Positions 1 to 64,000 of a stretch of DNA of 64,000 nt are shown here, piece after piece. Within the stretch, counting starts at the first letter, position 1. Each line of letters starts with the position of its first letter. This DNA comes from Candidatus Eiseniibacteriota bacterium (GTDB lineage Bacteria > Eisenbacteria > RBG-16-71-46 > CAIMUX01): assembly GCA_903844735.1 (NCBI GenBank), contig CAIMUX010000051.1:1-64000 (forward strand), written 5' to 3'. The position numbers and the translations under genes are program-made. The notes under the pieces are model-generated. The model was not told the DNA's origin. It did not search any database and worked only from the letters and a program-made list of their open reading frames with translations.

Positions 1-225
1 CATCACAGAACAACCAGCGAAAACTGTGCCCTCGTCGCGGCGGATCGAACAGGTCGTCGATGGTGCCGTGCATTCCCTTGGTGGTCGCGCCGTTGTAGGC
101 GATCGGTCAACAGGATTCGGTACATAACCCATGGAGTACGCTTTCGTCGGTCGAGCGTCGCGCGCCTTGCAACTACGGGCATCTCCGCTGTCTCGCGACG
201 GATTTCGTGAATAATGCGGGCCTAG
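1..225. other. window edge, no supported gene
   Basis: No gene can be supported here. On the minus strand a frame is open from about base 104 down to the window edge, with an ATG at 73 and the reading M-H-G-T-I-D-D-L-F-D-P-P. It looks mildly coding, but only about 24 codons are visible and I see no ribosome binding site. It could be the start of a gene lying outside the window. Confidence 0.3.
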
Positions 226-681
226 TCAGCGAGGATCCGCCTGAGATGCCGTTCGTTGGCCACGATCTCCATCCGATCCCCGCTCCCGCTTCTTCTGCTC
301 GATCCGCGCGCGGGCCTGCTCGACGATGGCGGCCGGGTCGAGGGCGTTCACCTCTGGCGCGAAGTCGGCGTCGCGGGGTCCGGGGCTCTGGATCCAGTAC
401 GACGTTCCGTCCGCGTCCCGGGCCATGAGTCGGCTATCGACCAGCTCGCGGCGAAGCGTGGCGTGATCGGTCCCGAGCCCGGGCCCGACGGTCGCCATCC
501 ATCGCTTCGCCGCTTCGGTCATTTCGGCTGCGGTGTAGGTCCGGCCAGACTCCATCGTCAGGATCACGCTTTTCAGGACGATCAGCCGGTCGGCCTCCTT
601 GGCCGGCAGCCCCGACTGTGATCCGCGGGCGCAGATCGCCCCCAATCTGGTGGTGAACTGGTCGATGGTGATCGGGTCCAC
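226..681 (-). CDS. DUF2087 domain protein
   Basis: A 151-residue soluble protein. The central part (about residues 25-105) has the DUF2087 layout: a helix rich in L-x-V-L-K, a Y-T-x-A-E-M helix, then T-L-R-R-E-L-V-D followed by a short strand with Y-W. That segment is thought to form a winged-helix-like fold and is often fused to transcription regulators; here no second DNA-binding domain is visible. The GTG start at 681 has a strong AGGGAGG six bases upstream, which decides the start. The charged C-terminal tail is not part of the domain. It follows a damaged gene and the 5'-nucleotidase on the same strand, so the three may be one transcript. Function is unknown; a regulatory role is inference from family usage. 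Confidence 0.7.
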   Translation of the reverse strand: MDPITIDQFTTRLGAICARGSQSGLPAKEADRLIVLKSVILTMESGRTYTAAEMTEAAKRWMATVGPGLGTDHATLRRELVDSRLMARDADGTSYWIQSPGPRDADFAPEVNALDPAAIVEQARARIEQKKRERGSDGDRGQRTASQADPR

Positions 682-986
682 TTGATACCTCCCTTGAGAG
701 GACGGTCGCCTCGATGCCCCGGGAGCGAAGCCGCATGGCGGTCTCGCAGCCCATCTCCAGCGCGGCCGGACGCGCGTGGATTACCGTCCGGTCACCCGGT
801 TGGTAGCTGCCGTTCGACTCCAGCATGGTCGCGATCGCCGTCCGGAGCTCGCAGTCGGCGCTCGGCTCCGGTTCGACGAGGATCAAGGCCGACCTCGCCC
901 CGCAGCCAGGCCGCGCGGGCCTGTTCGAGCCGGGATCCGTCCTGCATCTTGCCGAGCGGCAGATGCAGAAAGCGTGCGTCTGTCAT
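682..986 (-). pseudogene. small gene broken by a frameshift
   Basis: An ATG at 986 sits seven bases after GGAG at the end of the 5'-nucleotidase gene and opens a plausible protein (M-T-D-A-R-F-L-H-L-P-L-G-K-M). That frame becomes arginine-rich and implausible after about codon 31. A different minus frame picks up a plausible sequence near base 890 (L-I-L-V-E-P-E-P-S-A-D, later I-H-A-R-P-A-A-L-E-M-G) and runs to the DUF2087 start. A one-base shift near 887-900 would join them. I do not recognise the family, and no clean stop is visible before the next gene. It could be a decayed gene or a sequencing error. Confidence 0.4.
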
Positions 987-990
987 GTTC

Positions 991-2616
991 TTACTCCGAG
1001 CTGTTCCGCCCCACGATCCGCCGCCCGTCATAGCTGGGCGTGATCGTCCCCTTCCCCTTGATGTACTCGACAAGCACGTCCAGGCGCGGCCGCCCGGTGT
1101 CGACCCAGGTGACGATGCCCATCAGTGTCTTGCCGGCGAAGAAGGAGTTGCTCGTCCCGGTGTATTCCCGGTCCGTTGTTCCATTCGATCCATCCTCCAG
1201 TGGCTTGCCGTTTACCGTGACTTCGACCAGATCGCCGTTCTCGATGCGATAACGGATTCCGGAAACCGCTGGTTCACGGTGGAGGAGGAGATTACGCAGT
1301 TGGCTTCCGGTGATCTTGTAGGTGACGGCGGTGTTGCTGAACGGATCCATGTTGACCAAGTCGGCCAGCGTGATCGGTCCGCGTACCAGCGGTGCCCGCA
1401 CACCGCCCAGGTTCTCCATCTCGATATCGGTGGCGAACGTCTCGCGGATGGCATCTGCCATGAGGTTGTACTCCGCCCGGTCGGGGCCGCGGCTCACAAA
1501 GTCTCCTTCCGCGGTGCCGATCACCTTCCCGTACTTTTCCGCGATCGGGGCCCAGAAGCGGTCGACTACGGTGGCGACGGCCGGGTCAGGGGTGATCGTC
1601 GGGGTCACCGGTAGGAGCCGCGCTTCGTGCTTTGTCATCGTCCACTTGCCGAAGGCGCCCTTGCGGAACTCCAGGTCAAGCCGGCCCAGTTCGCCGCCCC
1701 ACTGGTGGGCCTGCACCACGATCGTTCCGCCGGGGTCGGCCTGCTCGTCCGGAACCGGTTTGAACCACTCACCTGAGGGGAGGCGCGAATGCGAGTGGCC
1801 GCCCACGATGGCGGTGATGCCGGGGACTAACTCGGCGAGTCCGTCGTCGACCTCGTTGCCGCAATGCGAGACTAAGATGATCACGTCGGCCCCGTGCCGG
1901 CGCAGGCTGTCGACCATCGCCTTCGCCGTCTCGATCGGTGGCAGTACGAGGAGGGAGTCGCGAGCGCCGGGGTAGCTCCCAGCCTCCGGGGTCGTCAGGC
2001 CGAAGAACCCGACAGTGAGCGAGCCGAGTCGTTCGACCGCGAAGGGGCAAAGGAACGGCTTGTCCTTTGATTTCCCTGATTTCCATACCATGTTGGCGCA
2101 GAGGATGCGATCCCCGGCCATGCCGGCCAGCCTTTGCACCTGGGAAGGCTGGTTGTTGAACTCGTGGTTCCCGAAAGTGCCGTAGTTGTAGCCGCAGGCG
2201 TTCATGGCTGCGACGTCGGCTTCGCCGTGGTACTCAGTCGAGAACGGCGTGCCGTCGCTGAAGTCCCCCGCGTCGATGAGCCGGACGGTGTCCCCGGTGG
2301 CCTTGCACTCGGCGCGCACTTCCTTCACGAGTGTGGCGCGCCGCGCAACCCCACCGATGTCGCGGCGGACTTTGAGCGAGTCGAGGGTGCTGCTGCCGGT
2401 CTTTCCCTCCGGGTAGCTGAATGGGAGGATGTGGCCGTGGGTGTCGTTGGTATGGAGGATGGTAAGCCTGACGACGGAGCTGCTTGTCCCTGGATGGAGT
2501 GTCCCGGGTGGCGCCGGATGCGGGCCGCAGGAAGTGATCAGGAGCAGTGTGAGAAGAGCAAGGGCGATCGGGCTGGCGGCGGCCCAGCGGATCGGTCGGG
2601 TTCTCAAACCATTCAT
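991..2616 (-). CDS. 5'-nucleotidase / metallophosphoesterase lipoprotein
   Basis: A 541-residue secreted 5'-nucleotidase of the UshA/CpdB type, which removes phosphate from extracellular or periplasmic nucleotides. The N-terminus is a lipoprotein signal peptide ending L-I-T-S-C (Cys30). The metallophosphoesterase domain follows, with L-H-T-N-D-T-H-G-H (about 54-62), D-A-G-D-F, G-N-H-E-F and G-G-H-S-H metal-binding motifs. The C-terminal 5'-nucleotidase domain binds the substrate (N-L-M-A-D-A-I-R, then L-G-G-V-R and D-P-F-S-N). The ATG at 2616 was chosen because AAAGGAGA lies four bases upstream and the signal peptide begins there; longer upstream frames are arginine-rich and unconserved. No cofactor residue appears to be missing. 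Nucleoside release would fit with the purine nucleoside phosphorylase further along, but the two are not linked. Confidence 0.93.
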   Translation of the reverse strand: MNGLRTRPIRWAAASPIALALLTLLLITSCGPHPAPPGTLHPGTSSSVVRLTILHTNDTHGHILPFSYPEGKTGSSTLDSLKVRRDIGGVARRATLVKEVRAECKATGDTVRLIDAGDFSDGTPFSTEYHGEADVAAMNACGYNYGTFGNHEFNNQPSQVQRLAGMAGDRILCANMVWKSGKSKDKPFLCPFAVERLGSLTVGFFGLTTPEAGSYPGARDSLLVLPPIETAKAMVDSLRRHGADVIILVSHCGNEVDDGLAELVPGITAIVGGHSHSRLPSGEWFKPVPDEQADPGGTIVVQAHQWGGELGRLDLEFRKGAFGKWTMTKHEARLLPVTPTITPDPAVATVVDRFWAPIAEKYGKVIGTAEGDFVSRGPDRAEYNLMADAIRETFATDIEMENLGGVRAPLVRGPITLADLVNMDPFSNTAVTYKITGSQLRNLLLHREPAVSGIRYRIENGDLVEVTVNGKPLEDGSNGTTDREYTGTSNSFFAGKTLMGIVTWVDTGRPRLDVLVEYIKGKGTITPSYDGRRIVGRNSSE

Positions 2617-3041
2617 CGGGTCTCCTTTCCCGGGCCGCTTCCCAGCTCCGGCCCGGCCATGATAGCGGGTGACGTGTCGATCGGCAACGCGGAGAGACGG
2701 CTGGGTTTCGCGGTGGCGCCGCAATACCTCGGCCGGCCGCGAGATGACGGACATGAGCTGACGTGGCGTGGACGTGTGATCGACGGTCGCTGCCGCAACC
2801 GCGCGGGCGCTCGGACGCACTGGTTTCGGAAATGGAGATGCCGGAGGAGCTGGTTCTTACCGGAGGTCCGAGACTTTCTGCTTCGTGACGTCACGCTTCT
2901 GCTCGCCCGCCGAACCGATCCGGCAGACGCGATGGGCTGAGCGGCCCACACCCGGGACGGGGATCGCGGCAGACGAAGACCGAACCGGAGGTTTAGTCCC
3001 GCACTCCCGCGGCCGATCCCTGAAGCAGGGAGGGCCTGACC
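2617..3041. other. divergent intergenic region, about 425 bp
   Basis: This separates the leftward 5'-nucleotidase from the rightward pentapeptide gene and should hold both promoters. I see no convincing -35/-10 pair. The only distinctive sequence is a perfect 12-bp palindrome at 2884-2895, listed separately. Frames open here are arginine-rich shadows. Confidence 0.5.
2884..2895. promoter_or_regulatory. 12-bp palindrome, candidate operator
   Basis: CGTGACGTCACG is a perfect palindrome in the space between two divergent genes. Its size and symmetry suit a dimeric repressor or activator. No regulator is assigned and chance occurrence in GC-rich DNA is possible. Confidence 0.25.
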
Positions 3042-3371
3042 ATGCAGTTGATCCGGGACTCGAAATGGGCAATCCTGCTGCGGGACGGCAGGATCGAGGA
3101 TTTCAACAAACTGGCCGCGGCCGAGCCACCCGATCTGCACAACGCCGACCTGCGCATGCTCGACCTGCGCAAAGCGGACCTTTCCCGCGCGGATCTTTCG
3201 GGGGCCTACCTCCGCAACGCTGATGCGCGGGGCCTCGACTTGACCGCGGCGAACCTCGAGGGGGCGAGTCTGCACGACACGAATGTCGCCGGGGCGTTCT
3301 TCCCCGTGGCGCTCTCTCCTGAGGAGATCTGGCTCTCCGTCAAGGTCGGCACCCGGATGCGGTATCGCTGA
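3042..3371 (+). CDS. short pentapeptide-repeat protein
   Basis: A 109-residue protein with about nine tandem pentapeptide repeats (A-D-L-x-x, A-N-L-x-x) between residues 35 and 85, for example D-L-R-K-A-D-L-S-R-A-D-L-S. Such repeats fold into a right-handed quadrilateral beta-helix. Flanking sequence is short: a 30-residue N-terminal segment with W and L, and a C-terminal tail with E-E-I-W-L-S. GGGAGGG lies just upstream of the ATG. There is no signal peptide. Known relatives range from gyrase-protecting DNA mimics to proteins of unknown role; this one is too short and generic to assign. It is monocistronic as far as can be seen. Confidence 0.85.
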   Translation: MQLIRDSKWAILLRDGRIEDFNKLAAAEPPDLHNADLRMLDLRKADLSRADLSGAYLRNADARGLDLTAANLEGASLHDTNVAGAFFPVALSPEEIWLSVKVGTRMRYR

Positions 3372-3390
3372 CCGGTTACCGGATGACCGT

Positions 3391-3560
3391 TCAAAGCACC
3401 CTCTGCCGGGCCGCCCCCGCAGTGTCGCGACCGTCCACCCTCACGACGTAGATCCCCGGTGGGAGGGACCGGCTGTCGGTTCCGTGGCCGACCCAATAGG
3501 ACCGGAGTTGCGGCAGGTCGCACCGCCGGCCCCGATGGCCACCCGGATCCGCCATTCTCC
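3391..3560 (-). pseudogene. decayed FlgD-like C-terminal tail of a secreted protein
   Basis: The last part of a minus-strand frame reads L-P-P-G-I-Y-V-V-R-V-D-G-R and ends A-R-Q-R-V-L-stop. This is the typical end of FlgD-type Ig modules (W-x-G, then L-P-x-G-x-Y, then R-x-x-L) as found intact at the ends of the metallopeptidase and C25 peptidase in this window. Upstream, plausible sequence (G-E-W-R-I-R-V-A-I) continues only in another frame, and no body of the protein is present. It is best read as the remnant of a deleted gene. Confidence 0.5.
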
Positions 3561-3903
3561 GGACTCGGCGCCTCCGAGACGCGAGCCGCCTATGCATGGA
3601 ACAGCCACGACGGATTGCCGCGGGCGTGTGGCGCGATCCGCGGCGTGGATCGGCGCACCGCCATCGCCGTTCTCATGGTGAAGTCGCCCGGGGCGGGCTT
3701 CGCACCGGAAGGGCGCTCGATCAGCATGGGGCTGGCGATCAGCCGTCTCACCACGCTACAGTGTCGGTCTGGCTGCGGGCGACCGGCCAACGCTGTTCAG
3801 CGGAACAGGACCCGGTACGGCCCATCGTCATACTTCATTTGCAAGAGGCGATTGTCGGCGGGAGACACCCTGCAGCCACCAGGCGAAAGCGGAGAGACAT
3901 CAC
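3561..3903. other. non-coding stretch before the RND operon
   Basis: About 340 bases with no believable coding frame, probably debris of the same decayed gene plus the promoter region of the efflux operon. A GGAGAG just before 3904 serves the next gene. No clear promoter hexamers were found. Confidence 0.4.
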
Positions 3904-5106
3904 ATGAAGACTCGCGCCGTCCACCTCGTTCCTCGGGCCCATCGCCGCTTCGACCGTCGGCTGCGTGGGGCCAAGGCTATGCGCGTCTGCCTGCTGGCGG
4001 CGTTTGTCCTGTCGTTGCAGCTCCCCTCGTGCGCTCGAAAGCAGACGCCGAAGGCCGGCTCCCGGGCCGAGGTCGCACCCGTGCTCGTGGCCAAAGCGGC
4101 GCGTGAGGACGTCCCGGTGACGCTCAAGACGATCGGATCGGTGGAGGCCTACCGCTCGGCGGCGATGCGGGCCCGCGTGGGAGGAACGCTGACCCGCGTC
4201 CGGTTCCGTGAAGGGCAGGATGTGCAGCAAGGCGCCCCGCTCTTCTCGATCGACGCGCGGCCGTATGCGGTGGCACTGAAGGCGGCCGAGGCGAATCTCG
4301 CCGGTCAGGAGGCGAAGGCCGCGATCGCCGCGGGAAACGCCGAGCGCTCCGTCGGCCTTCTGGCTCAGAACCTCGTGAGCCGACAGGAGCACGACCGGGT
4401 TACGTCTACCGCCCAGGCGGAGTCGGCGACGGTTCGGTCCCTCGAAGCGAGTGTGGAAAGCGCCCGCCTCAACCTGGAGTTCTGCTCGATCGCGGCGCCG
4501 ATCTCCGGTCGGACCAGCAACCTGCTGGTCACCGAGGGGAACCTCGTCCGCGCCAACGATGACCAGGCTCTCGTGGTGATCAACCAACTCGCCCCGATCT
4601 TTGTCGCTTTCTCCGTGCCCCAGAGGAGCCTGCCCGAGATCCGGCAGTATATGGCCGAGGGGCCGCCTCTGGTGGTCCAAGCGTCGGTGACGGGTGCGTC
4701 CCGCGAGCCCGCTCGAGGAAAACTGACCTTCGTGAACAATGCGGTGGACCCGGCCACCGGCTCGATCCTCCTCAAGGCCGAGTTTCCGAACGAGGACTTG
4801 AACCTCTGGCCGGGAGAGTTCGTGCATGTGTCGGTCACCCTCACCACGCGGCAGGGCGTGCTGGTCGTGCCTGCCGCGGCGGTGCAGTCGGGACAGAAAG
4901 GCGACTATGTCCTCGTGATCAAGTCGGACCAGACCGCCGAAATGCGGCCCGTCCGTTGCGGACCTCGTCTCGATGGCAAGGCGATCATCGAGAGCGGACT
5001 GGAGCCGGGTGAAACGGTCGTGACCGACGGCCATCTGCGCGTCGTCCCCGGCGCCAAGGTCTCGATCAAGGCCGATCTGGAATCGACCGGGACGACCGGA
5101 AAATGA
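3904..5106 (+). CDS. RND efflux periplasmic adaptor (MFP) lipoprotein
   Basis: A 400-residue membrane fusion protein linking an inner-membrane RND pump to an outer-membrane channel. A basic N-terminal stretch precedes a lipoprotein signal (residues 26-43) ending L-P-S-C. Then come the lipoyl half-motif (A-R-V-G-G-T-L, R-F-R-E-G-Q-D-V), an alpha-hairpin rich in A, E and R (about 120-190), the second lipoyl half (A-P-I-S-G-R), the beta-barrel and the membrane-proximal domain with R-V-V-P-G-A-K-V near the end. GGAGAG nine bases upstream supports 3904; an internal ATG at 3979 starts exactly at the signal peptide and is the alternative. The stop overlaps the pump start by four bases (ATGA), so the two are translationally coupled. 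No TolC-like gene follows, so the outer-membrane partner is elsewhere. Confidence 0.93.
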   Translation: MKTRAVHLVPRAHRRFDRRLRGAKAMRVCLLAAFVLSLQLPSCARKQTPKAGSRAEVAPVLVAKAAREDVPVTLKTIGSVEAYRSAAMRARVGGTLTRVRFREGQDVQQGAPLFSIDARPYAVALKAAEANLAGQEAKAAIAAGNAERSVGLLAQNLVSRQEHDRVTSTAQAESATVRSLEASVESARLNLEFCSIAAPISGRTSNLLVTEGNLVRANDDQALVVINQLAPIFVAFSVPQRSLPEIRQYMAEGPPLVVQASVTGASREPARGKLTFVNNAVDPATGSILLKAEFPNEDLNLWPGEFVHVSVTLTTRQGVLVVPAAAVQSGQKGDYVLVIKSDQTAEMRPVRCGPRLDGKAIIESGLEPGETVVTDGHLRVVPGAKVSIKADLESTGTTGK

Positions 5107-8100
5107 ACATCCCCGAACTCTGTATCCGGCGGCCGGTGATGACGTCCCTGCTGATGGTGGGGATTCTCATTTTCGGCATCGTGGGATACCGGCTGCTGCC
5201 GGTGAGCAACCTGCCCAACGTCGACTTTCCCACCGTCTCGGTCTCCGCGTCTCTTCCCGGAGCCAGCCCGGAAACCATGGCCTCCACCGTCGCCACGCCG
5301 CTCGAAAAGCAGTTCTCGACGATTGCCGGGATCAGCTCGATGTCGTCATCGAGCTCCATGGGCTCGACCAACATCACGCTGCAGTTTGATCTCTCGCGCG
5401 ACATCGACGCGGCGGCCCAGGACGTGCAGGCAGCCCTCGCCGCGGTGCATGACCTCCCGAAGGAGATGCCGTCCCCTCCTTCCTATTCGAAAGTGAACCC
5501 GGCCGATCAGCCGATCCTTTTTATCGCCCTGACCTCGCCGACGCTTCCGCTCAGCGCCCTGGACGAATACGGTGAGACTCTCCTGGCCCAACGGATCTCC
5601 ATGGTCAGTGGAGTCGCCCAGGTCGGTGTCTACGGCGGACAGAAACGCGCCGTGCGCATTCAGCTCGATCCGAGCGCTCTGGCCGCGAAGGGGATCGGGT
5701 TCGACGACGTGACCGCCGCCATCCAGCGGGAGAACGTCAAGCTGCCCACCGGGACGCTCTACGGGCCCGACCAGACGTTCACCATCGAAGCGGCCGGGCA
5801 GCTCGATCGCGCCGAGGCGTTCCGCTCGCTCATCGTGGCCTACCGCAACGGCAAGCCGGTGCAGCTCCAGGATCTGGGCAACGTCCTGGACAGCGTGGAG
5901 AACATCAGGACGGCGGCGTGGTATGGCGACGAACGCTCCATCTTTCTCGTCATTCAGCGGCAACCGGGCACGAACATCGTGGAAGTGGCCGACGCGGTCA
6001 AGGAGCTGCTGCCGACGTTTCGCGCCAAGCTTCCGGCCTCGGTCTCCATGAACGTTCTGTACGATCGGTCCGAGTCGATCCGCGCCTCGGTGAAGGACGT
6101 GAAGTTCACCCTGCTCCTCACCCTTTGCCTGGTGATCCTCATCATCTTCCTCTTCCTGCGCAACCTTTCGGCCACCGTGATTCCGAGCCTGGCCCTGCCG
6201 ATGTCCCTCATCGGCACGTTTGCGATCATGTACATCTGTGGGTACAGCCTGGACAATCTCTCCCTCATGGCCCTGACCTTGTCGGTCGGTTTCGTGGTGG
6301 ACGACGCGATCGTCATGCTCGAAAACATCGTCCGGCACATGGAGAAGGGCGAAGGGGTCATGGAGGCGGCCCTCCGGGGCTCGCGGGAGATCGGCTTTAC
6401 GATCATCTCGATGACGATCTCGCTGGCGGCGGTGTTCATCCCGGTGCTGTTCATGGGTGGGATCATCGGGCGGCTCTTCCAGGAGTTCGCCGTGACGATC
6501 ATGGCGGCCATTCTGATCTCGGGCTTCGTCTCCCTGTCGTTGACCCCGATGCTCTGCAGCCGGTTTCTCCGCCACGGCAAGGCGACCCATGCCGCTCAGG
6601 CCCGGACGAACCGGTTCTACGACGCCACGGAGCGTGGTTTCCTGGCCGCGCAGACGGCCTACGGGCGGGGACTCCACTGGAGCGTGCGGCATCGCCGCGC
6701 CGTGCTCGTCTTCTCGGTCCTGATTCTCGCGGGCACCGTGGTCCTTTTCCGGATCGTGCCCCGGGGATTCCTCCCGAGTGAGGATGTGGGCCAGATCACC
6801 GTCAATACCGAGGCGCGGGAGGGGATCTCCTTCGAGCAGATGGTGCCCCACCAGAAGGCCGTGGCCGATATCGTCGCGCGGGATCCCAACGTCGAGGGGA
6901 CCATGTCACGCGTCGGCGGCGGGGGAAGAGGCGGCTCCAACAGCGGGAGCATCACCGTCAGGTTGAAGCCCCGGAAGGATCGGAAGCTCTCGGCGGATCA
7001 GCTCATCGCGTCGCTGCGGCCGCGCCTGGCCGGTATTCCGGGAGTTCGAGCATTCCTGCAGAATCCGCCTCCGATCAACGTCGGCGGCCGCCAGTCGCGC
7101 AGTCAGTACCAGATCACCATGCAGGGCAACGACACCGAGGAGCTGTACAGGCTCACGCCGATTTTCCTGGAGAAGCTGCGTGCCCTGCCCGGCCTGACCG
7201 ATCTCAGCACTGACCTGATGATCCGCAATCCCAAGGTCGACGTTGCGATTGACCGCGAGCAGGCGACTACCCTCGGGGTCTCCACCGAGCAGATTCAGCG
7301 GACGCTGTTCAATGCGTATGGCTCGCGGCAGATCTCATCGATCTACACGCCGACGAACGAGTACCAGGTTATCCTCGAGATCAAACCGGAGTTCCAGGTC
7401 GACGCCTCCTCCATGGGCGCGCTCTACGTCCGCTCAGCGAGCGGGACGCTGGTGCCCTTGAATGCGGTGGCGACGGTGACGCCCGCTCTCGGACCTCTCA
7501 CAGTGAATCATTCCGGACAGATACCGTCGGTGACGCTCTCCTTTAACCTGAAACCCGGCGTTTCCCTGGGGCAGGTTGTGGAGGAGGTCGACAAACTGGC
7601 GCGCGCCGAGCTGCCTCCCACCATCACCACGAGCTTTCAGGGAACGGCGCAGGCGTTTCAGTCCTCCATGACCGGGCTGGGCATCTTGCTCGTGGTCGCT
7701 GTGCTGGTGATCTACCTCGTCCTGGGGATCCTCTACGAGAGCTTCATTCATCCCTTGACGATTCTGTCCGCGCTGCCATTTGCCGGGTTCGGTGCTCTCG
7801 TGACGCTGCTCGTCTTTGGCGTGGACCTGAACATCTACTCCTTCGTCGGCGTCATCATGCTCGTGGGGCTGGTCAAGAAGAACGGGATCATGATGGTCGA
7901 CTTCGCGCTGGAGGCGCAGCGGACAGAGGGACGGTCGCCCGTGGAGGCGATCGTAGAGGCCTGCCTCATCCGGTTTCGGCCGATCATGATGACCACCATG
8001 GCCGCGCTGATGGGGACGCTGCCGATCGCGGTAGGGTTTGGCGCCGGGTCGGAGTCGCGCCGGCCGCTCGGCCTGGCCGTCGTGGGTGGTTTGCTCTTCT

Positions 8101-8243
8101 CTCAGTTCTTCACGTTGTTCGTGACGCCGGTCTTCTATATCTACATGGACCGCTTGCAGTCATGGATGGGCGGGGCGATGAGACGGGGCCGGCGCGGTTC
8201 GGTGGGTGCGGGCGGGGTGGAGGCTGTGGCTGAGCATTCGTGA
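5103..8243 (+). CDS. RND efflux pump, HAE1/AcrB family
   Basis: A 1046-residue inner-membrane proton antiporter of the AcrB/MexB family, full length. It shows the twofold layout of TM1, a large periplasmic loop, TM2-7, a second loop and TM8-12. Proton-relay residues are present: D-D in L-S-V-G-F-V-V-D-D-A-I-V (TM4) and K-K-N-G-I-M-M-V-D (TM10). The N-terminus I-P-E-L-C-I-R-R-P-V is typical. A G-G-G-G-R-G-G insertion lies in the second porter loop. It is coupled to the adaptor gene by an ATGA overlap. Substrate cannot be told from sequence; antibiotics, bile-like compounds or lipids are all possible in the family. Confidence 0.96.
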   Translation: MNIPELCIRRPVMTSLLMVGILIFGIVGYRLLPVSNLPNVDFPTVSVSASLPGASPETMASTVATPLEKQFSTIAGISSMSSSSSMGSTNITLQFDLSRDIDAAAQDVQAALAAVHDLPKEMPSPPSYSKVNPADQPILFIALTSPTLPLSALDEYGETLLAQRISMVSGVAQVGVYGGQKRAVRIQLDPSALAAKGIGFDDVTAAIQRENVKLPTGTLYGPDQTFTIEAAGQLDRAEAFRSLIVAYRNGKPVQLQDLGNVLDSVENIRTAAWYGDERSIFLVIQRQPGTNIVEVADAVKELLPTFRAKLPASVSMNVLYDRSESIRASVKDVKFTLLLTLCLVILIIFLFLRNLSATVIPSLALPMSLIGTFAIMYICGYSLDNLSLMALTLSVGFVVDDAIVMLENIVRHMEKGEGVMEAALRGSREIGFTIISMTISLAAVFIPVLFMGGIIGRLFQEFAVTIMAAILISGFVSLSLTPMLCSRFLRHGKATHAAQARTNRFYDATERGFLAAQTAYGRGLHWSVRHRRAVLVFSVLILAGTVVLFRIVPRGFLPSEDVGQITVNTEAREGISFEQMVPHQKAVADIVARDPNVEGTMSRVGGGGRGGSNSGSITVRLKPRKDRKLSADQLIASLRPRLAGIPGVRAFLQNPPPINVGGRQSRSQYQITMQGNDTEELYRLTPIFLEKLRALPGLTDLSTDLMIRNPKVDVAIDREQATTLGVSTEQIQRTLFNAYGSRQISSIYTPTNEYQVILEIKPEFQVDASSMGALYVRSASGTLVPLNAVATVTPALGPLTVNHSGQIPSVTLSFNLKPGVSLGQVVEEVDKLARAELPPTITTSFQGTAQAFQSSMTGLGILLVVAVLVIYLVLGILYESFIHPLTILSALPFAGFGALVTLLVFGVDLNIYSFVGVIMLVGLVKKNGIMMVDFALEAQRTEGRSPVEAIVEACLIRFRPIMMTTMAALMGTLPIAVGFGAGSESRRPLGLAVVGGLLFSQFFTLFVTPVFYIYMDRLQSWMGGAMRRGRRGSVGAGGVEAVAEHS

Positions 8244-8268
8244 TCCGGCCGCGCACGACGGCGATCCC

Positions 8269-8292
8269 GTGAGGAGAAGCGGGTCGCCTCAC
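8269..8292. terminator. weak hairpin between convergent genes
   Basis: GTGAGG (8269-8274) pairs with CCTCAC (8287-8292) across a 12-base loop, in the 66-base gap where the RND operon and the leftward gene converge. There is no T-tract. The position suits a bidirectional terminator but the structure is weak. Confidence 0.25.
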
Positions 8293-8309
8293 AGCCCCGT
8301 CACTGCGTC

Positions 8310-10265
8310 TCACGGCCGAACGTCGTCCAGCCGGTACGTGAACACGCGATTGTCCTGGAAGGTCGGAACAACCAGTGTACCCGATTCCGGCGCATAGCCG
8401 AAGTCAGCGCAGCCGACGGCCCTCGTGGTCACGTCCAGGATCTTCTCGGGATCTCCTCCCGCCCGAACCCGGTAGATCCGGCCTTCCACCTGCGACAAGA
8501 GGATCCCGCCGCGTCCGTCCACGACAAGGCCGTCCATCGTGCCCGAAGGGAACGTTGCGACCGTACGCAGGGCCCGGGTTGCGATCTGGATCGAGCGCAC
8601 CCGCGCATCCGCGGTGCAGCCGACCAGGAGCGAATCGCCGGAAGCGCAGATCCCGTTCACCTGCGCGAGCTGCGGGTCGATCAGCCATGCCTCGGACGTG
8701 CCACCGGTCACCCGATGGATCGTGGCCGCCCCCGAGTCGGTGACGTACGCCGTGCCGGCGCCATCCACGGCGATGTCGTTGAGGAATCGGCCAGCCGGGA
8801 TCGGCACCCGCCGGGCCACGCGCCCGGATGTCAAGTCGACGACGGCCACGCCGGTGCGCTCGACGACATACAGCGAGTCGCCGCGCACCGCCAGGCCGGT
8901 CGGGTTCGCCATCCCGCCGATCCAGCGAGGGTCGCGTACGCGTCCATCCGGGTCCACGCGCGCGAGGAACGGCCCCCCCTCCGCCACGCTCTCGTCACCC
9001 GGGTCGAAGTTTGATACGTAGAAGACCCTTCGCACAGGGTCCCAGGCGGCCGACTCGGGGGACTGGAACCCGCGGGAAGACTCGGCCACGGTGTGCAGCC
9101 TTGCCGCCTGCAGGGTGGCAGACCCGTCCTGGCAGATCAGGCCCCAGCCGCCGAACGACTCCGCCACGCAGGCGGCCAACTCGTTCTCCCCTTTCCGCAG
9201 CGGAAGGGAGACCTCGTCGAAGAGCCCCATGATGCCGAGGAACGAGGGGTCGCGCTGGCGGTAGGCGCTGCGCCCCGCGAACAGGAGCCGGCCGTTCAGG
9301 AAGAGGCTCACCGCATCGCTATAGCCAAACAGGAGCGGCCGTGCCTCGTCCGTCTCGGAGCGGATCGTGGTGCGGGCGAAGAGCAGATCGGGCGTGGACT
9401 GCTCCCCCTGCGGCCGCGCCACCCAGCGACAGAAGTCGATCCGCCCGTTCGGTTCGGCCTCGATCGGCGTCCAGGAGATGGCGCCAATGGTCTGCTCTGT
9501 GTAGGGCTTGTGGCGGTCGATGCGGCCGAGCTTGAAGGCGGGGGAGACCTCCCAGTCACGGATCATGCCCGGCGGGATATCGACCGGCCGCGGCGGGCTG
9601 AAGGCCAGCGACGAATCGCGGTAGCAACGGAAATTCGAGAAGTACGAGGAGCCGTCGGCCGCGCACAGGAGGCCGATTTTCCCGGCGGACGGATCGCGCA
9701 CGAGGTGGTCCATGGTCAGCGCTGGCTTCGGTGCGTTACCGACGAAGAGGCGGGCCTGGGAGCCCGCGAACTCCAGGCGCAGGCGGATCCACTCTCCCGG
9801 CGGCAGAGGCACCCCGGCGGTGTAACCCTCTCCGAAATACAGCTGCCAGCCGGTGACACCCCGGAAACTAGGAGCGTAGTGGATCGCATCCGGATAGCGG
9901 CCGGCCCGGTGGGGCCGAAGGTAGACGCGCTCGTGGTCGTCATCCGACTGCATCCGAAAGAGGATGCCCGGGTAGCCGGGCGCGCCGGTGACCGCCAAGT
10001 CGACCTCGATGACGCCGTCCTGGAAGAGGGTGTCTCGCAGCACGGCGGCGCCGGCCAGGCTGGCGCGACCCAGATGCTCTGTCACTGTCGCTCGAGAGAG
10101 TTCCCAGCGATCGGCGGTGAAGTCAAGTGTGGCGCGGGGAATGGTGTCGGACGCGGCGCAGACGGGGCCGACTGTGAAGACCGAACCGAGCAGGAGAACG
10201 GAACGGATCGGGCGAATGGCGCGGGCCCCAAGGGCGCGAAACGCGCGCAGGCTTCGAAACGGCAA
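8310..10265 (-). CDS. secreted LamG/DUF1080-like plus NHL/SMP-30 beta-propeller protein
   Basis: A 651-residue exported protein. The TTG start is supported by GGGAGGAGG five bases upstream, and a signal peptide ends near V-C-A-A-S. Residues about 45-215 resemble the concanavalin-like 3-keto-disaccharide hydrolase (DUF1080) fold: G-V-I-E-V-D, P-G-I-L-F-R, G-E-W-I-R-L-R-L and Y-F-S-N-F-R. A middle beta-sandwich (about 230-385) has S-L-F-L-N-G-R. The last 260 residues carry repeated blades (G-D-S-L-Y-V-V-E-R, N-D-I-A-V-D-G-A-G-T-A-Y-V-T-D) like SMP-30/NHL propellers. Such propellers bind or hydrolyse small ligands or act as scaffolds. The combination suggests carbohydrate or lactone recognition outside the cell; no catalytic residues could be confirmed. 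It stands alone between convergent and same-strand genes. Confidence 0.7.
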   Translation of the reverse strand: MPFRSLRAFRALGARAIRPIRSVLLLGSVFTVGPVCAASDTIPRATLDFTADRWELSRATVTEHLGRASLAGAAVLRDTLFQDGVIEVDLAVTGAPGYPGILFRMQSDDDHERVYLRPHRAGRYPDAIHYAPSFRGVTGWQLYFGEGYTAGVPLPPGEWIRLRLEFAGSQARLFVGNAPKPALTMDHLVRDPSAGKIGLLCAADGSSYFSNFRCYRDSSLAFSPPRPVDIPPGMIRDWEVSPAFKLGRIDRHKPYTEQTIGAISWTPIEAEPNGRIDFCRWVARPQGEQSTPDLLFARTTIRSETDEARPLLFGYSDAVSLFLNGRLLFAGRSAYRQRDPSFLGIMGLFDEVSLPLRKGENELAACVAESFGGWGLICQDGSATLQAARLHTVAESSRGFQSPESAAWDPVRRVFYVSNFDPGDESVAEGGPFLARVDPDGRVRDPRWIGGMANPTGLAVRGDSLYVVERTGVAVVDLTSGRVARRVPIPAGRFLNDIAVDGAGTAYVTDSGAATIHRVTGGTSEAWLIDPQLAQVNGICASGDSLLVGCTADARVRSIQIATRALRTVATFPSGTMDGLVVDGRGGILLSQVEGRIYRVRAGGDPEKILDVTTRAVGCADFGYAPESGTLVVPTFQDNRVFTYRLDDVRP

Positions 10266-10400
10266 GCTGGCCTCCTCCCGCGGGCGGATCAGGATCCGGG
10301 CTGACGCCCCGGCGGAACCATCGACTGCCTGCCCGCGTGGGGAGCGTACGACAAGTAGCGTAGAGGGTTTCCGAAAACCTGGGGTGCTGGGCGTCCGCGC

Positions 10401-11882
10401 CTACGATCGAATCCAGGTCAGCAACCGAAACGCCAGCGACTCGACCGGCAGCCCGAAGAAGAGATGACGGACCCGCCAGCGCGCGAACGGCCGGTAGAGA
10501 CGGAAGAGAAAGCGCATCCACCCGGTTTCCGCCACCTTGATCTCCGAGGAAATCAAGGTCGGGAAGAGATGGAACGACTCCAGCAGGCGCTGCTTGTTCC
10601 TGTCCAGCCACGGAAGGTTGGCCTTGCTCCATTCGAACTTGCCCCACCCCTCAAGGGACGTGGGGAACTGCATCCCGGCCGCCACGGCCTGGCCGTAGAC
10701 TTCCGTGCCGGGATACGGATTGAGGCACTCCAGCGGGGCGAAGAAAACATCGGGGTCGTCCTGTGACAGGTCAAGGATCAGCCGCGCGGTCTCGGCGATG
10801 TCCTCCCTGGTCTCCTCCGGAAAGCCCGAGACCAGTTCGTAGTAACGCGGGATCCGGTACTGCTTCAGGCGCTCGTTGGCCTGCATGACCTGGGCGAGGC
10901 TCGTGTCCTTCTTCATGACATCGAGGATGCGCTGCGAACCGGATTCCAGTCCGATCTGGAGTTCGACACAGTGCGCGGCCAGGAGCTTGAGGCTGTCCTC
11001 GCCGAGTCGAAGGATGTCGGTCACCCGGGAGCCGTTGATGGTGATGACCGTCTTGAGCCCTCGCTCGACCATTCCGCTCAGGATGGCTTGGGTGCGCTTC
11101 GTGTCGACGAAGAAATTGTCGTCGAGGATCTGGAAGTGCTCGACCCCGTGTTCGCGGGCCAGGAGTTGCATTTCGTCCAGCACGCGCCCGGGCCCGAACG
11201 CCCTCCACTTCTTCCGGTAGCTGCTGTTCTGGTGGCAGAAAGTGCAGCGGTAGGGGCAACCGCGGGAGGTCTTGATGGCGAAGGTGCGCCGCCCACGTCG
11301 ATCGCGCCCGATGTAGTCCGCAAGGCGGACGAGATGGTACGGCAGGGGTGGCAGCGCGTCGATGTCCTGGATCGTTTCCGGGGGGCTTCCCTGGGGCTGA
11401 ACGCCTTCCCTCGGATTGTCCCGGGGATGACCACCTGCCATCGCCCAGACCCCTGGCACCGACAGGGGGGGCGTCCCCTGCTCCAGAGCCTGGACGAACA
11501 TCGGGAAGGATATCTCGCCCTCTCCGACCAGCACGAAATCGACCGCCTCGTGGCTCACGGTCTGGGCCGGGAGAATGCTCGGGTGGATGCCCCCCCAGAT
11601 CACCGGGGCGGAACTGTGCTTTTTCACCAAGCGGCTGGCTTCGAGGGCGTAGAGAATCTGTGGGCCGGTGAAGGCCGTGATCCCGACGCAGAGGACATCT
11701 CCCTGCAGTTCTTTCTTGAGGGAACCGGCCCAGTCCCGGTCCAACCGCTGGTCCAGGATGCGGATCTCGTACCGGCCGACGAGTCCGGACGCCACGGCCA
11801 GGAGGCTCAAGGGCACCATGGGGACATCCTGGATGAACTCCCAGGAGCCGACCTTCGGTTGGATCAGGATGATCTTCTTCAT
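10401..11882 (-). CDS. B12-binding-domain radical SAM protein
   Basis: A 493-residue protein with a cobalamin-binding Rossmann domain (about residues 1-140, starting K-K-I-I-L-I-Q-P) and a radical SAM core with C-P-Y-R-C-T-F-C (Cys209, 213, 216) that binds a [4Fe-4S] cluster. Later motifs E-L-Q-I-G-L-E-S-G-S and S-G-F-P-E-E-T are typical of the BchE/class B methylase superfamily. The N-terminal B12 domain lacks the full D-x-H-x-x-G signature, as in many members. A G- and P-rich insert (about 135-172) separates the domains. GGGAG four to five bases before the ATG fixes the start. Substrate is unknown; methylation of a lipid, cofactor or natural product is usual. It lies near two glycosyltransferases, but 246 bases separate them. 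Confidence 0.88.
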   Translation of the reverse strand: MKKIILIQPKVGSWEFIQDVPMVPLSLLAVASGLVGRYEIRILDQRLDRDWAGSLKKELQGDVLCVGITAFTGPQILYALEASRLVKKHSSAPVIWGGIHPSILPAQTVSHEAVDFVLVGEGEISFPMFVQALEQGTPPLSVPGVWAMAGGHPRDNPREGVQPQGSPPETIQDIDALPPLPYHLVRLADYIGRDRRGRRTFAIKTSRGCPYRCTFCHQNSSYRKKWRAFGPGRVLDEMQLLAREHGVEHFQILDDNFFVDTKRTQAILSGMVERGLKTVITINGSRVTDILRLGEDSLKLLAAHCVELQIGLESGSQRILDVMKKDTSLAQVMQANERLKQYRIPRYYELVSGFPEETREDIAETARLILDLSQDDPDVFFAPLECLNPYPGTEVYGQAVAAGMQFPTSLEGWGKFEWSKANLPWLDRNKQRLLESFHLFPTLISSEIKVAETGWMRFLFRLYRPFARWRVRHLFFGLPVESLAFRLLTWIRS

Positions 11883-12128
11883 GTGGCTCCCGGAATACCT
11901 ACGTCCGCCGTCCCCAGATCAGGGAGTTCGATGACGCCCCGCGAAGGCCTTGAATCATGAATCTGGGGCAACCCGAAAGCATAGCAGCCAAACCGGCCCG
12001 CTGGGGAATTTCCGTCCGACGGGACCGGGGTTCATCGCAGAATCTCGGCTCCGAAAGTGGACTTCCTGAGAGAGGATTGCGTTGCGACCCAGCGCGTTGG
12101 GCCCCATTCTTGGCTGCAAGCCGATTCA

Positions 12129-13367
12129 TCAGCGGGTCAGGGCATAGAGATTCAGCAGTTTCTCGACCATGGCGTCGAGACCGAATCGTTCGAAAGCGAG
12201 AGTGCGGGCTGCGGCACCGAGCCTCACGCGAGCGCCGGGATCGCCCGCGAGGCGCTCCACCGCTGAGGCGAATCTCGGGACATCATCGATCGGAGCCAAC
12301 AACCCGGTGGGTAGCTCGGAGACCACTTCGAGAACTGCCTCGGATGCGACGCCGCGAGCACCACGATGGGCATCCCCGGGAGCGGTTCCTGGCTCCGGAA
12401 GTCCTTCCATCACCCACCGCACTCCCGGCAGATCCGAGGCGATCACCGGCAGGCCCGCTGCCATTGCCTCCATGAGCGTGAGCGGTGTGCCTTCCCACCG
12501 CGATGGGAGAACCAGCAGATCCATGGCCGCGAGCCAGCGATGGGCGTCGGTCTGTAGCCCTGCCCAGTGGACGCGACCGGCGAGTGATGGGGTGGCGCGG
12601 GCCTGTTGGTGCAGAGACGTGGCCATCGGCCCGTCGCCTACGACCAACCAGTGCAATTCCCTTCGAGATAGTGCCGTTGCGGTAGCGATATCGAGTAGGA
12701 TCTCGGGTGCTTTCTGATCCGAGAGCCTGCCGAGAAACCCGGCGACTACCGCCTCGTCGGGCAGTCCGAATGATCGCCGCATCTCGCGCCCGGTCTCGCG
12801 AAGTGCCGTCGCGTTCTTGTATGGGCCGAGGTCGATCCCCGGAGGAATGATCCGGCTCTGTGGGTGCGGCACGATGCCGCTGCGGAGCCCGTCCTCCCGG
12901 TCGCGCGGATTTACGAAGACCATGGGTCCCACCGGGGCGCACCGGCGCTCCAACGCAACAAACGCGGCGATCATCCAACCGTGGGTTCGCGGCGTGAATC
13001 CCCAGCCATGCACCGTGTGGACCACCCGCGCGAGCCTCGTGCGGCGGGCCGCCTCCCGCCCGAGGATTCCCGCCTTGCTGCTGTGGGTGTGCAGCAGGTC
13101 GGGCCGCTCCGTGCGCAGGGCGCGGGCGAGGTCGGCGAGGGCGAGAGCGTCGTGCCACGGGTGCACTGCGCGGCGCAGGTGGGGGAAGATGCGGATCCGC
13201 ACGCCACGGTCTGCGGCCTCCTGGTGGAGACTCCCCTCCGCGCCGGTCTCAGGCCCACACCAGAGCGGTGCGTCGTGTCCGCAGGCCGTGAGGAGCGCCG
13301 CGGTCTCCAGGGCGATTCGCTGCGCGCCGCCGCGGATGAGGCGCGTGATGCAGGTAATGATCTTCAT
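12129..13367 (-). CDS. GT4-family glycosyltransferase
   Basis: A 412-residue cytosolic GT-B enzyme that transfers a sugar from a nucleotide donor. The N-terminal acceptor half starts K-I-I-T-C-I-T-R-L-I-R-G-G-A-Q-R, the typical GT4 glycine-rich loop, with H-T-H-S-S-K and H-G-W-G-F later. The C-terminal donor half has G-R-L-S-D-Q-K, V-V-G-D-G-P and the E-x7-E element E-G-T-P-L-T-L-M-E-A-M-A. The ATG at 13367 overlaps the stop of the upstream glycosyltransferase by four bases, so the longer upstream frame is rejected. A low-complexity insert (A-P-G-D-A-H-R-G-A-R-G) sits in the C-terminal half. Donor and acceptor are unknown; polysaccharide or glycolipid synthesis is likely. Confidence 0.9.
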   Translation of the reverse strand: MKIITCITRLIRGGAQRIALETAALLTACGHDAPLWCGPETGAEGSLHQEAADRGVRIRIFPHLRRAVHPWHDALALADLARALRTERPDLLHTHSSKAGILGREAARRTRLARVVHTVHGWGFTPRTHGWMIAAFVALERRCAPVGPMVFVNPRDREDGLRSGIVPHPQSRIIPPGIDLGPYKNATALRETGREMRRSFGLPDEAVVAGFLGRLSDQKAPEILLDIATATALSRRELHWLVVGDGPMATSLHQQARATPSLAGRVHWAGLQTDAHRWLAAMDLLVLPSRWEGTPLTLMEAMAAGLPVIASDLPGVRWVMEGLPEPGTAPGDAHRGARGVASEAVLEVVSELPTGLLAPIDDVPRFASAVERLAGDPGARVRLGAAARTLAFERFGLDAMVEKLLNLYALTR

Positions 13368-14818
13368 CGGACTCGTGATCGCCCTGTGTCGAACCGGTCG
13401 AGTATCTCCGCGTAGAGCCGATGGTAGGCATCGACCATGGCGGTGGTCGGGAAGGCCGCGACGCGCGTGCGTCCTCCTTGGGCGAGGCGTGAGGCAAGGG
13501 CCGGGTCGGCGTGCATCCGCGCGATCGCTTCCGCCAAGGCGGGCGGGTTGCGGGGCGGAACGAGGATGGCCTCGATGTCGTGGCGCGCGACTTCCGGGAT
13601 GCCGCCCGCGCGCGTGGCCACGATCGAGAGTCCGCGGGCCATCCCCTCGAGAAGCACGAGTCCGAACCCCTCCTCCCGTGAGGGAACAACCAAGATCGGC
13701 TGCGGTGACGGGCGTTGTTCCCGGGGGGGCGAGCATCGAGCTGCCTCTCCCAGCGCCGGGTTTTCCTCAACGACCGGCTCGATGAGCGCGGATGTCTCCT
13801 CCCGGATCCGCACCCGGTCGGCGAGTTCCAGCGATGCCGCCCGCCCGCGCAGGCGATCGCGCTGCGTCTCCGTGCCGCTGCCCAAGATGTCGAGGTAGAT
13901 GTCCGGATGCGAGGCTTGTAGCAGGGCCATGGCGTCGAGGAGATCGTCCCAGCCCTTTACCGGGTCGAGCCGTCCGACGCCCAGAAGGTGCGGTCCGTCG
14001 GAAGGAGTCGTGAGGCTGTCTGGCACACCGAACGCCAGGGCGCTGCGACCGGCCCGCGGTGCGGCGGCCGAGAGGGCACCGCGATCGGCCACCGGCGATG
14101 CAGGTATCGCCCAGGCACCCGGCCACGCCGGGTCGATCCCGTTGGGGATCACCTCGATGTGCGATTCTTCGACGCCGAGCAGACGCACAGCACGCGCCGT
14201 CGCCTGCGAGACCGCCGCCACCCGTGTCGCCCGGCGCAGAGCTCGCGACTCCAGCCGGCGCTGCAGCGGCCCCATCCAGTCGTCCGTCCCCTCCTTTGAC
14301 GCGAGGTGGGGCACACCCGCACGGCGTGCCATCCAGTCCCCGAGCAAATGGACGTGAAAGAGCGTGGAGTGGAGGATCGCCGGTTGCGTGACAGCCAACA
14401 ACTCGTCGACGCGCCGGGCGAGGCGGCCGGTGAGCGCGGAGATGACCGCCTCCGCAGGCGTGCCGATGCCCAGGCGATGAATCGGGACATCGAGTTTGCA
14501 GAACGCCGCGGCGATGTCGGTGGCCTCGGCGGCCCGCCGTCCTCCCGTGCGCGCCGAGAAGCAGAGTACCGCGTGGCGGAAGGGACCGGGGCGGCGCACC
14601 CGATCGAGGAGGATCATCTGGGTCCCGCCCAACCGCAGATCGGTGACGAGGTGCAGCACCAGCCGGAGGGGATCCGCGGGTCGGCGATACCCGGGGGGCG
14701 ACGTGGCGCGTTCACGGACGCCCTGTGTTGCGGCCGCGCCGCGCGAGTCGATCGCGCCGCTCGGGGCGATAGCGCCGGACTCCGCGGCAGCGGGCCGCTC
14801 TCTCTGTGCCTCCGTCAT
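13364..14818 (-). CDS. GT4-family glycosyltransferase with low-complexity N-terminus
   Basis: A 484-residue GT-B glycosyltransferase. After a variable 50-residue head rich in A, S and G (S-G-A-I-A-P-S-G-A-I), the enzyme begins at L-H-L-V-T-D-L-R-L-G-G-T-Q. It has H-S-T-L-F-H-V-H and S-K-E-G-T-D-D-W in the first half, then I-P-N-G-I-D, G-V-G-R-L-D-P-V-K-G and E-E-G-F-G-L-V-L-L-E-G-M-A in the donor half. The chosen ATG at 14818 has GGAGAGG upstream; an extra 116 residues in frame before it are arginine-rich and not credible. It is translationally coupled to the second GT4 gene by ATGA, so the two probably act in sequence on one acceptor. An insert of about 30 residues rich in P, R and S lies near residue 390. 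Confidence 0.88.
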   Translation of the reverse strand: MTEAQRERPAAAESGAIAPSGAIDSRGAAATQGVRERATSPPGYRRPADPLRLVLHLVTDLRLGGTQMILLDRVRRPGPFRHAVLCFSARTGGRRAAEATDIAAAFCKLDVPIHRLGIGTPAEAVISALTGRLARRVDELLAVTQPAILHSTLFHVHLLGDWMARRAGVPHLASKEGTDDWMGPLQRRLESRALRRATRVAAVSQATARAVRLLGVEESHIEVIPNGIDPAWPGAWAIPASPVADRGALSAAAPRAGRSALAFGVPDSLTTPSDGPHLLGVGRLDPVKGWDDLLDAMALLQASHPDIYLDILGSGTETQRDRLRGRAASLELADRVRIREETSALIEPVVEENPALGEAARCSPPREQRPSPQPILVVPSREEGFGLVLLEGMARGLSIVATRAGGIPEVARHDIEAILVPPRNPPALAEAIARMHADPALASRLAQGGRTRVAAFPTTAMVDAYHRLYAEILDRFDTGRSRVR

Positions 14819-14931
14819 CTCACGACACCTCTCCCCGTCCGTCCCCGGGCCACGCCGGGCCACGCTAGCAGATCGTGCCCCGTGCGAGTAAGGGGGGGAC
14901 ACGCGCCGTGGCTCGTCTATACTCTCCCACC

Positions 14932-15075
14932 ATGGACTTGCGACGGATAGGGGGGGCGGGTCGCGGCACGGTGGCCGGTGGGTCAGGGCGTCTGCGGCCA
15001 ATCGGCCGGGACTTCCCGCGGGGCGTCGCGTCGGTGCTGCGCGGCGCGGTGCCCCGGGCTGGGGCGCTCCGATGA
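14932..15075 (+). CDS. possible leader ORF upstream of acyl-CoA synthetase
   Basis: A 47-codon frame starts at an ATG only eight bases after TATACT (14918-14923) and ends with a TGA that overlaps the next ATG (ATGA). The peptide is G- and R-rich with no domain. The short distance from a -10-like box suggests a leaderless mRNA whose translation would feed the synthetase gene. No -35 box or ribosome binding site is visible, so this may be chance. Confidence 0.22.
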   Translation: MDLRRIGGAGRGTVAGGSGRLRPIGRDFPRGVASVLRGAVPRAGALR

Positions 15076-16883
15076 TCCCGCGCAGCGTCGTGGCCGTGGC
15101 CCGAGCACGGGCCGGCCTGGAGGAAGCGGAGGGGATCCCTCCCGTCGATCCGACTCGTCCCTCCATGGAGCCGGCGGGCGGACCGCGCCCCTTGTCCTAT
15201 CGTGACTGGTACGAGCCGGTGGAACTGCTGGCCGCCTGTCTGCGTGCCCGCGGCGTGCATGCCGGGGATCGGGTTCTCGTCTTCGCCGAGACGCGGATCG
15301 AGTGGTGCCAAGCCGACCTCGCGGTCATGGCCGCGGGGGGGATTACTGTCCCTGTCTTTCCGACGCTACCAGCCGCTCAGGTGCAGGAGATTCTCTCCGA
15401 CTCGGGAGCCGTCGCCGCCTTTGTCGCCAACACCGCGCTTCTGACCGAGTTGATGCGCGCGCCGGCCGCGGCCGGGTTGCGACTCGTGGTGCTCATCACC
15501 GCATCCGTCGAGCGTACCACCGCCGCGCCGCCGATTCTCTCCTGGGAGCAGGCGCTTGCCGCCGGACGTTCCGCGCCGCCCGATTCCATCTCCAGGCTGA
15601 CCGCCATCGCGCGAGGTCTTGGTCCCGACGACCCGGCGACGCTCATCTACACGTCGGGCACCTTGGGCAAGATGAAAGGAGTGCTGCTGACGCACGGGAA
15701 CCTCCTCGCCTCCGCGGTTTCCTCGGCGCGCCGCATCAACGTTACGGTCGATGACGTCTACCTCTCCTTCCTGCCGATGGCGCACGTTCTGGAGCGAGTG
15801 GTGCATCTCTCCATGCTTTGGGCCGGGGCGGGGATCCATTACGGTGGCGGGCTCGATCGACTCGAAGAGGATTTCCGTCGGGTTCGCCCGACGGTCGTCG
15901 TGGGCGTACCGCGCCTCTTCGAGAAGATCATGCGCGGCGCGGTCGATCGGGCGGGGCGGCTCGGGCCGCGCGGTCGTTTCGTCTTCAAGCTGGCGGAGCG
16001 GGCCGCCCGGCGCAGTGGGCGCGGAGGGCCGCGACGGCGTCCCCGGGGACCGGTCGCCTGGCTGTGGGAGGTCATCGTCTACCGGCAGGTGCGCCGGGCG
16101 GTGGGAGGCCGGGCCCGCATCCTGGTCAGCGGGGGCGCCCCCCTGGGTGCGCGCGAACAGTCGTTTCTCAACGGCTGCGGCTTGTCTGTGCTTGAGGGGT
16201 ACGGTCTGACGGAGACCGCCTCGGTCTGCTCCTTGAACACCCTTTCCGAATGGCGGCGGGGCTCGGTCGGGCGCCCGTTGCCGGGGGTCGAACTGCGCGT
16301 GTCGGAGGAGGGCGAGATCCTCGTGCGTGGCCCTTCCGTCATGCGCGAATACTGGAACGACGAGGAGACTACCCGGGAGGCGCTGCGCGACGGCTGGCTC
16401 TACACCGGCGACCTGGGAAGAGTCGACGACGACGGTTTCCTTTTTCTCACGGGCCGGAAGAAAGACCTGATCATCACCGCTCAGGGTAAGAACGTGGCGC
16501 CGCTGCTCGTCGAGACGCAACTGCGCCGCAGCCCGCTCGTGCACGACGCGCTGGTGGTCGGAGATCGCCGTCCCTTCCCGGTTGCGCTGGTCTACCCGGA
16601 TCTCGACATGCTCCGCGCCCGGCTCGGCCTCTCGCTCACCGAAGGACCGGGGTTGCGCAAGAGCCTGGAGGCGCAAAGCGTGCGGGCGATCTATCGCGCC
16701 GAGATCGACCGGGTCTGTTCGGCGCTGGCGCCGCACGAAACGGTGCGCGATTTCGTTCTTCTGGCGGAGCCGCCCAGCATTGCGGAGGGCAGCCTGACGC
16801 CGACTTTCAAGCTGCGCCGGAGCGAGATCGAACGGCGCTACGCCGTGGAGATCCGTCGGATGTACGACCGCGCCGGGAGGTAG
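15072..16883 (+). CDS. long-chain acyl-CoA synthetase (AMP-forming)
   Basis: A 603-residue ANL-superfamily ligase, FadD15-like, which activates fatty acids with ATP and CoA. Motifs in order: the P-loop-like A3 motif Y-T-S-G-T-L-G-K-M-K-G-V (about 196-207), L-P-M-A-H-V-L-E-R, G-G-A-P-L, E-G-Y-G-L-T-E-T, Y-T-G-D-L-G and G-R-K-K-D-L-I-I-T-A-Q-G-K-N-V. The C-terminal E-R-R-Y region is complete. The A3 motif normally reads S-G-T-T-G-x-P-K-G, so here T is L and P is M. A basic R-G-G-P-R-R-R-P-R-G loop sits near residue 320. The gene diverges from the glycosyltransferase pair. It is probably membrane-associated on the cytosolic side. Confidence 0.92.
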   Translation: MIPRSVVAVARARAGLEEAEGIPPVDPTRPSMEPAGGPRPLSYRDWYEPVELLAACLRARGVHAGDRVLVFAETRIEWCQADLAVMAAGGITVPVFPTLPAAQVQEILSDSGAVAAFVANTALLTELMRAPAAAGLRLVVLITASVERTTAAPPILSWEQALAAGRSAPPDSISRLTAIARGLGPDDPATLIYTSGTLGKMKGVLLTHGNLLASAVSSARRINVTVDDVYLSFLPMAHVLERVVHLSMLWAGAGIHYGGGLDRLEEDFRRVRPTVVVGVPRLFEKIMRGAVDRAGRLGPRGRFVFKLAERAARRSGRGGPRRRPRGPVAWLWEVIVYRQVRRAVGGRARILVSGGAPLGAREQSFLNGCGLSVLEGYGLTETASVCSLNTLSEWRRGSVGRPLPGVELRVSEEGEILVRGPSVMREYWNDEETTREALRDGWLYTGDLGRVDDDGFLFLTGRKKDLIITAQGKNVAPLLVETQLRRSPLVHDALVVGDRRPFPVALVYPDLDMLRARLGLSLTEGPGLRKSLEAQSVRAIYRAEIDRVCSALAPHETVRDFVLLAEPPSIAEGSLTPTFKLRRSEIERRYAVEIRRMYDRAGR

Positions 16884-16969
16884 AGCCGAGCTTGGTACGC
16901 CGGCTCGCGCGGTCCCCGAGCGACCGTGCCCCACGCCCGTGCGGATCGGCTTGCCTGCGCGCGATTCCC

Positions 16970-19159
16970 CTATCCGACAACCCGTATCCAGATAGAAACG
17001 GTGCGCACCGCGTGGCGGTCGGCTGTTTTCTGCCCCGGCTTCAAGTCGGACATCTCCGCCGGGATCCAGATCCAGTCGAACCGCAGCGAGGGTTCGAGGG
17101 CGGGTACCGCGGTGCAGCGCAGGTGCAGGGAGACCCCGGAACGCGTCTCGTCGGGACGATTCTCGCCGGAGCGCATCGACGTGGGATGGTCGGCCCGCGC
17201 TCGCACAAGATGAAGGTCCACGGGCCAGTCGTCGCGCGCCCGCGCAGAGATGGAGATGCTTGTTACCGTCTCTCGCTCGCGGCCTGCCCCGGGGTTTTCG
17301 CGGCGTGCCGGATCGTCCTCGGCCTCGCGCACCGCGCGGTGGAACAACTCCAGGGCCAGGCGATCCGTGCCGCTCGCCGGCCGGCCGCTCGCCACGCCGT
17401 GGCCCGGTCCGCCGGGGCTTGCCACGCCTTCCCGGCCGGTCCGTGCTAACGCCAGCGCGCAGCGCCAGCCCTCTCGGTTTGCGCCGTAGGTGAGGGCGTT
17501 GTAGAACGGCTCGAACCCCGGCTCCGTCCGAACAAGGTGAAACAGCCCGTGCACGCGCCACGAACCCGCGATCTGCTCTACCCGCGTTCCCGCGCGGAAT
17601 CCGCGGGCATCGGTTCGCTCTTGCCGGGGGCGTCCGTAGGGCGGCTCAAGCCACACCCGATCGAGTCGCCACCACACAGCCTCCGCCTCCAGCGCAGCCC
17701 CGCGCCACGGACCCGCCGAGGCCCACGCCGACACCGCCCCTTCATCGCGCTCGTCGGCCGGGCGGGGGTGGCTGTCGAGATCGATGCTGCGGCGATCGTC
17801 ATCCAGCACGAGGGCCGAGAGCCGCAGCCCCAGTGGTCTTGATAGCCCCGTTCCCCCGTCAACCGATCCGGCGTGTCCGAGGTCGAGCACGGCGGTGCCG
17901 AGCTCCTTTCGATAGCGCGAAGGCGCCTGGTTCGCTGGTTGAGCGAACTCCTTGAGGGCCGCCGGCAAGGTCGTGGCGACATCCACCTGCTCGCGTCGCG
18001 TCACGGCTCCCGCGATGCGCAGCCGTGCGAAACGTGTGGTGCCCCCGGCCTCGAGCCCCTCGAACGTGTACGGGGGAGCGAGCACCTCGAGGCTGCGTGC
18101 CGTGACGCCGGTGACGCCGCTGCCGCAGACGCTGCAGCCGGTGGCGCCGCCGAGCGGAGGTGCGTCATCCCTGTCCCAGCGCTGGAGCAGGAGCGGAGAG
18201 ATGCGCAAAGGGAAGGCGCCAATCGTGCTGTGCCACCGGCCCCGCTGCAGGTTCACGCTGAGCGTCCCATGGCGATCGGAGAACTGCTCGGCCCCTTCCA
18301 TCGCCGCGGCCTTGTCCTCGTTGCTCCACCGCAGCCAGGGGACGACCTCGATCCCGTGCGCCGGGTTCCAACGAAGTCTGGCATCGACGCGATGCAGCCA
18401 GCTTGCCCCGGCTTCCAGTGGTTCGCCGAGGAGGCCGCGATCGTCCGGCCGCGAACCATCTGTCACCGCGCAGCGCGTCCGGGCGTCCAGTTCCATCGTC
18501 TCCAGAAGCGAAACCGTTGCGGCCATGACGCGGGCCGTCGGCTGGGTGGACTTGCCGGTCACGACGCCGGTCCTCGGCGTGGTTGCGGGGGGAGCGCCGG
18601 ACGTTGTGCCGGCTCCGTAGAATGAACTGCGGCCCGGGGCACTCTCTGCCGGCAGTTGCCGTGCCGCCGGCATCAGCGTGGGGACGAGCCCCTCCATCCG
18701 GTCGTCGAAAGCCGCCTGCACCGTGCCGTGGGAATCGACGAGAAACGAAGCGAGGTGGGTCGTGCCGAGCCCGTAGGCTCGCGCCACGGCGCCGGCATCC
18801 CAGAGGTGGGGCAGTTGGATCCCCCGCTCGTCGAGGAGGTACGAAAGCGCCGCCGGGTCGTCAGGGCCGAAGAGGATCGCCGTCACCGCGACTCCCAGCG
18901 GTCGAAGCGAGTCGGCCAGCGCGTCGCATGCCATGGCGATCTCAGTGCAGCGTGGGCAGCCCCGGTTCCAGAAGACGAGAGCTGTCAGTGGCGCACGGCC
19001 GAAGATCTCTTCCGAAGAGGGCGCCTGTTCTCCCGTCAGCCAGGGCAGGTGAAACGACGGGGCGATGTCTCCCGGGGAGAGCGCCGCAGCGGGCGCGGCC
19101 CAGGCAAGGACGAAGAGGATCGAAAGCAGGTACCGTTTCCCGTAGGCGCATGGTTGCAT
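16970..19159 (-). CDS. secreted TlpA-like thioredoxin fused to a putative outer-membrane beta-barrel
   Basis: A 729-residue exported protein. GGAGG seven bases before the ATG at 19159 sets the start. A signal peptide runs to about residue 26 (A-A-P-A-A-A-L-S). Residues 27-170 form a TlpA/AhpC-like thioredoxin with P-G-D-I-A-P-S-F, the active site W-N-R-G-C-P-R-C (Cys68, Cys71) and T-T-H-L-A-S-F-L-V-D. A low-complexity linker (about 175-230) leads to 480 residues of alternating hydrophobic/polar strands with W, Y and R at turns (V-E-V-V-P-W-L-R-W-S, F-H-L-V-R-T-E). The chain ends in an amphipathic strand T-V-S-I-W-I-R-V-V-G. That pattern suggests an outer-membrane beta-barrel; it is my inference, with no family recognised. 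A C-S-V-C-G-S pair lies in the barrel part. If right, a redox domain would be tethered in the periplasm to its own pore. Confidence 0.65.
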   Translation of the reverse strand: MQPCAYGKRYLLSILFVLAWAAPAAALSPGDIAPSFHLPWLTGEQAPSSEEIFGRAPLTALVFWNRGCPRCTEIAMACDALADSLRPLGVAVTAILFGPDDPAALSYLLDERGIQLPHLWDAGAVARAYGLGTTHLASFLVDSHGTVQAAFDDRMEGLVPTLMPAARQLPAESAPGRSSFYGAGTTSGAPPATTPRTGVVTGKSTQPTARVMAATVSLLETMELDARTRCAVTDGSRPDDRGLLGEPLEAGASWLHRVDARLRWNPAHGIEVVPWLRWSNEDKAAAMEGAEQFSDRHGTLSVNLQRGRWHSTIGAFPLRISPLLLQRWDRDDAPPLGGATGCSVCGSGVTGVTARSLEVLAPPYTFEGLEAGGTTRFARLRIAGAVTRREQVDVATTLPAALKEFAQPANQAPSRYRKELGTAVLDLGHAGSVDGGTGLSRPLGLRLSALVLDDDRRSIDLDSHPRPADERDEGAVSAWASAGPWRGAALEAEAVWWRLDRVWLEPPYGRPRQERTDARGFRAGTRVEQIAGSWRVHGLFHLVRTEPGFEPFYNALTYGANREGWRCALALARTGREGVASPGGPGHGVASGRPASGTDRLALELFHRAVREAEDDPARRENPGAGRERETVTSISISARARDDWPVDLHLVRARADHPTSMRSGENRPDETRSGVSLHLRCTAVPALEPSLRFDWIWIPAEMSDLKPGQKTADRHAVRTVSIWIRVVG

Positions 19160-19400
19160 GGCGAAGCCTCCATAGAACGGATAGCACGGGGGAGGGTGAG
19201 GCTCAATGCGGATCCGCCGGGCACAAGGTGGCCGACTGGGACTCACTTAGGATCTGGCGGGCGCGAAGAGGGCGACCGGGGGCTACCGATCTCCACTTGA
19301 GCGAGCGCCCCGCGGTGCGGCGGATCTCGGCAAGTCGCAGCGCACGCCTCTTGCCCCATCGCGAGACGGGCGGTACGCTGTCGGGCGGAGGTGCTTCGCT

Positions 19401-20045
19401 ATGCATCGACTGTCCTTTCCACAAGATCGCGACGATGCCCCCGCGCGGGCCGGCCATCGAGTGCTCCCGTCGATTTTCGCCGGCGTTGGATTCACACTGC
19501 TACTGTTTGCTCCGGCCGTTCCGGCCGCTGCCGCCTCCTGGCGATTCGAGGCCGAGGACATCAACCCGTCGTCCCGTCACGCCGCCGCCGGCGGCATCGG
19601 GGTCGTCGCTTGTAGCGATGCCTCGGGAGGGCATGCGCTGGAAGGATTCACCACGCTCGGTGATTGGGCCGAAATCAGCGTCACGTTCGATCGGGAGACC
19701 TGCTTCATCGACTCGATTCGCTGCGCCAGCCCCCTCCAATCTTCATGGCAGTTTCTCGTGGAGTTCCGCTCTCAGGGTAGCCCCAACAGCGTGGTGGCCA
19801 AGAACGAACACACAGGCGTCACCGGGCGGGGCGTCACCTGAAGCAGCGGCGCGTACGACTGGGTCCAGTCGCGTCCCGGATACTGTCTGCCTGCCGGCAC
19901 CTACCTGATGCGCTTGACGCGCGTCGGCCCAGGACAAGGCTCAGTTTCTAAGTCCCGCCTCGATCTCGTGATCCTCCAGGAGTCTTCCAACCCGGTGGAG
20001 TCGATGAGCTGGGGGAAGATCAAAGCGCTCTACGGAGGCTATTGA
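19401..20045 (+). pseudogene. CBM6-like secreted protein interrupted by in-frame TGA
   Basis: The ATG at 19401 follows GGAGG. A signal peptide ends near A-V-P-A-A-A-A-S, then a carbohydrate-binding-like domain begins W-R-F-E-A-E-D-I-N and continues G-G-H-A-L-E-G-F-T-T-L-G-D-W-A-E-I, typical of CBM6/CBM35. Codon 147 is TGA (19839-19841). The same frame then continues coherently for 67 codons: Y-D-W-V-Q-S-R-P-G-Y-C-L-P-A-G-T-Y-L, then D-L-V-I-L-Q, ending V-E-S-M-S-W-G-K-I-K-A-L-Y-G-G-Y. The ending matches the C-terminal motif of two intact secreted proteins at 33.0 and 34.3 kb, which proves the downstream frame was once translated with it. TGG to TGA is the simplest explanation. Confidence 0.8.
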
Positions 20046-20055
20046 CCTAAGGGCT

Positions 20056-22632
20056 TCAACGCACCAGCACCAGACGTGCCACGGCACTGGCGCCGTTTGC
20101 CTCCGCGCGCGCCCAGTAGACGCCTCCGGGGAGCGCCCGCCCGCTCTCGTCCCGCCCGTCCCACCGAAACGAGGTCACCCCCGATTCCGCGGACGTCGTG
20201 CCGAGGCTGCGCACGCGGCGGCCGGTGGCGTCGAAGACCGCGACTCTGGTTGCCGCGGAAAGTTCGCGGCGCAGTCGGATCTCCACCGACGACCGGAACG
20301 GGTTCGGCTGGGTGGCCAGGACGAGTGGCCGCCCTTCCGGAGGGATCGCCGGCGCGGTGCGACGCAGCCGGAATCGGCCGCCTATGGCGTCGTTCTCGAC
20401 GCGGAAGCGTGTCCCGACGAGATGGGCCAAGTCCTCGTTCTGTGCATCCATGGCTAGGCGGAAGCCGCGCAGCCCGCCGATCCCGGCGGCGGGAATCGAC
20501 GCGGGTCGCAGTTCGGGTATGGAATCGGAGGCCACGCCTCCGGAGGAGGCTGCGGCGAAAAAGGGGAGCACGGTGTCGCCGGGACGCGCGTCTTCGTATT
20601 CCCAATCGAGGCTACCAGAGGCTCCGTCCCATGCCGTGCGCAATCTCACCACTTCCGTGCCTTCCCGCGTCCATGACAGGCGCATTTGGGCATTCGCCCC
20701 TTCTACCGTGAGGCGGACGGAGAGTCGAAAATCGTTGGTCGGTTCGGCGGGCTCCACGGCACCCGGCGCCGCGTCGACACCGCAGGGGATAGCGGTGGGC
20801 GACCCGGAAGGAAATGGAGCCGCCGCGCTGACGATGCCGGGACCGGCGAAAACGATCCGTCCGTCGCCCCAGACCTGGACTTCCCGCACAGCGTGTCCGA
20901 GGAACTGGCCCGGAGCGAGCAACGCGATCCGCCGGTTTTCCCCGGGCGCCAGGTCGAAGACGAGCTCGCGGGGAATGAGTCCGCGGTCGGCGACCGCGCT
21001 TTGCACGTCCGCCAGCCGGTCCCCGAGGCCGATCCTACCGGCGGCGCGCAGGAGGCCCCGGGCCGCATCGGTCCACGACGTCGCTGTTCCCTGCTCCAGC
21101 AGCGCCGCCAGCGCCAGCCGCTCAGCATCGACGCGCCCGAGCCGTCCGCGCAGATCCCAGAGCAGCCCGCTCCAAATGGCGCCGTCGTGGTGCGGCTGGC
21201 CGTTCAACCACGTAGGCCATGTCGCCGGCTCGTCGGCGCGCCGCAGGCACGGCGGTGAGTAGGACGTGGCGTCCCAATCACCGATGCACGGCTCGCCGGT
21301 GAGCGAAGCGGCCCAGAAGTCGGCGAACCCCTCCCCGATGGCTCGGGTGTCGCCGTCGCCGAAGCCCGGGACCAGCGCGTCGTGCAGAGCGTGGGCGGTT
21401 TCGTGAAGGATGATGTCCGCATCCTCGGCGTCGTCTACGCCGCCGTCGCCCAGAACAACCTCGCGGGTGGGCCGGCTGTACCACGAGTTGTCGGCTTCTG
21501 TGGCGTGCAGGCGCATCCGCAGCGGGTGCGGGAAGAGTCCGGTGAACCCCAATGAATCCGCGCGGGCCAGGGAGCGATCACCGAACACATAGGCCATCGC
21601 CTCCTCGAAACGCGGATCGCGCGAAGAGTAGGCAAAGAAGAACTCCTGTTCGCGCGCGTCGGGCAGTCGGTCGGTAAGTGTCTCTACCAGGGATCCGCGC
21701 AGATAGCCGCTGCCGTCGAGCCGCGGCACGGTGACGAGCCTCCGGTATTTGTCGACCTCCATGCCGTCGCGCAGGTCGCTTTGCCCGCTCGTCACAACCG
21801 GGTTCGGATCAAAGATGAGGGCGGTGCCGTTCAGGCCGCCCTGAAAGCGCATGTCCTGCGCGGAAAGGAGGGAGAGCGTCACCGGATCCAGGGTGAGACG
21901 GAGATCGATCGGCCCAGCGTCGGCGACCGGCGCCCCGTTCCACGGCAAACCGAGAAGTGCGCGGGACAGCGACCGTTGCGGGCCCGTCATGGTCGCCTCT
22001 ATGCCGAGGACGAACGGCGGCTCGACGCCATCTCGCAACTCCACAAAGGAGACCGGGCCGGGCGATTCCGCGAAGCGGACCGAGAGCGATTCCGCACCGG
22101 CGGTGAAAAGATTGCTCTTCGTGGCCGCTGAGAGTCTGGGCACGGCCACCCGCAGCACGGCGCCGAGATTTCGCCAGTCGACTGCGGCCGGGTCCCGCTC
22201 GAGGACCGCCCCGCTCGGGCCGGTCCCGTCGAGCAGACCCGCCGGCACCGGAATACCCCGATCTTCGTCCGGTCGCCCGCCCGTGTCTTTACCGCTCGCC
22301 CTGGGCAACTGCACCATGCAGTCGGCCCCGCGCACCTCCATCCCTTGGACGAACGGACGCAGCCTCGCCACCTCGCCCCAGGGCGTGCCGAGCCTCGACA
22401 CGAGCCGCCATTCGGGACCGTCGCAGAGCGCTGGAAGGGCGGTTCGGGCGGCATCGGCCAGGTCCCCCGTGACCTCGGGGGAGAGGCGCAATGCGGCCTG
22501 CCGTCCGACGATGCCGATCCCGGCTAGCGTGAGGATGCCGCCGACAAGCCCCAGGAGTACACCCAGCCAGATCGTGCGCAGGGCGAGGATTGAGGGGGGC
22601 AGGGTGGGACGATGTCGGCGAGCTCTCGGCAC
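20056..22632 (-). CDS. zinc metallopeptidase-like protein with FlgD-like C-terminal module
   Basis: About 858 residues. A basic N-terminus and one hydrophobic segment (W-L-G-V-L-L-G-L-V-G-G-I-L) act as signal anchor or signal peptide. The catalytic centre is H-E-T-A-H (His410, Glu411, His414), followed by G-E-G-F-A-D-F-W whose Glu is the likely third zinc ligand. This arrangement matches gluzincins such as M36 fungalysins. Beta-rich domains follow, then a C-terminal FlgD-type Ig module: T-Q-P-N-P-F, V-A-V-F-D-A-T-G-R-R-V, W-D-G-R-D-E-S-G-R-A-L-P-G-G-V-Y, R-L-V-L-V-R. In FCB-group bacteria such modules mark secreted, often surface-attached proteins. The GTG at 22632 has GGAG five bases upstream; a GTG five codons earlier is the alternative. 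It is convergent with the broken CBM6 gene, ten bases away. Confidence 0.75.
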   Translation of the reverse strand: MPRARRHRPTLPPSILALRTIWLGVLLGLVGGILTLAGIGIVGRQAALRLSPEVTGDLADAARTALPALCDGPEWRLVSRLGTPWGEVARLRPFVQGMEVRGADCMVQLPRASGKDTGGRPDEDRGIPVPAGLLDGTGPSGAVLERDPAAVDWRNLGAVLRVAVPRLSAATKSNLFTAGAESLSVRFAESPGPVSFVELRDGVEPPFVLGIEATMTGPQRSLSRALLGLPWNGAPVADAGPIDLRLTLDPVTLSLLSAQDMRFQGGLNGTALIFDPNPVVTSGQSDLRDGMEVDKYRRLVTVPRLDGSGYLRGSLVETLTDRLPDAREQEFFFAYSSRDPRFEEAMAYVFGDRSLARADSLGFTGLFPHPLRMRLHATEADNSWYSRPTREVVLGDGGVDDAEDADIILHETAHALHDALVPGFGDGDTRAIGEGFADFWAASLTGEPCIGDWDATSYSPPCLRRADEPATWPTWLNGQPHHDGAIWSGLLWDLRGRLGRVDAERLALAALLEQGTATSWTDAARGLLRAAGRIGLGDRLADVQSAVADRGLIPRELVFDLAPGENRRIALLAPGQFLGHAVREVQVWGDGRIVFAGPGIVSAAAPFPSGSPTAIPCGVDAAPGAVEPAEPTNDFRLSVRLTVEGANAQMRLSWTREGTEVVRLRTAWDGASGSLDWEYEDARPGDTVLPFFAAASSGGVASDSIPELRPASIPAAGIGGLRGFRLAMDAQNEDLAHLVGTRFRVENDAIGGRFRLRRTAPAIPPEGRPLVLATQPNPFRSSVEIRLRRELSAATRVAVFDATGRRVRSLGTTSAESGVTSFRWDGRDESGRALPGGVYWARAEANGASAVARLVLVR

Positions 22633-23127
22633 AGCGGCTCCGGGCACCCCGCGGTGCCTTCACGGTGCCCCCGCTATCCTGCGAAAGCCGCCGGTGGTGA
22701 CATAGGCGTGTCCGAGGCGCAGACAGTGACATCCAGGCCGCCGCGCGGGACAATGTATTCACTCCTGCTTCAGTATACCGGAAAGGGGCATGATCCGACC
22801 TGCTTTCCGCACATGGAGCCCGCGATTGTCATGTGCAGCATCCGATCGGTCTCTCTCAGGGGTCGGCGCTGCCTCGAACAGGTCCCGCGGGTCGCCGGAA
22901 CCGTCCCGGGGCCTTTCTGCCGATCTGATCGCTCGCCGACGGTTTTCCTCTTCCGGCCGGCCGAATCGCGGAGTAGACTATGCGCTCGAACAAGCGCCGC
23001 CGATTCGGGAACCGAGGCCCGGGATGGCGGCATTTCGGGCGGTACGCGCGTCCGCTCCCGGGCCTGGTGGGGGGCGAGAACGTCGGCGGCGCGGGGAGCG
23101 GCGTCGCACACCAGTGGAGGACGGGCC
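22633..23127. other. divergent intergenic region, about 495 bp
   Basis: This lies between the leftward metallopeptidase and the rightward housekeeping operon. All frames here are arginine-rich and lack plausible starts, and no RNA fold or terminator stands out. The promoter of the nine-gene operon should be here. TAGACT occurs at about 22974, without a recognisable -35. GGAGG at 23116-23120 belongs to the next gene. Confidence 0.45.
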
Positions 23128-24078
23128 GTGAGGGTTTCCCCACTCGACATTCGCAAACAGGTCTTCAAGAAGGTGATGCGCGGAGCGGACCCCGAAGAGG
23201 TCCGGATGTTCCTGGACGTGGTGGCCTCCGAGTACGAGAAGGTCATTCAGGACAACGCGATGATGGCCGAACGGATCCGAACCCTCGATGCCCGGGTCGC
23301 CGAGTTCCGCGCTCTCGAAGAAAACATGCGCAACTCGCTGGTCATGGCCGACCGCATCGCCACGGAGTCTCGCGAGTCGTCAGATCGCGAGGCACGGCGC
23401 GTTATCCAGGACGCCCACTCGCGATCCGAGCGGATCCTAGAGGATGCGCGCGAGCGCCTGCAGATCCTCGTTCGCGAGATCGAGATGCTGCGAGGGAAGA
23501 AGGAAGTCTTCGCCCGCCGCTTCTGGACCATGATCGAAGGCCAGATCGGGGTGCTCCAGGAGCACATGGCCGACACGGTCGAGGTCGAGTCGTTGCGGCA
23601 GCGGGTGACCCAGATGGTGGCCGACGCGCGATCGGCGGTGGAGGGGGCCGCCGAGGAATTCAACGCGCGATCTACCGCGCCGGGGCGTGCCCCGGTCCGA
23701 CCCGAGGGTGGTGCCACCGCCGCCTACCGCGGCGACCCCGAGCTGCCGGCTTCCCCGCGATTCGGGCCGGAAGCCGAGCATCGGGCCGCCGATCCCGCAG
23801 CTCGGGCCGCCGATCCGGCGCCTTGGGCCGCCGATCCCGCGGCTCGTCGCCCGGTCCCGCGCGGCTTGGGTCGTCTCCTGCGTGGGCGGCAGTCCAGTTT
23901 GCCGATGAACGAGCCGGTGCCCGCGGCCGAGGTCGGCCGACCGGAACCGGTCCCCACAGACGAGGATCTCCCCGAGCCCGAGCGGGCCGAGGGTTTCTTC
24001 GAGATCAGCGCTTCCGCCGCTCGCCGCCGTGAAGGCGGCCCCCGGTTCCGCGATGACGAGACAGGGGATCGCGGCTAG
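23128..24078 (+). CDS. DivIVA-domain coiled-coil protein
   Basis: A 316-residue cytoplasmic protein. The first 60 residues are a DivIVA/GpsB-type membrane-curvature domain: S-P-L-D-I-R-K-Q-V-F-K-K, then G-A-D-P-E-E-V-R-M-F-L-D and Y-E-K-V-I-Q. A long coiled coil follows (about 35-190) with heptads of L, I, A and many E and R. The C-terminal third is disordered, P- and A-rich, with a threefold 7-residue repeat R-A-A-D-P-A-A. DivIVA proteins mark negative curvature and recruit cell-wall or division factors; outside Gram-positives such homologues are less studied. The GTG start has GGAGG seven bases upstream. It heads an operon containing lspA and mltG, so a cell-envelope or division role fits. 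Confidence 0.85.
   Translation: MRVSPLDIRKQVFKKVMRGADPEEVRMFLDVVASEYEKVIQDNAMMAERIRTLDARVAEFRALEENMRNSLVMADRIATESRESSDREARRVIQDAHSRSERILEDARERLQILVREIEMLRGKKEVFARRFWTMIEGQIGVLQEHMADTVEVESLRQRVTQMVADARSAVEGAAEEFNARSTAPGRAPVRPEGGATAAYRGDPELPASPRFGPEAEHRAADPAARAADPAPWAADPAARRPVPRGLGRLLRGRQSSLPMNEPVPAAEVGRPEPVPTDEDLPEPERAEGFFEISASAARRREGGPRFRDDETGDRG
23782..23844 (+). repeat. 3 x 21-bp in-frame tandem repeat in DivIVA-like gene
   Basis: Three units starting CGGGCCGCCGATCC lie at 23782, 23803 and 23824, with a few substitutions. Each encodes [RW]-A-A-D-P-A-[AP] in the disordered tail. Confidence 0.85.
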
Positions 24079-24131
24079 CGACCCAACGGAGGTCGGCGAC
24101 CTCTCGGAGGCGAGCGACCTATCGGAGGACC
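24078..24131 (+). repeat. 3 x 18-bp tandem repeat carrying three GGAGG boxes
   Basis: Units at 24078, 24096 and 24114 share the pattern GCGACC-N5-CGGAGG. Each carries a consensus Shine-Dalgarno. The last GGAGG (24124-24128) is four bases from the ATG of the nucleoside phosphorylase, so the repeat forms its translation start region. Confidence 0.8.
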
Positions 24132-24132
24132 G

Positions 24133-25020
24133 ATGCGGGACCACGACTACGATCACGGCCTGCCGCAGCGGATCCACGAGGCTGCGGATTCGCTTCGCGC
24201 GGCCTCGTCTGGCACCCCGCGCGTCGGGCTCATCCTTGGCACGGGCCTCGGCCCTCTGGCTGAGCGGATCGAGATCACGGCGCGTGTCCCTTACCGAGAG
24301 ATTCCGCACTTCCCGGTTTCCACGGTGGAGAGCCATGCCGGCGAGCTGCTCTTCGGACGTCTCGGCGGGGTTGCCTGTGCGGTGATGAGCGGCCGCTGCC
24401 ACTACTACGAGGGGTACTCGATGCAGCAGGCCACCTTTCCGGTGCGCGTGCTGCACGAACTGGGGGCGACCCACCTGGTGGTCTCTAACGCCGTCGGGGG
24501 GCTGAACCCGCTCTTCTCCCTCGGTGAAATCTTCCTCACGGTGGATCACATCAACCTGATGGGCGACAACCCGCTCATCGGGCCGAATCACGACTCGCTT
24601 GGTGTGCGATTCCCAGACATGTCGGAGCCGTACGACCGGAGGCTTGCGGCGCTGACTGAGCAGCTTGCTTTGGAGGAGGGGATCGTCCTGCGCAAAGGGG
24701 TCTTCGTGGCGGTGGCCGGCCCCAATCTGGAGACGCGCGCCGAGTACCGGATGCTGCGCTTCCTGGGGGCCGACGTGGTCGGGATGTCGCTTATCCCCGA
24801 GGCGATCGTGGCGGTGCACAGCGGGATGAAGGTGCTGGCCCTTTCGGTCATCACCGACATGGGGCTCCCCGACGCGCTCGAGCCGGTGAACATCGATCGA
24901 ATCCTGTGGGTGGCGGCGGAAGCGGAGCCGAGGCTGACTCGTCTTGTGGTACGGGTCATCGAGGCCCTGGGTGTCGCCCCGGACGAGGCCGCGAGTGCGA
25001 AGATGGAGCGTCGCCCGTGA
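24133..25020 (+). CDS. punA: purine nucleoside phosphorylase, trimeric type
   Basis: A 295-residue cytosolic enzyme that splits purine (deoxy)nucleosides with phosphate to free base and (deoxy)ribose-1-phosphate. Family motifs are intact: L-G-T-G-L-G near the start for phosphate, S-G-R-C-H-Y-Y-E-G-Y, V-S-N-A-V-G-G-L-N-P, G-P-N-L-E-T-R-A-E-Y, M-S-L-I-P-E-A-I-V-A and L-S-V-I-T-D-M-G. The length is that of the trimeric PNP/MTAP family rather than the hexameric DeoD. S-V-I-T-D with Asp at the base-recognition site, where trimeric PNPs usually have Asn, may alter base preference. The stop overlaps the GTG of the zinc-finger gene by four bases. Confidence 0.92.
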   Translation: MRDHDYDHGLPQRIHEAADSLRAASSGTPRVGLILGTGLGPLAERIEITARVPYREIPHFPVSTVESHAGELLFGRLGGVACAVMSGRCHYYEGYSMQQATFPVRVLHELGATHLVVSNAVGGLNPLFSLGEIFLTVDHINLMGDNPLIGPNHDSLGVRFPDMSEPYDRRLAALTEQLALEEGIVLRKGVFVAVAGPNLETRAEYRMLRFLGADVVGMSLIPEAIVAVHSGMKVLALSVITDMGLPDALEPVNIDRILWVAAEAEPRLTRLVVRVIEALGVAPDEAASAKMERRP

Positions 25021-25394
25021 ACAAAAAAGACCTGAAGCATTTTCGGGAGCGGCTTCTCGATGAGTTGGACAAGATCGCAACGTCCCTCGATCGTTTCGAG
25101 CGAAATGCGCGGGAGAGCTCACAGCGGGACTCGAGCGGTGACCTTTCCGCCTACGCTACGCATTCGGCGGATCTCGGCACCGATGCGATGGAGCGGGAGA
25201 AGGACATGATGCTCGCCTCGCGAGAAAGCCGCACGGTCCTGCTCATCCGCGAGGCCCTGCGCAAGAACGACGCCGGCAGCTACGGCGACTGCGAGGAGTG
25301 CAGCGGGCCGATCGGTGCTAAGCGGCTCGAGTTGATCCCCTACGCCCAGCTCTGCACCCGCTGCCAGGTGAAGGCGGAGCGGAACACCCACTGA
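25017..25394 (+). CDS. DksA/TraR-type zinc-finger protein
   Basis: A 125-residue protein with an N-terminal coiled coil (L-K-H-F-R-E-R-L-L-D-E-L-D-K) and a C-terminal four-cysteine zinc finger C-E-E-C-x17-C-T-R-C. DksA-like proteins insert the coiled coil into the RNA polymerase secondary channel and alter transcription with ppGpp. The region before the finger has D-L-S-A-Y-A-T-H-S-A-D-L-G-T-D, as in the YteA/DksA-like group; the tip D-x-x-D-x-A of true DksA is not conserved, so the activity may differ. The GTG start overlaps the previous stop (GTGA), and its own TGA overlaps the lspA start by one base. Confidence 0.9.
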   Translation: MNKKDLKHFRERLLDELDKIATSLDRFERNARESSQRDSSGDLSAYATHSADLGTDAMEREKDMMLASRESRTVLLIREALRKNDAGSYGDCEECSGPIGAKRLELIPYAQLCTRCQVKAERNTH

Positions 25395-25957
25395 TGCCGC
25401 CGGATGAGACGCCGCTGGATGAGACGCCGCCGGATGAGACGTCGCCGGATGAGACGTCGCCGCGCGGAACGTGGATCCGCCTCTTGGGTTGGGCCGCGGC
25501 GGTACTGCTGGTGGACCAGCTCACCAAGGCGATCGTCTATCGCACCTTAACCCTGCATGAACCACCCCGGCAAATTCTCGGCGATCTGCTGCAGCTCACC
25601 TACATTCACAATGCGGGGTCCGCCCTCGGCCTCTTCGGCGGCAGCCGCTGGTTCTTCATAGGTGTTTCTCTTCTTTCCATCCTTGTCATCCTCGCCCTCG
25701 TGCGCAGCGGACGGTATCGCGACCGACACATGATCACGGCGTTCGGCTTGATACTCGGTGGTGCGGCCGGAAACCTCGTCGACCGGCTCTGGCTGGGCAG
25801 GGTGATCGACTTCATCGAGATGGGAATCGCGGGGCACTACTGGCCCGTCTACAACGTGGCCGATATCGGCATCACCGCCGGTGTGATCTTGCTCGGGATC
25901 CGTATACTCTTCGAGAAGCAGGCACCCGCTGCGGGTATCGAGAAGCTGCCGCTGTGA
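25394..25957 (+). CDS. lspA: lipoprotein signal peptidase II
   Basis: A 187-residue inner-membrane aspartyl protease that cleaves signal peptides of lipid-modified prolipoproteins. Four membrane helices are visible. Catalytic aspartates lie in R-V-I-D-F-I (Asp139) and Y-N-V-A-D-I-G (Asp157), with N-A-G-S-A-L-G and G-G-A-A-G-N-L-V-D-R conserved. The first 25 residues are an extra acidic head made of four D-E-T-[PS]-[PL] units, encoded by a DNA tandem repeat and absent from typical LspA. It overlaps its neighbours on both sides (TGATG before, GTGA after). It should process the lipoproteins seen in this window (5'-nucleotidase, MFP, PpiC, phosphodiesterase). Confidence 0.96.
   Translation: MPPDETPLDETPPDETSPDETSPRGTWIRLLGWAAAVLLVDQLTKAIVYRTLTLHEPPRQILGDLLQLTYIHNAGSALGLFGGSRWFFIGVSLLSILVILALVRSGRYRDRHMITAFGLILGGAAGNLVDRLWLGRVIDFIEMGIAGHYWPVYNVADIGITAGVILLGIRILFEKQAPAAGIEKLPL
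25402..25461 (+). repeat. 4 x 15-bp in-frame tandem repeat at the 5' end of lspA
   Basis: Four units of GGATGAGACG[CT]CGC[CT] start at 25402, 25417, 25432 and 25447. They encode the acidic D-E-T-P/S head of LspA. The last two units are identical, which suggests recent slippage. Confidence 0.92.
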
Positions 25958-26943
25958 GTGACACGCGTGAGGAAGGATCGCGGCGTTTCGAGGTGAGTCC
26001 CGAGGACGCCGGCGAGCGCGTGGACCGCTGGCTTTCGGAGCGATTTCCAGATCATTCGCGCACGCAGGTGCAGCGCTGGATTCGTGACGGCAACGTGACC
26101 GTCGACGGGGCGCCGCCCCGGGCGAGCCATGCGGTGGAGGCGGGCGAGATCTTTCTGGTGGAAGTCCCGCCCCCGCCACCTTCGACCCTCGATCCTCGAC
26201 CGCTGCCTCTCGACGTCGTCTACGAAGACGAGCATCTCGCCGTCATCGCGAAACCACCGGGCTTGGTGGTGCATCCGGGCGCCGGCGCCGATCGGACCAC
26301 GCTGGCCCACGCTCTGCTCGCGCGGTGGCCGGGGTGGGAACCGCCTGGATCGCTTCGGCGCCCGGGCATCGTCCACCGGCTCGACCGGGACACATCGGGT
26401 CTGTTGGTGGTGGCCCGTACCCAGCGCGCCTATCTTTCGCTCGTCCGCCAGATCTCCTCCCGCGAGGTGACCCGCCGCTATATCGCCCTGTGCTGGGGCG
26501 ACCTCGACCGCGACGCCGGGCGGGAGAACGGACCCATCGGGCGGGACCCGCGGGATCGCAAGCGCATGGCGGTCCGGCACGACGGCCGCCCAGCCGTCAC
26601 CGAGTGGCGCGTGTTGCGGCGGTTTGACACGGTCTCGCTCTTGGACATAACATTGGGTACGGGGCGCACCCACCAAGTGCGCGTCCACCTCTCCCACGCG
26701 GGTCACGCAGTTTTCGGGGATCCGGGTTACGGTGGTACGGGCCTCTGGTTGAACCGGGTGGGCGGGGAACGGCGGGCGGTGATGCGGGTGTACTTGCAGC
26801 AATTGGGCCGGCAGGCTCTCCATGCCTACCATCTGACCTTCCGGCATCCGGCGGGCGGTGGGATCTGCCGATTCGAGGTTCCGGTGCCCACGGATATGGA
26901 GTCCGTGCTCGACAGTCTGGCGGGCGGGGAGGAGTCCCGATGA
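25954..26943 (+). CDS. rluD: RluD-family 23S rRNA pseudouridine synthase
   Basis: A 329-residue RNA-modifying enzyme. An N-terminal S4 RNA-binding domain (about 12-75: E-R-V-D-R-W-L-S-E-R, V-T-V-D-G) precedes the catalytic domain with H-R-L-D-R-D-T-S-G (catalytic Asp144), the R-Y-I-A-L segment and G-R-T-H-Q-V-R-V-H. The full S4 plus catalytic layout is that of RluD, which acts in the helix 69 loop of 23S rRNA; RluC or another paralogue cannot be fully excluded. The GTG start overlaps the lspA stop. The lspA-rluD order is common in bacteria. Confidence 0.94.
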   Translation: MSDTREEGSRRFEVSPEDAGERVDRWLSERFPDHSRTQVQRWIRDGNVTVDGAPPRASHAVEAGEIFLVEVPPPPPSTLDPRPLPLDVVYEDEHLAVIAKPPGLVVHPGAGADRTTLAHALLARWPGWEPPGSLRRPGIVHRLDRDTSGLLVVARTQRAYLSLVRQISSREVTRRYIALCWGDLDRDAGRENGPIGRDPRDRKRMAVRHDGRPAVTEWRVLRRFDTVSLLDITLGTGRTHQVRVHLSHAGHAVFGDPGYGGTGLWLNRVGGERRAVMRVYLQQLGRQALHAYHLTFRHPAGGGICRFEVPVPTDMESVLDSLAGGEESR

Positions 26944-27281
26944 AGATGACTAGGGAGACCTTGGACGGTGTCCTGGTGCTCCGTCTTTCCGGTCAGCTCA
27001 TGGGGGGGCCGGACGCCGATGCCGTCCGGGAAGCGATCCAAGAGGCGCTTCGCCAGGGTGGCAGGAAGATCCTCTTCGACCTCGGCGAGCTCACGTGGGT
27101 CAACTCCACCGGTCTGGGCATTCTCATTTCCGCCCACATCAACGCCTCCAACCTTGGGGGCAAGGTCGGTTTGGCGCGGGTTTCGCGGCGGATAGAGTCG
27201 ATCCTGGCCGTGACACGCCTCGACACGGTTTTCCAGGCGTTCGCGGACGAGGAGACGGCGCTTCGGGCCCTGGCCTCGTGA
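26940..27281 (+). CDS. STAS-domain anti-anti-sigma factor
   Basis: A 113-residue single STAS domain (SpoIIAA/RsbV type). It starts with T-L-D-G-V-L-V-L-R-L-S-G-Q-L, then I-L-F-D-L-G-E-L-T-W-V-N-S-T-G-L-G-I-L. The Ser in N-S-T-G is the usual phosphorylation site. It should bind a partner kinase when dephosphorylated and so release a sigma factor or other target. The next gene is the likely kinase, 42 bases downstream. The start overlaps the rluD stop (ATGA). No sigma factor or PP2C phosphatase gene is next to them. Confidence 0.92.
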   Translation: MKMTRETLDGVLVLRLSGQLMGGPDADAVREAIQEALRQGGRKILFDLGELTWVNSTGLGILISAHINASNLGGKVGLARVSRRIESILAVTRLDTVFQAFADEETALRALAS

Positions 27282-27323
27282 GCGCCCCCCACGGAGCCGC
27301 CGAAGGAGAGTAGGGAGAAGACG

Positions 27324-27815
27324 ATGATCCCACCCGACGCCGATACCTTCCTTGCCGGAGACCCTGGGCGCTCTGTGCTGCTCACCATTCCCAGCCGGAT
27401 GGAAATGCTCGCTGTGGTGGACGGCCTTGTGCAGGCCATCGTCTCGCAGCTCAATCTCGATGAGGACACCGCCATTGCGGTGGCCACGTCCGTGGTCGAG
27501 GCCGGGACGAACGCCATCCAGCACGGCCACGGCCATGAGGAGGGGCGTCCCGTGCATTTCCGCTTTTTTCTGGGGGACGATGCACTCGAGGTCTGGGTAC
27601 ACGATACCGGGCCGGGGTTCAATCCCGACGCCGTTCTCGCGGCCGATCCCACCGGGCCGGAGGACATTTTCAAGGCGCGCGGCCGCGGGATCTTCATCAT
27701 GCGGAGCCTGATGGATGCGGTCGAGTTCGAGCTCGGCACCCGGGCCGGGACCACGGTGCACCTGGTGAAGCGCTTAGGGCCCGGGAACGGATCCAGTGCC
27801 GTGGCCGGGACCTGA
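27324..27815 (+). CDS. RsbW/SpoIIAB-like serine kinase (HATPase)
   Basis: A 163-residue GHKL ATPase domain. The N-box is V-V-E-A-G-T-N-A-I-Q-H-G, the G1 box V-H-D-T-G-P-G-F-N and the G2 box G-R-G-I-F-I-M-R-S-L-M-D. Anti-sigma kinases of this type phosphorylate the STAS partner and hold a sigma factor inactive. GGGAG six bases before the ATG sets the start. The pair with the STAS gene forms a partner-switch module. The target could be a sigma factor encoded elsewhere or a non-sigma output. A P-T-G-P-E-D-I-F-K-A loop replaces part of the lid. Confidence 0.9.
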   Translation: MIPPDADTFLAGDPGRSVLLTIPSRMEMLAVVDGLVQAIVSQLNLDEDTAIAVATSVVEAGTNAIQHGHGHEEGRPVHFRFFLGDDALEVWVHDTGPGFNPDAVLAADPTGPEDIFKARGRGIFIMRSLMDAVEFELGTRAGTTVHLVKRLGPGNGSSAVAGT

Positions 27816-27820
27816 CCGGC

Positions 27821-28390
27821 GTGCCTGAAGACGAAGCCGGATCGGTCCTCGCCATCGACCTGGGCGTGCGGCGCACCGGTCTCGCCCGCAGCGACCCCGG
27901 ACGCAGGGTCGCGTTTGGTCTCTCCACGTTCGAGGTTCAGCCCGGCCGTTCGCTTCGAGCGCGCCTCACCGCGTTGCATCGGGAGGTTCCGTTCACAGGG
28001 GTCGTGCTGGGTCTGCCGTTCCACGCCGATGGTCGTCCGGGCGTTCTCTCGAAACGGGTGGAACGACTGGGCGGTTGGATCCTCGCTCGGTTCGGCGTGC
28101 CGGTGGCCTTTCTCGACGAGCGACTGACCTCATTTGCCGCCGAACAACTGCGGGATGAGGCGGGTGGAGCGTGTCGGGACAGTGGCGCGCACCGAGACAG
28201 TGGCGGGCATCGGAACAGTGGCGCGCGCCGGGATAAGGGTCTGGTGGATCGACTGGCCGCGCAGGTGATCCTGCGCGAGTTTCTTGCCGCGGGTTGCCCG
28301 TTCTCTAGCTCGGGGAGGCCGGCGGGGGAGCTAACGGGGGGGCTAACGGAAGACCTGGCGGAGGAGCCGACGGAGGACTCTCGGCCGTGA
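27821..28390 (+). CDS. ruvX: YqgF/RuvX family nuclease-like protein
   Basis: A 189-residue RNase H-fold protein of the RuvX (YqgF) family, linked to 5' pre-16S rRNA processing and Holliday junction resolution. The motifs are A-I-D-L-G-V-R-R-T-G, V-V-L-G-L-P-F, F-L-D-E-R-L-T-S-F-A-A and V-D-R-L-A-A-Q-V-I-L. The catalytic acidic residues are therefore present. Two additions are unusual: a threefold R-D-S-G-A-H repeat between the E-R-L-T motif and the last helix, and a 30-residue C-terminal tail of T-G-G-L-T-E-D-L type repeats. The GTG start lies five bases after the kinase stop, and its own stop overlaps mltG. ruvX next to mltG is a widespread arrangement. Confidence 0.9.
   Translation: MPEDEAGSVLAIDLGVRRTGLARSDPGRRVAFGLSTFEVQPGRSLRARLTALHREVPFTGVVLGLPFHADGRPGVLSKRVERLGGWILARFGVPVAFLDERLTSFAAEQLRDEAGGACRDSGAHRDSGGHRNSGARRDKGLVDRLAAQVILREFLAAGCPFSSSGRPAGELTGGLTEDLAEEPTEDSRP
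28175..28228 (+). repeat. 3 x 18-bp in-frame tandem repeat in ruvX
   Basis: Units CGGGACAGTGGCGCGCAC, then diverged copies at 28193 and 28211, with a partial fourth at 28229. They encode R-D-S-G-A-H, R-D-S-G-G-H and R-N-S-G-A-R in a loop before the last conserved helix. Confidence 0.88.
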
Positions 28391-29571
28391 CTTTCCCCGG
28401 CTCTGGAGCCGCGATCGGGCCAGTTCCTGGTGGCACGCCGCCATCCGACCCTCCTCGCTCCGCCGCCCGCAGATGGCTGATCTCGGTAGCCGGGATGCTT
28501 GTCGTGCCGGCGCTGGCGGCGGCCGCCATCCTGCTGGCCTGGCGCCTGGAACTGGACCGTCCGGTTGGATCCCCGCGGCCCGCGACGGTGGCGGTCTCCT
28601 CGCCGGGCGATCTCGGCGCGCGGTTGGTCCCTTGCCTCAACGAGGAGTCCGGCCTCTTCCTCCGCGTGCCGCGCGGCGCCTCGCTGCGGGCCGTCACAAC
28701 GCGGCTCCAGTCTCTCGGTTGGATCGAGCGTTCCTGGGGGATGCGGCTGGAGGCGCGGCGCCGGGGTCTGGACCGGCGTGTGGTGCCGGGGTGGTATCGC
28801 CACCGTCCGGGCGAGCGCGTGCGCGATCTTCTGGCCCGCCTCACCAGCGGCGAGTTTGAACAGGTGTGGTTCACGATTCCCGAGGGATGGCGCTGTTCGC
28901 GCACCCTGTCGGTCTTGTCCGACTCCGCGTGGATCCCGATCGAGGGGCTCGCAGAGGCGGCCCGGGATGAACGGTGGTTGGCGGACCAATCAGTCCCGGG
29001 GCCGGGGATCGAGGGGTACATTTTCCCCGACACGTACCGACTGCCACGGGGGGAGGAGCCGCGGGTGCTCCTCCGTCAACTCATCCAACCGGGACTCGCG
29101 TTCTGGGAGGATTCCCTGCGCACGGCTGCGGAACGGCTCGGGCTGGACCGCCGCGCCGTCTGGACCCTGGCCTCCATCGTGGAGGCGGAGGCGGCCTCGC
29201 CGGCCGAGCGACGCCGGATTTCCGCTGTCTTCTTGAACCGGCTGCGGCGAGGCATGCGACTGCAATCCGATCCCACGGTGCTCTACGCGCTGGGCCGCCC
29301 TCCAGGGCGTGTTCTCTATGTCGATCTCGAGGTCGACTCGCCGTACAACACCTATCGCCGCGTCGGCCTGCCGCCCGGACCGATCTGCTCACCCGGACGC
29401 GCCAGTCTGCGCGCCGCCGTTGATCCTGAGCCCGACTGCGCCGCCCTGTTCTTCGTGGCGTGTGGGGACGGGACTCATGTATTCTCGCGGACACTGGCCG
29501 AACATGATCGTGCTCGCGGTGTACTGCGGGCGCGGATCGCGAATACCCGGCCGCGGAGGACCCATCCATGA
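28387..29571 (+). CDS. mltG: endolytic murein transglycosylase MltG
   Basis: A 394-residue inner-membrane lytic transglycosylase that cuts nascent glycan strands and terminates peptidoglycan elongation. One N-terminal membrane helix (L-I-S-V-A-G-M-L-V-V-P-A-L-A-A-A) is followed by a LysM-like subdomain and the YceG catalytic domain. The catalytic Glu lies in A-S-I-V-E-A-E-A. Conserved R-L-R-R-G-M-R-L-Q-S-D-P-T-V-L-Y-A and S-P-Y-N-T-Y follow. The GTG start overlaps the ruvX stop. The TGA overlaps the ATG of a secreted protein of unknown function, which ends the housekeeping operon in an unexpected way. Confidence 0.95.
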   Translation: MTFPGSGAAIGPVPGGTPPSDPPRSAARRWLISVAGMLVVPALAAAAILLAWRLELDRPVGSPRPATVAVSSPGDLGARLVPCLNEESGLFLRVPRGASLRAVTTRLQSLGWIERSWGMRLEARRRGLDRRVVPGWYRHRPGERVRDLLARLTSGEFEQVWFTIPEGWRCSRTLSVLSDSAWIPIEGLAEAARDERWLADQSVPGPGIEGYIFPDTYRLPRGEEPRVLLRQLIQPGLAFWEDSLRTAAERLGLDRRAVWTLASIVEAEAASPAERRRISAVFLNRLRRGMRLQSDPTVLYALGRPPGRVLYVDLEVDSPYNTYRRVGLPPGPICSPGRASLRAAVDPEPDCAALFFVACGDGTHVFSRTLAEHDRARGVLRARIANTRPRRTHP

Positions 29572-30521
29572 TCGACTTTGCCCGAACCGTCCCGGGCGCC
29601 CGCCCGGTCCTGCATCCGCGCCGGGGTTTGCTCCGTGGCTTTTCCTGCCTGGCCATGGTCGCCGCGACCGGACTCGCGTCGGTCTCGGTAGGGTGGGCCG
29701 CGGTGCCGAGCAATGCCGGAGGCGTTCTCGTGCTTCATGTCGAGAGCGAGGTCCCTTACGAGTACGGCACCTTCGATCACTGCGACGACCTCGTTCTATC
29801 CGATTCGACCCAAGTCGTGACGCGTCTCCCCGGCGACGGTATTCCTCGCCTGGTGGGCGTGTACGCGGTGTTCCCGCCTGACAGCGTCGGAGCGATCAAG
29901 GCCATCTCCTTTGGGATCCGTTACTCGGAGGGTGTGCGGATTGTGGGGCAGGCCGCCTGCAATGCCGGCAGCATATTCATCGCCATGAACAAGTGGCCCG
30001 CCTCCAACGGCGGGATGTCCGTTCACTTCCCCGTGGAAGCGGAAAGGAGAGCCCGGGTCATTCCTCTCTATTGGTTTGCCCTTCTTAGCAAGGGTGAGGG
30101 GAGCTTCGAGCTGGTTCCAAGTCCGCTGGCGAAGCTGGCCGGCCGTTTCGTGACCGTCGAAGTGCCGTCTCGCCAGGAAGCGATCGCCGGGTACGGGCGG
30201 ATCGGCTTCGATTCTGACGGCTTCGTGCCCACTCCGGGCGCCCGCGCGGTCCTGGCCGCGTGTTGCGTGGATCAGTGCTGGCTGCTGACCAAGCAGGAAT
30301 GCGAACAGTACCGCGGCTACTTTCTGGGGATTGGCATGACGTGTGTCAACAGCCCTTGCCGTGAGGACGCCTATCTCGGCGGCTGCTGCCTGCCTGAGGG
30401 GTGCGAGATGTTGACTCTGGTGGACTGTGCCCGTGGCGGGGGGACCCCGTTGGGTGAGGGTGTCCGCTGTGACTCCTTGCCCTGTCCGAAGCCGATGGGA
30501 GCAGGGGCGCCACCGAAGTGA
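29568..30521 (+). CDS. secreted protein, paralogue 1, with two CC-type cysteine repeats
   Basis: A 317-residue exported protein of unknown function. GGAGG eight bases before the ATG and a signal peptide ending G-W-A-A-V support the start; it overlaps mltG by four bases. The core has N-A-G-G-V-L-V-L-H, G-V-Y-A-V-F-P-P, I-S-F-G-I-R-Y and E-A-I-A-G-Y-G-R-I-G-F, all shared with the genes at 32139 and 33495. The C-terminus carries two cysteine repeats of the form C-C-x3-C-x2-L-T-x3-C-x(10-15)-C-x4-C, about 37 residues each, likely small disulphide-linked knots. It ends K-P-M-G-A-G-A-P-P-K and lacks the S-W-G-x-I-K tail of its paralogues. It is probably extracellular or surface-attached. Confidence 0.82.
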   Translation: MIDFARTVPGARPVLHPRRGLLRGFSCLAMVAATGLASVSVGWAAVPSNAGGVLVLHVESEVPYEYGTFDHCDDLVLSDSTQVVTRLPGDGIPRLVGVYAVFPPDSVGAIKAISFGIRYSEGVRIVGQAACNAGSIFIAMNKWPASNGGMSVHFPVEAERRARVIPLYWFALLSKGEGSFELVPSPLAKLAGRFVTVEVPSRQEAIAGYGRIGFDSDGFVPTPGARAVLAACCVDQCWLLTKQECEQYRGYFLGIGMTCVNSPCREDAYLGGCCLPEGCEMLTLVDCARGGGTPLGEGVRCDSLPCPKPMGAGAPPK

Positions 30522-30676
30522 ACCGGTCCCCGGAAGCCCTCGCTTTCGCGGGGTAGCGCTTCGGGGTGGCGAAGCCAGGTTTGGATGCCGATGAGTGATC
30601 GGTCTTTCCGAGCTTGGACGGCGAACTCGTTCGGCCTGGCCCCGAAGGGTCAAGCCGGAACCTAGACGTAAGAGTG

Positions 30677-30689
30677 GGAGGATTCCTCC
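30677..30689 (+). promoter_or_regulatory. ribosome binding site inside a small inverted repeat
   Basis: GGAGG-ATT-CCTCC lies directly before the ATG at 30690. The Shine-Dalgarno can pair with the bases touching the start codon in a five-base stem, so initiation could be sensitive to temperature or structure. The loop is only three bases, so stability is uncertain. Confidence 0.35.
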
Positions 30690-30974
30690 ATGGCTGATGT
30701 ACGACGGAAAATAGACGCCCATGTGCGGTCAGCCGCACGCCCGGCCAAGGCGGACGCCAGTGCGCAGACCGTCGAGTTGCACCGCAAGAATGGGATCCTT
30801 CTCGGGGCTGGCATTGTTTGCATTGTCTTGGGATTCATAGTCTTAGGCATGCGAAACATCACGTTGGCGCCGATTCTGCTACTGGCGGGGTATCTCGTTC
30901 TGGTTCCCTGGGGGCTAGTGGCTCACCGGAAGACAGCTCCTCCATCCGTTCCGGAAGATCTGCAGAAATCGTAA
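30690..30974 (+). CDS. DUF3098-like two-helix membrane protein
   Basis: A 94-residue protein. The 30-residue N-terminus is basic and soluble. Two hydrophobic helices follow (G-I-L-L-G-A-G-I-V-C-I-V-L-G-F-I and L-A-P-I-L-L-L-A-G-Y-L-V-L-V). The junction N-I-T-L-A-P-I-L-L-L-A-G-Y closely resembles the R-I-T-L-A-P-I-L-V-L-x-G motif of DUF3098, a small membrane protein family best known from Bacteroidetes. Function is unknown. The ribosome binding site is in a small palindrome. It lies 13 bases before tRNA-Val. Confidence 0.72.
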   Translation: MADVRRKIDAHVRSAARPAKADASAQTVELHRKNGILLGAGIVCIVLGFIVLGMRNITLAPILLLAGYLVLVPWGLVAHRKTAPPSVPEDLQKS

Positions 30975-30987
30975 TATGTTGCTGTAT

Positions 30988-31064
30988 GGGCGAATAGCTC
31001 AGTTGGTCAGAGCACCTGCCTTACAAGCAGGGGGTCACAGGTTCGAGCCCTGTTTCGCCCACCA
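30988..31064 (+). tRNA. tRNA-Val (anticodon UAC)
   Basis: A 77-base cloverleaf with encoded CCA. The acceptor GGGCGAA pairs with TTCGCCC; the D arm has AGCTCAGTTGGT; the anticodon stem CCTGC/GCAGG holds the loop CTTACAA (anticodon TAC). The T arm is ACAGG-TTCGAGC-CCTGT. Discriminator A precedes CCA. TAATAT at 30973-30978 could be its -10 box. Confidence 0.97.
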
Positions 31065-31325
31065 ACCCCCGTTTTGTCCACCTTCCCCGTCCCACTTCCC
31101 CCTTGGGACAAAATCGGTTGCACATGCAAAAAAACCCCTTGTGGTGCCACTTGACTATCTGCTATGCTTACTACTGTGCAAGCCGGTAGTGGAGCCTGTG
31201 GGAAAGGGGGTACCTGGACGACATGCCTGCCTCGCTCAGCAGACTCATGGGAAGGAATTTCGAAATCTTCGAAGCTCAATGATGGCATCGACAGACTTAC
31301 AACTGAATTCTGGAGGTCTAGGAAA

Positions 31326-31931
31326 ATGAAGAAGCTGCTCTCTGCTCTATTTCTGCTTGCACTCTGCTCTTCGCTCGCGGGGGCGAGTGTGCCGGACCCG
31401 CTGAACTGCACCGTCGGCCCTCTGATGGGCGATCCACTGGTCCCTTCAAGCCAGGTGGCCTTCCTGTCGCCGGCACCCATTCTCGGGACGAGCATCACGA
31501 TCACCGTCAGGAACAACGCGAATGTGGTGATCCCCAATGCATCGGTTTCCGTTACGTTCAACACTGAAATCGGGGTTTGCTCGAGCGCCGTGCATACTGG
31601 CACGACGAACACTCTCGGCCAGTGCTTCCTCACCCTCAAGGGCGGTGGCTGCCAGACTGGCATTGCCGCTGCCTGCGTGATTCGCGCCAATGGTATCTCG
31701 ATCAGGGAGCTGTTGAATGTCCGGAGCCCGGATAACGAGGCTCACGACGTGTCTCTCCCCGACGGTACCGTGACCACCCCGGACCTGAGTGCCTTTGGCG
31801 ACGAATTCGTTATTGGTCCCCCCGCTTGCCACGACTACGACCTGCTTGACGGGTGCAACACGCAAGATCTGGGGGCCTTCGGGGATGCTTTCGCGCTTGG
31901 GTTGGCTGGCAGTTGCACCTTGCTTCCCTAG
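31326..31931 (+). CDS. secreted Ig-like protein with dockerin-like tail
   Basis: A 201-residue exported protein. GGAGG nine bases before the ATG and a classical signal peptide (K-K-L-L-S-A-L-F-L-L-A-L-C, cut near L-A-G-A) define the start. The middle has an Ig/Big-like segment with S-I-T-I-T-V-R-N-N-A-N-V-V and a T-N-T-L-G-Q-C turn, as in bacterial carboxypeptidase-regulatory or invasin folds. The C-terminus holds two similar halves, D-G-T-V-T-T-P-D-L-S-A-F-G-D and D-G-C-N-T-Q-D-L-G-A-F-G-D, which resemble dockerin type I calcium-binding repeats. Dockerins bind cohesins on scaffold proteins; no cohesin is visible here. Several cysteines suggest disulphides. Confidence 0.78.
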   Translation: MKKLLSALFLLALCSSLAGASVPDPLNCTVGPLMGDPLVPSSQVAFLSPAPILGTSITITVRNNANVVIPNASVSVTFNTEIGVCSSAVHTGTTNTLGQCFLTLKGGGCQTGIAAACVIRANGISIRELLNVRSPDNEAHDVSLPDGTVTTPDLSAFGDEFVIGPPACHDYDLLDGCNTQDLGAFGDAFALGLAGSCTLLP

Positions 31932-32138
31932 TCCGGAACCGGATTCGGGAACGCTTGAATAGTTGGGGCGAATGTTTCGGTTAGGATCAAATCTCCGTGC
32001 GGGGGAAAGCCCCTGAGGACTGATGGGTGGTATGGGTGGATGGGGGAACGGCTCTTCACGGGGTGGGTCTGTTCCCAGGCGAGACGAGGGTAGAGTACCG
32101 GTAGCTTGGCGGAGAGTCCAAGCAAGGAGGTCGAGATC

Positions 32139-33068
32139 ATGAAGAAGTTTCTAATGGCTCTGGTGGTTCTGGCCATCGCGAGCGGTCCTGCCTTGGCGGG
32201 GCCAAACGAGAATGGCGTGCTCATGGTTCACAACACTGGAGTCATGTACTCCACCGACCCGTTCCCGACTGTGCTGCCCACCTGCCCGGAGATCGTCAAC
32301 ACGGTCGCCATGGGCTCGGAAGGGGGCCTTACGCCGTCGCAGTCCGTGCCGGTGGTCTGGAAGGTCTACGCTGTGTTCCCGCCCGCCAACAGCCCGATTC
32401 TGAAGGCGTTGGGTTGGGGCTACAACCTTTCCGCCGTCAACGCCGGTGGGATTATCATTGAGCAGAACGGGGCAGCGCCGGGTGTGTTCAGTATCGTCAG
32501 CGCCGGTTGGGCGCCTGCCACCACGGGGATCCCCGAGGTGGGGATGAGCTTCACCGATAGCTGCCGGGTCGCTCACGTCACCGAGCTCTGGTGGTTCAGT
32601 GGTTATGCCTACGCGGGCGCCCTTGGTGAGCCCCAGATGTTCAGCCTCCAAGGGCACACCAATCCGCTGAACCAGATCTTCAGCGATTGCGTGATCCCGG
32701 CCAATAAGGACGCGATCGCGGGCTACGGCTCCCTGGGCTTTGGCCAGCCTGGTTACACGTTCTGCCCGACCGGCGAGGTTGTCGGCCCGTGCTGCTTCAC
32801 GGATGGCACCTGCCAGATGCTGACCGCGGTCGCTTGCCAGGGTCTTTCCGGTTCCTTCGTTGGCGGCGAGGCCTGCACGCCGCAGCTTTGCCCGGTCATC
32901 AAGTACGGTGCCTGCTGCAAGGATATGATCTGCCAAGTCGTGACCTCCAACGTGTGCTTCAATATCGGCGGCACGTACTCCGGCGACGACACGACCTGCG
33001 ATCCCTATCCCTGCGCGGTTCCGGTTGAGGTCAAGAGCTGGGGCCAGATCAAGAGCAGCTATCGCTAG
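32139..33068 (+). CDS. secreted protein, paralogue 2, with cysteine repeats and S-W-G-Q-I-K tail
   Basis: A 309-residue exported protein. AAGGAGG and a signal peptide (K-K-F-L-M-A-L-V-V-L-A-I-A, cut after A-L-A) set the ATG at 32139. The core domain of about 200 residues shares with the neighbours N-x-x-G-V-L-M-V-H, K-V-Y-A-V-F-P-P-A-N-S, E-L-W-W-F-S-G-Y-A-Y-A-G-A and V-I-P-A-N-K-D-A-I-A-G-Y-G-S-L-G-F-G. Two cysteine repeats follow (G-P-C-C-F-T-D-G-T-C-Q-M-L-T and G-A-C-C-K-D-M-I-C-Q-V-V-T), each ending C-x4-C. The chain ends V-E-V-K-S-W-G-Q-I-K-S-S-Y-R. No enzyme signature is seen. A strong terminator lies 50 bases downstream, so the gene is transcribed alone or ends a unit. Confidence 0.85.
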   Translation: MKKFLMALVVLAIASGPALAGPNENGVLMVHNTGVMYSTDPFPTVLPTCPEIVNTVAMGSEGGLTPSQSVPVVWKVYAVFPPANSPILKALGWGYNLSAVNAGGIIIEQNGAAPGVFSIVSAGWAPATTGIPEVGMSFTDSCRVAHVTELWWFSGYAYAGALGEPQMFSLQGHTNPLNQIFSDCVIPANKDAIAGYGSLGFGQPGYTFCPTGEVVGPCCFTDGTCQMLTAVACQGLSGSFVGGEACTPQLCPVIKYGACCKDMICQVVTSNVCFNIGGTYSGDDTTCDPYPCAVPVEVKSWGQIKSSYR

Positions 33069-33117
33069 GACTGACTTCCCTGACCGGCACTAAGCCGGTA
33101 CTTGCCGGTACTTGCCA

Positions 33118-33153
33118 AACAAGGGGCGGATCCACGAGGGTCCGCCCCTTGTT
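33118..33153 (+). terminator. intrinsic terminator after paralogue 2
   Basis: A perfect 13-bp stem, AACAAGGGGCGGA with TCCGCCCCTTGTT, closes a 10-base loop; the 3' arm ends TTGTTGTTG. Just before it, the 10-bp sequence CGGTACTTGC occurs twice in tandem. Confidence 0.85.
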
Positions 33154-33156
33154 GTT

Positions 33157-33494
33157 GTGAGAGACCCGCCGTCCGGACTGAGATTCGAAGTAAGGAGCGA
33201 ACACGATCTCAGGCCCGAACGCCTCGGGACATGAATCCATCCACGGCGGATCCCTTTTCAGCCGATCGCGATGGCCGGGGTTGGGCTCCGCGAGGTCCTT
33301 CAGGGCGATCGCTCATGCCAACTGCTCCCGGGGGCCAGTTTCCCCTTGCGCGATCGGAGGTTGCCTCGTATCGTTCCCACAGGCAAGGCAAGTCCGGAGG
33401 ACTGGCGCGCCGGTGTTTCCTCACCGGAACGAAATCCGGCGTGAGGCTTGAGGCGGGCGGGTTCGTCCAACGTTTTTCGTCCAGGAGGTTTGCG
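33157..33494. other. intergenic space before paralogue 3
   Basis: About 340 bases without a credible gene. A frame open into paralogue 3 exists but is not conserved with its relatives and lies ahead of the signal peptide. AGGAGG at 33483-33488 serves the gene at 33495. I see no clear promoter hexamers. Confidence 0.45.
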
Positions 33495-34298
33495 ATGGCC
33501 TTAGTCAATCGGTTCACTCTGGCAGCCCTGATCTTGGTTCTCGTCGCCCCCATCGCCCTGGCCGGGCCGAATGCGGGTGGGGTGCTTGTGCTTCACGATC
33601 CCGGTCTGGCATACACGTCGGACCCTCTTGTCGGACTGTCCGGGGTGGGCTGTGGGCAGGACGGTCCGGCCTTTCCGGCTCTCCAGGAGTGCGTGGACAC
33701 CGGCTATGACCCGATCGGGGGAGCGATCCCTTGCGTCCCGGGGGCTGCCGATCCGACCTCCCACATCTCCTGGACCCTCCCGGACGACAAGGGACAGTTG
33801 CACGTCTGGTACGTCATGGCGGCATTTCCGGCCAATAGCTGCCCGCGCCTCAAGACCGTGGGGTTTAGAATCAGGTACGATGCGAGCAAGGTCTATGTGG
33901 ACGCTTCCAAGTCCAAGGATGCCTATGATGTTGCTGAGGTCTCTCTAGTGCAGAAGGTTCCGAGTGACCAGGACGGCACCACGGAGTTTCCCGGCCCCGA
34001 TACCGGCGTGGCCATGGGCTTCAGGGAAGCTAGGACGAGCCAGCTACAGGAACTCTGGTGGTTTGTCGGATACTCCTACCCTGGCGCAGTGGACGCTACC
34101 TTTGGCGTGGCCGTGTTGTCAGGGCTGCCAGGGGATAACAGTATGTTCGGCGATGATGTCATCCCGGTCAACAAGGAGCCCATCGCTGGTTTTGGGAGGC
34201 TAGGGCTTGGTGGAGCCGTCGGAGAAAACCCGACGCCGGTCGTGAGCCCGGTGGAAAAGACGTCCTGGAGCCGGATCAAGGCCACCTACGCGAGGTAG
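33495..34298 (+). CDS. secreted protein, paralogue 3, with S-W-S-R-I-K tail
   Basis: A 267-residue exported protein. AGGAGG six bases upstream and the signal peptide (L-A-A-L-I-L-V-L-V-A-P-I-A-L-A-G) set the ATG at 33495. Core motifs match paralogues 1 and 2: N-A-G-G-V-L-V-L-H-D-P, A-A-F-P-A-N-S-C, V-G-F-R-I-R-Y, E-L-W-W-F-V-G-Y-S-Y-P-G-A and V-I-P-V-N-K-E-P-I-A-G-F-G-R-L-G. It has a longer insert between the first two motifs with paired cysteines and lacks the cysteine repeats. It ends V-E-K-T-S-W-S-R-I-K-A-T-Y-A-R, so the tail motif is attached directly to the core. Function is unknown. Confidence 0.84.
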   Translation: MALVNRFTLAALILVLVAPIALAGPNAGGVLVLHDPGLAYTSDPLVGLSGVGCGQDGPAFPALQECVDTGYDPIGGAIPCVPGAADPTSHISWTLPDDKGQLHVWYVMAAFPANSCPRLKTVGFRIRYDASKVYVDASKSKDAYDVAEVSLVQKVPSDQDGTTEFPGPDTGVAMGFREARTSQLQELWWFVGYSYPGAVDATFGVAVLSGLPGDNSMFGDDVIPVNKEPIAGFGRLGLGGAVGENPTPVVSPVEKTSWSRIKATYAR

Positions 34299-34360
34299 TC
34301 CAGGCTGCTTCCGATCCGGTTGTACGACGCACGGCGTACGAGGGTGAGTTCGGGTGAATG

Positions 34361-34402
34361 ATGACGGCCGGGCTGATGACGGCCGGGCTGATGATCGCCC
34401 GG
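34361..34402. repeat. 2.8 x 15-bp tandem repeat, intergenic
   Basis: ATGACGGCCGGGCTG occurs twice in direct succession (34361, 34376), followed by a diverged partial copy, ATGATCGCCCGG. Confidence 0.85.
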
Positions 34403-34442
34403 TGAGTCATGGCCAGTTGGTACCGGCGGGTTGATAGCGGGT

Positions 34443-34474
34443 CGGGCGGGAGGGGATCGGGCCCCACCCGCCCG
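34443..34474 (+). terminator. GC-rich hairpin before the phosphodiesterase gene
   Basis: CGGGCGGG pairs with CCCGCCCG, and GGGG with CCCC inside it, around a six-base loop. TTCTC follows. It may terminate paralogue 3 transcription or act as a 5' UTR structure of the next gene, whose ribosome binding site is eight bases away. Confidence 0.5.
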
Positions 34475-34495
34475 TTCTCATGAAGGAGATGTACG

Positions 34496-36175
34496 ATGGC
34501 CAGGATGATCCCCGGCCCGAGCGACTCGCTTGCGGGCCGCGCTTTGGAGTCGTTCCGTCGAGCGTCACCGCCGACCCGACGGCTGATCGTGGCTCCCGGT
34601 TCGTCGGTGGCTCGCCGGTGGCGTGGTCTGCCGCGCCACGGTCTGCTCCTGCTCGCCGCCGTGCTCCTGGCGTTGCCCGTGGCGGACTGCACGCGAAAGC
34701 CTCCCGGCAAGCTCGTCGTCATCGGCCTCGACGGCGCGTCCTGGGATTTGTTGGAGCCGTGGATCCAGGCCGGCGATCTGCCGAATCTGAAGGCGTTTCG
34801 GGATGGCGCTTCGTGGGGGACGATGATGTCCGTCGTGCCGTACCTGTCGCCGACCGCATGGACCTCGGCCGTCACCGGCGTCAATCCGGGTCGCCACGGC
34901 ATCTTTGATTTCCAGCGGCGGCTTCCGGGGCAGGCGGCCATCGTCACCGAGACCGCGAAGAGCCGTCGATCGCCGCCGATCTGGAACCTCCTGCGGGGCT
35001 CGGGAAAGAGCGTGGCCATCATCAACATTCCCATGACCGACCCGCCTGACGAAGTCGACGGCGTGATGGTGGCGGGCTTTCCACACCTCGACAAGGAGGG
35101 GTTCGCGTACCCGCCGGAGTTGGAGGCGCGGTGCAAGGCGATGGGCTACATCCTCGACGAAATGGAGATGAAGATCCCTGACGGCGAGGAGGAGTCGATC
35201 CTTGCCGGCTACCGATCGGCTCGCGAGAAACGGTGGGAGCTGGCCAGGCAGCTTTACTCGGAGAAGGAGTACGACCTCTTCTGGGTCGTCTTCACCGGCG
35301 TTGACCGGATTCAGCACCTCTACTGGGTGTTCGACGACCCGAAGAACCCGAAGTACGACCCGGCGAAGGCGGCGAAGTTCGTGGGCACCATGCGGAAATT
35401 CTGGATGGAGCAGGACAAGATCCTGGGGGAGCTCTTTGCCGCGATCCGCCCCGGCACCACGGTGCTGATCCTCTCCGATCACGGGTTCGGACCGGTCCGG
35501 CACGAGCTGCGCGTGGGCAACTGGCTGCGCTCGGCCGCCTCCGGCTTCTCTTCCGAACAGGCGAACGATATTTTCTCGCTCGATCCGAGCGATGCGGCGA
35601 GGCTCTACGTGCGCACGCCTGGGCGCGATCCGGGCGGCGCGTCCAGCCCGGCGGAGGTGCGGGCCACGCGGGACCGGTTGTCGGCGGCACTCCTCGCCGC
35701 GCGTAATCCCGAGACGGGGGAGAAACCGGTGGAGACGGTCTATCCCGCGGAGCAGGTCTTTGTCGGCAAGTACGCCGAGAAGGGGCCCGACCTCACCGCC
35801 CTGCCCTCGAACGGCTACTACCTCGGCCTGGGTGACCTGCCGAACGGCTTCAAGCTGCCGAACTACGGTCCGCTCAGCAGCACCGTGTCGGGCTGGCACC
35901 ACATGGAGGGTGTCTTCCTCCTGCGGGGGCCGAAGGCGGCCCCGGCGGGGAAAGCGATGAAGGTCTACAATCTTCTCGACGTCGCGCCGACCTGTCTGTA
36001 CCTGCTGGGGCGGCCGCTGCCGGAGGACTTCGACGGGAAGATCATGGAAACGGTGCTGGCGCCGGGGCTCCTCAAGAAAGTTCCCCCGGTGTACAAGGGA
36101 CTCCTCAACGAGGAGGACCGGCCGCTTACCCCCGAGGAGCAGAAGGCACTGAAAAATCTGCCCTACGTCGGCTAG
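34496..36175 (+). CDS. type I phosphodiesterase / nucleotide pyrophosphatase-like lipoprotein
   Basis: A 559-residue alkaline-phosphatase-superfamily hydrolase. AAGGAG precedes the ATG. After a long basic N-region, a hydrophobic segment ends A-D-C (lipobox-like, about residue 63). The catalytic core shows V-I-G-L-D-G-A-S-W-D, the nucleophile region S-P-T-A-W-T-S (Thr), G-V-D-R-I-Q-H-L-Y-W and L-S-D-H-G-F-G. These give the two-metal site of the family, which cleaves phosphodiester or phosphoryl-lipid bonds outside the cytoplasm. Its stop codon shares the palindrome CTAG with the stop of the convergent glycosyltransferase operon, with four bases of overlap. Substrate is unknown; processing of a lipid-linked sugar product is possible from context. 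Confidence 0.88.
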   Translation: MARMIPGPSDSLAGRALESFRRASPPTRRLIVAPGSSVARRWRGLPRHGLLLLAAVLLALPVADCTRKPPGKLVVIGLDGASWDLLEPWIQAGDLPNLKAFRDGASWGTMMSVVPYLSPTAWTSAVTGVNPGRHGIFDFQRRLPGQAAIVTETAKSRRSPPIWNLLRGSGKSVAIINIPMTDPPDEVDGVMVAGFPHLDKEGFAYPPELEARCKAMGYILDEMEMKIPDGEEESILAGYRSAREKRWELARQLYSEKEYDLFWVVFTGVDRIQHLYWVFDDPKNPKYDPAKAAKFVGTMRKFWMEQDKILGELFAAIRPGTTVLILSDHGFGPVRHELRVGNWLRSAASGFSSEQANDIFSLDPSDAARLYVRTPGRDPGGASSPAEVRATRDRLSAALLAARNPETGEKPVETVYPAEQVFVGKYAEKGPDLTALPSNGYYLGLGDLPNGFKLPNYGPLSSTVSGWHHMEGVFLLRGPKAAPAGKAMKVYNLLDVAPTCLYLLGRPLPEDFDGKIMETVLAPGLLKKVPPVYKGLLNEEDRPLTPEEQKALKNLPYVG

Positions 36176-38397
36176 CTCGGCCGGTTGAGTGGCAGGCGAA
36201 TCTGCTGCGCCAGAAGTTTCAGTTGCCTTACTACCACCGAGTCGGCGCCCACGGCCGCGATCGACTCGCGGAACAGCGGCAACACCTTTGCACTCCGGCC
36301 TGACTCCAGGTAGAGCCGGGTAAGTTGCGCCACCACCGCCGGGCGTCCGGGCGCGATCCGCTGGCAGCGCTCCAGGGCCGCGATCGCGCCGGCGGTATCC
36401 CCGCGGCGAGCGCAGTAGCCGGCGCGTATCCAGTGCGTGGTGGCCATCTGTCCGTGGTTCTGTTCGGCCCACGATAACAGGCTGTCGGCTGGCCCCCATC
36501 GCCCTTGCTCCATGGCATCGACCATACGGGGCAGGGCAGCCCCGTACTCGGCATCCCCGTCTGTCCGCAGCTCGTCGGGGAACAGCGAGTTCTCCATGGA
36601 CATGCGGATATTCACAGCCTCCTGGAGCGACTTCGTGGCGGCTTCGTCGGTGGGGTCGAGGCGGACCGCTTGGGTGAGTGCGGCTTCGGCTTCAGGCATC
36701 CGCCCGGCTTGGCCGAGCCAGGTTCCGTAGTCGCGCAGGAAGGCGGCGTTACGCGGGCGTTGCCGTACGAGTCGCTCCATCAGGGCCAGCGCCTCTTCGG
36801 GGCGACCCGAGGCCGATCGCCGGGCCGCGAGTGCGGCGACGGCGCCGGCGTGCGTGGAGTCGGCGCGATAGGCGGTCTCGAGCTGTTCTGTGGCAGCCGA
36901 AGGCAGTGCGTCTTTGAGGTAGGCCTGGGCCAGCTCGACTCGGGCTTCCAGGTTGCGGGGATCGCGCTTCACCGCCTCCTCGAGGACCGGCACGGCTTGC
37001 CGCCAGCTCATGGTCTGCTCAAAGGCCGCTGCCAGGAGTCGCAGGTCCTCCGAGGGGTTCCGCAGCATGCGTGCCGGGCCGAGGAGGCCGGCGGCGAGAG
37101 AAACCGCGAGGGCGATCCCGAGAGCCATGAGCGGGGCACGGCGGAAGCGATGGGTGGCGCGGCCGGCGGCCCCGGCAATCCAGCCCCCCCCCAGCGCGGC
37201 GAGCAGCGGAAGGCCTGCCTGGCGGGATGCGGCGGAGGCCAGGCCGAGAAGCGAGGCGAGAGCGACGGCGAGAAGCCCCTGCGCCAGCGTGTCCCGCAGC
37301 GGATCGCCTTGCAGCAAGAGGAAACCCGCGGCGGCGAGTGCCAGGAGTCCCGCGAAACTCCAGGCGAGACCGGCGAACGGTTTCGCCGATCGCGCCGCGA
37401 GGAAGGAGGCGGAAAGGGCGTCGGGGACCGGCCAGGCGCTCAGGGTCGCTGCGGCCTTGGACAGCAAGACGCCGATGGTGGAGAGGGGGTTCTCCAGGGT
37501 CCGGCTCACCCCGCGCGAGGCTGCGGTCCGGTAGAGATCCATCTCGGTCCCCTGGCGGCCGAGCTCTTCCCACGTGCGACGGCGCAGCTCGTCATCGGAG
37601 ACCCACGCGGGCGGGCGCAAGTAGCGCGGCGTGCCCCCCGTGGCGGGGTCGAAGGCGCGGTCGATGGTCGGGCCCGCGCCCCACGACAGCACCGGGCCGC
37701 CGGCCGGCAGGCGGCTGTGTTGCGTTAGGATCACCCCTGCGAAGGCCGCCACAAAGACGCATGGCAGCAGCGCCGTTCCCCAAGCGAGGCGTCCGCCGAC
37801 CCGGCGAGCCGCGAGGATCCGTTCGCGCAGCCTCAGTCCGAGCAGGAACACGAATGGGAGCGGCACGAGGAGGAAGCCCAGCGCGGCGACGAGGCCGGTG
37901 CCGAGCCCGAGGGGGAGAGATGGAACCTCCCTCGATCGCTCCCGGTCCCAGAGATACATCGCGGCGATGAAGGCCAGGGTCGCGGGCGCGACCGGTGAGA
38001 AGCGTGCCGCGAAGAAGGCGCCGAGCGGGTCGAGCGCGTAGAGCGTGGCGGCTGCGGCTGCGGCTGTGTGGCCCCACCGGCGCCGTACCAACAACGCGAG
38101 AAGCAGGGCGGTGGCGACCTCGCAGGCGCACTGGGCTGCGGCGAGAGGTCTTGTTGCGCCGCCCGCAACCCCTGGGACGTTGCCGGCAAGAAGAGGGTAG
38201 AAGGTCGAGCCGCGTGGGAGTGTGCGCCCGGCGGTAGGCTCTTCGTGAACCCGGAGGGCGCGCGAGCGGTAGTCGAGATCCTCCAGCACCGGGTGGAGGA
38301 GCAGCGGACTATGGCCAAAGCCTGTCGCGGCCGTGAACCGCAGCACGGCAGTGAGGGCGATGGCGGCCGGGATCATCCAGGTCTTGCTGGGCTTCAT
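36172..38397 (-). CDS. membrane glycosyltransferase-like protein with C-terminal TPR repeats
   Basis: About 741 residues and last gene of the glycan operon. The first 450 residues carry about ten membrane helices and an extracytoplasmic loop after TM1 with L-E-D-L-D-Y and R-G-S-T-F-Y-P, reminiscent of GT-C enzymes whose first loop holds the catalytic acid. The C-terminal 270 residues are TPR repeats (L-E-E-A-V-K-R-D-P-R-N-L, A-L-T-Q-A-V-R-L-D-P-T-D) facing the periplasm. TPR fusion to GT-C modules is known from TMTC-type O-mannosyltransferases and OGT-like systems, where it selects protein substrates. GAGGAGAT precedes two ATG codons, and the second has the better spacing. The start overlaps the previous gene. 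Confidence 0.75.
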   Translation of the reverse strand: MKPSKTWMIPAAIALTAVLRFTAATGFGHSPLLLHPVLEDLDYRSRALRVHEEPTAGRTLPRGSTFYPLLAGNVPGVAGGATRPLAAAQCACEVATALLLALLVRRRWGHTAAAAAATLYALDPLGAFFAARFSPVAPATLAFIAAMYLWDRERSREVPSLPLGLGTGLVAALGFLLVPLPFVFLLGLRLRERILAARRVGGRLAWGTALLPCVFVAAFAGVILTQHSRLPAGGPVLSWGAGPTIDRAFDPATGGTPRYLRPPAWVSDDELRRRTWEELGRQGTEMDLYRTAASRGVSRTLENPLSTIGVLLSKAAATLSAWPVPDALSASFLAARSAKPFAGLAWSFAGLLALAAAGFLLLQGDPLRDTLAQGLLAVALASLLGLASAASRQAGLPLLAALGGGWIAGAAGRATHRFRRAPLMALGIALAVSLAAGLLGPARMLRNPSEDLRLLAAAFEQTMSWRQAVPVLEEAVKRDPRNLEARVELAQAYLKDALPSAATEQLETAYRADSTHAGAVAALAARRSASGRPEEALALMERLVRQRPRNAAFLRDYGTWLGQAGRMPEAEAALTQAVRLDPTDEAATKSLQEAVNIRMSMENSLFPDELRTDGDAEYGAALPRMVDAMEQGRWGPADSLLSWAEQNHGQMATTHWIRAGYCARRGDTAGAIAALERCQRIAPGRPAVVAQLTRLYLESGRSAKVLPLFRESIAAVGADSVVVRQLKLLAQQIRLPLNRPS

Positions 38398-40631
38398 CAT
38401 ATCTCCTCTGGAAGTGGTCGGTGGCGGCCGGGACAGTCCGCTCCTCCATCGTCGAGGGTACCGGATTCCGGGCGCTGCTCCCACCGTTCCCGCAGGGCGT
38501 GGATGGCGTCCGGGGCGAGCGAGGGCTGTGGGGCCGCCGCCAACGAGTCGAGCCAGGCGCGGGCTGCCGGGCGATTGCCCGCGGCGAGCATGGACTCGAG
38601 AAGGGTGTCGGCGGTGTTTGGGTCAGGCTGCAGGCGGAAGGCTGCGCGCGCGAGTCGGATCGCCTCCTGTGGGTTGCTGCCGGTGCGGGCGAGGAGCCAC
38701 GCTAGCTCGTTGTGCGAGGATGCATCCCGTTTGTCCCGGGCGATGAGAGCGCGATAGATCGTTTCCGCGCTGTCAGGGGCACCGGCCTGCCAGAGTGAGT
38801 AGGCGAAGGACCTTTGCACCGCGGCATCATCCGGCTTTTGGGCCGCGACGTACCGCCAAGTCGCTGCCGCTTTACCCCAAAGCTCCTGCATGGCTAAAGA
38901 GGAAGCGAGCCCGATGGCGGCGCGCGGATCGCGGGGTGGCAGAGCCCGGGCCGCGGCGGCGAAGGCGCTTTCGGCCCGGACGCCGTCGCGAAGCGTGAGC
39001 CAGGCGTTGCCCAGTTCGATGAGGGAGCGGGGGCGGGGCGGCCTCTCGTGCAGGGCCGGGCGTAAGAGATCCACCGCCTCCGTAGCGCGGTCGGAACGCG
39101 TGAGGGCCGTTCCGCGCGCTTCGCGCGCTGCCGGATACCCGGGGAGCAACGACAACGCGCGCCCTGAGGCGTCGAGTGCTTCGCGTACGCGGTCGCATTC
39201 AAGCAGGGCCACCGAGAGATTCGTCCAGGCCTTGGCAGACCGCGGCGAGGTGGAGGTGGCGGAGCGAAAGAGGGTGAGGTCGTTCTTCCAGTCGAGGCTG
39301 CGCACCCAGCTTCGTCCGGCGAGGAAGAGGCCCCAGGTGATAGCCAGCATCGGAATGATGCGCTTGGCTGATGAGCGGGAGTGCAACCGTGCCGCTGCGA
39401 CGGCGAGAATCCAGATCGATCCGGCCGACGGGAGATAGGCCAGCCGCTCGCCGTAGATCGTTCCCACAGCAATAGGAACGTTCGAGGTCACGAACCCTCC
39501 CGCCAGCACGATTCCGATGCCCCACAGCAGCTCTCGGTCATGGCGCCGTCCCGCGAGTGCGGTGAGGGCTAGAGTGGCGACCAGCAAGAGGACGCCGGAT
39601 GCCATCCAGCCCACGCCGGGAACGATTTGTGGATAGCTGGCGTCGGCGGTCAGACTCCAGGGGAAAAGCGTTCGCCACGCCAACAGCCACTGGATCCCGA
39701 GGGCGTTCGCCATGCGCTGAAACGCCGGCACGTGGGCGAGAGCGTTGTCGGAGAGGCTTACCGTGGAGAGGGCGAACGCCCCACCGAGGACCTTGGTCCG
39801 CAAGAGGAGCACGAGAATGAGGATCGCCCCCCATGCGCCGAAGACCTGGAGCCAGCGGCGCCGGGCGACCTCGGCCACGGTGGGGATTCCGACTGCGGCG
39901 GAGGTGACGCCGGACTGTGGGGCCGCGGAGGATCCCGCACGGGTGCCGACGGTTCGTGTGCACTTTGGCGCCGTGATCACCGGCGAAGGGCACCACCGGT
40001 CTAGGATCGAGTGTAGAATCGGCAGCATCAGGAGCCCCGCCGCACTTTCCTTCGAGAGCATCGCGAGCGCGAACGCCAGGGCCGTTCCGAGCAGGCGCGG
40101 GATGCCCCCGTTGCGTGCGAACTTGATGGCCAGGATCCACCCGCCGATCCCGAGGGCCGCGGCCCACAGCTCTGCGCGTCCGGCAATCGAGACCACCGCC
40201 TCGCTGTGTAGCGGGTGTACCGCGAAGAGCAGCGCCACCACGAGTGCGAGCCGTTTCCGCTCGGGAAAGATGTGACGCAGCAAATAGTGCAGGAGCAACA
40301 CCGTCGCGAGGTGCAGAAGCAGGTTCACCGCGTGGAATCCGACAGGGGAGTGGCCGGTGATCTTCCCGCTCCACCAGTAAGAGAACGTGGTCCACGGCCG
40401 GTAGAGGCCGGTTCCGATACGGCCGGGCCAGTATGGCGCCGTCCAGGCCATTGCCGGAGAGGCTGCCCATACCGCGGGATTCTCGACGATGAGCCCGCCG
40501 TCGTCGAAGGTGAATCCGTTCCGCAGCGCGGGGGCAAACGGCAGCAGTGCGGCCAGCGCGAGCCAGAGCGTGATCGGCAGTCCGAGGAATCGCGGGGAGT
40601 TCCGCGGCCCTGCCGTTGTGGGCACGTTCAC
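38397..40631 (-). CDS. TMTC-like GT-C glycosyltransferase with TPR repeats
   Basis: A 744-residue membrane protein. About ten helices in the first 430 residues include the GT-C first-loop motif F-T-F-D-D-G-G-L-I-V-E-N-P and L-Y-R-P-W-T-T-F-S-Y, then H-P-L-H-S-E-A-V-V-S-I-A-G-R-A-E-L, the hallmark of the TMTC/O-mannosyltransferase-like family. TPR repeats fill the C-terminal 280 residues. Members use polyprenyl-phosphate sugars and glycosylate proteins outside the membrane. The GTG start has GGAG eight bases upstream and overlaps the stop of the preceding gene (GTGA); its own TGA overlaps the next start. A variable loop with T-R-A-G-S-S-A-A-P-Q-S-G-V sits in the middle. Confidence 0.86.
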   Translation of the reverse strand: MNVPTTAGPRNSPRFLGLPITLWLALAALLPFAPALRNGFTFDDGGLIVENPAVWAASPAMAWTAPYWPGRIGTGLYRPWTTFSYWWSGKITGHSPVGFHAVNLLLHLATVLLLHYLLRHIFPERKRLALVVALLFAVHPLHSEAVVSIAGRAELWAAALGIGGWILAIKFARNGGIPRLLGTALAFALAMLSKESAAGLLMLPILHSILDRWCPSPVITAPKCTRTVGTRAGSSAAPQSGVTSAAVGIPTVAEVARRRWLQVFGAWGAILILVLLLRTKVLGGAFALSTVSLSDNALAHVPAFQRMANALGIQWLLAWRTLFPWSLTADASYPQIVPGVGWMASGVLLLVATLALTALAGRRHDRELLWGIGIVLAGGFVTSNVPIAVGTIYGERLAYLPSAGSIWILAVAAARLHSRSSAKRIIPMLAITWGLFLAGRSWVRSLDWKNDLTLFRSATSTSPRSAKAWTNLSVALLECDRVREALDASGRALSLLPGYPAAREARGTALTRSDRATEAVDLLRPALHERPPRPRSLIELGNAWLTLRDGVRAESAFAAAARALPPRDPRAAIGLASSLAMQELWGKAAATWRYVAAQKPDDAAVQRSFAYSLWQAGAPDSAETIYRALIARDKRDASSHNELAWLLARTGSNPQEAIRLARAAFRLQPDPNTADTLLESMLAAGNRPAARAWLDSLAAAPQPSLAPDAIHALRERWEQRPESGTLDDGGADCPGRHRPLPEEI

Positions 40632-42565
40632 CGGCGTGTCTCCAGCTTAGGGATCGAGTCAAGCGGCACCCACGACGAGCGGGGGAGGCGCAGCACTACG
40701 CGATCTCCCGACACCCAGTCCTGGCGGTACTCCCAGGCGACCTCGGCGGGCTTCAGACCGGCCAGGACCGAAACGAGTACGTTTCCGGGGTAGCCGAGAA
40801 ATGCCGCCCCACGCCGGGAGCGTGCGGAAGGCGGCGGCGTGGGGCGTGACGGCCATGCCCCCGGCGTTCCCGCGTAGGGGGTCGTGCCGGCCGCGGTTCC
40901 GCCTGTGCCGTCGGCGGTGGCGGCGGTGGGGTCGGAACCGGCAGCCGGATCGGTCGCCTCTGAATCGCGAAATGCGAGGAGCCAAACGGCGCCGGTGCCG
41001 CGCCGTTCCCACGCCAGGCGCAGAGCGATGGCCTGCTGCCGCCAGGCGGCGGCCGAGTCGAGCGGCGCGGACCAACTGCCGGCGGCGTTGCGGTCGAACG
41101 AGGCGGGAAACGATCCTTTCCAGCCGGCGCGATCCCACCAACCGAGTCGCCGGCCGTAGTACTCGATGGTGGGCCGAGAAAGTGCCGAGAAGACCACGGC
41201 ATCGCCCGGCTCGATCTCGGACGCGAGGAGCGTGGCCAGCGCCCGGTCGGAGCCCTTGGCGGTGCGCCCTTCGCCGCGCCACGACGGGGCCAGGGCCGCC
41301 ACGCCGAGGACAATCCATGCGACCGTCGCGATCGATGCCGGCAGACGCCCCCATGGGGGAGACGCCCCCCAACGGAGGCCCAGTCCCCACAGGGGGGACG
41401 CCCTTCTTCGGGGGCACAACAGCCCCCGAGTCCAGCCGATCCCGAGGAGGATCGCCAACCCCGGCAGCGCCAGGGTATCGGTGCGCCCGACGACATAGGC
41501 CGACCCGGCCAGGAGAGAGACCACCTGGAGTCCGAAGAGCGGAACTGCGGTGAAGATGGCCGCACCGACGAGCAGCTCGCGCTGGGTGTCACAGGGCGGG
41601 CTCGCGACTGGGCGGTTGGGTGCAGTCCGACCGGTGGGGGTCCGGCGGAACTCGAACGCGGCAGCGGCGGCACCGATCAGTCCCACGGCGCCCAGAGCCC
41701 AGGCTGCCCACCGCAGGGCCATCAGAGACGGCGGGAAAGTCGGGAGCGGAACCTGCAGATGCAGAGCGGGGCCGGTACCGTTGGCGAGGGCCGCCAGCGT
41801 GTAGACCGGACCTAGCAGCAATCCACCGCGACCCGTCCACCACGCGGCCATCCAGGTATTGCCTGTGTCGTGTGTGCCCAGTTGGGGGAGAAGCGCCACG
41901 AGCCACGGTGACATGCCGAGGGCAAAAATGCCGAGTACGGCCGTGCCGGTGCGCCGGTGCAATCGGGTAGCGAGAAGCGGAATGACGCCGGTGGCGACTG
42001 CCGCCGCCACCACCAGAATCCCGAGGTTGTGGCTGTAGACGAGGCCGAAACAGGCAAGGAGGAACCAGGCGCCGGTGCGCGTTCCGGGCCTCTCCCGCAG
42101 CGACAACGCGGCACCGAGCGCGAGAACGGCAAGGAGGTGCAACAGGGCGTAGCTGCGAGCCTGCTGCGCGTAGTGCACCGCCACACTGGAAAATCCCAGC
42201 GCGGCTGCGGTTGGAAGGGCTGCTTGCGGCGCGCGATTCCGCGTGAGGCGCCACGCAGCCACCACCGCGGCGGTCCCGGCCAGAGCCGGGAGCAGACGGA
42301 GGCCCCACTCGCCCCTACCCGCGACCGCGGTGGCCAGGGTCTGGAGCAGGTAGAAGAGCGGGGGTGCGTCGTCGTTGCGCAGGACGCCGAGCAGCCGGCC
42401 TGGTGACACGCGGACCAAGAGCCCCGTCCAGGCCTCATCGACCCACAGACCCTCCGCACCCAGACGAAAGAAGCGGATCAAGGCCGCGGCGACGAGAAGC
42501 GCGGGCACGAGGATGGTCCCGGGTGCCGGGAGTGGGCCGCGTCGCCGTTCGGATGGGACCCGCAT
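40628..42565 (-). CDS. ArnT/PMT-like membrane glycosyltransferase (GT39/GT83 type)
   Basis: About 645 residues with ten to twelve membrane helices. The first periplasmic loop has L-W-V-D-E-A-W-T-G, the catalytic D-E of ArnT/PMT-type enzymes, and D-A-P-P-L-F-Y-L follows. H-Y-A-Q-Q-A-R-S-Y-A-L-L is another family segment. The C-terminal soluble domain is rich in short repeats (A-T-A-D-G-T-G-G-T-A-A-G-T). Such enzymes take a sugar from undecaprenyl phosphate and place it on lipid A or protein. The ATG at 42565 lies just after the methyltransferase stop; a TTG at 42598 with GGAG eight bases upstream is an alternative. It is coupled downstream to the TMTC-like gene. Confidence 0.82.
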   Translation of the reverse strand: MRVPSERRRGPLPAPGTILVPALLVAAALIRFFRLGAEGLWVDEAWTGLLVRVSPGRLLGVLRNDDAPPLFYLLQTLATAVAGRGEWGLRLLPALAGTAAVVAAWRLTRNRAPQAALPTAAALGFSSVAVHYAQQARSYALLHLLAVLALGAALSLRERPGTRTGAWFLLACFGLVYSHNLGILVVAAAVATGVIPLLATRLHRRTGTAVLGIFALGMSPWLVALLPQLGTHDTGNTWMAAWWTGRGGLLLGPVYTLAALANGTGPALHLQVPLPTFPPSLMALRWAAWALGAVGLIGAAAAAFEFRRTPTGRTAPNRPVASPPCDTQRELLVGAAIFTAVPLFGLQVVSLLAGSAYVVGRTDTLALPGLAILLGIGWTRGLLCPRRRASPLWGLGLRWGASPPWGRLPASIATVAWIVLGVAALAPSWRGEGRTAKGSDRALATLLASEIEPGDAVVFSALSRPTIEYYGRRLGWWDRAGWKGSFPASFDRNAAGSWSAPLDSAAAWRQQAIALRLAWERRGTGAVWLLAFRDSEATDPAAGSDPTAATADGTGGTAAGTTPYAGTPGAWPSRPTPPPSARSRRGAAFLGYPGNVLVSVLAGLKPAEVAWEYRQDWVSGDRVVLRLPRSSWVPLDSIPKLETRR

Positions 42566-42614
42566 CTCAGCCGGATCCGGCCGCCGCTCCCCTTTCAAGG
42601 TATCCGCTCCCGCA

Positions 42615-43514
42615 TCAGTCCGCTCCGTCGGGCTTGCGGGCCACCGCCAGGATGCTAAGCCCGACCGGCAGATCCCACCGGGCCAGCCACGCACGCTCCA
42701 GGGCCAGTATGCCGCCGAGGACGCTATTGATCGGCCCGGGCACCGGCCGGACATCGCTGGACACGGCCGGGCCTTCCGCTTTGCCCGCCCGGCGCCGCAT
42801 CCAGCGCACCGCGACGAGTGCGGGAAAGAGGAAGGCATTCCAGTGCGTGACGCGATTCGGGGCCAGCCCAGCCGCCCGCAAGAGCGACGTGAGAGGCCCG
42901 CGGCGATACCTCCGCGCCGTGTGAATGGCGGCATCGTGGGAGGATCGCAGCGACGCATAGGCGGGCAGATTCAGGACCAGCGACCCTCCCGGCCGGAGGC
43001 AGCGGCGGAACTCCTGCAACGCGACGAGGTCCGATTCCACGCTGCGATGGTAGAGGACGTCGAGGGAGACCACGAGGTCGAAGGTGCCGGTGCGGAAAGG
43101 AAGCCGTTCAACCGATCCACGTGCCCACGAGAGCGGACCGCGGCGCCGCGCCAGGTCGAGGGCGAGGGGGCTCCAGTCGAGGCCGGTGACGTCTCCCCAT
43201 GCAGCCAACCGCCGCGTCATGCCCCCGGTGCCGGACCCCGCGTCGAGAATCCGGAGTGGACGCGCCGCGGCGTCCCCCGCTGCGCCTACCGCGGTTGAAC
43301 CGGCATCACCCCGGGAGCGGCATTCTCCCTTCAGTCTCTGTGGCTCCCGCGACCCCAGTGGCCCCGGCAGTCCCCGCGTCCCCGGCATCCGCACCGACCT
43401 CGGCAGCCCCGGCAGCGCCCGCCGCATCTCCTGCTCGACCAACCGGTGCAGTCCCCGATACCACCAGAAGCTCTCCTCCTGAGCGAAGAGGGTGGTGTAT
43501 TCGACAGGTTCCAT
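42615..43514 (-). CDS. class I SAM-dependent methyltransferase
   Basis: A 299-residue methyltransferase of the type 11 fold. Motif I is I-L-D-A-G-S-G-T-G-G-M-T (about 90-101), followed by V-T-G-L-D-W-S, F-D-L-V-V-S-L-D-V-L-Y-H and L-R-P-G-G-S-L-V-L-N-L-P. The opening Y-T-T-L-F-A-Q-E-E-S-F-W-W-Y-R-G-L-H is typical of methyltransferases in glycan clusters. A 50-residue low-complexity insert of G, R, P and S lies before motif I. The C-terminus has a hydrophobic stretch that may touch the membrane. It probably methylates the sugar or lipid intermediate made by this operon; this is inferred from position. Confidence 0.88.
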   Translation of the reverse strand: MEPVEYTTLFAQEESFWWYRGLHRLVEQEMRRALPGLPRSVRMPGTRGLPGPLGSREPQRLKGECRSRGDAGSTAVGAAGDAAARPLRILDAGSGTGGMTRRLAAWGDVTGLDWSPLALDLARRRGPLSWARGSVERLPFRTGTFDLVVSLDVLYHRSVESDLVALQEFRRCLRPGGSLVLNLPAYASLRSSHDAAIHTARRYRRGPLTSLLRAAGLAPNRVTHWNAFLFPALVAVRWMRRRAGKAEGPAVSSDVRPVPGPINSVLGGILALERAWLARWDLPVGLSILAVARKPDGAD

Positions 43515-43536
43515 GCTGTGCGCGCCGCGCCCCCGG

Positions 43537-43920
43537 CTAGCGTGGGGTCCCGGAGCGAAAGACGAGAATGATTCCCGCGCAGATGACCAGGGCGCCGACC
43601 CAGCGCAGGGGGGCGATCTGTTCTTTGAGGACGATCGCGGAGAACAGCAGGATGAGTATGTACCCGATGGAGAGCATCGGGTAGGCCCACGACAGAGGCA
43701 CCCGCGAGATTGCCGCCAGCCAGAAGACCGCGCCGACGCCGAAAAGACCGAATCCGCCGAGGATCCTCGGATGGGTGAAGATCTTGCCGAGTGTGGGCCA
43801 GAAGTTCGAGAGTCCGAGGATCCCCACTGAGTTCATTCCCGACTTGAGCAGAAGTTCGCCGCTCACCGAGAAGCAGATGGCGGTGATCACGATGAAGAAC
43901 GGCTTGTACATCCCCTGCAC
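43537..43920 (-). CDS. EamA/SMR-type small transporter, ArnE/ArnF-like
   Basis: A 127-residue inner-membrane protein with four helices, the size of one SMR subunit. It opens with a helix holding the Glu of S-G-E-L-L-L-K-S-G and contains S-R-V-P-L-S-W-A-Y-P-M-L-S-I-G-Y and L-K-E-Q-I-A-P-L-R-W-V-G-A, hallmarks of the EamA half-unit found in ArnE/ArnF and other lipid-carrier flippases. Two copies would be needed to form a transporter, so it probably works as a homodimer. Placed between the aminotransferase and the transferases, it is the likely flippase for the lipid-linked sugar. General drug efflux is less likely in this context. Confidence 0.83.
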   Translation of the reverse strand: MQGMYKPFFIVITAICFSVSGELLLKSGMNSVGILGLSNFWPTLGKIFTHPRILGGFGLFGVGAVFWLAAISRVPLSWAYPMLSIGYILILLFSAIVLKEQIAPLRWVGALVICAGIILVFRSGTPR

Positions 43921-43929
43921 GGATCCTCC

Positions 43930-45108
43930 TCAGGGCCGGGTCTGAGCCGGCGGTTCTTCGCCGTGGAGTGCCTCGGCAACGGCTGCAATGACTCGTTCCT
44001 GCTGGTGGGCGGTCATCTCGGGGTAGAGCGGCAGCGACACGATCTGCTCGGCCCGTCGTTCCGCCACGGGAAAGGAGCCGGGGCCGAAGCCCAGATGCGC
44101 ATAGGCGGGGTGCAGGTGGATCGGCAGAGGGTAGTGGACCTGGGTCATGACTCTACGGGTCTGCAACTCCCCGCGCAGACGATCACGCCGCGCCACCCGG
44201 GCTACGAAGAGGTGGTGCACATCCTCTCCGTCGTCCGTGGGCGCAGTAATTACCACCGGCAGCGAGGCGAGGCGATCGCGGTAGACCGCGGCCATCTCTC
44301 GCCGCCGCGCGTTCCATCCCGCGAGGTGGGGCAACTTGACGCGCAGCACGGCTGCCTGCAGCTCGTCGAGCCTGCTGTTGATCCCGAACTCCACGGACAG
44401 ATACCGGTCTCGCTCCCCGTAGTTGCGCAGGCGCCGGAGGCGTGCGGCCAGGGTCGGGTCGGCGGTGGTGCAGGCCCCCGCGTCGCCACAGGCTCCGAGG
44501 TTCTTGCTCGGGTAAAAGCTAAAGCAGCCGATGACGCCCATCGTTCCTGCGGCCCGGCCGCGCCAGGTCGCGCCGTGAGCCTGGGCCGCGTCTTCCACGA
44601 TCGGGATGCCGTGGCGCTTGCCGAGATCGAGGATGGCGCCCATCGGCACGCAGCGTCCGTAGAGGTGGACCGGCACGATCGCTTTCACGCCCGGGTCGAG
44701 GTGTCGTTCCACCGAAGCGGGATCGAGAAGGCCGGTGAACGGGTCTACGTCGGCGAAGCATGGAACCGCCCCGGCCGCCACGATGGCCGCGGCGGTGGGG
44801 ACGGCCGAGTTGGGTGCGGTCAGGACGCGGTCCCCGGCGCCGATGTCGAGCGCGCGCAGGGCGAGGTGGATGGCGTCCGTCCCCGAGGCCACGCCGACTG
44901 CGTGAGGGGTGCCGAGGAAGCCGGCGAACTCTTCCTCGAAGGCGGCGAGTTCTTCACCCAGGATGAACCAGGAGCGGGCGAGGACGCGGTCCAAGGCTGC
45001 GCGCACTTCGGCCTCGATCGCCAGGTACTGGGCCTTCAGGTCGCAGACCTGGATCGGCGCGGTGTCCGCCGATGCCGGTTTCGGCTTCGGTTCGGGCGGG
45101 GCGGTCAT
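43930..45108 (-). CDS. DegT/DnrJ/EryC1/StrS sugar aminotransferase
   Basis: A 392-residue PLP enzyme that aminates a nucleotide-linked keto sugar. It shows V-C-D-L-K-A-Q-Y at the start, G-V-A-S-G-T-D-A-I-H-L-A-L for phosphate binding, V-E-D-A-A-Q-A-H-G-A and S-F-Y-P-S-K-N-L-G-A-C-G-D-A-G with the Schiff-base Lys. Y-G-R in V-P-V-H-L-Y-G-R and N-S-R-L-D-E-L-Q-A-A are also conserved. The ATG at 45108 follows the epimerase stop by one base (TGAGATG). The sequence is closest in style to WbpE/ArnB-like enzymes making 3- or 4-amino sugars. The exact position aminated cannot be read from sequence. Confidence 0.93.
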   Translation of the reverse strand: MTAPPEPKPKPASADTAPIQVCDLKAQYLAIEAEVRAALDRVLARSWFILGEELAAFEEEFAGFLGTPHAVGVASGTDAIHLALRALDIGAGDRVLTAPNSAVPTAAAIVAAGAVPCFADVDPFTGLLDPASVERHLDPGVKAIVPVHLYGRCVPMGAILDLGKRHGIPIVEDAAQAHGATWRGRAAGTMGVIGCFSFYPSKNLGACGDAGACTTADPTLAARLRRLRNYGERDRYLSVEFGINSRLDELQAAVLRVKLPHLAGWNARRREMAAVYRDRLASLPVVITAPTDDGEDVHHLFVARVARRDRLRGELQTRRVMTQVHYPLPIHLHPAYAHLGFGPGSFPVAERRAEQIVSLPLYPEMTAHQQERVIAAVAEALHGEEPPAQTRP

Positions 45109-45109
45109 C

Positions 45110-46156
45110 TCACTCCAGGTAGGGCGCGAGGTTGTCGCGGTAGTAGGCCACGGTTCGGGCCAGACCCTCGGCGAGGTTGGTCCGGGGCTCCCAGCCGATG
45201 GCGGCGCGGATCTTCGCAAAACTGCCGTAGTAGTCGCCGATGTCGATGATCTTCGCATCCGCGGGAAACGGCACCAGCCGGTAGCGGCTTCCCGGACAGA
45301 CGGCGACCAGCGCTTTGGTGAAATCCAGCAGCGAGACAACCTCCGGATGGCCAAGGTTGTAGATTTCGCCGATCGTCTCCGGCGCGGGCCCCACCATGAG
45401 CAGCGCTTCCACGGCATCGTCGATGAAGTTGAGGTCGCGGCGCTGGGTGCCGTCGCCGAAGATGCGGATTTCCTCGCCGAGGAGAGCGAGGCGTACAAAC
45501 CAGGGGACGAACCCCTGTCGGTCGTGCTTGAGCAGCATCCGCGGCCCGTAGGTATTCGTCAGGCGGAGGCTGGTGGTCGGGATGCCGTGCACCCTGCTGT
45601 AGAGGATGTGGTACCACTCGCCGGCCATCTTGTTGATGCCGTTCACGTCGACCGGCTGGAGGAGGTGGTTCTCGTCCACGGGGAGGTACTGCGGGCGTCC
45701 GTACTGCTGCCGGGTGCTGGCGTAGACGATGCGGATCTTTGGATTGTTCCGCCGACAGGCCTCGAGGATGGAAAGCTGGGCGCGGCAGTTGATGTCGAGG
45801 TCCGTCTCAGGGTCGCGCATCGAGTCGACGTGGCTGACCTGCCCGGCCAGGTTGAAGAGGTACTGCTGATCGCGCACCAGCCAGGACATCGAGTGGGGGT
45901 CGCGGATGTCGGTGATGTTGACCCTCACGCGGTCCTCGATGCCGCGGATGTTCCAGAGGTTTCCGCCGTAGGCCGGGATGAGCGAGTCGACGAGAGTGAC
46001 CTGCGCTCCCAGCTCCACCAAACGGTGCGCCAGGCTCGATCCGATGAAGCCGAGGCCGCCGGTGACGAGGACCGATGCGCCGCGGTAGGCCTCCTGCCAA
46101 AGGGCGGGGCTCCCGGAGATGGCCGGCGGTGCGTTTGTGCCCGCGCCCGCTCTCAT
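45110..46156 (-). CDS. NAD-dependent sugar epimerase/dehydratase (extended SDR)
   Basis: A 348-residue extended short-chain dehydrogenase acting on a nucleotide sugar. The Rossmann motif V-T-G-G-L-G-F-I-G-S-S lies near residue 28. Later come F-N-L-A-G-Q-V-S-H-V-D-S, V-Y-A-S-T-R-Q-Q-Y-G, R-L-T-N-T-Y-G-P-R and Q-R-R-D-L-N-F-I-D-D-A-V. The catalytic Y-x-x-x-K site reads V-N-G-I-N-K-M-A-G-E, so the Lys is present but the usual Tyr is Asn. That could mean altered chemistry or a proton donor elsewhere. The ATG at 46156 overlaps the GT2 stop by four bases; longer N-termini are not credible. It should feed the next enzyme, the aminotransferase. Confidence 0.88.
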   Translation of the reverse strand: MRAGAGTNAPPAISGSPALWQEAYRGASVLVTGGLGFIGSSLAHRLVELGAQVTLVDSLIPAYGGNLWNIRGIEDRVRVNITDIRDPHSMSWLVRDQQYLFNLAGQVSHVDSMRDPETDLDINCRAQLSILEACRRNNPKIRIVYASTRQQYGRPQYLPVDENHLLQPVDVNGINKMAGEWYHILYSRVHGIPTTSLRLTNTYGPRMLLKHDRQGFVPWFVRLALLGEEIRIFGDGTQRRDLNFIDDAVEALLMVGPAPETIGEIYNLGHPEVVSLLDFTKALVAVCPGSRYRLVPFPADAKIIDIGDYYGSFAKIRAAIGWEPRTNLAEGLARTVAYYRDNLAPYLE

Positions 46157-46953
46157 TCCGTTCCCTTGGGGGGACGGACCGGCCCACCGTGGTCCGTTCC
46201 TATCTCGGTCCGGCGTCCGGTGGCCTCCCGGGCCGTCCGCGGCTCGCGCACAAAGATCCGCCACCAGAGACCGCCCATGCCCCATAGGACGCGCGCCACC
46301 CGCGGGATGTTGAAGAACTGTGACTTCCCGTGCATTCGGTGGTAATGATGCACCGGCACTTGGGCGATGCGATAGTTCCCGCGGGCGATGCGGGCCATCA
46401 GCTCCACGCAGATCAGCCCAGAATCGACAGTGAGTCGCACAGAGTCGAAAACGGAACGGCGAATGAGACGGAAGTCGCAGTCGACATCGCGCACCGGCAA
46501 TCGGAAAAGGGTGCGGGTGAAATGGTGATAGAGCCGACCCACTGCCGCGCGGTAGAGCGGATCGGAGCGCCGGATCTTGTACCCGTTGACCAGATCGGCG
46601 CCGCCGCGCTGCTTCCAGAGGATGGCGAGTTCGCGCACGTCGTATTGGGCGTCGCCGTCGGTGTAGAAGACGAAATCACGGGCGGCGGCGGCGAATCCGC
46701 TGCGGAGGGCGCCGCCGTAGCCGCGGTTGGACTCGTGCGTGATGTAACGGAAGGTCTTCGGGTACAGGCGAGCGAGCTCCTCCAGGATCTCCGCGACATG
46801 GTCGGAGCTGGCATCGTTGATCACGACGACCTCGAAGTCGTCCGTCAACTCCCGGGCCACCAGATGGGCCAGCGCGACCATGGAAGCGATCGTTCCCCAG
46901 TCGTTGTAGCAGGGGAAGAAGATTGTGAGGCTGTCTTGCTTCGGGCTTTCCAT
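46153..46953 (-). CDS. family 2 glycosyltransferase, dolichol-phosphate-mannose-synthase-like
   Basis: A 266-residue GT-A enzyme, first gene of the glycan operon. It begins L-T-I-F-F-P-C-Y-N-D-W-G-T-I, has V-V-V-I-N-D-A-S-S-D, N-R-G-Y-G-G-A-L-R-S-G-F, the metal site Y-T-D-G-D-A-Q-Y-D and V-D-C-D-F-R-L-I-R-R. These are signatures of polyprenyl-phosphate glycosyltransferases (DPMS, ArnC, GtrB). Unlike ArnC it lacks C-terminal membrane helices, ending in a charged tail, so it resembles soluble DPMS. It likely loads the sugar onto undecaprenyl phosphate. The start codon has only a weak GGAAAG upstream. Confidence 0.9.
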   Translation of the reverse strand: MESPKQDSLTIFFPCYNDWGTIASMVALAHLVARELTDDFEVVVINDASSDHVAEILEELARLYPKTFRYITHESNRGYGGALRSGFAAAARDFVFYTDGDAQYDVRELAILWKQRGGADLVNGYKIRRSDPLYRAAVGRLYHHFTRTLFRLPVRDVDCDFRLIRRSVFDSVRLTVDSGLICVELMARIARGNYRIAQVPVHHYHRMHGKSQFFNIPRVARVLWGMGGLWWRIFVREPRTAREATGRRTEIGTDHGGPVRPPKGTE

Positions 46954-47080
46954 CTTTCCGATCCCGGGGTTGATCCACCCCCGCCTCGCCGCCGGGGAGA
47001 GCCACGGCCCCCCCGGTGATCCCCGCTTTCTATCGTCCCGAGGGCGAGATTTCTCCAGATCCCCCGGCCGAAGCGGCCCC

Positions 47081-47110
47081 TTGAGCCGTCTTGCCCGGAA
47101 AGGCTATCAT
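47081..47110 (+). promoter_or_regulatory. candidate sigma70 promoter of the PpiC gene
   Basis: TTGAGC (47081-47086) and TATCAT (47105-47110) are 18 bases apart, about 49 bases before the ATG at 47159, in the gap between divergent genes. Confidence 0.45.
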
Positions 47111-47158
47111 GCGGGTATTCGATCCCGGAGGCAATCACCACTCAAAGGGGTTCGTGCG

Positions 47159-48994
47159 ATGACGGAAGGACGGCAGGAGATGAAACTGATGTTCGGGCTG
47201 AGGCCACAGATGCGGGCAAGGAGCCGTTGGCGGCTCAGGGGGGCGGCACTGGGGGCGGTGCTCGTACTCGTGGTGGCGCCCGGCTGCCAGGGTCAGGGCC
47301 GGTCGGAGTCGGTGGTCCTCACCGTAGGTTCGCGCGAGATCCGAAGCGACGAGTTGGAGCGGGCTTTCTGGAACGAGTGCAAGTCGAACAAAAGCTTCTT
47401 TCCCGACAGCTCTTCGCTGCGCCGCTTCATCCCGGTTTACGTTGACAAGGTGATCTGGGAAGAGCTCGCGAGGCAGGCGATGCCGGTACTCGAGGGAACT
47501 ACGAAGGACATGGTTGACGGGACTGAGGAATCGCTCATCGTGGAGGCGCTGCGCCGCGAGGCCTACCTCGACGCGGCGGAGCCGTCTGCGGCTGAGCTGA
47601 AGAAGAGCTACGAAGAACTGGGGCGCGAGTTGCATCTCCGCCGCATCGCGGTCGCGGAGCGTTCTGAGGCGGAGGAACTGCTGCTAGTCTTGCGGCAGGG
47701 TGGGGCGTTCGCGAAGATTGCCCCGCAGAAGAGTCTCGACGTCAACAGTCGCGACTCCGGCGGCGACATCGGCTGGGTCCCCTACTACCGGGTCGACGGA
47801 GATCCTCGGGACCGTCTTTGGGCCCTGAAGCCGGGCGAGATCTCCGAACCCATCGCCACGGGCGGCCAGTGGCACATCTTCCAGTTGGTGGAAGAGCGAC
47901 CCAACGTCGGCCGGGGCACCCTCGAGGCCGAGACGCCCCAGCTTCGGATGGGGCTCATGGCCGGCCGTGCGGCGGCCGGCGGCACGCGATTCCTGGATGA
48001 ACTCCTGCTCAAGTACGAGTTCAAGACCGACCCGGCGGAGGTGGCCTGGTTGACGGCACTCCTTCGGGAAAAGACCGCCTCCGTGCCGCGTGACATCGGC
48101 GCCTTCGATCCCGGCGAGCTGGAAACCCCCGAAGTCAAGGAACAGATCAGCGGTAACCCATTCAAGACCCGGCCCGTGGCGCTTGCCGACACAGGTCGTG
48201 TGCTGGCCACCTGGAATGCGCCAGGTGGGCGTGTCGTGCCCTATCTCGTGATCGATCAGCTTCTCACCGACGCGCCGCTCGCGTGGCCGACGTTTGAAAA
48301 GAGCGATGACGTGATGAACCTGATTCGGGCCATCGTGATCGAGCGTCTGGAGATCGCCGAAGCCCGGGCCCGAAAGATCGATCAGCGCCCTGAGATCCGG
48401 GCACAGATCGCGGACAAAGAGCGTGAGGTGCGTGCACGGTTCTTCTTCCGCACCAAGATCCGCCCTGAGGCAGCCCTCGCCGATAGCCAGGTGCGTAGCT
48501 ACTATGATGCCCACTTGGCGGAGTTCCACCAGGGCGAGCGGCGCCGTTTCGTGGCGATCAGTGCTGCCGACATTGACCTTGCCCGGGAGATCCCGGCGCT
48601 GCTCAGGGAGGGGCTCAAGGTGAGTGAGGTGAGGACGCGCCTTCTCGGACGGGATCCCACGCTCACGACAGCTTCCGGGGATCGAGGCACAGACCCCATG
48701 ACCTACGGGCAGTCCCCGCTGCTCGACGGCGTGCTTTTCGCGTTGCCGCAGGATGGCGTCTCGGAACCGATTGCGGTGGCGGGGCGTTGGACGGTGGCCA
48801 AGGTTGTCGAGATCCTACCTGAACGGACCATCCCGTTCGAGGAAGCGGCAGGGGGTATCCGCGCGCGCAGCGCGAAGGCGCGGGCCGACTCGCTCCTCAA
48901 GGTGAAGGTCGACGAGGCCAGGCCCGGCTATCCGGTACGGGTGCATGAGGAGGCGCTCCAGCGTGTGCGGCTCCGGTCTCCGGCCGGCTTGTAG
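47159..48994 (+). CDS. PpiC/SurA-type peptidyl-prolyl isomerase lipoprotein, two rotamase domains
   Basis: A 611-residue periplasmic folding factor. A lipoprotein signal ends V-V-A-P-G-C. An N-terminal SurA-like helical region (about 45-150) precedes a parvulin domain with L-H-L-R-R-I-A-V, G-G-A-F-A-K-I-A, G-G-D-I-G-W-V-P-Y and L-K-P-G-E-I-S-E-P-I. A second helical region and a second, degenerate parvulin (R-R-F-V-A-I-S-A, V-L-F-A-L-P-Q-D-G-V-S-E-P-I) follow. Such proteins assist outer-membrane and secreted proteins, of which this window has many. AAGGGG precedes the chosen ATG; two in-frame ATGs 7 and 10 codons later remain possible. Confidence 0.88.
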   Translation: MTEGRQEMKLMFGLRPQMRARSRWRLRGAALGAVLVLVVAPGCQGQGRSESVVLTVGSREIRSDELERAFWNECKSNKSFFPDSSSLRRFIPVYVDKVIWEELARQAMPVLEGTTKDMVDGTEESLIVEALRREAYLDAAEPSAAELKKSYEELGRELHLRRIAVAERSEAEELLLVLRQGGAFAKIAPQKSLDVNSRDSGGDIGWVPYYRVDGDPRDRLWALKPGEISEPIATGGQWHIFQLVEERPNVGRGTLEAETPQLRMGLMAGRAAAGGTRFLDELLLKYEFKTDPAEVAWLTALLREKTASVPRDIGAFDPGELETPEVKEQISGNPFKTRPVALADTGRVLATWNAPGGRVVPYLVIDQLLTDAPLAWPTFEKSDDVMNLIRAIVIERLEIAEARARKIDQRPEIRAQIADKEREVRARFFFRTKIRPEAALADSQVRSYYDAHLAEFHQGERRRFVAISAADIDLAREIPALLREGLKVSEVRTRLLGRDPTLTTASGDRGTDPMTYGQSPLLDGVLFALPQDGVSEPIAVAGRWTVAKVVEILPERTIPFEEAAGGIRARSAKARADSLLKVKVDEARPGYPVRVHEEALQRVRLRSPAGL

Positions 48995-48995
48995 G

Positions 48996-49922
48996 CTAGG
49001 GAAGCCAGTAGCGCGCGAGGTAAGAGACCGCAAAACCGACCTGCGCGGCGAACATCATCTTGTACATGTGGCTCCAGGATGGGTGGTTCTCCGTCCGGGC
49101 CAGTTCGTCGGGATCCTTCAGGATGAGCGACACGGTGTAAATTCCCCAAAGCGCGAGGCCGAATCCGAGCGGGTAGAGGAAGTACGGATGGCCGGTCAAC
49201 CAGCCTTGCCGGGTCCCCAGCGGAATGAGCAGGAACGGCAGCACGAAAAACGGGGCGATCATCCAGGCCGCGCGCCGCGGACCGTATCGGACCGGCAGCG
49301 TGATGCAGCCGTCGGCGGCGTCTCCTTTCATGTCGGCGAAGTCCTTGGTCGTGGAGGCGCCGAGCAGGAATGTTCCGAAGACCAGGCCGATGAACCAGGG
49401 TTCGCGGTCCCCGAGAATCGGGCGGACAGCGGACCAACCGGCCACCTTGAGCAGTACCCCCCGGGGCACGGCGATGGTGAAATTGGCCAGGGCACCGAAG
49501 CGCTTTGTTCGCAACGGCGGCACCGAATAGGCGACGGTGAGCACGGCGGCGGCCGCCGCTAGGACGAAGCATTGCAGGTTGACTGCCGCCGCCAGGGCCA
49601 TGGCGACGACGTAGAGGACGAGTGTCACCAGGTTCGCCTCGGGGATGCTCAGTCGTCCTGATGGGATCGGCCGTTTCGGCTTGTTCACCCGGTCGATGGC
49701 CAGATCGTAGACCTGGTTGATCCCGTTGCTGGCCCCGTTGAGGACCGCGGCCATCAGCGTGCCGAGCGCGATCTTAAGGAGGAGCGGCGCGGAGATGTGC
49801 AGCGGGTCGTGGCGGGCGCCGAGCGCTGTGATGGCGCCGGAGAGAATGCCGAGAGCCGGGGCGATGAGAGTGAACGGGCGCGCGAACTCCCAATAGAGGC
49901 TCAGCTTGTCGGCGATGCGCAT
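48996..49922 (-). CDS. UbiA-family membrane prenyltransferase
   Basis: A 308-residue inner-membrane prenyltransferase with about eight helices. The first Asp-rich motif is N-Q-V-Y-D-L-A-I-D-R-V-N-K-P-K-R-P-I and the second D-F-A-D-M-K-G-D; both bind the Mg-pyrophosphate of the prenyl donor. The sequence is closest in feel to the geranylgeranylglycerol-phosphate and chlorophyll-synthase branch rather than UbiA/MenA proper, but the acceptor cannot be fixed. GGGGAAGGG five bases before the ATG sets the start. The stop almost meets that of the PpiC gene, so the two converge. Confidence 0.9.
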   Translation of the reverse strand: MRIADKLSLYWEFARPFTLIAPALGILSGAITALGARHDPLHISAPLLLKIALGTLMAAVLNGASNGINQVYDLAIDRVNKPKRPIPSGRLSIPEANLVTLVLYVVAMALAAAVNLQCFVLAAAAAVLTVAYSVPPLRTKRFGALANFTIAVPRGVLLKVAGWSAVRPILGDREPWFIGLVFGTFLLGASTTKDFADMKGDAADGCITLPVRYGPRRAAWMIAPFFVLPFLLIPLGTRQGWLTGHPYFLYPLGFGLALWGIYTVSLILKDPDELARTENHPSWSHMYKMMFAAQVGFAVSYLARYWLP

Positions 49923-50286
49923 GACTACCCTTCCCCGCTTTGGCCCCCGGGCCGCCGCACCCCGCGCAACGAGACCCCCGCGTAGCGAACAACATCCGTC
50001 ACGGTACCACGCGCCGTTCAAACCGGTCAAAGGCGGCTTGAAGCCTGTCGTATTCGGTCCCTGCTCTGAATCTCAGTGGGAGCCTGCCCCGATCTCCGAG
50101 GCCGTTCGCGCGGCCGGCGGCTCGGGCGGCAGCGGCTTCGTAGCGTTCCTTGACACCCGTTCCGGTGCGCCGTCATCCTGAATCCCGGGGACGCGGCCGA
50201 CGGATCGGGGTGCGCGCCGTGCTCAGCCCGATGGGAGCCACGGCGGTGGGAGAACCTGTTCACGTCGAGCGCCCATGGAGGACCCT
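49923..50286. other. divergent intergenic region, about 360 bp
   Basis: Only arginine-rich shadow frames occur here. A candidate minus-strand promoter for the prenyltransferase is listed separately. Nothing else structured was seen before the GGAGG of the DUF971 gene. Confidence 0.45.
50001..50030 (-). promoter_or_regulatory. candidate promoter of the prenyltransferase gene
   Basis: Read on the minus strand, TTGACC (50030-50025) and TACCGT (50006-50001) are 18 bases apart, about 80 bases before the start codon. The -10 box is a poor match. Confidence 0.3.
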
Positions 50287-50691
50287 GTGAACAACCGTCC
50301 CGACAAGGATGCCCCTCCGCGGAACGCGATCCTTCATCGCGTGGAGGGTGACGGCGTCCTCTGGATCGACTGGGACGACGGGCACCAGACTTCCATCGAA
50401 CCACGCCGACTGCGTTGTGGATGCCCCTGTGCCCAGTGCCGTGAGGAGCGCGAGGCCGCAGTAATCGGTCGGCTTGTCGATGGCGGCTTCGTTGGGATGG
50501 AGGATGCCACGGAACCGGAACCGGAACCGCTGCCGGCGGGTTCTATGAGGCTGATCTCCATCGTTCCGGTGGGCCGCTACGGTCTGACCCCAACGTGGGC
50601 AGACGGCCACCGAACCGGGATCTACTCCTGGGACACCCTGCGCGGCCTGTGCGACTGTTATGCCTGCCGCCTTGAGCGGGACGGGAATTGA
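50287..50691 (+). CDS. DUF971 (GBBH-like N-terminal domain) protein
   Basis: A 134-residue protein. The domain resembles the N-terminal zinc-binding domain of gamma-butyrobetaine hydroxylase: L-W-I-D-W-D-D-G-H-Q, L-R-C-G-C-P-C-A-Q-C and, near the end, W-A-D-G-H-R-T-G-I-Y-S-W-D-T-L-R. Clustered cysteines (C-G-C-P-C-x2-C and C-D-C-Y-A-C) are likely metal ligands; more are present than usual. An acidic E-P-E-P-E-P linker separates the halves. In bacteria such stand-alone proteins often lie near Fe-S or Mrp genes, but not here. The GTG at 50287 follows GGAGG by five bases; an ATG four codons earlier overlaps that box and is less likely. Confidence 0.82.
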   Translation: MNNRPDKDAPPRNAILHRVEGDGVLWIDWDDGHQTSIEPRRLRCGCPCAQCREEREAAVIGRLVDGGFVGMEDATEPEPEPLPAGSMRLISIVPVGRYGLTPTWADGHRTGIYSWDTLRGLCDCYACRLERDGN

Positions 50692-50728
50692 CCGGCCGCG
50701 GGCGACCACAGGCGAGGAGGGAGAAACC

Positions 50729-53700
50729 TTGAAGATGCGCGTTCGTTCGATATCGCGGGCCACGGCCCGCGCCCTTTCCTGGGGGGTGCTTCTCTGGGGG
50801 GCGGGGGCGTGCACCGGCGAGGTTCGGGCCGCGGGCGCCGCAGGGACACCCGGCGTGCGGGTCGTGCGCGCCGATGCCGGGAGCGTGCTCGTGGAGGTCA
50901 CCGCTCCCGCGCCGACCGTCGTGTCGGTGGCGGACGGCGAGACATCCTGGTCGGTGGAAGGCTGGTCCGCGACTCAGGAGGAGGGAGCCCCCGAGCTGCC
51001 CGTCACCTGCTTCGACCTGGCGGTGCCTCCCGGCAAGCGGCCGGTGCTTTCGGTTCGGGTGGTCGCGTCGCTCCCGTGGCCGGGCGATCCGCCGCAGCCC
51101 GCTCCAGCCCGTGCCATCATCGAAGGAGCGGATGGTCTCCCCATGCAGCAGGAAGTGCGCCGCGCCGACCCCGGCAAGTTCGCCGAGCCGTTCCCGGCTG
51201 TCTGGGCAGCCCTCGGCACGGAGGGTACCCTGCGCTTTTTGCGGGTCGTCCCGGTCACCGTGTTTCCCTATCGCTGGGACCCGACGCTGCGCGCGGTGCT
51301 GGTTGCTTCCCGTCTGGATGTGGAAGTCCGTTTCGAGACCGACCCGGCCGCGGATGTGGGTGGCCTCTTCCCGCGGCGCGCGCGCGAGCGGATTCCAGGC
51401 CTCGACGATCCCGGCTGGGACCGGCTGTATGACCGTGCGGTGCTCAACGCCGAGTCGGCCCGAGCCTGGCGCCGCGCTCCGGCCTTGCGAACCGGAGGGT
51501 CGAGGCCCAAGTCTCTCGCCGCCGCCCCTGAGTTCCGCATCCCCGTGACGAAGAGCGATCTCTACCGGGTGCCCCACGCCTCTCTGGTTGCCGCGGGTTG
51601 GGATCGTACGGCGGTGCCGGTCTCTCGCGTCGCGCTCTTCGAGCGCTTCTTCGACGAGAGGTCCCTCGCCTGGCCCGACAGCGTTGATCGCGCGTTCCGC
51701 GAGCAGCCGGTATCGATCCAGGTGCGCGACCTCGATGGCGATGGCCGGTTCGGGCCGGGCGACGACTTCCTCTTCTTCGGACTCAACGCGTGGGACCGGC
51801 TGCATCCACAGCCGTGCGACAAGCGATACGGGCGCGAGCACGCGTACTTCGTTACCGTGCGCGACGAGGGTGGCGCCCGTTTCGTCGAGGGGCCCTCATT
51901 TCTCGTTCCCCCTCAGAACGACCTGGTGCCGGTGTCGACCTCGGTGGTGACCCGTCGCTACGAGGGTGACGGCGTCTACATGCCGTCTGAGGCCGCCGGG
52001 GACGAGAGCGGCACTCTCTTCCTCGGAGTGACCGGAATTCTCAACGAGCATATGTATTGGGTCGGCGGTGGCGACGGCGACTACCCGGTCGACTTCGACC
52101 TGCCGGGGATTCTCGCCGGGCCCGGGAACCTTCTCCGACTGAGCGCCCCGGTGCAGCGGACCCACCTGACCTTCCCCGCTTCCGTGACGCTGGCCTCGTT
52201 CTCCATCCGTGCCCGGAATAACAGCCGCTTCGTCGATCTGCCGGGCCGGCTCTCGGTGGAGGAGAAGGACCGGCGCGTCTACGAACTCGGCCGCGACGAT
52301 CTCGCCACTTTCACGCTCGCACCCGCCGGCAATACGCTGCGGATGAGGCTGTCCGGCGGAATGGCCGCCCTTGACTGGATGGAATGGACCTGGCGCCGCG
52401 ATCTCATCGCCGTCGATCGTCGACTCTTCTTCCAGACCAACGAATTGGCGGGCCCGCGGGAGTTTCGTCTTCTCGGCTTCTCATCCGCCGACACGACCGC
52501 AGGGTCGCGCCTTGTCATCCTCGACCTTGCAGACTCGGCCCGTACGGCGATCGCGCCCGGACCGCGCCTGCTCACCTGGCGGGCGACCCAGGTCGATTCC
52601 ATCGCACCCGGTTCCGTCGCGCTGCGGGTGCAACTTGACCTCGGCGATCCGCCGCGGCCTCGCACCATTTATATCGTCTCGCCGGCAGCCGCCCCTGTTC
52701 CGACGGGGATCGAACCGGTCTCTCCGGTCGACCCGACCGAACCCGACGGGCCGGACGAAGATCTCGTGATCATCACGCACCCGGATTTCCTTGATCCGGC
52801 GATCGTGCCCGGGGTCGAATCCCTGGCGCAGGCGCGTCGCACCCAGGGGCTGTCGGTGCGCGTGTTCACGACGCGCCAGATCTACGACCGGTTCAACGGC
52901 GGCCGCCCCGGGCCCGTTGCGATCCGCAACTACCTGCGCTATCTCTACCGGGCAAGGGTGGCCCCGCCATCGTTCCTTCTGTTCGTGGGGGATGCCAGCG
53001 ATGATTTCACCGGAGCCACGGCCCTCAGTGCGCCGAACTTCGTGCCGACCCAAACAGTCTTCTCCGACTCGCGGGCTGAGCAGGGGGGGGAGCTGGTCTC
53101 CAGCGACGAGTGGTTCGTCGACAACCTTACCGGCCTCGGCGAGCGGATAGACTTCCACCCTGACATGCACATCGGGCGGATTCCGGCGGGCACGCCGGCT
53201 GAGCTGAAGGTGGTGGTGGAGAAGATTCTCAATTACGGTGTCTTCCGCGACACCGACGCCTGGCGCTCCCGCTCCCTGCTCATCTCGGACGACGAGTTCT
53301 CCACTACTCTCCGCGATACCGAGGTCTATTCGTACCGGGGCGACACCCGCCAGGCAGTGCGGCGAGAGGGTGAGTCGATATTCCGGTGGGCGTCCCGAGA
53401 AACGCGCCGGATTATCCAGGAGGATGCCGGACTCGCCGAGTTCGGTGTCGACACCTTCTTCACCGCTACCTACATGGACACCGTTCCGGGGTTGCAGCGC
53501 TGCCGGGAAGTCGAAGGGACGGGGCCCGGCTGCGTCTTCTATCCCTGTCCGTATGGAGAGGGCGCCCCGAACCACTGCCTCAACACTTCCGGGGCCCCCT
53601 ATGCCGACGCCATTTTCAACAACTGGCGGGAGGACAATTATGAGTATGGCAACACGGTGCTCCCGCCGATCCTGCGCCAGTACCTGAATCGCGGCCACCT

Positions 53701-55150
53701 TCTTACGATCTATCAGGGGCATGCCAACGGGCACCTGATGAGCCACGAATACATCTACCAGGACGCTCCCGGCATTCGTGAGGACACGCCTCTACTCCAG
53801 AACGACGGCCGGCCGTTCTTCTTCATGGGCTTTGGCTGTCACCTTGCCGAGTTCTCCCATCCGGCCGAGGGGGAACCGCGCAGAGGGGACTGTATCTCCG
53901 AGAAGATGCTGCTTGCCGAGCGCGGCCGCGGTGCGGTGGCCGTTCTGGCCTCCACCGCCTACGAGTGGATGAACAAGAGCGCCATCCCCAACCTCGCCAT
54001 CATCCTCTCCATGTTCATCGACCCGCCACGCGACCCCGACACCGGCCGCAGTCGCTGGCTGCTCGGGGAGATCGTGACCGGCGCCAAGTGGCATATGGTG
54101 TCCAACGCGCCGTACATGGTCGCCACCTACACGCTCCTCGGCGATCCATCGATGCCGCTGGAGATGGTCCCGCCGCCGCTCTCGATTCTCGTCAACTGCG
54201 ATCCCCATGCCGGCCTGCCGTGTGAGCCGTGGACGGAGGGAATGACGCTTGAGGCTGAGGCGCAGAGCGACACAGCGCGGATTCGGGTCCTGCTGCGGGA
54301 CGGGCAGAGCCTATCCGGGCGGGTCACCCTGAGTGACTCCACCGGGATCATCGATCCGTCGGCCTATCGACTGGACCCGGATCCCGACCATCCCGGCGAC
54401 GACCGGCGGCTCGAACTGGCGTATGACCCGGTTCTGGCCCCGCCGGCGAGGGACTACGACATAGAGATCGAGGTGAAAGACGTGGCCGGCCTCGTCCCGG
54501 CCCGACGGGCGCTCCTGCCTGTACGGCTCACGGCCGAGTTCTTCACCATCCGGGACGGGGCGCCGGCCTCGATCGGGGAGCGTGATGTTCTCGAGCCGGG
54601 CGACTCGGTACTTGTGAGCTTCACGAGCCCGGTGGGCGTCGACGCTGAGGCCACCGAGCTCTGGCTTGACGACCGGCCTCTGCCGGCCGACGGTCGGCCG
54701 CTGCTGCCAGGCCTGCGACGTGGGGAGTTGCGTGCGGCACTGCCGAACCTTACCGGTCAGCAGCACCGGCTGCGTTTCCGGACATCCGCTCCGGGTGGGG
54801 ATGTCGTCGAGCGGGCGGCCGTCTTCCAGGGGCCGGGGGCGGGCGAAATCCTCCTTCTCTACAACTTCCCCAACCCGTTCGAGGATGGGACGGATTTCTG
54901 CTACCAGTTGAGCAGGACCTGCGTTTCCGCGAAGGTGACGGTCTTCACACTTTCCGGACGCCGAATCTGGAGCTGGGAGGGGTCGGCCCCGGCCGAACGC
55001 ACCCTTGAGAAGCACAACGCGATCCACTGGGACGGGCGTGATGCCGACGGCGACGCGGTGGCCAACGGAGTCTATTTGTACAAACTCGAAGTTGGCACCA
55101 CTGATGGCCGCACGCTTTCGCGGGTGGAACGCGCGGCCCGGATCCGCTGA
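50729..55150 (+). CDS. giant secreted C25 (gingipain/PorU-like) cysteine peptidase with FlgD-like tail
   Basis: A protein of about 1473 residues. A signal peptide (A-L-S-W-G-V-L-L-W-G-A-G-A) is followed by beta-rich domains typical of PorU and gingipain N-termini: F-R-I-P-V-T-K-S-D-L-Y-R-V, then D-L-D-G-D-G-R-F-G-P-G-D-D-F-L-F-F-G. The C25 peptidase domain (about 675-1150) has I-Y-Q-G-H-A-N-G-H (His998) and F-F-M-G-F-G-C-H-L-A (Cys1037) as the likely His-Cys pair. Ig-like domains follow, and the end is a FlgD module: N-F-P-N-P-F-E-D-G, V-T-V-F-T-L-S-G-R-R-I, W-D-G-R-D-A-D-G-D-A-V-A-N-G-V-Y. In type IX secretion, PorU cleaves such C-terminal domains and attaches the cargo. The TTG start eight bases after AGGAGG is preferred; an ATG two codons on is possible. 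Confidence 0.88.
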   Translation: MKMRVRSISRATARALSWGVLLWGAGACTGEVRAAGAAGTPGVRVVRADAGSVLVEVTAPAPTVVSVADGETSWSVEGWSATQEEGAPELPVTCFDLAVPPGKRPVLSVRVVASLPWPGDPPQPAPARAIIEGADGLPMQQEVRRADPGKFAEPFPAVWAALGTEGTLRFLRVVPVTVFPYRWDPTLRAVLVASRLDVEVRFETDPAADVGGLFPRRARERIPGLDDPGWDRLYDRAVLNAESARAWRRAPALRTGGSRPKSLAAAPEFRIPVTKSDLYRVPHASLVAAGWDRTAVPVSRVALFERFFDERSLAWPDSVDRAFREQPVSIQVRDLDGDGRFGPGDDFLFFGLNAWDRLHPQPCDKRYGREHAYFVTVRDEGGARFVEGPSFLVPPQNDLVPVSTSVVTRRYEGDGVYMPSEAAGDESGTLFLGVTGILNEHMYWVGGGDGDYPVDFDLPGILAGPGNLLRLSAPVQRTHLTFPASVTLASFSIRARNNSRFVDLPGRLSVEEKDRRVYELGRDDLATFTLAPAGNTLRMRLSGGMAALDWMEWTWRRDLIAVDRRLFFQTNELAGPREFRLLGFSSADTTAGSRLVILDLADSARTAIAPGPRLLTWRATQVDSIAPGSVALRVQLDLGDPPRPRTIYIVSPAAAPVPTGIEPVSPVDPTEPDGPDEDLVIITHPDFLDPAIVPGVESLAQARRTQGLSVRVFTTRQIYDRFNGGRPGPVAIRNYLRYLYRARVAPPSFLLFVGDASDDFTGATALSAPNFVPTQTVFSDSRAEQGGELVSSDEWFVDNLTGLGERIDFHPDMHIGRIPAGTPAELKVVVEKILNYGVFRDTDAWRSRSLLISDDEFSTTLRDTEVYSYRGDTRQAVRREGESIFRWASRETRRIIQEDAGLAEFGVDTFFTATYMDTVPGLQRCREVEGTGPGCVFYPCPYGEGAPNHCLNTSGAPYADAIFNNWREDNYEYGNTVLPPILRQYLNRGHLLTIYQGHANGHLMSHEYIYQDAPGIREDTPLLQNDGRPFFFMGFGCHLAEFSHPAEGEPRRGDCISEKMLLAERGRGAVAVLASTAYEWMNKSAIPNLAIILSMFIDPPRDPDTGRSRWLLGEIVTGAKWHMVSNAPYMVATYTLLGDPSMPLEMVPPPLSILVNCDPHAGLPCEPWTEGMTLEAEAQSDTARIRVLLRDGQSLSGRVTLSDSTGIIDPSAYRLDPDPDHPGDDRRLELAYDPVLAPPARDYDIEIEVKDVAGLVPARRALLPVRLTAEFFTIRDGAPASIGERDVLEPGDSVLVSFTSPVGVDAEATELWLDDRPLPADGRPLLPGLRRGELRAALPNLTGQQHRLRFRTSAPGGDVVERAAVFQGPGAGEILLLYNFPNPFEDGTDFCYQLSRTCVSAKVTVFTLSGRRIWSWEGSAPAERTLEKHNAIHWDGRDADGDAVANGVYLYKLEVGTTDGRTLSRVERAARIR

Positions 55151-55238
55151 GGTCGCCGGTGGCCCTCCAGGCCGGCCGACAGGACACGACCCGATTCGAT
55201 TCGACCCCGAACCATGAGACACGGAGGACAGATCGCGG

Positions 55239-57845
55239 ATGAATCCTGAACGTTTCACGGTCAAGACCGGTACGGCGGTGCAGGCGGCCCAACGCGCGGC
55301 CCGCGAGTCCGGGCATCCACAGTTGACCAACCTGCACCTGCTGACAGCACTCCTGGAACAGCGCGACGGCACCACGCTGCCGCTGCTCGCCAAGCTGGGC
55401 GTTCCAGTCGAGTCCATCCTCGATTCCGTGAACCGCGAGTTGGATCGCCTCCCCCGGGTTCATGGGGAGGTGCAGCTCACGGCCGCTCCCGAGGTGTCGC
55501 GCCTTTTCGACGCGGCCGAACGCGAGATGGAGCGGCTGAAGGACGAGTACCTTTCCACCGAGCACCTGCTCCTCGCACTCGCCGCCGGCGACAATCTCGG
55601 CCCGGCGGCGCGATCGCTCCGCGAAGCGGGAGCGAACCGGGAGTCGCTCTACCGCGCGCTCGAGGAAGTTCGTGGCGGCGCGCGGGTGACCGACCCGGAA
55701 CCGGAGGACAAGTACCAGGTCCTGAAGAAGTACTGCCGTGATCTGACCGAGGCTGCGCGCAAAGGGGGGCTCGACCCCGTCGTCGGCCGGGACCGGGAGA
55801 TTCGCCGTGTGACCCAGGTTCTCTCTCGCCGACGCAAGAACAACCCGGTCTTGATCGGTGAGCCGGGCGTCGGTAAAACCGCGGTCGTGGAGGGGCTGGC
55901 CCGCCGGATCGTCGCCGGTGATGTCCCCGAGGGGATGAGGGAGAAGAAACTTCTGGCTCTCGATCTCGGCGCGCTGGTCGCGGGAACGAAGTTCCGCGGT
56001 GAGTTCGAGGAGCGGCTGAAGGCGCTGCTGCGCGAGGTGACCGCCTCGGAGGGAGAGGTCATCCTCTTCATCGACGAATTGCATACGCTGGTGGGAGCCG
56101 GCGGGGCCGAGGGGGCGGTGGACGCCTCCAACATGCTGAAGCCGGCGCTGGCCCGTGGCGAGTTGCGCTGCGTCGGCGCCACCACCCTCGACGAGTACCG
56201 CAAGCACATTGAGAAAGACGCAGCCCTCGAACGCCGCTTCCAGCCGGTGCTGGTGAGCGAGCCGTCGGTGAACGACACCATAGCCATCCTGCGGGGCCTC
56301 AAGGAGAGCTACGAGGTTCACCACGGCGTGAAGATCCAGGATCGGGCGCTCGTGGCGGCGGCGCGTCTCTCCGCCCGTTACATCTCCGACCGTTTCCTGC
56401 CTGACAAGGCGATTGACCTGGTGGATGAGGCCGCGTCGTCACTGCGCATGGAGATGGACTCCATGCCAGTGGAGGTGGAGACGGTGCAACGCCGCCTCAC
56501 CTCGCTGGAGGTGGAGCGCGCGGCGCTGAAGGCGGATGGCGATCCGGCTTCGCGCGAACGCCTGCAGACGGTGGAACGTGAGATCGCGGAGGCGACCGTT
56601 GAGAAGAATCGTCTGGTCATGCATTGGCAGCGCGAGAAAGAGTTGGTAGGAAGGATCCGCGAGACGCGCACCCGCATCGAGCAACTGGGCAGGGAGGAGG
56701 CGCTGGCCGAGCGGGAGGGAAACCTCGAGCGCGTGGCGCGTGTCCGCTACGGCGACGGGCCGGCGGCAAGCCGCGAGATGGAGGCTGCCGAGGCCGCACT
56801 GCGCGCCCACCAGGCGACGTTGCGCATGCTCAAAGAGGAGGTCGATGCCGAGGACATCGCCGAGGTTGTCGCACGCTGGACCGGCATCCCGGTGGCGCGC
56901 ATGCTCGAGACCGAGATGGACAAGTTGTTGCGGATGGAGGAGCGGCTCTCGCTGCGGGTAGTCGGGCAGGACGAGGCCAAACATGCGGTGGCTACGGCGG
57001 TGCGACGCGCCCGGGCCGGGCTTTCGCAGGAAGACCGGCCGCTCGGCTCCTTCCTTTTCCTGGGTCCGACCGGCGTGGGAAAGACGGAGCTGGCGCGCGC
57101 CCTTGCCGAGTTTCTCTTCGACGACGAGGGAGCGATGGTCCGGCTCGACATGTCGGAGTACGGCGAGCGGCACGCGGTGGCGCGGCTCATCGGCGCCCCC
57201 CCGGGCTATGTCGGCTACGAGGAGGGTGGAGCGCTCACCGAGGCTGTGCGGCGCAAGCCCTACTGCGTGGTTCTCCTCGACGAGATCGAAAAGGCCCACG
57301 TGGACATCTCGAACATCTTCCTGCAGATCCTCGACGATGGCCGTCTCACCGACGGCCAGGGACGAACCGTTTCATTCGCCAACGCAGTCATCATCATGAC
57401 CAGCAACCTTGGTACGGAGACCATCGGCCGCGTGGAGGGCGATCCGAGTCCCGCGCTGCGTGCCGAGGTGCAGCGGATCCTGCGCGCGCACTTTCGGCCG
57501 GAGTTCTTGAACCGCCTCGACGAGGTGGTGATCTTCACTTCCCTTTCGCGGGAGCAATTGCGGCACATCGTTGATCTGCAACTCGACGCGCTCGACCGCA
57601 CCCTTGCCCCGCGACGAATTCACCTGCGTGCGACCGATGCGGCGAAAGAGAGGCTGCTCGCGGTGGGCTGGGACCCGGAGTATGGGGCCCGACCCTTGCG
57701 CCGCGCGGTGCAGCGCGAGGTGCTAAACCGGCTCGCTTCGATGATTCTCGCGCGCGAGGTGAAGGATGGCGACGGTCTGGTGCTCGATACCGGGCCGGAC
57801 GGCGGGTTGAAGATCCGGGTGGGGGATCGCTCGGCGGAGGGATAG
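55239..57845 (+). CDS. clpB: ClpB disaggregase
   Basis: An 868-residue hexameric AAA+ chaperone that resolubilises aggregates with DnaK. The N-terminal double Clp repeat (residues 1-150) precedes AAA-1 with [15 protein letters not shown] and [16 protein letters not shown] coiled-coil middle domain (about 410-530) is shorter than the E. coli one but present. AAA-2 has G-P-T-G-V-G-K-T and L-L-D-E-I-E-K-A-H. Pore loops Y-V-G-Y-E (AAA-2) and K-F-R-G-E-F (AAA-1) are intact. There is no C-terminal P-element for ClpP, so it is ClpB rather than ClpA/C. GGAGG is 11 bases before the ATG. No heat-shock operator was found. Confidence 0.96.
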
Positions 57846-58063
57846 AGCGATGGAGCTGCTCACGGAGCCACAGGCCAGAAGCCAGGACCGGCGTTCACAA
57901 TTCCAGACGGATCCTGGGCTCGTGGTCTGCCCTCCCGAGGCCTGGAGTCCGAATCTCAGCTTGAAATGGGTCGGCAACCTGTGGGAGGCCTGTACGCGGA
58001 CCCCCTTCCGACTTCTGAATTCTGACTTCTGTCTGCTTGAGCGACAGCGATAGCGAAGACCTC

Positions 58064-59359
58064 TCAGTCGTCTCCGGCGAACCGGACCTGGTTCTTCCCT
58101 CGCGCCTTGGCCTCGAGCAGAAGCCGGTTCGCACTGTTCCAGAGATCGCGTACTGTGCGGCCGCCGGAGGGATAGAGTACGGCACCGACGGAGACCGTCA
58201 CTCGTTCGGCCACGGTCTTCCCGTCGAGGCTGCGCATGGTCAGGGGCTCGGCGGCCACCTCGGAGCGAAGACGCTCGGAAATGAGGCGCGCTTCCTCCAG
58301 TGGCACCGGGGGCGACAAGATCGCCGCGAACTCCTCGCCACCGTAGCGGGCGAGCGTGTCGGTGTTGCGCAGCGCCGACTTGAGCACGCAGGCGACGGTG
58401 GCCAGTACCCGGTCACCTCCTTCGTAGCCGTAACGGGTGTTGAACGACTTGAAGTCGTCGATGTCGACGATGACAAGCGCCAGCGACTGCCCGCGCCGAT
58501 CGGCGACGGAGATCTCTCGTTCCAACTGCTCCTCGAAGTAGGATCGATTGTACACCCCGGTCAGGAAGTCGTAGAAGATCAACCCCTGGAGCCGGATGCT
58601 GGCGGAGATGAGCATCTGGAAGTGCTGGGCCACGAGGTGAGCCACGGCCAACCGTTCGCGGGTGAAATGTTCGCGGTCCGGATGGCGCTGAACCAGCAAC
58701 CCGCGCCAGCCGGTCCCCTCGTCTCCGAGTCCTTCGAGTAGGCAAGATCCGTCCTTTCCGAGGTCGGGAAAGAGGATGAGCCTGTCGCGCTGGCGGGCCA
58801 AGGGCTCCTGGTCGGCGAACGAGACCGGGAGGCCGTCGCGTGGGGGGGGCGTGGGCCAGTCCTCACCCGGCGGCATCTCCAGCGGGCGAAACGAGACGCT
58901 CGCCGAGGGCACCAGGTCCTGCAGCGTCGTTTCCATCCGCTGCACGAGGTCGCGCGGTGTGAGCACGCGGTCATGGGAGACGAGACTCCCCTCAATGGCG
59001 AGCAAACTTTGGACCTCGTGGTAGCGGAACCCGGTCTTCGACGAAGGGTCCAGCGGAAGCGCCACCGTACGGGCCTCGGGAACACGCGGTTGAAGCGACA
59101 GTCGGAGGCGGGCTCGGAGTTGCCGCTCAGGATCCCGCAACTGCAGCCACTCGTGGCCATCCTCGCGGGTTCGCTCTATCACGACCAGCTTTCCCCGTTT
59201 CACGAGCGACTCCACGAGACCTCGCGTGGCCTGCTCCATCTCTCCGGGGTGACCATCCCGCAGGATGCACTCGAGCATGGCCTGCTCCTCCCAGGTAAGA
59301 GGAGCGGTCGCCACGACCTTCCGCAGGAAATCCTGATAGCTGATCGGGATGCGCTTCAA
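58064..59359 (-). CDS. GAF-GGDEF diguanylate cyclase
   Basis: A 431-residue cytosolic enzyme making c-di-GMP from two GTP. The N-terminal 110 residues are helical and of unknown fold; residues about 115-255 look like a GAF sensor. The GGDEF domain starts D-F-L-T-G-V-Y-N-R-S-Y-F, has D-I-D-D-F-K-S-F-N and the active site R-Y-G-G-E-E-F. The inhibitory I-site R-N-T-D lies five residues before it, so product inhibition is expected. No EAL domain or membrane helix is present. A Glu in place of Asp (GGEEF) is common and active. It is convergent with clpB. Confidence 0.94.
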   Translation of the reverse strand: MKRIPISYQDFLRKVVATAPLTWEEQAMLECILRDGHPGEMEQATRGLVESLVKRGKLVVIERTREDGHEWLQLRDPERQLRARLRLSLQPRVPEARTVALPLDPSSKTGFRYHEVQSLLAIEGSLVSHDRVLTPRDLVQRMETTLQDLVPSASVSFRPLEMPPGEDWPTPPPRDGLPVSFADQEPLARQRDRLILFPDLGKDGSCLLEGLGDEGTGWRGLLVQRHPDREHFTRERLAVAHLVAQHFQMLISASIRLQGLIFYDFLTGVYNRSYFEEQLEREISVADRRGQSLALVIVDIDDFKSFNTRYGYEGGDRVLATVACVLKSALRNTDTLARYGGEEFAAILSPPVPLEEARLISERLRSEVAAEPLTMRSLDGKTVAERVTVSVGAVLYPSGGRTVRDLWNSANRLLLEAKARGKNQVRFAGDD

Positions 59360-59715
59360 GATACCGATCCCCCGCGGGCGGTGCTGTCAGCCCTGTCGGA
59401 AGCGCCCTGGTGCTCTCCGGTTTCTCCGGAAATTTTCGCTGTGGAACGAGCATAGCATGGTAGCTCGTCCAGGCTCAAGGCCTTGCCGCGTGACGGCAAA
59501 GGTGCTCCCATCGTAACTGTCACCGCTGAGATATGAAGATACACGATGCACATTGTCCGTGTCCATGGCTCAGTGAGATCGAAATGGGCCTCTACTCCGA
59601 ATCTCAAGGACCGATGCGACGGTTGACAAGGTTGACGGGTCGATAATAGACTATGACCAGGGTAGGGATTGCTCAAGCTGGATCGGGGGGAGCCCCGTCG
59701 GCTGGAGGTCATGTC
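59360..59715. other. intergenic region, about 355 bp
   Basis: Separates the leftward diguanylate cyclase from a rightward small secreted gene. It is less GC-rich than its surroundings and holds a good promoter candidate at 59623-59652. No further structure was recognised. Confidence 0.5.
59623..59652 (+). promoter_or_regulatory. candidate sigma70 promoter
   Basis: A perfect TTGACA (59623-59628) is followed after 18 bases by TAGACT (59647-59652); TAATAG overlaps it at 15 bases. It lies about 65 bases before the ATG at 59716. Confidence 0.5.
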
Positions 59716-60069
59716 ATGGTTCGCCAGACGAAGCGTTGTTCCGCCCTCGTCCCCTTGCTGACGGCGCTCCTGTTCGCGGTGCTTCTGCCCGCGACGGCCC
59801 CGGCCGGTCACCCCGGGGACAGTGGGAACCCCCCCGTGGTCATCTGTGTCGACCCTGCGGCCGGTGCGGGCGGCGGCGGCGGTGGGGGGGTCGTCGGCTC
59901 TGGGGATCCCGATGAATTGGGGATCTACCGGGCGCGGCCGCCCTTGGGTCAGAATCTCGGATCGGTGCCGTCGGGTTCGTCTCGCGCGGATGGGAGGCCC
60001 AGCGTTCTTCTGCGGAAGCTGTGCATCCTGCGGGCGTTCCTGTTTGGATTCCGGTTCCCTGGGTTTTAG
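59716..60069 (+). CDS. small secreted glycine-rich protein
   Basis: A 117-residue protein. GGAGG seven bases before the ATG and a clean signal peptide (L-V-P-L-L-T-A-L-L-F-A-V-L-L-P-A, cut near A-P-A-G-H) support it. The mature part has P-P-V-V-I-C-V-D-P, a run of glycines (G-A-G-G-G-G-G-G-G-V-V-G) and a conserved-looking D-P-D-E-L-G-I-Y-R. It ends with a basic-hydrophobic segment L-R-K-L-C-I-L-R-A-F-L-F-G-F-R-F-P-G-F, which could bind or insert into a membrane. I do not recognise a family. It sits just upstream of the sigma54 activator on the same strand. Confidence 0.65.
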   Translation: MVRQTKRCSALVPLLTALLFAVLLPATAPAGHPGDSGNPPVVICVDPAAGAGGGGGGGVVGSGDPDELGIYRARPPLGQNLGSVPSGSSRADGRPSVLLRKLCILRAFLFGFRFPGF

Positions 60070-60093
60070 GAAGGGTGGAGCCCGGACGGTAAC

Positions 60094-60111
60094 GACTCGG
60101 TCCTCCGAGTC
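60094..60111 (+). promoter_or_regulatory. small hairpin before the sigma54 activator gene
   Basis: GACTCGG pairs with CCGAGTC around TCCT, ending 11 bases before the ATG at 60123, which has no clear ribosome binding site. It may end the upstream transcript or influence initiation. Confidence 0.35.
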
Positions 60112-60122
60112 GGCGTCATAGC

Positions 60123-63100
60123 ATGGACGAGAGACACGACATGCTCCCCGGGGGATTCGCCCGGGGGCGAGGTCCGAGGATGGGTCCAGGCGACTCGGCC
60201 GACATGGCTTCATCCAGGATCACTCCTCTGGCTCCTGATCTGGGAGTGGCGGATCTCTATATGCGTGCGGGCGACTTCACAGCGGCGCTCCGGTCCTTGA
60301 GCGAGGCCGCGCAGCTTCCCGACTACGCTGCGGATCTGGGCCTCACCCGCCGCACTGCCTTCTGCCTCGAAAAGCTCAGTCGCTACGATGAGGTCATCGC
60401 CCTGCTCGATCACGCCCTGGTCGATTCGCCATCGCCGACCGCCCTGGAGGCGTGGGAGCGCACCGAGCTGGCTCGCTGTCGGCTGATCTTGGGCAAAGCC
60501 CTCTTCGAGGCGGGCCGGATGGCCGAGGCCGAAGCTCAAGGACAGCTCGCGCTGGCCGCCGTCGATCCCTCTTCGACCGGTCCTGAATCCGGCTTCGTAC
60601 GAAATCTTCTCGGCGGGATCCGATTCCGCAGCGGCGACACGGAGGAAGCCCGCGTTCATTTCCGCGCCGCGCTCGAGCACTTCCGCCGCGGTGGCGATGT
60701 CACCAACCTCGCGCTCGCGTATATCAACCTTGGCCACCTCCACAAGCAGCGCTGCGAGTGGGATCGAGCCCTCGAGCATTTCCAGGCCGCCTACTATCTA
60801 CGCGCCACCGAAGGAGAGTTCCAGGACCAGGGCGCCATCCTGCAGAACCTGGCGCTCGTGCTCATGAAAGTCGGCCGTTTCGAGGAGGCCACGGAGAAAC
60901 TGGAATGTAGCCTGCGTCGGGCGATCGAGGGGGCAGATCCGGCTCGTGCTCTGCGGGCCCGCCTAGCCCTGGCTCGCCTTCACCGGGAGTCGTGGCACAG
61001 CGATGACGCGCGGGCCGTGTTGGCGGAAGCGAACGAGCAGGCCCCGTCGCCGGTTCCGGGGCGCGAAGGGTGCCTCCTCCTTCTCGAGACGGCTTTCCTC
61101 GCGCGCTTCGATGGGCGCTCCGACGAGGGGTTGGACCTGGCCGACAGGCTGCGCGTCCGCGTCGGAGCTCTCGCCACGCGCGGTGACATGATGATCGACT
61201 CGCTAATTCTGGACGGGCTTCTGGCTCTGGATCGGGACGAGAACGCTGAGGCACAGGATGTCTTCCGCCGCGCTCTCGACCTAGCCCGTGAGGACGGCGA
61301 CCGCTCTGCGGAGAATCGCGTCCTGCTGGCCACGCTGGAGTTGCACCTGCGCCGTGGCGAGGCGGAGTCCGCCGCGGAGATCGTGCGTGTTCTCCACGAT
61401 CGCAATCTGCACAGCGGGGAGCAGCCTGCTCTTGCGCGGGTCATGCTCTGCGCCGGGAGGCTCGAGCAGGAGCTTTGCGGCGACGCGGCGAAGGCGCTCG
61501 AGTGGTATACGCGATCCCGCGATCTCTGGCGGCGCATGGCCCGTCCCCGGCTCGAGGCGGTCGCCGAGTTGCGGCTGGCCGGCGCCCTTGCTGATCTGGA
61601 CCGGGCGCAGGAAGCGGAGGCTACCCTCCATCGAGTTCGGGAGCGCCTCGGGCCGGAGGATCTTGCCGTGCCCGGGCTGGCCGGCCTGATCGCCGGGCTG
61701 GAGGAGAGGCTCGCGGTTGCCGCACCCACCGTTACAGAGCCGGGGATCGACGGCGGCCGCGCTTGGGCCCGCCTCGAGGAACTGCTTCTCTCTTCGGCCG
61801 GCACGGGGGAAAAGCTCCGCGGACTGCTGCTCATCGTGGTCGAAGCGCTGGAGGCCGATGGCGGCCTGCTTGCCCGCGTCGGCCCAGGCGGGCTGGAGGT
61901 TGTCTCCTCGGTCTCCATGGGGCGACTGCAGGGGAAGCGGCAGCTTGCTTTTGCGGTCCTCGGCGCCGACCCGCAGCGGGCCGCTCTGCGCCGCAACCTG
62001 CGCGGTCCTGATGGCAAGGATGAAGCGACGCTAGCGCTCTCCTGGCCGGTGGAGCTCTTTGGCAGGCCGCATATCGCTTGGATCGAGCGTCGCGAGCCGG
62101 GACGTGCGCCCTGGACCCGCGGCGACCTTGATTACGGCCATGCCCTCCTCGCCGCCGCGACGCGCGATCTGCGGCCGCTCGTACCCGAGGAGGCGATGCT
62201 TCCCGCGGGGACGATGCTTCCTGCAGGGGCGATGGTTCCCATGGGGAAAACCTCGTCTGAGCGGCTGGGCGGCACACTCTATCTGGCTGATGTCATCACG
62301 CAGAACAACCAGATGCTGGGCATCCTCGAGCTGGTGCGCAAGGTGGCCAACAGCGACCTCACCGTGCTTCTCCAGGGCGAGACCGGCACGGGGAAGAAGC
62401 TCCTCGCTGAGGTCGTGCATCGCGCGGGAGATCGGCGCGATCGCCCCTTCGTTACCGTCGACTGCGCCGCCCTCCCCGACAGCCTGCTCGAAAGCGAACT
62501 GTTCGGGCACCGCAAGGGGGCTTTCACGGGCGCGGCCGCCGATCGGGTCGGCCTTCTGGAGGAGGCGAACGGCGGGACGATCTTCCTCGACGAGATCGAC
62601 AAGGCGGGGCTATCGGTGCAGCGGCGTTTCCTCCATATGCTCGACTCGGGTGAGGTGCGGCCGGTGGGTGCCACCTCGTACAAGAGACTCGATGTGCGCG
62701 TCGTCTGCGCCACGAGCTGTCCCGATCTGCGACAGGAAGTGGCTGCGGGACGGTTTCTCAAGGATTTGTTCTACCGGTTGAACGACATCTCGGTCACGGT
62801 GCCGACGCTGCGGGAGCGGCCGGACGATGTCGTCCTGCTTGCCGAGTGGTTTGCCGAGCGATCCGCACGAAAGCTTGGTCGGACGGTGGCCGGACTCTCC
62901 CCGGCATTCCGGGCCGCCCTCGCCGCGCACTCCTGGCCGGGAAACGTCCGGGAGCTGGAAAAGGCGGTCCGTCGTGCGGTGACACTCGCCGACGACGGGG
63001 CGGTCCTCGGGCCGGAACTGCTGCCGGCGGCGGTGCTGGAGTCGTTGGATTCCGCGGGGGAGCAGGGAGCCGGGACGCTCAAGGTGAAGGTGGAGCGGTA

Positions 63101-63242
63101 CGAGAGCGGGCTGATCCTCAATTCTCTCGATCGCCTGGGATGGAACAAGAGTCGCACAGCCGTAGACCTCGGGCTTTCACGGAGAGGCTTGAAGGGAAAG
63201 ATCGAAAGGTACAGACTAGACCGACGCCGTTCCCGCCGCTGA
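60123..63242 (+). CDS. sigma54-dependent activator with N-terminal TPR and GAF-like domains
   Basis: A 1039-residue regulator. The first 540 residues are TPR repeats (A-L-R-S-L-S-E-A-A-Q-L-P-D-Y, W-D-R-A-L-E-H-F-Q-A-A-Y-Y-L-R-A), followed by a GAF-like domain (about 550-690). The AAA+ core has the Walker A G-E-T-G-T-G-K-K, the sigma54-contact loop G-A-F-T-G-A, F-L-D-E-I-D-K and R-F-L-K-D-L-F-Y-R-L-N. A Fis-type helix-turn-helix closes the protein (S-R-T-A-V-D-L-G-L-S-R-R-G-L). So it should drive sigma54 promoters, with the TPR region as a protein or peptide sensor. Start choice is uncertain: ATGs at 60180 and 60204 are alternatives. An M-L-P-A-G threefold repeat separates GAF and AAA+. Confidence 0.9.
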   Translation: MDERHDMLPGGFARGRGPRMGPGDSADMASSRITPLAPDLGVADLYMRAGDFTAALRSLSEAAQLPDYAADLGLTRRTAFCLEKLSRYDEVIALLDHALVDSPSPTALEAWERTELARCRLILGKALFEAGRMAEAEAQGQLALAAVDPSSTGPESGFVRNLLGGIRFRSGDTEEARVHFRAALEHFRRGGDVTNLALAYINLGHLHKQRCEWDRALEHFQAAYYLRATEGEFQDQGAILQNLALVLMKVGRFEEATEKLECSLRRAIEGADPARALRARLALARLHRESWHSDDARAVLAEANEQAPSPVPGREGCLLLLETAFLARFDGRSDEGLDLADRLRVRVGALATRGDMMIDSLILDGLLALDRDENAEAQDVFRRALDLAREDGDRSAENRVLLATLELHLRRGEAESAAEIVRVLHDRNLHSGEQPALARVMLCAGRLEQELCGDAAKALEWYTRSRDLWRRMARPRLEAVAELRLAGALADLDRAQEAEATLHRVRERLGPEDLAVPGLAGLIAGLEERLAVAAPTVTEPGIDGGRAWARLEELLLSSAGTGEKLRGLLLIVVEALEADGGLLARVGPGGLEVVSSVSMGRLQGKRQLAFAVLGADPQRAALRRNLRGPDGKDEATLALSWPVELFGRPHIAWIERREPGRAPWTRGDLDYGHALLAAATRDLRPLVPEEAMLPAGTMLPAGAMVPMGKTSSERLGGTLYLADVITQNNQMLGILELVRKVANSDLTVLLQGETGTGKKLLAEVVHRAGDRRDRPFVTVDCAALPDSLLESELFGHRKGAFTGAAADRVGLLEEANGGTIFLDEIDKAGLSVQRRFLHMLDSGEVRPVGATSYKRLDVRVVCATSCPDLRQEVAAGRFLKDLFYRLNDISVTVPTLRERPDDVVLLAEWFAERSARKLGRTVAGLSPAFRAALAAHSWPGNVRELEKAVRRAVTLADDGAVLGPELLPAAVLESLDSAGEQGAGTLKVKVERYESGLILNSLDRLGWNKSRTAVDLGLSRRGLKGKIERYRLDRRRSRR
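62193..62246 (+). repeat. 3 x 18-bp in-frame tandem repeat in the sigma54 activator
   Basis: Units at 62193, 62211 and 62229 with pattern [GA]CGATG[CG]TTCC, encoding A-M-L-P-A-G, T-M-L-P-A-G and A-M-V-P-M-G in the linker before the AAA+ domain. Confidence 0.88.
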
Positions 63243-63290
63243 GGCGAGGAGGGTGGCTCCGGGGGGGGGACCCCCGGGTGCGTGCGCAGC

Positions 63291-63316
63291 CCAGCGTTTT
63301 GCTGGCGATTTTTTTT
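63291..63316 (+). terminator. intrinsic terminator after the sigma54 activator
   Basis: CCAGC-GTTTT-GCTGG forms a five-base stem, followed after three bases by eight Ts. A G9/C5 stretch (63261-63275) precedes it. It separates the regulator from the PtsN-like gene. Confidence 0.75.
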
Positions 63317-63350
63317 ACCGATGGGCGGGGATCCCCCGCCGGCGTGGAGC

Positions 63351-63815
63351 ATGAGCCTCGGAGAATTGATCCAGGAGGACTGTGTCCTTCTCGACATCCC
63401 GGAAGCGGAAAAGGGAGACCTGATTCGCAGCATGGTGGGTGCCCTGGTGCGGGCCGGCCGCGTCTCGGACGCCGGTCCGGTCGTGCATGCCCTGCTCGAG
63501 CGCGAACGGGTGATGAGCACCGGAATCGGCGGTGGCGTGGCCATCCCTCACGCCCAGTGCCCGAGCGTCCCCGCCCTGGCGGTCGCGCTGGCCCGCCCCT
63601 CCGCCGGCGTGGATTTCGATTCGCTGGACGAGAAGCCGGTGCGGCTGGTCTTCATGATCGTAGGTCCGGAGGAGCGCGGCGGATTCATCCGCGTCCTTGC
63701 GCGCATTTCTCGCCTTCTCTATTCGGGTGACCTGCAGGGCCGTCTTCTGGAGGCTAAGACCCCGGGGGAGATCCAGCGAATCATCTGCGAGGAGGAAGAG
63801 AGACTCCGTGGCTGA
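63351..63815 (+). CDS. PTS EIIA domain protein, PtsN-like
   Basis: A 154-residue phosphocarrier of the fructose/nitrogen EIIA family. It starts L-G-E-L-I-Q-E-D-C-V and has the phosphorylated His in G-G-G-V-A-I-P-H-A, then V-R-L-V-F-M-I-V-G-P and L-A-R-I-S-R-L-L as in PtsN. PtsN-type proteins regulate potassium uptake and nitrogen or envelope stress responses rather than sugar import. ptsN is often near rpoN; here a sigma54 activator is the neighbour, though a terminator lies between. The ATG at 63351 matches the family N-terminus; its GGAG is very close, so translation may be weak or start earlier. The next gene overlaps by eight bases. Confidence 0.9.
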   Translation: MSLGELIQEDCVLLDIPEAEKGDLIRSMVGALVRAGRVSDAGPVVHALLERERVMSTGIGGGVAIPHAQCPSVPALAVALARPSAGVDFDSLDEKPVRLVFMIVGPEERGGFIRVLARISRLLYSGDLQGRLLEAKTPGEIQRIICEEEERLRG

Positions 63816-64000
63816 GCGTGCCCGGTTCTCCCACGTTCCACCCGCTGGGCATAGATGGCTTTCCGCTTGGTTGCCGGTTCTGCTCCTGGAGGCGCTGGTC
63901 CTGTTCCTTTCCAGCCGCCACCATCTCCCAATGCCCGCGACGATTCCGCATCTGGACAAGGTCGCGCACTTCACCGAGTATGCTTTGCTTGGGTGGCTAC
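63808..64000 (+). CDS. VanZ-like membrane protein, 5' part only
   Basis: The first 64 codons of a gene cut by the window end. The GTG start overlaps the EIIA stop by eight bases. A basic head precedes a hydrophobic helix (L-P-V-L-L-L-E-A-L-V-L-F-L), then P-H-L-D-K-V-A-H-F-T-E-Y-A-L-L-G, the D-K-x-x-H-F-x-x-Y signature of the VanZ family. VanZ is linked to teicoplanin tolerance in enterococci, but most members have unknown function. Confidence 0.75.
   Translation, partial: MAERARFSHVPPAGHRWLSAWLPVLLLEALVLFLSSRHHLPMPATIPHLDKVAHFTEYALLGWL

Follow-up and report, generated by a model that had tools for sequence, protein, structure and literature searches.

Cytoplasmic reducing power reaches periplasmic proteins, and exported reductases of the TlpA/ResA/CcmG type (AhpC-TSA/Redoxin), which combine a thioredoxin fold with a CxxC active site, are served by DsbD or CcdA. 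In E. coli, periplasmic thiol enzymes (DsbC) act on the outer-membrane barrel protein LptD, although, unlike the proteins described here, this system involves long-range structural disulfides and a separate, unfused isomerase. AlgE, Campylobacter MOMP and the OprD/Occ porins are 18-stranded, single-chain pores, and L3 is the constriction loop of classical porins. Barrel loops are usually the variable part of these proteins, and the C-terminal aromatic residue of outer-membrane barrels is recognised by BAM. To our knowledge, no outer-membrane channel is known in which a covalently attached reductase is combined with a conserved dithiol in the channel itself. In Neisseria PilB (MsrAB), a Trx-like N-terminal domain has been reported at the outer membrane and is reduced in vitro by nDsbD (PMC6210582), and thus the statement in an earlier sequence-only reading of this DNA that TlpA domains are free or tethered to the inner membrane holds as the normal case, with at least one reported exception. 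PilB resembles the present family in having a Trx-like domain at the outer membrane (here by prediction), but its anchor is a weak amphipathic one instead of a barrel, and the chain includes methionine sulfoxide reductase domains. In Geobacter, ExtI/ExtH, a porin-like protein encoded with a rhodanese, are implicated in selenite and tellurite reduction (PMC5877670). They can be likened by description to the present family as a porin-like protein paired with a sulfur-chemistry protein, whereas ExtI has a single cysteine, no fusion is involved and multihaem cytochromes are encoded nearby.

The window, i.e., the whole stretch of 64,000 nucleotides of Candidatus Eiseniibacteriota DNA that was analysed, encodes a member of an undescribed family of TlpA–barrel proteins; papers describing such a fusion were searched for in the open-access literature and none was found.

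The window gene and its predicted fold

Positions 16970–19159 of the window, on the minus strand as are all features of the protein given below, contain a complete gene for a TlpA domain plus a predicted beta-barrel, as judged from its open reading frame of 729 amino acids with no internal stops, its coding score (174.9) and its relatives. The 3' boundary at 16970 includes the stop codon, and a GGAGG ribosome-binding site (19167–19171) is located 7 bases ahead of the ATG. Read by eye, the N-terminus has the KR, hydrophobic run and AAPAAA of an export start, giving a signal peptide of residues 1–26 (KRYLLSILFVLAWAAPAAA; 19082–19159). It is followed by a TlpA/ResA-like domain (residues 27–169; 18653–19081) that matches PF00578 (AhpC-TSA) over residues 29–149 with E 2.6e-11 and carries, as the sequence-only reading had stated, an intact C68-P-R-C71 active site (18947–18958). 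A flexible linker (residues 171–206; 18542–18649; pLDDT <50 over nearly all of it) leads to the predicted barrel of about 20 strands (residues 222–728; 16976–18496). The gene is present in one copy in its genome and is solitary: it is convergent with an AMP-binding enzyme gene (15072–16883), the next gene on the same strand (20056–22647) lies about 900 bases away, and no thiol-redox genes were seen adjoining it, gene calls outside the TlpA–barrel family being those of a simple hexamer caller.

The residues after the TlpA domain of the window protein have no Pfam or NCBIfam match, the barrel could not be assigned to any named family when all members were compared with both collections, and no PDB sequence was matched by a profile of the family barrel. 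AlphaFold2 (AF2) applied to the mature window chain with 20 relatives (pLDDT 73.7, pTM 0.70) returned a TlpA fold, the low-confidence linker and about 20 long antiparallel strands continuing to the last residues. In the model of a barrel-only Stahlbacteria relative (pLDDT 78.8, pTM 0.78), 20 strands were also obtained, and turns of 2–5 residues alternate with mostly longer loops. Foldseek searches of the PDB with the barrel part of both proteins placed the outer-membrane barrels AlgE, MOMP and Occ/OprD on top (about 10% identity, TM about 0.5), and the front part retrieved ResA and DsbE (ResA TMt about 0.8). Testing alternation strand by strand gave a weak signal (p <0.1 in 5 of 20 strands, combined p 0.002) and, thus, the barrel fold claim rests on AF2 and Foldseek. 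On these models, the C-terminal part is predicted to be an outer-membrane beta-barrel, neither globular nor propeller, and the fusion proposed in the sequence-only reading finds support in many independent genomes and in the predicted structures; the placement of thiol chemistry at the outer membrane, which had also been proposed, would follow from the predicted fusion. Both termini of the barrel lie on the short-turn side, so the TlpA domain would be in the periplasm by the standard reading.

A closing C-terminal strand, another element of the sequence-only reading, is present in the AF2 model (residues 716–728; 16976–17014). It ends in ...IWIRVVG and lacks the terminal Phe of most relatives, the last residue being Phe or Trp in most relatives and Gly or Lys in the clade of the window protein.

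The number of 20 strands is likewise a prediction, drawn from two models with shallow alignments and best templates of 18 strands. According to Franklin and colleagues in 2018, structures had been solved for all even strand numbers between 8 and 26 except 20, and a survey of more than 50,000 predicted barrels found no 20-stranded ones in bacteria (PMC6340704). Membership in the 18-stranded AlgE/MOMP/OprD group was considered and rejected on the basis of the 20 modelled strands and the lack of a Pfam or PDB sequence match; unlike those porins, the family also has a Cys pair in L3 and a TlpA partner. The MtrB/PioB porins were rejected as well, since only one member matched them (E 0.052) and no multihaem (repeated CxxCH) genes were present in the loci scanned.

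Family distribution and gene arrangements

The same fusion occurs in 10 other genomes of the class, and these full-length relatives keep the layout at 21–45% identity, which excludes a chance origin; a partial second copy in genome G021, located beside a run of N, was left out of the count. A search for related loci with the single window protein gave no match, whereas an alignment query succeeded. The gene is patchy within the class, with no match in the two other genomes of the window's own family. Beyond the class, a scan of one genome per species (84,980 species) for one exact conserved motif, which sets a lower bound, yielded 19 loci, a few of them from already-known genomes. Altogether, the family is present in Eisenbacteria, Krumholzibacteriota, Latescibacterota, UBP1, a Chitinivibrionia bin, a Gemmatimonadota bin, Poribacteria and WOR-3/Stahlbacteria. 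Weak barrel matches in genomes G075 and G358 (E 3e-7 and 8e-9) were not accepted as members. The proteins at L105 (2009–4309) and L106 (6368–8848), with weak barrel-profile matches (E 8e-9 and 3e-7), both end in IREA(S/N)PFF and probably represent another barrel family.

Barrel and TlpA are encoded by separate genes in Poribacteria (L080), Gemmatimonadota bin29 (L083) and six further genomes (L088, the same as L114, L104 and L115–L118), and in 8/8 of these split genomes the TlpA gene immediately precedes the barrel gene on the same strand. The split TlpAs score 99–137 bits against a model of the fused Eisenbacteria domain, compared with at most 55.6 for ordinary TlpAs, and by this sequence comparison they fall into one branch with the fused domains. 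In the barrel tree, one change suffices for the fused state (67% bootstrap). A DUF1573-type gene follows the barrel in L088 (PF07610) and, by eye, in L116–L118. The order in the Poribacteria locus is TlpA, barrel and a DUF1573–glutaredoxin protein with a CcdA-like membrane part; the latter (L080 3029–5002), directly after the TlpA/barrel pair, is a single protein joining DUF1573, Trx-like, glutaredoxin-like and CcdA-like membrane parts.

In the two WOR-3/Stahlbacteria loci, the barrel comes directly after a DsbD_TM gene (E 5e-23 and 3e-21), which is itself preceded by an ArsR-like gene (by eye), and no family TlpA was found in the examined locus DNA. An ArsP_1 permease gene lies downstream, together with an SBF/ACR3-like transporter gene in one case. 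These runs of ArsR-like, CcdA, barrel and ArsP_1 genes occupy L086 1788–7291 and L087 6815–13315, the SBF/ACR3-like gene being found only in L087 and an additional thioredoxin-domain protein in L086.

Other neighbours are shared by smaller sets of loci. In one family of relatives, a secreted protein of 267–281 amino acids is encoded upstream of the fusion (L037 6977–7780, L039 4361–5206 and L040 6421–7260); the L037 protein has no Pfam match. Moreover, a thioredoxin gene adjoins the fusion in L036 and L040.

Two cysteine pairs and a lost cis-proline

The CxxC active site is present in 19/19 fused members, whereas the cis-proline of the thioredoxin fold is absent in 27/27 TlpA domains of the family and present in 33 of the 34 readable ordinary TlpAs compared. 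Its position, in a loop extended by one residue, is occupied by Phe (21 domains), Leu, Ile or Ala and in the window protein by Leu136 (18752–18754). According to the literature, the cis-proline is conserved even more strongly than the CxxC motif, and it has been suggested to keep CxxC from binding metals (PMC2757866). Sequence comparison indicates that the family domain is a divergent TlpA branch, not a standard member, and it differs from TlpA/ResA/CcmG reductases further in being fused to, or encoded with, a barrel. It may be adapted to a metal or to a single partner and, without the cis-proline, it may not work as an ordinary reductase. Two other assignments were rejected. Firstly, Sco copper chaperones have CxxxC where the family has CxxC, and the Sco His is not conserved. 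Secondly, peroxiredoxins, other AhpC-TSA members, have Arg at the cis-proline position (PMC2757866), and this residue is Phe, Leu, Ile or Ala in the family.

A second Cys pair, CxC or CxxC, is found in 29/29 barrels examined, within the motif RWDxxDxP..GG..GCxxC; in the window protein it reads CSVC (residues 342–345; 18125–18136). In both AF2 models it falls within the long loop that connects strand 5 to strand 6 (residues 318–364; 18068–18208); this loop is predicted to be the equivalent, by order, of L3 of classical porins. It is the most conserved part of the barrel: it makes up about a tenth of the length and contains 15 of the 37 columns with conservation of ≥90% (p about 3e-7). At the same time, it is the part modelled with the lowest confidence (pLDDT 34–55). 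No other Cys column in the barrels exceeds 5/28, and the barrels of G006, G011, L080, L084, L088, L116 and L118 have no cysteines beyond the pair, so that no disulfide isomerase would be needed. The L3 Cys pair, the lost cis-proline and the 20 modelled strands are all additions to the sequence-only reading. That reading had suggested action on many cysteine-rich secreted proteins nearby, a suggestion that fared poorly: the window holds only two, 10–13 kb away, and blastp at E 1e-5 matched neither of them to genes called in the surroundings of other family members. The likelier target of the TlpA domain is the barrel's own invariant Cys pair.

The two window proteins (29568–30521 and 32106–33068) are secreted, contain 15–16 cysteines and have no Pfam match; they share a GGVLVLH/NGVLMVH start with a third protein (33495–34298) that has few cysteines. 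Downstream of a Krumholzibacteriota fusion gene, L074 encodes two secreted proteins with 31 (7168–7989) and 40 (8283–9257) cysteines, the first being rich in T-C-D/T-C-x repeats.

A possible redox-wired channel and its alternatives

The reading that we favour, with a probability of about 0.48, is that of an outer-membrane channel with its own thiol reductase, in which electrons would pass from DsbD/CcdA to the TlpA domain and on to the L3 cysteines, setting permeability. The TlpA domain would hang in the periplasm on a flexible tether, 15–89 residues long across the family, which would help it to shuttle between the inner membrane and the pore. Inner-membrane thiol transporters of the DsbD/CcdA family would recharge it, a role that for this family is suggested by gene presence and neighbourhood, and we infer that electrons would then flow towards the L3 pair and reduce it. 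As in classical porins, L3 would probably fold into the pore, where the dithiol or disulfide state of the pair, or a ligand bound to it, could decide what passes. Once reduced, the pair may gate the pore, bind a metal or hand electrons on to the outside. The co-inheritance of TlpA, which is kept as a partner whether fused or separate, its replacement by CcdA in WOR-3 and the invariant barrel dithiol together suggest thiol exchange between TlpA and L3. The genome of the window contains a full-length DsbD and a CcdA-type gene. It also encodes two VKOR-type proteins that could make disulfides; the VKOR matches (C104:10711–11067 and C15:17812–18162) lie inside long open frames of about 690 amino acids, which suggests that they are fused to other domains.

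Several findings weigh against the channel–reductase reading. The window gene has no thiol-redox neighbour, and the lost cis-proline perhaps means that the domain is no ordinary reductase. The low-confidence L3 model leaves pore placement and TlpA reach as predictions. Moreover, the periplasm has to be bridged if a domain at the outer membrane is to reach DsbD, an objection also raised for PilB (PMC6210582). A more specific proposal, namely a new class of 20-stranded barrels whose pore-loop dithiol, switchable or metal-binding, is controlled by a tethered, cis-proline-free TlpA supplied from the cytoplasm via DsbD/CcdA, is offered only tentatively.

CxC is a common soft-metal motif, and the strongest competing explanation, which we regard as rather unlikely, is a channel for soft metals or metalloids. 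In this view, the TlpA CxxC and the L3 pair would be ligands for a thiophilic ion, for instance Cu, As, Zn or Hg, which the protein would move or sense at the outer membrane, and reduction would only keep them ready. The motif itself, the loss from every family TlpA of the residue proposed to prevent metal binding and the arsenic-type genes around the WOR-3/Stahlbacteria barrels all point in this direction, but such genes occur only at those two loci, the pair has no conserved His or Met alongside it and the copper-binding His of Sco is not retained.

A less probable alternative gives the barrel mainly the part of an exit pore or anchor, with the TlpA domain working on other proteins located at the outer membrane, e.g., the cysteine-rich secreted ones found in the window and downstream of one Krumholzibacteriota fusion. 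The distance of the window proteins and their lack of matches at other family loci argue against it, and it leaves the invariant barrel Cys pair unexplained. Even less credence is given to a folding helper whose role would be confined to assembly, when it would correct or reduce cysteines in its barrel in a manner comparable to DsbC on LptD; co-inheritance of TlpA and barrel as a pair would fit, but several barrels have no cysteines besides the pair, and hence nothing to mispair, and the WOR-3 loci pair the barrel with CcdA, no family TlpA being found in the locus DNA examined. Finally, it is highly improbable that the fusion arose by chance or through faulty assembly, or that the C-terminal part has a fold other than a barrel, since the absence of a named family for that part is outweighed by the same layout in many genomes from different assemblies and by a barrel predicted twice with outer-membrane barrels as top matches.

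Thus, the TlpA–barrel fusion and the invariant Cys pair of the predicted pore loop suggest that, in several little-studied bacterial groups, outer-membrane channels are wired to the thiol chemistry of the cell. The modelled 20-stranded barrel would fill the sole gap in the even strand numbers 8–26 noted in 2018 (PMC6340704), and the loss of the cis-proline probes how much alteration the thioredoxin fold tolerates. For experiments, the split gene pair is a simple way in. If the channel–reductase reading is true, the thiol state could be the means by which cells of these groups, most of them uncultured, control metal traffic or the permeability of the outer membrane.
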